DNA from: Pseudomonadota bacterium
GTDB lineage: Bacteria; Pseudomonadota; Gammaproteobacteria; Burkholderiales; Burkholderiaceae
Direction of reading: 5' to 3'
DNA: 15,179 bases
Assembly (NCBI GenBank): GCA_021778935.1
Contig: JAJYBQ010000026.1
Coordinates: forward strand, 1 to 15,179
Shown here: piece after piece, positions 1-15,179 of the stretch
Layout of the letters: each line of letters opens with the position of its first letter
Numbering within the stretch: position 1 is the first letter of the stretch
Program-made: the position numbers and the translations under genes
Notes under the pieces: generated by a model
Told to the model about the DNA's origin: nothing
Seen by the model: only the letters and a program-made list of their open reading frames with translations
Database searches by the model: none

Positions 1-390
1 AGCGCCGCCGCCGCCGGCACCAAGGGCCTGCAGCGCACGCTCGGCATCGTCGAGCCGCCGTTGATCCCCCTGGAGTTCCGCCTCCGCCGCCCGCACGCCT
101 TCCTGGGCTGCCTCGGCGTCATCAACCGCCTTGAAGAACGCCGGGCCCTTGTTCGGCAAGGGCTCGGGCATCGTCGCCGCCAGATCGCTGTCGATCGCCA
201 CCGCCTCGGCGGCGTTACGGCATCCCTCGATGTTCTCCGGCTCCGCCTGCTTGCCGCACCAGACCATCTCGTCCCGCAGCACTTGCTCGTCCTTCAGCAG
301 GAAGTCGACGGATACATCCTTGTGACGATGCCCGCCGCACGCGGCGAGCAGGGTGCCGGCAGCAATCATCACGGCGAATCGGCGCTTCAT
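1..390 (-). CDS. EexN-like lipoprotein, 3' end outside the window
   Basis: A predicted lipoprotein of which 130 codons are visible; the frame is still open at the window edge. The start is well supported by GGGAGG five bases upstream of the ATG. Residues 1-18 form a basic N-terminus, a hydrophobic stretch and the lipobox LAAC with the lipidated cysteine at C18. Residues 31-65 carry a cysteine pair (C45, C57) ending in C-R-N-A, which resembles the EexN/TrbK type of small entry-exclusion lipoproteins. From about residue 88 the protein is charged and alanine-rich, probably a helical coiled coil, then a Gly-rich run at the edge. It lies 169 bases downstream of pgm on the same strand. A related copy lies at 3238-3453. 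The family match is from memory of the motif, and a conjugation role is not supported by any neighbour. Confidence 0.72.
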   Translation of the reverse strand, partial: MKRRFAVMIAAGTLLAACGGHRHKDVSVDFLLKDEQVLRDEMVWCGKQAEPENIEGCRNAAEAVAIDSDLAATMPEPLPNKGPAFFKAVDDAEAAQEGVRAAEAELQGDQRRLDDAERALQALGAGGGGA

Positions 391-559
391 GAGAACCTCC
401 CTCGGCCTTGCATCGACGGCCCATGCCGGCGCCTGCCCGGCGCAGCGATCCCGGCAGCCGTCGCCGATCCGGCAGCGGTTGCCTCTTTCATGCGACCGGC
501 GCCGCCTCGGATCGGTTCCCGCCGGCCATGGGATTGGGCGTCGGCATGGCCGATGCGGG

Positions 560-2206
560 TCAAGTCAGGGCGTCGGCCACCAACTGCTGCGCATCCGCCA
601 CGATCCGGCGCAGATGATCCGCGCTGGTGAAGCTCTCCGCATACAGCTTGTAGATATCTTCCGTTCCGGACGGGCGGGCGGCGAACCAACCGTTCTCGGT
701 CGTGACCTTGAGTCCGCCGATCGGCGCATCGTTGCCCGGCGCGCGCGTGAGCTTTGCGGTGATCGGTTCCCCCGCCAGGGTATCGGCCACCACGCGCTCC
801 GGCGACAGCTTCTTGAACGCGGCTTTCTGTACGGGATCGACCGGCGTATCGATGCGCACGTAATGGGACGTGCCGTGTCGCTCCGCCAGTTCCTGGTAGT
901 ACCGACCAGGATCCTTCCCGGTGACGGCGGTGATCTCGGCCGCCAGCAATCCGAGGATGATGCCGTCCTTGTCGGTCGTCCAGACCGTACCGTCCCGACG
1001 CAGGAAGCTCGCGCCCGCGCTTTCCTCCCCGCCGAAACACAGGCTGCCATCGAGCAAGCCCGCCGAGAACCATTTGAACCCGACCGGCACCTCCACGACC
1101 CGACGCCCGAGGCCCTGCACGACGCGGTCGATCAGCCCGCTCGACACGAGCGTCTTGCCGATCGCCGCCTGGTCCGACCATTGCCGGCGGTGGGTAAGCA
1201 GGTAGTGGATGGCGACGGCGAGGAAGTGGTTGGGGTTCATCAACCCCATCGAGGGCGTGACGATGCCGTGGCGATCGACATCGGCATCGTTGCCCCAGGC
1301 GATGTCGAACCGATCCTTGAGCGCAACCAGATTGGTCATCGCGTAGGGGCTCGAACAATCCATGCGGATCTTGCCGTCATGATCGAGCGGCATGAATCCG
1401 AAGGCGGGGTCGACGTCCGGATTGACCACCTCGATGCGCAAGCCGTAGTGGCGCGCAATCGGCTCCCAATAGCGAACCGCCGCCCCGCCGAGCGGATCGA
1501 CCCCGATGCGCAGGTTCGCATGGCGGATCGCCTCCATGTCGACGACGCTGCCCAGCGTCGCGATGTAGGGCGTCATGAAATCGACCTGCGCGATGTTGGG
1601 CATCGCCATGGCCTGCCTGTATGGAACGCGGCGGACGCTCCGGTTACCTTCCGCCATCAGCGCGTTCGCGCGGTTCTCGATCCAGCCGGTGACATCGGTA
1701 TCCGCCGGCCCGCCATGCGGAGGGTTGTATTTGATGCCGCCGTCCGTGGGCGGATTGTGCGACGGCGTGATGACGATGCCATCGGCGCGCGCGGCCACCG
1801 GGTCCGCATTCGCGGCGAGGATCGCGCGCGAAATGACGGGGGTGGGGGTGAACCCGGGCGTGCCTCCATCCTCGCGCTGGATTTGGGTCAGGACGCCATT
1901 GGCGGCCAGAACCTCGATCGCCGTCCGCTGCGCGGGCGCCGACAGGGCATGCGTATCCCTGCCCAGAAGTAGCGGGCCGACAATGCCCGCCTGGGCACGA
2001 TATTCGACGATGGCCTGGGTAATGGCGAGGATGTGTGCTTCGTTGAAGCTGCCGAGAAAGGCGCTTCCCCGATGACCGCTGGTGCCGAACGCCACGCGCT
2101 CCCCGGGCTCGGCGAGGTTCGGGGCATTCCGGTACGCCGCCAGCAAGGCGGGAATGTCGGTGAGGCTCGAGGGCGGGGCGGGATGGCCGGCAAGGGGATG
2201 GGGCAT
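560..2206 (-). CDS. pgm: phosphoglucomutase (alpha-D-glucose phosphate-specific)
   Basis: Interconverts glucose 1-phosphate and glucose 6-phosphate in the cytoplasm, linking glycolysis to glycogen and to UDP-glucose for surface polysaccharides. The 548-residue length agrees with the E. coli-type Pgm (about 546). All four signature regions are visible: the phosphoserine loop TPSHNPP with S149, the metal-binding loop D307-x-D309-x-D311, the sugar-binding GGEESAG at 392-398, and the phosphate-binding RPSGTED at 511-517. The ATG at 2206 is chosen because GAGAGG lies about six bases upstream and the length then fits the family; the frame stays open further upstream but without homology. It is divergent from the gene at 2418. 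No truncation or missing residue is seen. Confidence 0.97.
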
Positions 2207-2290
2207 GCAATACCTCTCGTCGCTGGGAATGGCGTAACGCAGGGGAGGGCAGGGCCCCTCCGCAGAGTCGATGCGAAACAACGCGTTTCG

Positions 2291-2296
2291 ATTGTA
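2291..2296 (-). promoter_or_regulatory. possible -10 element for pgm
   Basis: On the minus strand TACAAT differs from the TATAAT consensus at one position and lies about 85 bases upstream of the pgm start. No convincing -35 hexamer is found at 16-18 bases. A perfect 6-bp inverted repeat (CGCAGC, six-base loop, GCTGCG, 2300-2317) lies immediately upstream of the -10, where the promoter spacer would be, and could be an operator. Confidence 0.3.
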
Positions 2297-2299
2297 CGT

Positions 2300-2317
2300 C
2301 GCAGCTTCGTTGCTGCG
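2300..2317. repeat. inverted repeat in the pgm / 2418 divergent intergenic region
   Basis: CGCAGC and GCTGCG are perfect inverted arms separated by TTCGTT. The site overlaps the spacer of the possible pgm promoter and lies about 25 bases upstream of the -24 element of the sigma-54 promoter of the divergent gene. It could be a regulator site for either gene, or a small hairpin in the pgm leader region. Only the symmetry supports it. Confidence 0.3.
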
Positions 2318-2341
2318 GTTCCAACCAACCGATCCCGCACA

Positions 2342-2357
2342 TGGCACGACATTTGCT
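2342..2357 (+). promoter_or_regulatory. sigma-54 (RpoN) promoter upstream of the 2418 gene
   Basis: TGGCACGACATTTGCT matches the -24/-12 consensus TGGCACG-N4-TTGCW at every fixed position, with ten bases between the invariant GG and GC. Transcription would begin near 2368, leaving a leader of about 50 bases to the ATG at 2418. Sigma-54 promoters need an activator ATPase bound upstream; no enhancer site was identified with certainty. Confidence 0.7.
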
Positions 2358-2417
2358 TGCCTTGGTTGTCGGTGCGGCGACCGGCCGCAGCGTATCGGTT
2401 CCCAGGAGGAAACAACC

Positions 2418-2837
2418 ATGCAATGGACGAACTGGATTCTCGGAAAACCCCGGCGCGGCAAGTCGGGTTCGCGAAACGGCACAAAATCCGAGCCATCGAA
2501 CGCAAACTATCTTCTGGCCGGCGTCTTTTCGCTGGCAACCTACGGCGGATTCACGGCATTGGCCTGCGCGAGCCCCCTGCCGACGGAGACCGCGGACATG
2601 CAGGACAAGACCGGCGCGCCGCACGCGAGTGCGGGATGCCGAGCGCTGGCAGCGTTCTACGCCGGGAAGGCCGAGGAAGCGCGGAAATGGGCAGCCGCAG
2701 ACCGCGTGGCGGCGAGGGAGTACGCCGACAGCGGAAAACCGGCGAAAGTCTCCAAGGCTGCGGCGCTGCGAGCGCTTGCCCGAACGGACGAACGCAGGGC
2801 GGTGCAATACGCGTCGCTGGCGCTGCAGGTCCCATGA
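2418..2837 (+). CDS. small membrane-anchored or lipoprotein-like protein, unknown function
   Basis: A 139-residue protein that is not recognised. The start is firm: a consensus AGGAGG (2404-2409) lies eight bases upstream of the ATG. Residues 1-30 are basic and cytoplasmic-looking. Residues 31-50 form one hydrophobic segment ending T-A-L-A-C, which satisfies the relaxed lipoprotein pattern with C50, although the N-terminal extension is long for a signal peptide. Residues 60-139 are polar, alanine-rich and probably helical, with one further cysteine, and would lie in the periplasm. A near-perfect sigma-54 promoter sits 60-75 bases upstream. The next gene on this strand, at 3238, has its own sigma-54 promoter, so the two may be co-regulated. 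It could be either an N-anchored inner-membrane protein or a lipoprotein. Confidence 0.7.
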
Positions 2838-2957
2838 CGGTGCGCGACGCGCGACGCCGGTGCAGGATCATTCGCCGCAAGATGCGCGCGACCATCGCAT
2901 CGGGGACGATTCCGATCCTGCCGTCCGGCCTGCGCGTCGGATTGGTCCCGAAGTCGC

Positions 2958-3180
2958 TCACCCCCTGGCCCGCGCGCTGACCAACCAGGCGCGGGCCGGA
3001 ACGGCCGATCCGTCGGCCGCCATGAAATCGCGATAGAACACGACCAGATCGGCGTGGATCGCGGCCCGCATCGCCGCAACCGATGTCGACGACGCGCTCG
3101 CCGAGATCCAACGCCGCGCGCGCCATCAAGGCTTCGCCGAGCGGTTGCACCCGGCGGAAACCCCGGTCGCCTCCGTCCTG
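2958..3180 (-). pseudogene. SAM-dependent methyltransferase remnant with internal deletion
   Basis: Read on the minus strand from about 3160, one frame gives VQPLGEALMARAALDLGERV followed by VDIGCG, the lead-in and motif I (SAM-binding) of class I methyltransferases. At about 3072 the homology jumps to another frame, which from 3071 to 2958 reads like the C-terminal tail of such enzymes (LVVFYRDFMAADGS, then PARAWLVSARARG and a stop). The middle of the enzyme, normally well over 150 residues, is missing and the ends are out of frame, so this is a deletion remnant and not one frameshift. Its upstream end meets the sigma-54 promoter of the 3238 gene. This remnant accounts for most of the 400 bases between the plus-strand genes; 2838-2957 shows nothing recognisable. 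Confidence 0.65.
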
Positions 3181-3194
3181 GCATGGAAGTTGCT
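3179..3194 (+). promoter_or_regulatory. sigma-54 (RpoN) promoter upstream of the 3238 gene
   Basis: TGGCATGGAAGTTGCT matches TGGCAYG-N4-TTGCW with exactly ten bases between the invariant GG and GC. The predicted start of transcription is near 3205, giving a leader of about 33 bases before the ATG at 3238. It is the second such promoter within 840 bases on this strand, which strengthens both calls. It abuts the boundary of the methyltransferase remnant. Confidence 0.68.
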
Positions 3195-3237
3195 TGACAA
3201 ACCATCGGTGCATGTCATTCATGAATCGGAGGGCAAC

Positions 3238-3453
3238 ATGAATCGAGGAATGATCGCGATGCTCGCGCTCAGCAGCGTGCTTGCCGTGGGCGGGAAAAAT
3301 CACAAGAACCCTGCGACGGAGTCGCTGATCCACGACGAGCAGGCGCTGCTGGACGAGATGACCTGGTGCGGCAAGCAACGGGATCCCGAATCCATTCACG
3401 GCTGCCGCAACGCCGGGGACGCGCTGGCGACGATCGCCGCGCTGGGGCAGTGA
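3238..3453 (+). CDS. EexN-like small protein lacking the lipobox cysteine
   Basis: A 71-residue protein related to the lipoprotein at 1-390: over the 35-residue core, 23 positions are identical, including C44, C56 and the W-C-G-K-Q and C-R-N-A motifs. The ATG at 3238 is preceded by GGAGG (3228-3232) with good spacing and by a sigma-54 promoter. Residues 1-18 still form a hydrophobic export-like segment, but where the sister copy has L-A-A-C-G-G this one has L-A-V-G-G, so the lipidated cysteine is gone. An in-frame three-base deletion explains this simply. The protein also ends right after the cysteine-pair domain and lacks the sister's coiled-coil extension. It may be a soluble or N-anchored periplasmic variant, or a decaying copy. 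A role in entry exclusion is only suggested by the motif. Confidence 0.72.
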   Translation: MNRGMIAMLALSSVLAVGGKNHKNPATESLIHDEQALLDEMTWCGKQRDPESIHGCRNAGDALATIAALGQ

Positions 3454-3545
3454 GGCCGGGGCAACGGTGCATGGGGCGCGCGCTGTGCATCGGGGCAGTG
3501 CAGCGATGGGCAGAATGGGTTTCTTGGAAAAATCGGGGGTGCATC

Positions 3546-4100
3546 ATGAACGCACGAGCGTGCATGTGGGCGGCGAAGGAGGGAATGGTCCCGCGCTCGG
3601 ACATTTCCCATGAGCGCATGGTCGAGGCGCTCGACCGCAGCGGCCTGGTCCACGGATGGAGCCGACCGCAGGTCGACCACTTGGCTGAGCTTGCGGCATT
3701 GCGGATCTTGTCTCCCGGCGTGCACGGCGACGACCGCCTGGACGATGCATCACGCGACGGACTGGCGATCCTGCTCGATGGGGATGTCGAGATCGACGCG
3801 ACGATCGAGGGTGAATCGTTTTTCCTGCACCTGCAGACATGCGGCGACGTGGGCCGCGCAGCCAGTTTCTCGGGCGGCGGCACGCTGCGGATCCGCACCC
3901 GTCTGACGGCGCGGCGCAAGACCACCATGCTCCTCCTGCAGCGGTCACGCCTCGAAGGCGTGCGGGGACTCCCGCCCGTGCTGATGCAGCGTCTGCTGGG
4001 CAACCTGGTTCTCCACGTCCACGGCATCGCCCGGCGCAGCTACGCCGACACCGAGCAGTTGCGCCAATACCTGTTCGGGGCCGCCGCCGCGACGCCGTGA
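3546..4100 (+). CDS. cyclic-nucleotide-binding-fold protein without HTH domain
   Basis: A 184-residue protein whose residues 45-165 resemble the beta-roll and following long helix of CRP/FNR-type sensor domains: the stretch L-A-I-L-L-D-G-D-V-E-I (73-83), the turn around C-G-D-V-G (99-103), and P-P-V-L-M-Q-R-L-L-G-N-L (143-154). There is no C-terminal helix-turn-helix, and the phosphate-binding cassette lacks the usual glutamate (V-G-R-A where G-E is expected), so cAMP binding is doubtful. The ATG at 3546 has a moderate GGGGGTG Shine-Dalgarno; an in-frame ATG at 3471 is possible but adds residues with no domain resemblance. It lies 92 bases after the EexN-like gene and converges on the minus-strand gene ending at 4165. 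It may be a protein-interaction or non-canonical sensor domain; the partner is unknown. Confidence 0.7.
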   Translation: MNARACMWAAKEGMVPRSDISHERMVEALDRSGLVHGWSRPQVDHLAELAALRILSPGVHGDDRLDDASRDGLAILLDGDVEIDATIEGESFFLHLQTCGDVGRAASFSGGGTLRIRTRLTARRKTTMLLLQRSRLEGVRGLPPVLMQRLLGNLVLHVHGIARRSYADTEQLRQYLFGAAAATP

Positions 4101-4138
4101 ACGATCGTTGGCCGCGCATGCCGATCGTCGAGCGCGGC
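4101..4138. terminator. overlapping inverted repeats between convergent genes
   Basis: Two inverted repeats interleave in the 64 bases between the convergent stops: ACGATCG (4101-4107) with CGATCGT (4122-4128), and GCCGCGC (4111-4117) with GCGCGGC (4132-4138). The two hairpins are mutually exclusive. Neither is followed by a T-run, so an intrinsic terminator is uncertain, though the position suits a bidirectional one. Confidence 0.3.
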
Positions 4139-4164
4139 GATATGGTCCGCGGCGGCTCGAAGGG

Positions 4165-4773
4165 TCAGCGTCCTGTCACCACCCCGGTGAGCAGATTGGG
4201 AACGTAGTGACAAGCGGAGTTCGGCGATGCGTGCCCGCCCACCATCTCGACATGCTCGCCGACACGAACGTCCATGCCTACAGGGACGAGAACCGGCACC
4301 CGCACATTCGGAGGTGCGGCGTCCGGATGAAAAAGTGCACGCAGGTTGTGGACATACGCCGGATCGATCCGTCCGTTGGCGAACTCCTCGGAACGCGGAA
4401 TGAGCGCCATCGCTTCCGCCTCCGACAGGAAACCCTCGATGCGCCCTGCGACTGCGGCGGGCGGGTTGAGCGCGACGCGCATCGGACTGCCCGCACCGCA
4501 GTTCTGGTCTGCAGCCGCGATCTCGCTGGTGAGCCCCTCGTCGACGGATTGCAGAGCCTCTCGAGCGATCGTTTGCACCGCTGCCGACGATTGCTGCGTT
4601 GCGGGGGTCGACACGCGGTCTGCGCGGCTCGATCCCCACGGCGGATCGAGCAGATACAAACCCGTGCAGATCGTTGCTCCTAGCAATGCAAGCTTCCATC
4701 CTGCAGAACCTCGCCAGAGCAGGCTGGCGCTGCCGGCCAAGGACTTCTTGGGGGAAAAGCGATCGTCCTTCAT
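4165..4773 (-). CDS. single-pass membrane protein with periplasmic domain, AAA+ partner, unknown function
   Basis: A 202-residue protein that is not recognised. The start at 4773 is chosen because its ATG overlaps the stop of the preceding ATPase gene as ATGA, a typical sign of translational coupling. Residues 1-25 are basic and cytoplasmic; residues about 26-42 form one transmembrane helix; the rest would face the periplasm. The periplasmic part has a Ser/Thr/Ala/Gln-rich linker (50-90) and two cysteines, C92 and C188, that could form a disulfide. Residues 157-180 are rich in valine alternating with turns (V-R-V-P-V-L-V-P-V-G) and suggest a small beta domain. Coupling implies fixed stoichiometry with the AAA+ protein, so it may be its substrate adaptor or sensor. 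An alternative start at 4797 is less likely. Confidence 0.7.
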   Translation of the reverse strand: MKDDRFSPKKSLAGSASLLWRGSAGWKLALLGATICTGLYLLDPPWGSSRADRVSTPATQQSSAAVQTIAREALQSVDEGLTSEIAAADQNCGAGSPMRVALNPPAAVAGRIEGFLSEAEAMALIPRSEEFANGRIDPAYVHNLRALFHPDAAPPNVRVPVLVPVGMDVRVGEHVEMVGGHASPNSACHYVPNLLTGVVTGR

Positions 4774-6029
4774 GAGGATCGTTCGGTCTGCGGGCACTCG
4801 ACCGGCTTGGCCACGACCCCGTCAGCGCCTTCGATCAGCGCCACGCATCGTGCGCCCTGCTGCTTGGCACTGATCAAGGAATCCGCAATGGATTCCTCGA
4901 TGGCGCGGACGAGATCGCGTGACGATGCCGCGTCTGCAAGCTTCTCTTGGCGGCGCATCATGCGGTAGAGCAATTCCGGATCGATGCCCTGATTCCCGAC
5001 CGCAAGGCCGTATCCCTGAATCATCTGCTCGATCTCCAGCGCCGTGACCCGTGCCACATCGAGACCGTAGAGGCGGGAAAACACGAAAATCCGGTCGATG
5101 CGGTTGAGCAATTCGGGGGCGAATCCTGCCTCCTTCAGCGCGTTGGTTGCCGCCCGTCGCATTTCGTCGGGATCGTGTGCATATTGCCGACGGATGTCTT
5201 CCAGCGTGTCCGGTGCGGCATTGGTGGTCAGGATGAAAACGGCCCGCGTCGTGGGGATCTGGCGTCCATCGGACGCCTCGGTGACAAACCCGTCGTTCCA
5301 GGCCGTCAGGAATTTCTTGTGGATTTCCGGATCGGCCTTCTCGATCTCGTCGAGAAGTACCACGGCATCCGGAGTGTCGCGCAATCCGCCGGTAAGTTTG
5401 CCGTAACTATCCGATCCGACATACCCCTTCGGTGAACCGAAAAGGACGGTGGCGCCCATGCCCCGTGAAAGTTGGGTCATATCCAGATGCAGCAACTTGC
5501 GATGCAACTCCGCGGCGAGTCGCTTGCCAAGATACGTCTTGCCGGTTCCCGGATACCCGGAGAACAGAAAGACGCCCACCGGCTTACCGCGTTGCTGCAG
5601 GGCCAGGCGCCTGCGGATCTGCGCGGCGAGGTCGTCGCAGATGGCATTCTGTCCGATCACACGGGATTTCAATGCATCGGCCAGGGCTGCCGCATCGATG
5701 AACACCGCATCGGCATCCTGACTCATGCGGCCTTCGAGCGCCGCGCGATTGGTGAGTCGGTCGAGTACGTCCATCATCCACCTCCTGCGTACGATCCACG
5801 CCGGCAGACGGCCGGCACCGGCAAGCAGCCCGAACGCCACGATTATCCAAAAAAATATCGCCAGTGCGAGCAGTCCGCCTTGCCATGCCATTGCGAAGGC
5901 TGCCAGAGCCGATGCCCGGTTCGCAAGATTTCCTCGGTAATGCCACACCGTCTCGGCCAACGCGATCGTCAGCGTGACGAAAAACAGAAATGGCAGAATG
6001 CGATTGATTAGCGTCGTCGTTCGGCCCAT
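4770..6029 (-). CDS. membrane-anchored Clp/Hsp100-type AAA+ ATPase
   Basis: A 419-residue ATPase with two predicted transmembrane helices (about 9-28 and 50-72) followed by a cytoplasmic AAA+ module of the ClpB/ClpX class. Visible elements: V-I-G-Q-N at 124-128, Walker A GYPGTGKT (158-165), the pore-loop motif GYVG (202-205), Walker B VVLLDEIE (223-230), sensor 1 T-T-N (268-270), arginine finger R310 in E-L-L-N-R-I-D, and sensor 2 R371. The pore loop argues for threading or unfolding of a protein. No ClpP-binding loop and no protease motif are seen. It starts 61 bases after hsdR without a clear terminator, and its stop overlaps the next start. The Shine-Dalgarno before the ATG at 6029 is weak (GTGGAAA), but this start is needed for the first helix. 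Its specific role is unknown. Confidence 0.85.
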   Translation of the reverse strand: MGRTTTLINRILPFLFFVTLTIALAETVWHYRGNLANRASALAAFAMAWQGGLLALAIFFWIIVAFGLLAGAGRLPAWIVRRRWMMDVLDRLTNRAALEGRMSQDADAVFIDAAALADALKSRVIGQNAICDDLAAQIRRRLALQQRGKPVGVFLFSGYPGTGKTYLGKRLAAELHRKLLHLDMTQLSRGMGATVLFGSPKGYVGSDSYGKLTGGLRDTPDAVVLLDEIEKADPEIHKKFLTAWNDGFVTEASDGRQIPTTRAVFILTTNAAPDTLEDIRRQYAHDPDEMRRAATNALKEAGFAPELLNRIDRIFVFSRLYGLDVARVTALEIEQMIQGYGLAVGNQGIDPELLYRMMRRQEKLADAASSRDLVRAIEESIADSLISAKQQGARCVALIEGADGVVAKPVECPQTERSS

Positions 6030-6090
6030 GAATTTCCACGCTCAATTTTCTCGGGACTACCGCCTATGCGGCGCTGCGCCCTGTGATCGG

Positions 6091-9303
<3,213 letters not shown>

Positions 9304-9394
9304 GGCACGGGGCCCGGTCGCCCGCCTGCGGCAACCCCGGAAGTCATGTGGTTTGCAAGCCGGGTCCGGGCTGCCATGGAATCGTTCCGAATGC

Positions 9395-9607
9395 TCAGTA
9401 CAGGTCCGGAACGCTCCTGCGCGGCGGCGGATTCGCGCGGCTCGGATCCACGTCCGAAACCAAAACTCCGCGAAGCGAATACCAGTTCGCGATGCCCATC
9501 CGCCGGTTGGCCTGCTGCACCGCCCGGGCAGCGCGGTTGCCGATGCGGATGACATCGACCATCCGGGCGATCCGGTCACCGGGGATCTGGGGGGTGGTTT
9601 TCGCCAT
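9395..9607 (-). CDS. small protein, probable partner/antitoxin of the Zeta-like kinase
   Basis: A 70-residue basic protein with a good Shine-Dalgarno (GGGAGA) directly after the TAG of the Zeta-like gene; only ten bases separate the stop from its ATG. Residues 11-38 form a predicted helix ([15 protein letters not shown]), followed by [11 protein letters not shown]. This helix plus N-R-R-x-G-I-x-N-x-Y-S pattern recalls short proteins encoded next to Zeta-like P-loop kinases, which suggests an antitoxin or regulatory partner. The C-terminus is proline- and arginine-rich. If the kinase gene is dead, this gene may be an orphan antitoxin. The family link is from memory and not confirmed. Confidence 0.6.
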
Positions 9608-9617
9608 ATTCGTCTCC

Positions 9618-10074
9618 CTATGCCGTCTGCCGAAGCAAATGGCCCCAAAGCGTTTCGTCCATTATGTCACCGATGTTTTCGCGCCAGCCGGATGCGATCG
9701 TTTCATAACCGGATTCCCCATTGAACACCACCATCCAGTCATCGGTCTGCCCGCGATAGCGTTCCAGGAAATTCACAAGGGAACGGCGGTAGCGCCGGCG
9801 CACGTCCGATTCCGGTACGTCGTGTCCGCCCGCAATCACCCGCTGAGCGATCCGCTGCAAACAAAGCCCCACGGAATCCAGGTACACCAGTACCAGCGAA
9901 ATCGAGTACCCCCGCAGGCGCGCTTGCCGAAGGTGTTGCTCCAGACTCCTCCCCGGCAAGGTCGTCCGCACCCAGATAACGCAAGCGGTATTCATGCGCA
10001 TAGGCACGCGCGAGCGTCGTCTTGCCTGCCCCGTTTGGGCCGCCAACGATGATCAGACGCGGAGGTTCGTTCAT
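9618..10074 (-). pseudogene. Zeta-toxin-like P-loop kinase with internal deletion and frame change
   Basis: The ATG at 10074 overlaps the hsdS stop as ATGA. The first 38 codons give a P-loop start with Walker A GGPNGAGKT and then Y-L-G-A-D-D. At about 9960-9966 the family resemblance passes to the next frame, which reads TTLPGRSLEQHLRQARLRGY and continues to a TAG at 9618 with the conserved-looking G-G-H-D-V-P-E, R-R-R-Y-R-R-S-L-x-N-F and W-M-V-V-F-N. In Zeta-like kinases about 40 residues normally separate the G-A-D and E-T-T-L-x-G-R-S elements; here they abut. So this is an out-of-frame internal deletion. The original frame runs on to a stop at 9739 with unrelated sequence. The truncated product would keep the P-loop but lose the catalytic middle. 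It sits between hsdS and hsdR. Confidence 0.75.
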
Positions 10075-11354
10075 GCCAGGACACTCTCGGCAGCTTCCAA
10101 CGCCTCCGGAATGCGCAGACTCCCGGAGATGAGGCGAGGGAGCAGCGCATCGCGAACGCCGCCAAGCGCGCGCATAGATTGCTTGGCGGCCACGATACGG
10201 TTGTACAACGGCTGACAAAAAGCACCGAACGCGCGAGCGACATCCGGTGTAGGAACGACGATGCGGAATCGGTCGATGTCAGCCTTACCCAAGTGAATGA
10301 CGGTGGTCGCGGTCTCGGTCGCCTCCACGTGTGCAAGCGGCGCAGCAATTGCCGACATCACGAAGGCAGCGGAGTGGCCATTCGTCGGTGCGAACATGCA
10401 AATCCGCTGATTCATCCAGGCGACCTCGCCGCCCCACAGGTACGCGCGGAACTCGCCGTCCATGCCGACCACGATGTCGCCTGGCCGAATCTTGCAGCCT
10501 TTCGGATGCACCTCTAGGGTCCACACCCCCGGCGCCTCATCCTTCAAATCCCGAATCCGCACCAGCGGCAACCCGTTGCCATCGGTGTTGAACCGCTTTG
10601 ATGCAAACGGAGCGCCGTAGCGCACATCAGCAACTTGATAAACGTCACCGACTCGCCACCCCTTCGGAATCGGCCCCAACTCCGACTCCTCGAACTCGCT
10701 CGGGAACAGCGCCGCCGTTGCGGCATCCATGCCTTCCGGCTCGCGGCCTTCGGCCTTGGCGCGCACCGGGTCGAAGTCGATGAACCAGCTCTTGAACAGG
10801 GCTTGGGCGATGGATTCGAGGGTGGCGTTGGTTTGGCGGAGGAGGTCGATGCGATCGTCGAGTGCCGATAGAAGGCGAGCCGCAGACCGCCGCAAACCCG
10901 GCTCGGGGCAGAAGAATTGGTATGCGGCAACCGACTGCCAAGCGACCCGCTGTCGCCCAGAGGTTCCTTCCATTCGTCCAATGGCGTACTCACGGAACGA
11001 GGGGTCGCGGCAGAGGTAGTAGATGAAGTCGTTGTCGGCCGGGTCACTTCCAGATAAGACAATGAACTCGGTTGAGCCTTCCCCAACCAGTCCAACGCTG
11101 AGGCAGCGAACCTGCGCTGTCTTGCCGTTCTCCAAGCACGGTGTGATTCGCGCGAGAAGAGTGTCGCCATTCTGGAAGTGAGCCCCTGCGCCCTTCGCTG
11201 TTCGCAATGAAACGTCGCGCAGAGCAATGTCCCGCGTATGCTGTGGAAGCGCTGCCATTTCGACGAACGGGACCGGTTCACCCTTGGCAACCCGTCGCAG
11301 CGGGTTGATACGGGCGATGCCATCCAGTCTTACTAGACGCACGTCAGACCGCAT
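10071..11354 (-). CDS. hsdS: type I restriction-modification specificity subunit S (HsdS)
   Basis: Determines the bipartite DNA target of the type I enzyme and docks HsdM and HsdR. The 427 residues show two target-recognition domains (about 1-150 and 230-390), each followed by a conserved helical spacer: [16 protein letters not shown] with the typical [13 protein letters not shown] (about 166-198), and [11 protein letters not shown] near the C-terminus. The central linker E-L-G-P-I-P-K-G-W opens the second recognition domain. The start overlaps the hsdM stop by 11 bases, and the stop overlaps the start of the Zeta-like gene as ATGA, so translation is probably coupled across the set. The recognised sequence cannot be told from the protein. 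Confidence 0.95.
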
Positions 11355-12930
11355 ACCCCAACCCCCCGAGCTTCTCCCGAATCACCGCATCCAGCTCCGC
11401 CCCCTTCGCCATCTGCTCGGCAAGTTGCGCGGTCAGCCGTTCCATCTTGTCGTTGAACGCCTCATCGTCGTCCTCGGCGGCTTCCGCGCCGACATATCGG
11501 CCCGGCGTGAGCACATGGCCATGCTCGGCGATCTCCGCCAGTTTCACCGCGCGGCAGAAACCGGGCACGTCGGCATAGGGTTCGTCGGCGCCGTCTTCCC
11601 CGTCCGCGCGCCAGCGATGCACGGTGCCGGCGATGCGCGCCACGTCCTCGTCGTCGAACACGCGGTTGACGCGCGTTGCCATGCGGCCCAGCTTGCGGGC
11701 GTCGATGAACAGGACTTCGCCGCGCCGGTCGCGGCCGAGTCGGCCACCCGCCAAGGCCGCACCGCGCTTGTCCTTGGCGAGGAACCACAGGCAGGCCGGA
11801 ATCTGGGTGTTGAAGAAAAGCTGCGGCGGCAGCGCCACCATCACGTCGACGACGTCGGCCTCGACCATGTTCCTGCGGATCGCGCCTTCGTGGTTCTGGT
11901 TGCTGCTCATGCTGCCGTTGGCGAGCACGACGCCGGCCTGGCCGCGCGGGGAGAGGTGGTGCAGGATGTGCTGCAGCCACGCGTAGTTGGCGTTGCCGGC
12001 GGGCGGGGTACCGTAGACCCAGCGCCGGTCGTCGGCCAGCCGCTCGCCGCCCCAGTCGCTGATGTTGAACGGCGGATTGGCGAGCACATAGTCGGCGCGC
12101 AGGTCCGCATGCTGGTCGCGGTGGAAGGTGTCGGCGGGCTCCTTGCCCAGATCCGCCGCGAGCCCGCGGATCGCGAGATTCATCGCCACCAGCCGCCAGG
12201 TCGTCGGGTTGGCCTCCTGGCCGTAGATCGAGATGTCGTCCACCTTGCCGCCATGACTCTCGATGAACTTCTCGCTCTGCACGTACATGCCGCCCGAGCC
12301 GCAGCAGGGGTCGTACACCCGGCCCTGGTGCGGGGCGAGCACTTCGACCAGCACCTTCACCACCGAGGCGGGCGTGTAGAACTGGCCGCCCTTCTTGCCC
12401 TCGGCGCTGGCGAACTGGCCGAGGAAGTATTCGTAGACCTCGCCCAGCAGGTCCTTGGCGTGGTGGCCTTCGCCGAAACCGATGGTGGAGATCAGGTCGA
12501 CGAGTTCGCCCAACTTGCCCGGTTCCAGTTGCGTGCGGCCGAAGCGCTTGTCGAGAATGCCCTTCAACCGGGGGTTGTCGGTTTCGATCGCTTCCAGGGC
12601 GGCGTCGATGCGCACGCCGATGTCGGCTTGCTTGGCCTGCGCGCGCAGGGCTTCCCAGCGCGCCTGCGCCGGCACCCAGAACACGTTGGCCATGGTGTAG
12701 TAGTCGCGCTCCTCCAGCGCCGCGGCATGGTCGGCGGCATCGGGCAGGTGGAGTTCCGAGGCGGGATCCGCGAACGCCGCCTGCAGCGCCGCGCGGCGCT
12801 CGTCGAAGGCGTCGGAGATGTACTTGAGGAAGATGAGGCCGAGCACGAGGTGCTTGTACTCGGCCGCGTCCATGCTGGCGCGCAGCTTGTCGGCGGCGGC
12901 CCAGAGGGTCTTTTTCAGGTCCTGATTCAT
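11344..12930 (-). CDS. hsdM: type I restriction-modification DNA methyltransferase subunit M (HsdM)
   Basis: Adenine-N6 methyltransferase subunit; with HsdS it methylates host sites. The 528 residues begin [10 protein letters not shown], a usual HsdM start, and residues 10-140 form the HsdM N-terminal helical domain ([18 protein letters not shown]). The methylase core shows G-G-Q-F-Y-T-P (181-187), the SAM-binding DPCCGSGGM (207-215) and the catalytic NPPF (285-288), which marks an adenine-specific enzyme. The C-terminus has an acidic patch (E-D-D-D-E-A-F) and a final helix. It begins 89 bases downstream of the gyrB stop, with no strong Shine-Dalgarno or clear terminator between, so it may be read through from gyrB or have its own weak promoter. 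Confidence 0.97.
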
Positions 12931-13019
12931 TGGGTCATCGGCGTTTCCAAAGAGTCAGACGGCGACGAACCCCGGCAACGTTACCGCCTTGGCGTCGAAC
13001 GACGCAGGCACGACCCCTG

Positions 13020-15179
<2,160 letters not shown>

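Follow-up and report, generated by a model that had tools for sequence, protein, structure and literature searches.

Membrane-anchored AAA+ remodelers are already known; an Hsp100-type ATPase with a swappable periplasmic partner appears to be new, and our literature searches found no description of the ATPase/partner pair reported here. Msp1 belongs to an AAA+ clade that differs from the AAA_2 type, and it is not known to have a dedicated operon partner. The Msp1/ATAD1 proteins are anchored in the membrane, have no protease, and are expected to pull membrane proteins (PMC7018516); we take Msp1 as the model for the work proposed below for the pair. FtsH with its membrane partner LapB is a membrane-anchored AAA+ protein under membrane-protein control (PMC8943139, PMC9356133) and serves us as the model for that kind of control. 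Dodola is presented as a two-gene system with a ClpB-like ATPase (PMC11514479), and the account of the vWA-MoxR iSTAND systems lists NTPase systems in which a membrane segment is followed by Sel1, OmpA, PEGA, or PASTA domains (PMC7159879).

The window (the whole stretch of 15,179 nucleotides that was analyzed) carries at 4770..6029, on the minus strand, a gene for a membrane-anchored AAA+ ATPase of the Hsp100 type with 419 residues; all features of the pair given below lie on this strand. Its two hydrophobic N-terminal segments are predicted membrane helices at about residues 11–30 (5940..5999) and 51–70 (5820..5879), with approximate ends judged from sequence and hydropathy, and the AAA+ module C-terminal of helix 2 is predicted to be cytosolic. 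Alignment placed a juxtamembrane linker at W84 to E99 (5733..5780), in which W84, D87, L89, R91–N94, L98, and E99 are invariant among 20 aligned ATPase sequences. The Walker A motif GYPGTGKT (residues 158–165; 5535..5558), the pore loop KGYVG (201–205; 5415..5429), and Walker B LLDE (225–228; 5346..5357) were located by alignment and pattern search, and every pattern tested (Walker A, pore loop, Walker B, sensors, arginine finger, and linker) was present. The best Pfam family was AAA_2 (E 1.8e-30). ClpB was the best NCBIfam match, at 146.6 bits versus a cut-off of 1232, and the protein fell below the cut-offs of the curated full-length Hsp100/Clp families (ClpA, ClpB, ClpV, and others); in PHROGs the same AAA core matched phrog_4871 (ATP-dependent protease; 179.9 bits). 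The motif of the ClpP-docking loop is of the IGF/IGL type; the ATPase contains no [IVLMP]G[FL] tripeptide (the loose form of that loop), Pfam found no peptidase family in it, and the NCBIfam model FtsH_fam scored 13.0 bits versus a cut-off of 600. The Pfam gathering score for Torsin was missed (26.0 bits vs. 27). ClpB_D2-small, the Pfam family of the D2 small C-terminal domain, was absent from the Pfam matches (E up to 0.1), yet many phmmer alignments reach residue 384–387. A preliminary description of this DNA had proposed a two-helix anchor fused to an Hsp100 module with GYVG and without protease or ClpP loop, and each of these elements was borne out.

Compared with the second AAA+ module of Hsp100/Clp proteins (ClpA, ClpB, ClpC), the window ATPase shares the AAA_2 core, both Walker motifs, GYVG, the sensors, and the arginine finger, but it has 419 residues, a single AAA+ module, two membrane helices, and no ClpP-type loop. 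Its assignment to AAA_2 puts it in another AAA+ clade than Msp1/ATAD1, and it differs from FtsH/LapB in having no peptidase domain and a partner whose head is predicted to be periplasmic. Because no peptidase matched and AAA_2 is the best Pfam family, we count the pair as a member of neither Msp1 nor FtsH. All PADLOC matches of the ATPase were weaker than its ClpB match. Membership in Dodola was rejected since DolB (55.4 bits, lower than the 146.6 bits for ClpB) matched on the AAA core only and the partner had no PADLOC match at E up to 0.1. Unlike the vWA-MoxR iSTAND systems, the pair has no vWA, MoxR, or STAND domain above the Pfam cut-offs, and its ATPase is of another type.

The ATPase belongs to a distinct family. 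Among 8000 candidates scored, phmmer returned 1677 proteins at E 0.001 or better, the best with 86% identity; 114 of the best 120 have 403–443 residues and the other six have 329–359. A family profile applied to the genomes of eight relatives gave 325–712 bits at nine places, which are eight loci with one tandem pair among them, and no more than 148 bits anywhere else, far from ClpA/ClpB, in agreement with the earlier claim that this is not a housekeeping Clp. One scan of 84,980 species genomes yielded 73 loci (L numbers below), mainly from Proteobacteria, a lower bound because the scan relies on exact conserved peptides; two genomes had two loci each (L048 with L057 and L051 with L067). Among the carriers are the laboratory strains Methylomonas methanica NCIMB 11130 (L029) and Variovorax sp. 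Root411 (L024). In samples of the two main classes (at most four to six candidates scored per listed genome), only the genome at the sample center had a copy at E 1e-60 (one of 369 and one of 289 genomes), and the family is therefore rare and patchy. No confirmed relative was found among viral contigs.

Patterns were counted in 79 family ORFs from 74 loci (the 73 and the window): Walker A in 75 (missed by L061, the first copy of L068, L069, and L071), Walker B and sensor 1 in 78 each, the arginine finger in 76, and the pore loop and sensor 2 in 64 each. Five loci (L056, L058, L066, L067, and L068) have a doubled ATPase with a hydrophobic N terminus on one copy and not the other, the N termini of the L068 copies being judged from sequence only. 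The anchored copies of L056 and L058 lack the pore-loop and arginine-finger patterns, and both copies of L066–L068 lack the pore-loop pattern. Such tandems of anchored and unanchored ATPases suggest mixed rings with a division of labor. Five Microvirga loci (L044, L046, L048, L049, and L052) have an ATPase whose pore loop deviates from the pattern and have neither the partner nor the third gene described below; a conserved small gene (cluster c14) lies upstream of this ATPase, and the flanks are conserved too.

The single-pass partner, of 202 residues, is encoded directly behind the ATPase at 4165..4773. An ATGA stop/start overlap (4770..4773; gap −4) joins the two genes, consistent with translational coupling; the partner most likely starts at ATG 4773, with the ORF lister giving GTG at 4797. 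A model placed its one membrane helix at residues 24–42 (4648..4704), and the predicted topology is N-in with the C-terminal domain in the periplasm. At E 0.1 the partner matched nothing in Pfam, NCBIfam, PHROGs, or PADLOC, which fits the earlier view of the pair as undescribed. Counting as partner any next gene that has 100 codons or more and encodes a hydrophobic N-terminal segment, we found one directly behind the ATPase in 67 of the 74 loci: 35 overlap or abut, 29 are spaced by 1–20 bases, and three by 31, 37, and 160 bases. Since this gene order recurs so widely and relatives reach 86% identity, the pair is more than a chance arrangement. The seven partnerless loci are the five from Microvirga, L036 (contig end), and L043 from Moraxella, where a 90-codon piece carrying the motif described next lies 123 bases beyond the ATPase and the partner region consists of several short ORFs. 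A search with the partner returned 16 proteins including the window's own, and a profile search returned 19; three of the nearest ATPases and three partners appear to be from the same genomes, which suggests the same pairing there.

Ahead of the membrane helix, the tail of the window partner carries LWRGSAGWK (residues 19–27; 4693..4719), a form of the motif L[WY]x5[WFY][RK]. This motif occurs in 60 of the 67 partners and within the first 62 residues of four of 902 other ORFs of the same loci, counts for which the motif was derived from the same partner sequences and, where ORFs competed (L010 and the window), the motif-bearing one was chosen as partner; the strict form is absent from the other seven partners. 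More independent is the search of 15 whole genomes with a profile of 26 tails, which omitted those of the genomes of L020, L023, L037, and L063 and included relatives of theirs. All its matches lie behind the ATPase: 14 of the 15 genomes have them, G005 with two tandem copies; G001, where the partner (L005) lacks the motif, has none. The Cardiobacterium locus (L035:11227-12999) has two tandem partners with the same tail motif.

Tail and helix are thus the constant part of the partner, whereas the heads differ between lineages. In the window the exchangeable head is a predicted periplasmic OB-like barrel domain (about residues 103–198; 4180..4467). Across 27 aligned partner sequences Cys188 (4210..4212) is invariant and Cys92 (4498..4500) is conserved at 90% or more, and the two may form a disulfide in the window protein. 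The single pass and the two cysteines, like the ATGA coupling, had been read correctly in the preliminary description. By BLAST, the heads beyond the helix fell into groups of 30, 20, 11, 2, 2, 1, and 1 members with no detectable similarity between groups (the labels of L019, L035, and L043 were assigned by eye). The group of 30 has a Cys/Trp-rich head, with L019 set apart by eye, and the 16 members scanned gave nothing in Pfam at E 0.1; the group of 20 has Sel1 or TPR repeats above the Pfam cut-offs in all three members scanned; the group of 11 contains the window partner with its OB-like head.

On a quick tree of 74 ATPases, evaluated without a shuffled control and with L024 and L071 on long branches, the head type changes at least nine times. 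The clade of the window ATPase (L001–L005 with L039; support 94, just below the starred level) has the window head type throughout. One of the two cleanest exchanges is L014, with a head labeled Ig-like from a sub-threshold Pfam match, within an OB-head clade (L010, L015, and L038): it is 55% identical to L010 and L015 over 33 residues of tail and helix, with no significant match beyond. The other is L025 (Sel1) beside L026 and L040 (Cys/Trp), with 39%–45% identity in tail and helix. Between the heads of the exchange pairs nothing significant was found, the best E being 0.22 where there was any match. L019 compared with L053 and L012 gave 36%–39% in tail and helix and a best E of 0.054 between heads. 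Over all 2145 pairs, identity in tail and helix had a median of 21%, a 90th percentile of 42%, and a 99th of 67%, so the sister tails, at 39%–55% near or above the 90th percentile and under the 99th, are only moderate evidence. At L042:11242-12575, a region without a Pfam match, the partner has been reduced to tail, helix, and a Pro-rich linker, and the product of the gene that overlaps its end starts like a signal peptide, as though the head were now a separate secreted protein.

A third gene, for another single-pass protein, lies beside the pair in 53 of the 73 loci and is absent from the window. Its products, of 185–313 residues among those listed, have invariant aspartates within a predicted beta-sandwich, and 26 of them gave nothing better than E 0.017 in Pfam. 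The gene lies upstream of the ATPase in 51 loci; in L054 and L057 it follows the partner. It accompanies all 20 Sel1-type partners and 27 of 29 of the Cys/Trp type, the exceptions being L026 (contig starts inside the ATPase) and L069 (short ATPase frame); it is missing from all 11 loci with window-type partners (10 testable, L004 having no room upstream), from both with Ig-like partners, and from L019. Among 15 genomes, 13 have exactly one copy of it, all but those of L005 and L024. Its presence changes at least six times on the quick ATPase tree, with some absences due to contig ends. Directly behind the Sel1-type partner of L059, L062, L064, L065, and L073 (Bradyrhizobium) lies a gene for a multi-pass membrane protein (cluster c19), perhaps a fourth subunit, and L051 and L070 have genes resembling it in the same place.

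We suggest that the pair may be the core of an inner-membrane protein-remodeling machine in which the partner acts as a receptor with a replaceable periplasmic head, and give this reading a probability of about 0.45. We infer it because the motor is anchored, its coupled partner is dedicated, and a constant tail and helix carry differing heads; the Microvirga ATPases with no partner, the seven partners short of the strict motif, and the four ORFs without the Walker A pattern count against it. The ATPase would form a hexameric ring on the cytosolic face of the inner membrane, and the partner would dock on it through the LWxxxxxWR tail and the membrane helix, although the conservation of the tail could instead serve membrane insertion. 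The head, here perhaps a disulfide-stabilized OB-like barrel, would bind a particular envelope target, and, fueled by ATP hydrolysis, the GYVG pore would then pull on either the membrane protein so recruited or the partner, so that a membrane or periplasmic client would be dislocated or remodeled. The ATPase might thus pull on a client or on the partner, or might only signal. The third, beta-sandwich protein may complete the complex in most relatives, with the window clade doing without it. If true, a protease-free Hsp100 ring at the inner membrane would extend the known designs of membrane-anchored AAA+ machines and let cytosolic ATP act on the periplasm or cell envelope, and the conserved tail motif and natural head exchanges would make docking and specificity testable by mutation and domain exchange. 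That it founds a class of its own among ATP-driven envelope machines, as an inner-membrane Hsp100 ring with one connector and interchangeable heads working in the ATP-free periplasm, is a more tentative and rather doubtful proposition.

Other readings give the partner a different role. The ATPase might grip the cytosolic tail and extract, unfold, or hold its partner as an on/off switch for the periplasmic head, so that the partner would be the substrate. We consider this unlikely: the window protein has the GYVG pore loop and the full set of ATPase motifs, genomes have one tail-bearing gene each (two in tandem in G005), and the short N-terminal tail could be an engagement site, but in the window just 18 residues of that tail precede the motif, the motif stands against the membrane and not at a free end, and a dedicated motor removing only its own neighbor would be costly. 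It seems improbable, too, that the pair is a regulator in which a signal sensed by the head switches the ATPase, and the ATPase in turn remodels a client, cytosolic or in the membrane, that has no relation to the partner. A conserved connector bearing sensor heads that can be exchanged would be typical of signaling proteins, and Sel1/TPR heads suit protein binding; the flanks, however, vary between lineages, and the pair shows no consistent linkage to a client, kinase, or regulator.

We regard as more improbable still the proposal of the preliminary description that this is an anti-phage or other conflict module traveling with restriction systems. As described, the pair does share its strand with hsdR, whose frame ends at 6091, and begins 61 bases beyond that end; the family's rare and patchy occurrence would suit such a module, the exchange of outer domains can be a sign of an arms race, and some NTP-dependent conflict systems place envelope domains, Sel1 among them, after a membrane segment (PMC7159879). 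Against it, when the window hsdR, hsdS, hsdM, gyrB, and pgm products were compared by tblastn with the other 73 loci (flanks of up to 10 kb, often shortened by contig ends), the single match at E 1e-5 was a stretch of L067 weakly resembling hsdM (21% identity); hsdR and hsdS had none. PADLOC matches were few and mostly broad among 239 neighboring ORFs of at most 900 residues (from 248 near ORFs of at least 180), scanned at E 1e-10 in sets of 120 and 119 without a control set; these statements cover the best 25 of 82 families in the first set, many of which are models of the same kind. The most frequent families listed were mad3 (four proteins in each set), mad8 (two and three), and mad2 (three, second set), and single neighbors matched reverse-transcriptase, GajB/UvrD, Orf5, DEDDh, HEC-06, and viperin models. 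In Pfam, the best 25 of 134 families for the first 120 neighbors mostly concerned regulation and metabolism (ABC transporters, GGDEF proteins, response regulators, histidine kinases, and metabolic enzymes), so that the surroundings look largely ordinary. Three loci of the window clade (L002, L003, and L039) share downstream genes (clusters c38–c40) that read as ispD, ispF, and truD, and the IspF family YgbB of Pfam matched two neighbors. The viral contigs and the ATPase's PADLOC scores, given above, also weigh against a conflict module. As the neighborhoods lean away from defense, most of the defense proposal falls by the preliminary description's own standard, while the envelope location stands by prediction. 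Given how the neighborhoods of other loci differ, the restriction neighbor looks peculiar to the window, and the place of the pair beside it looks accidental.

Two further features of the window were noted. Between hsdS and hsdR, at 9618-10218 on the minus strand, a kinase-like gene is apparently split over two frames: the ORF at 9618-10046 had no Pfam match, and we call the gene kinase-like because the overlapping frame 9739-10218 holds a P-loop-like stretch; it may resemble zeta-type kinases. An ORF on the plus strand (3366-4100), whose 3549-4100 part had no Pfam match at E 0.01, converges on the 3′ end of the partner gene and by eye looks as if it encodes a small protein of the cyclic-nucleotide-binding type.
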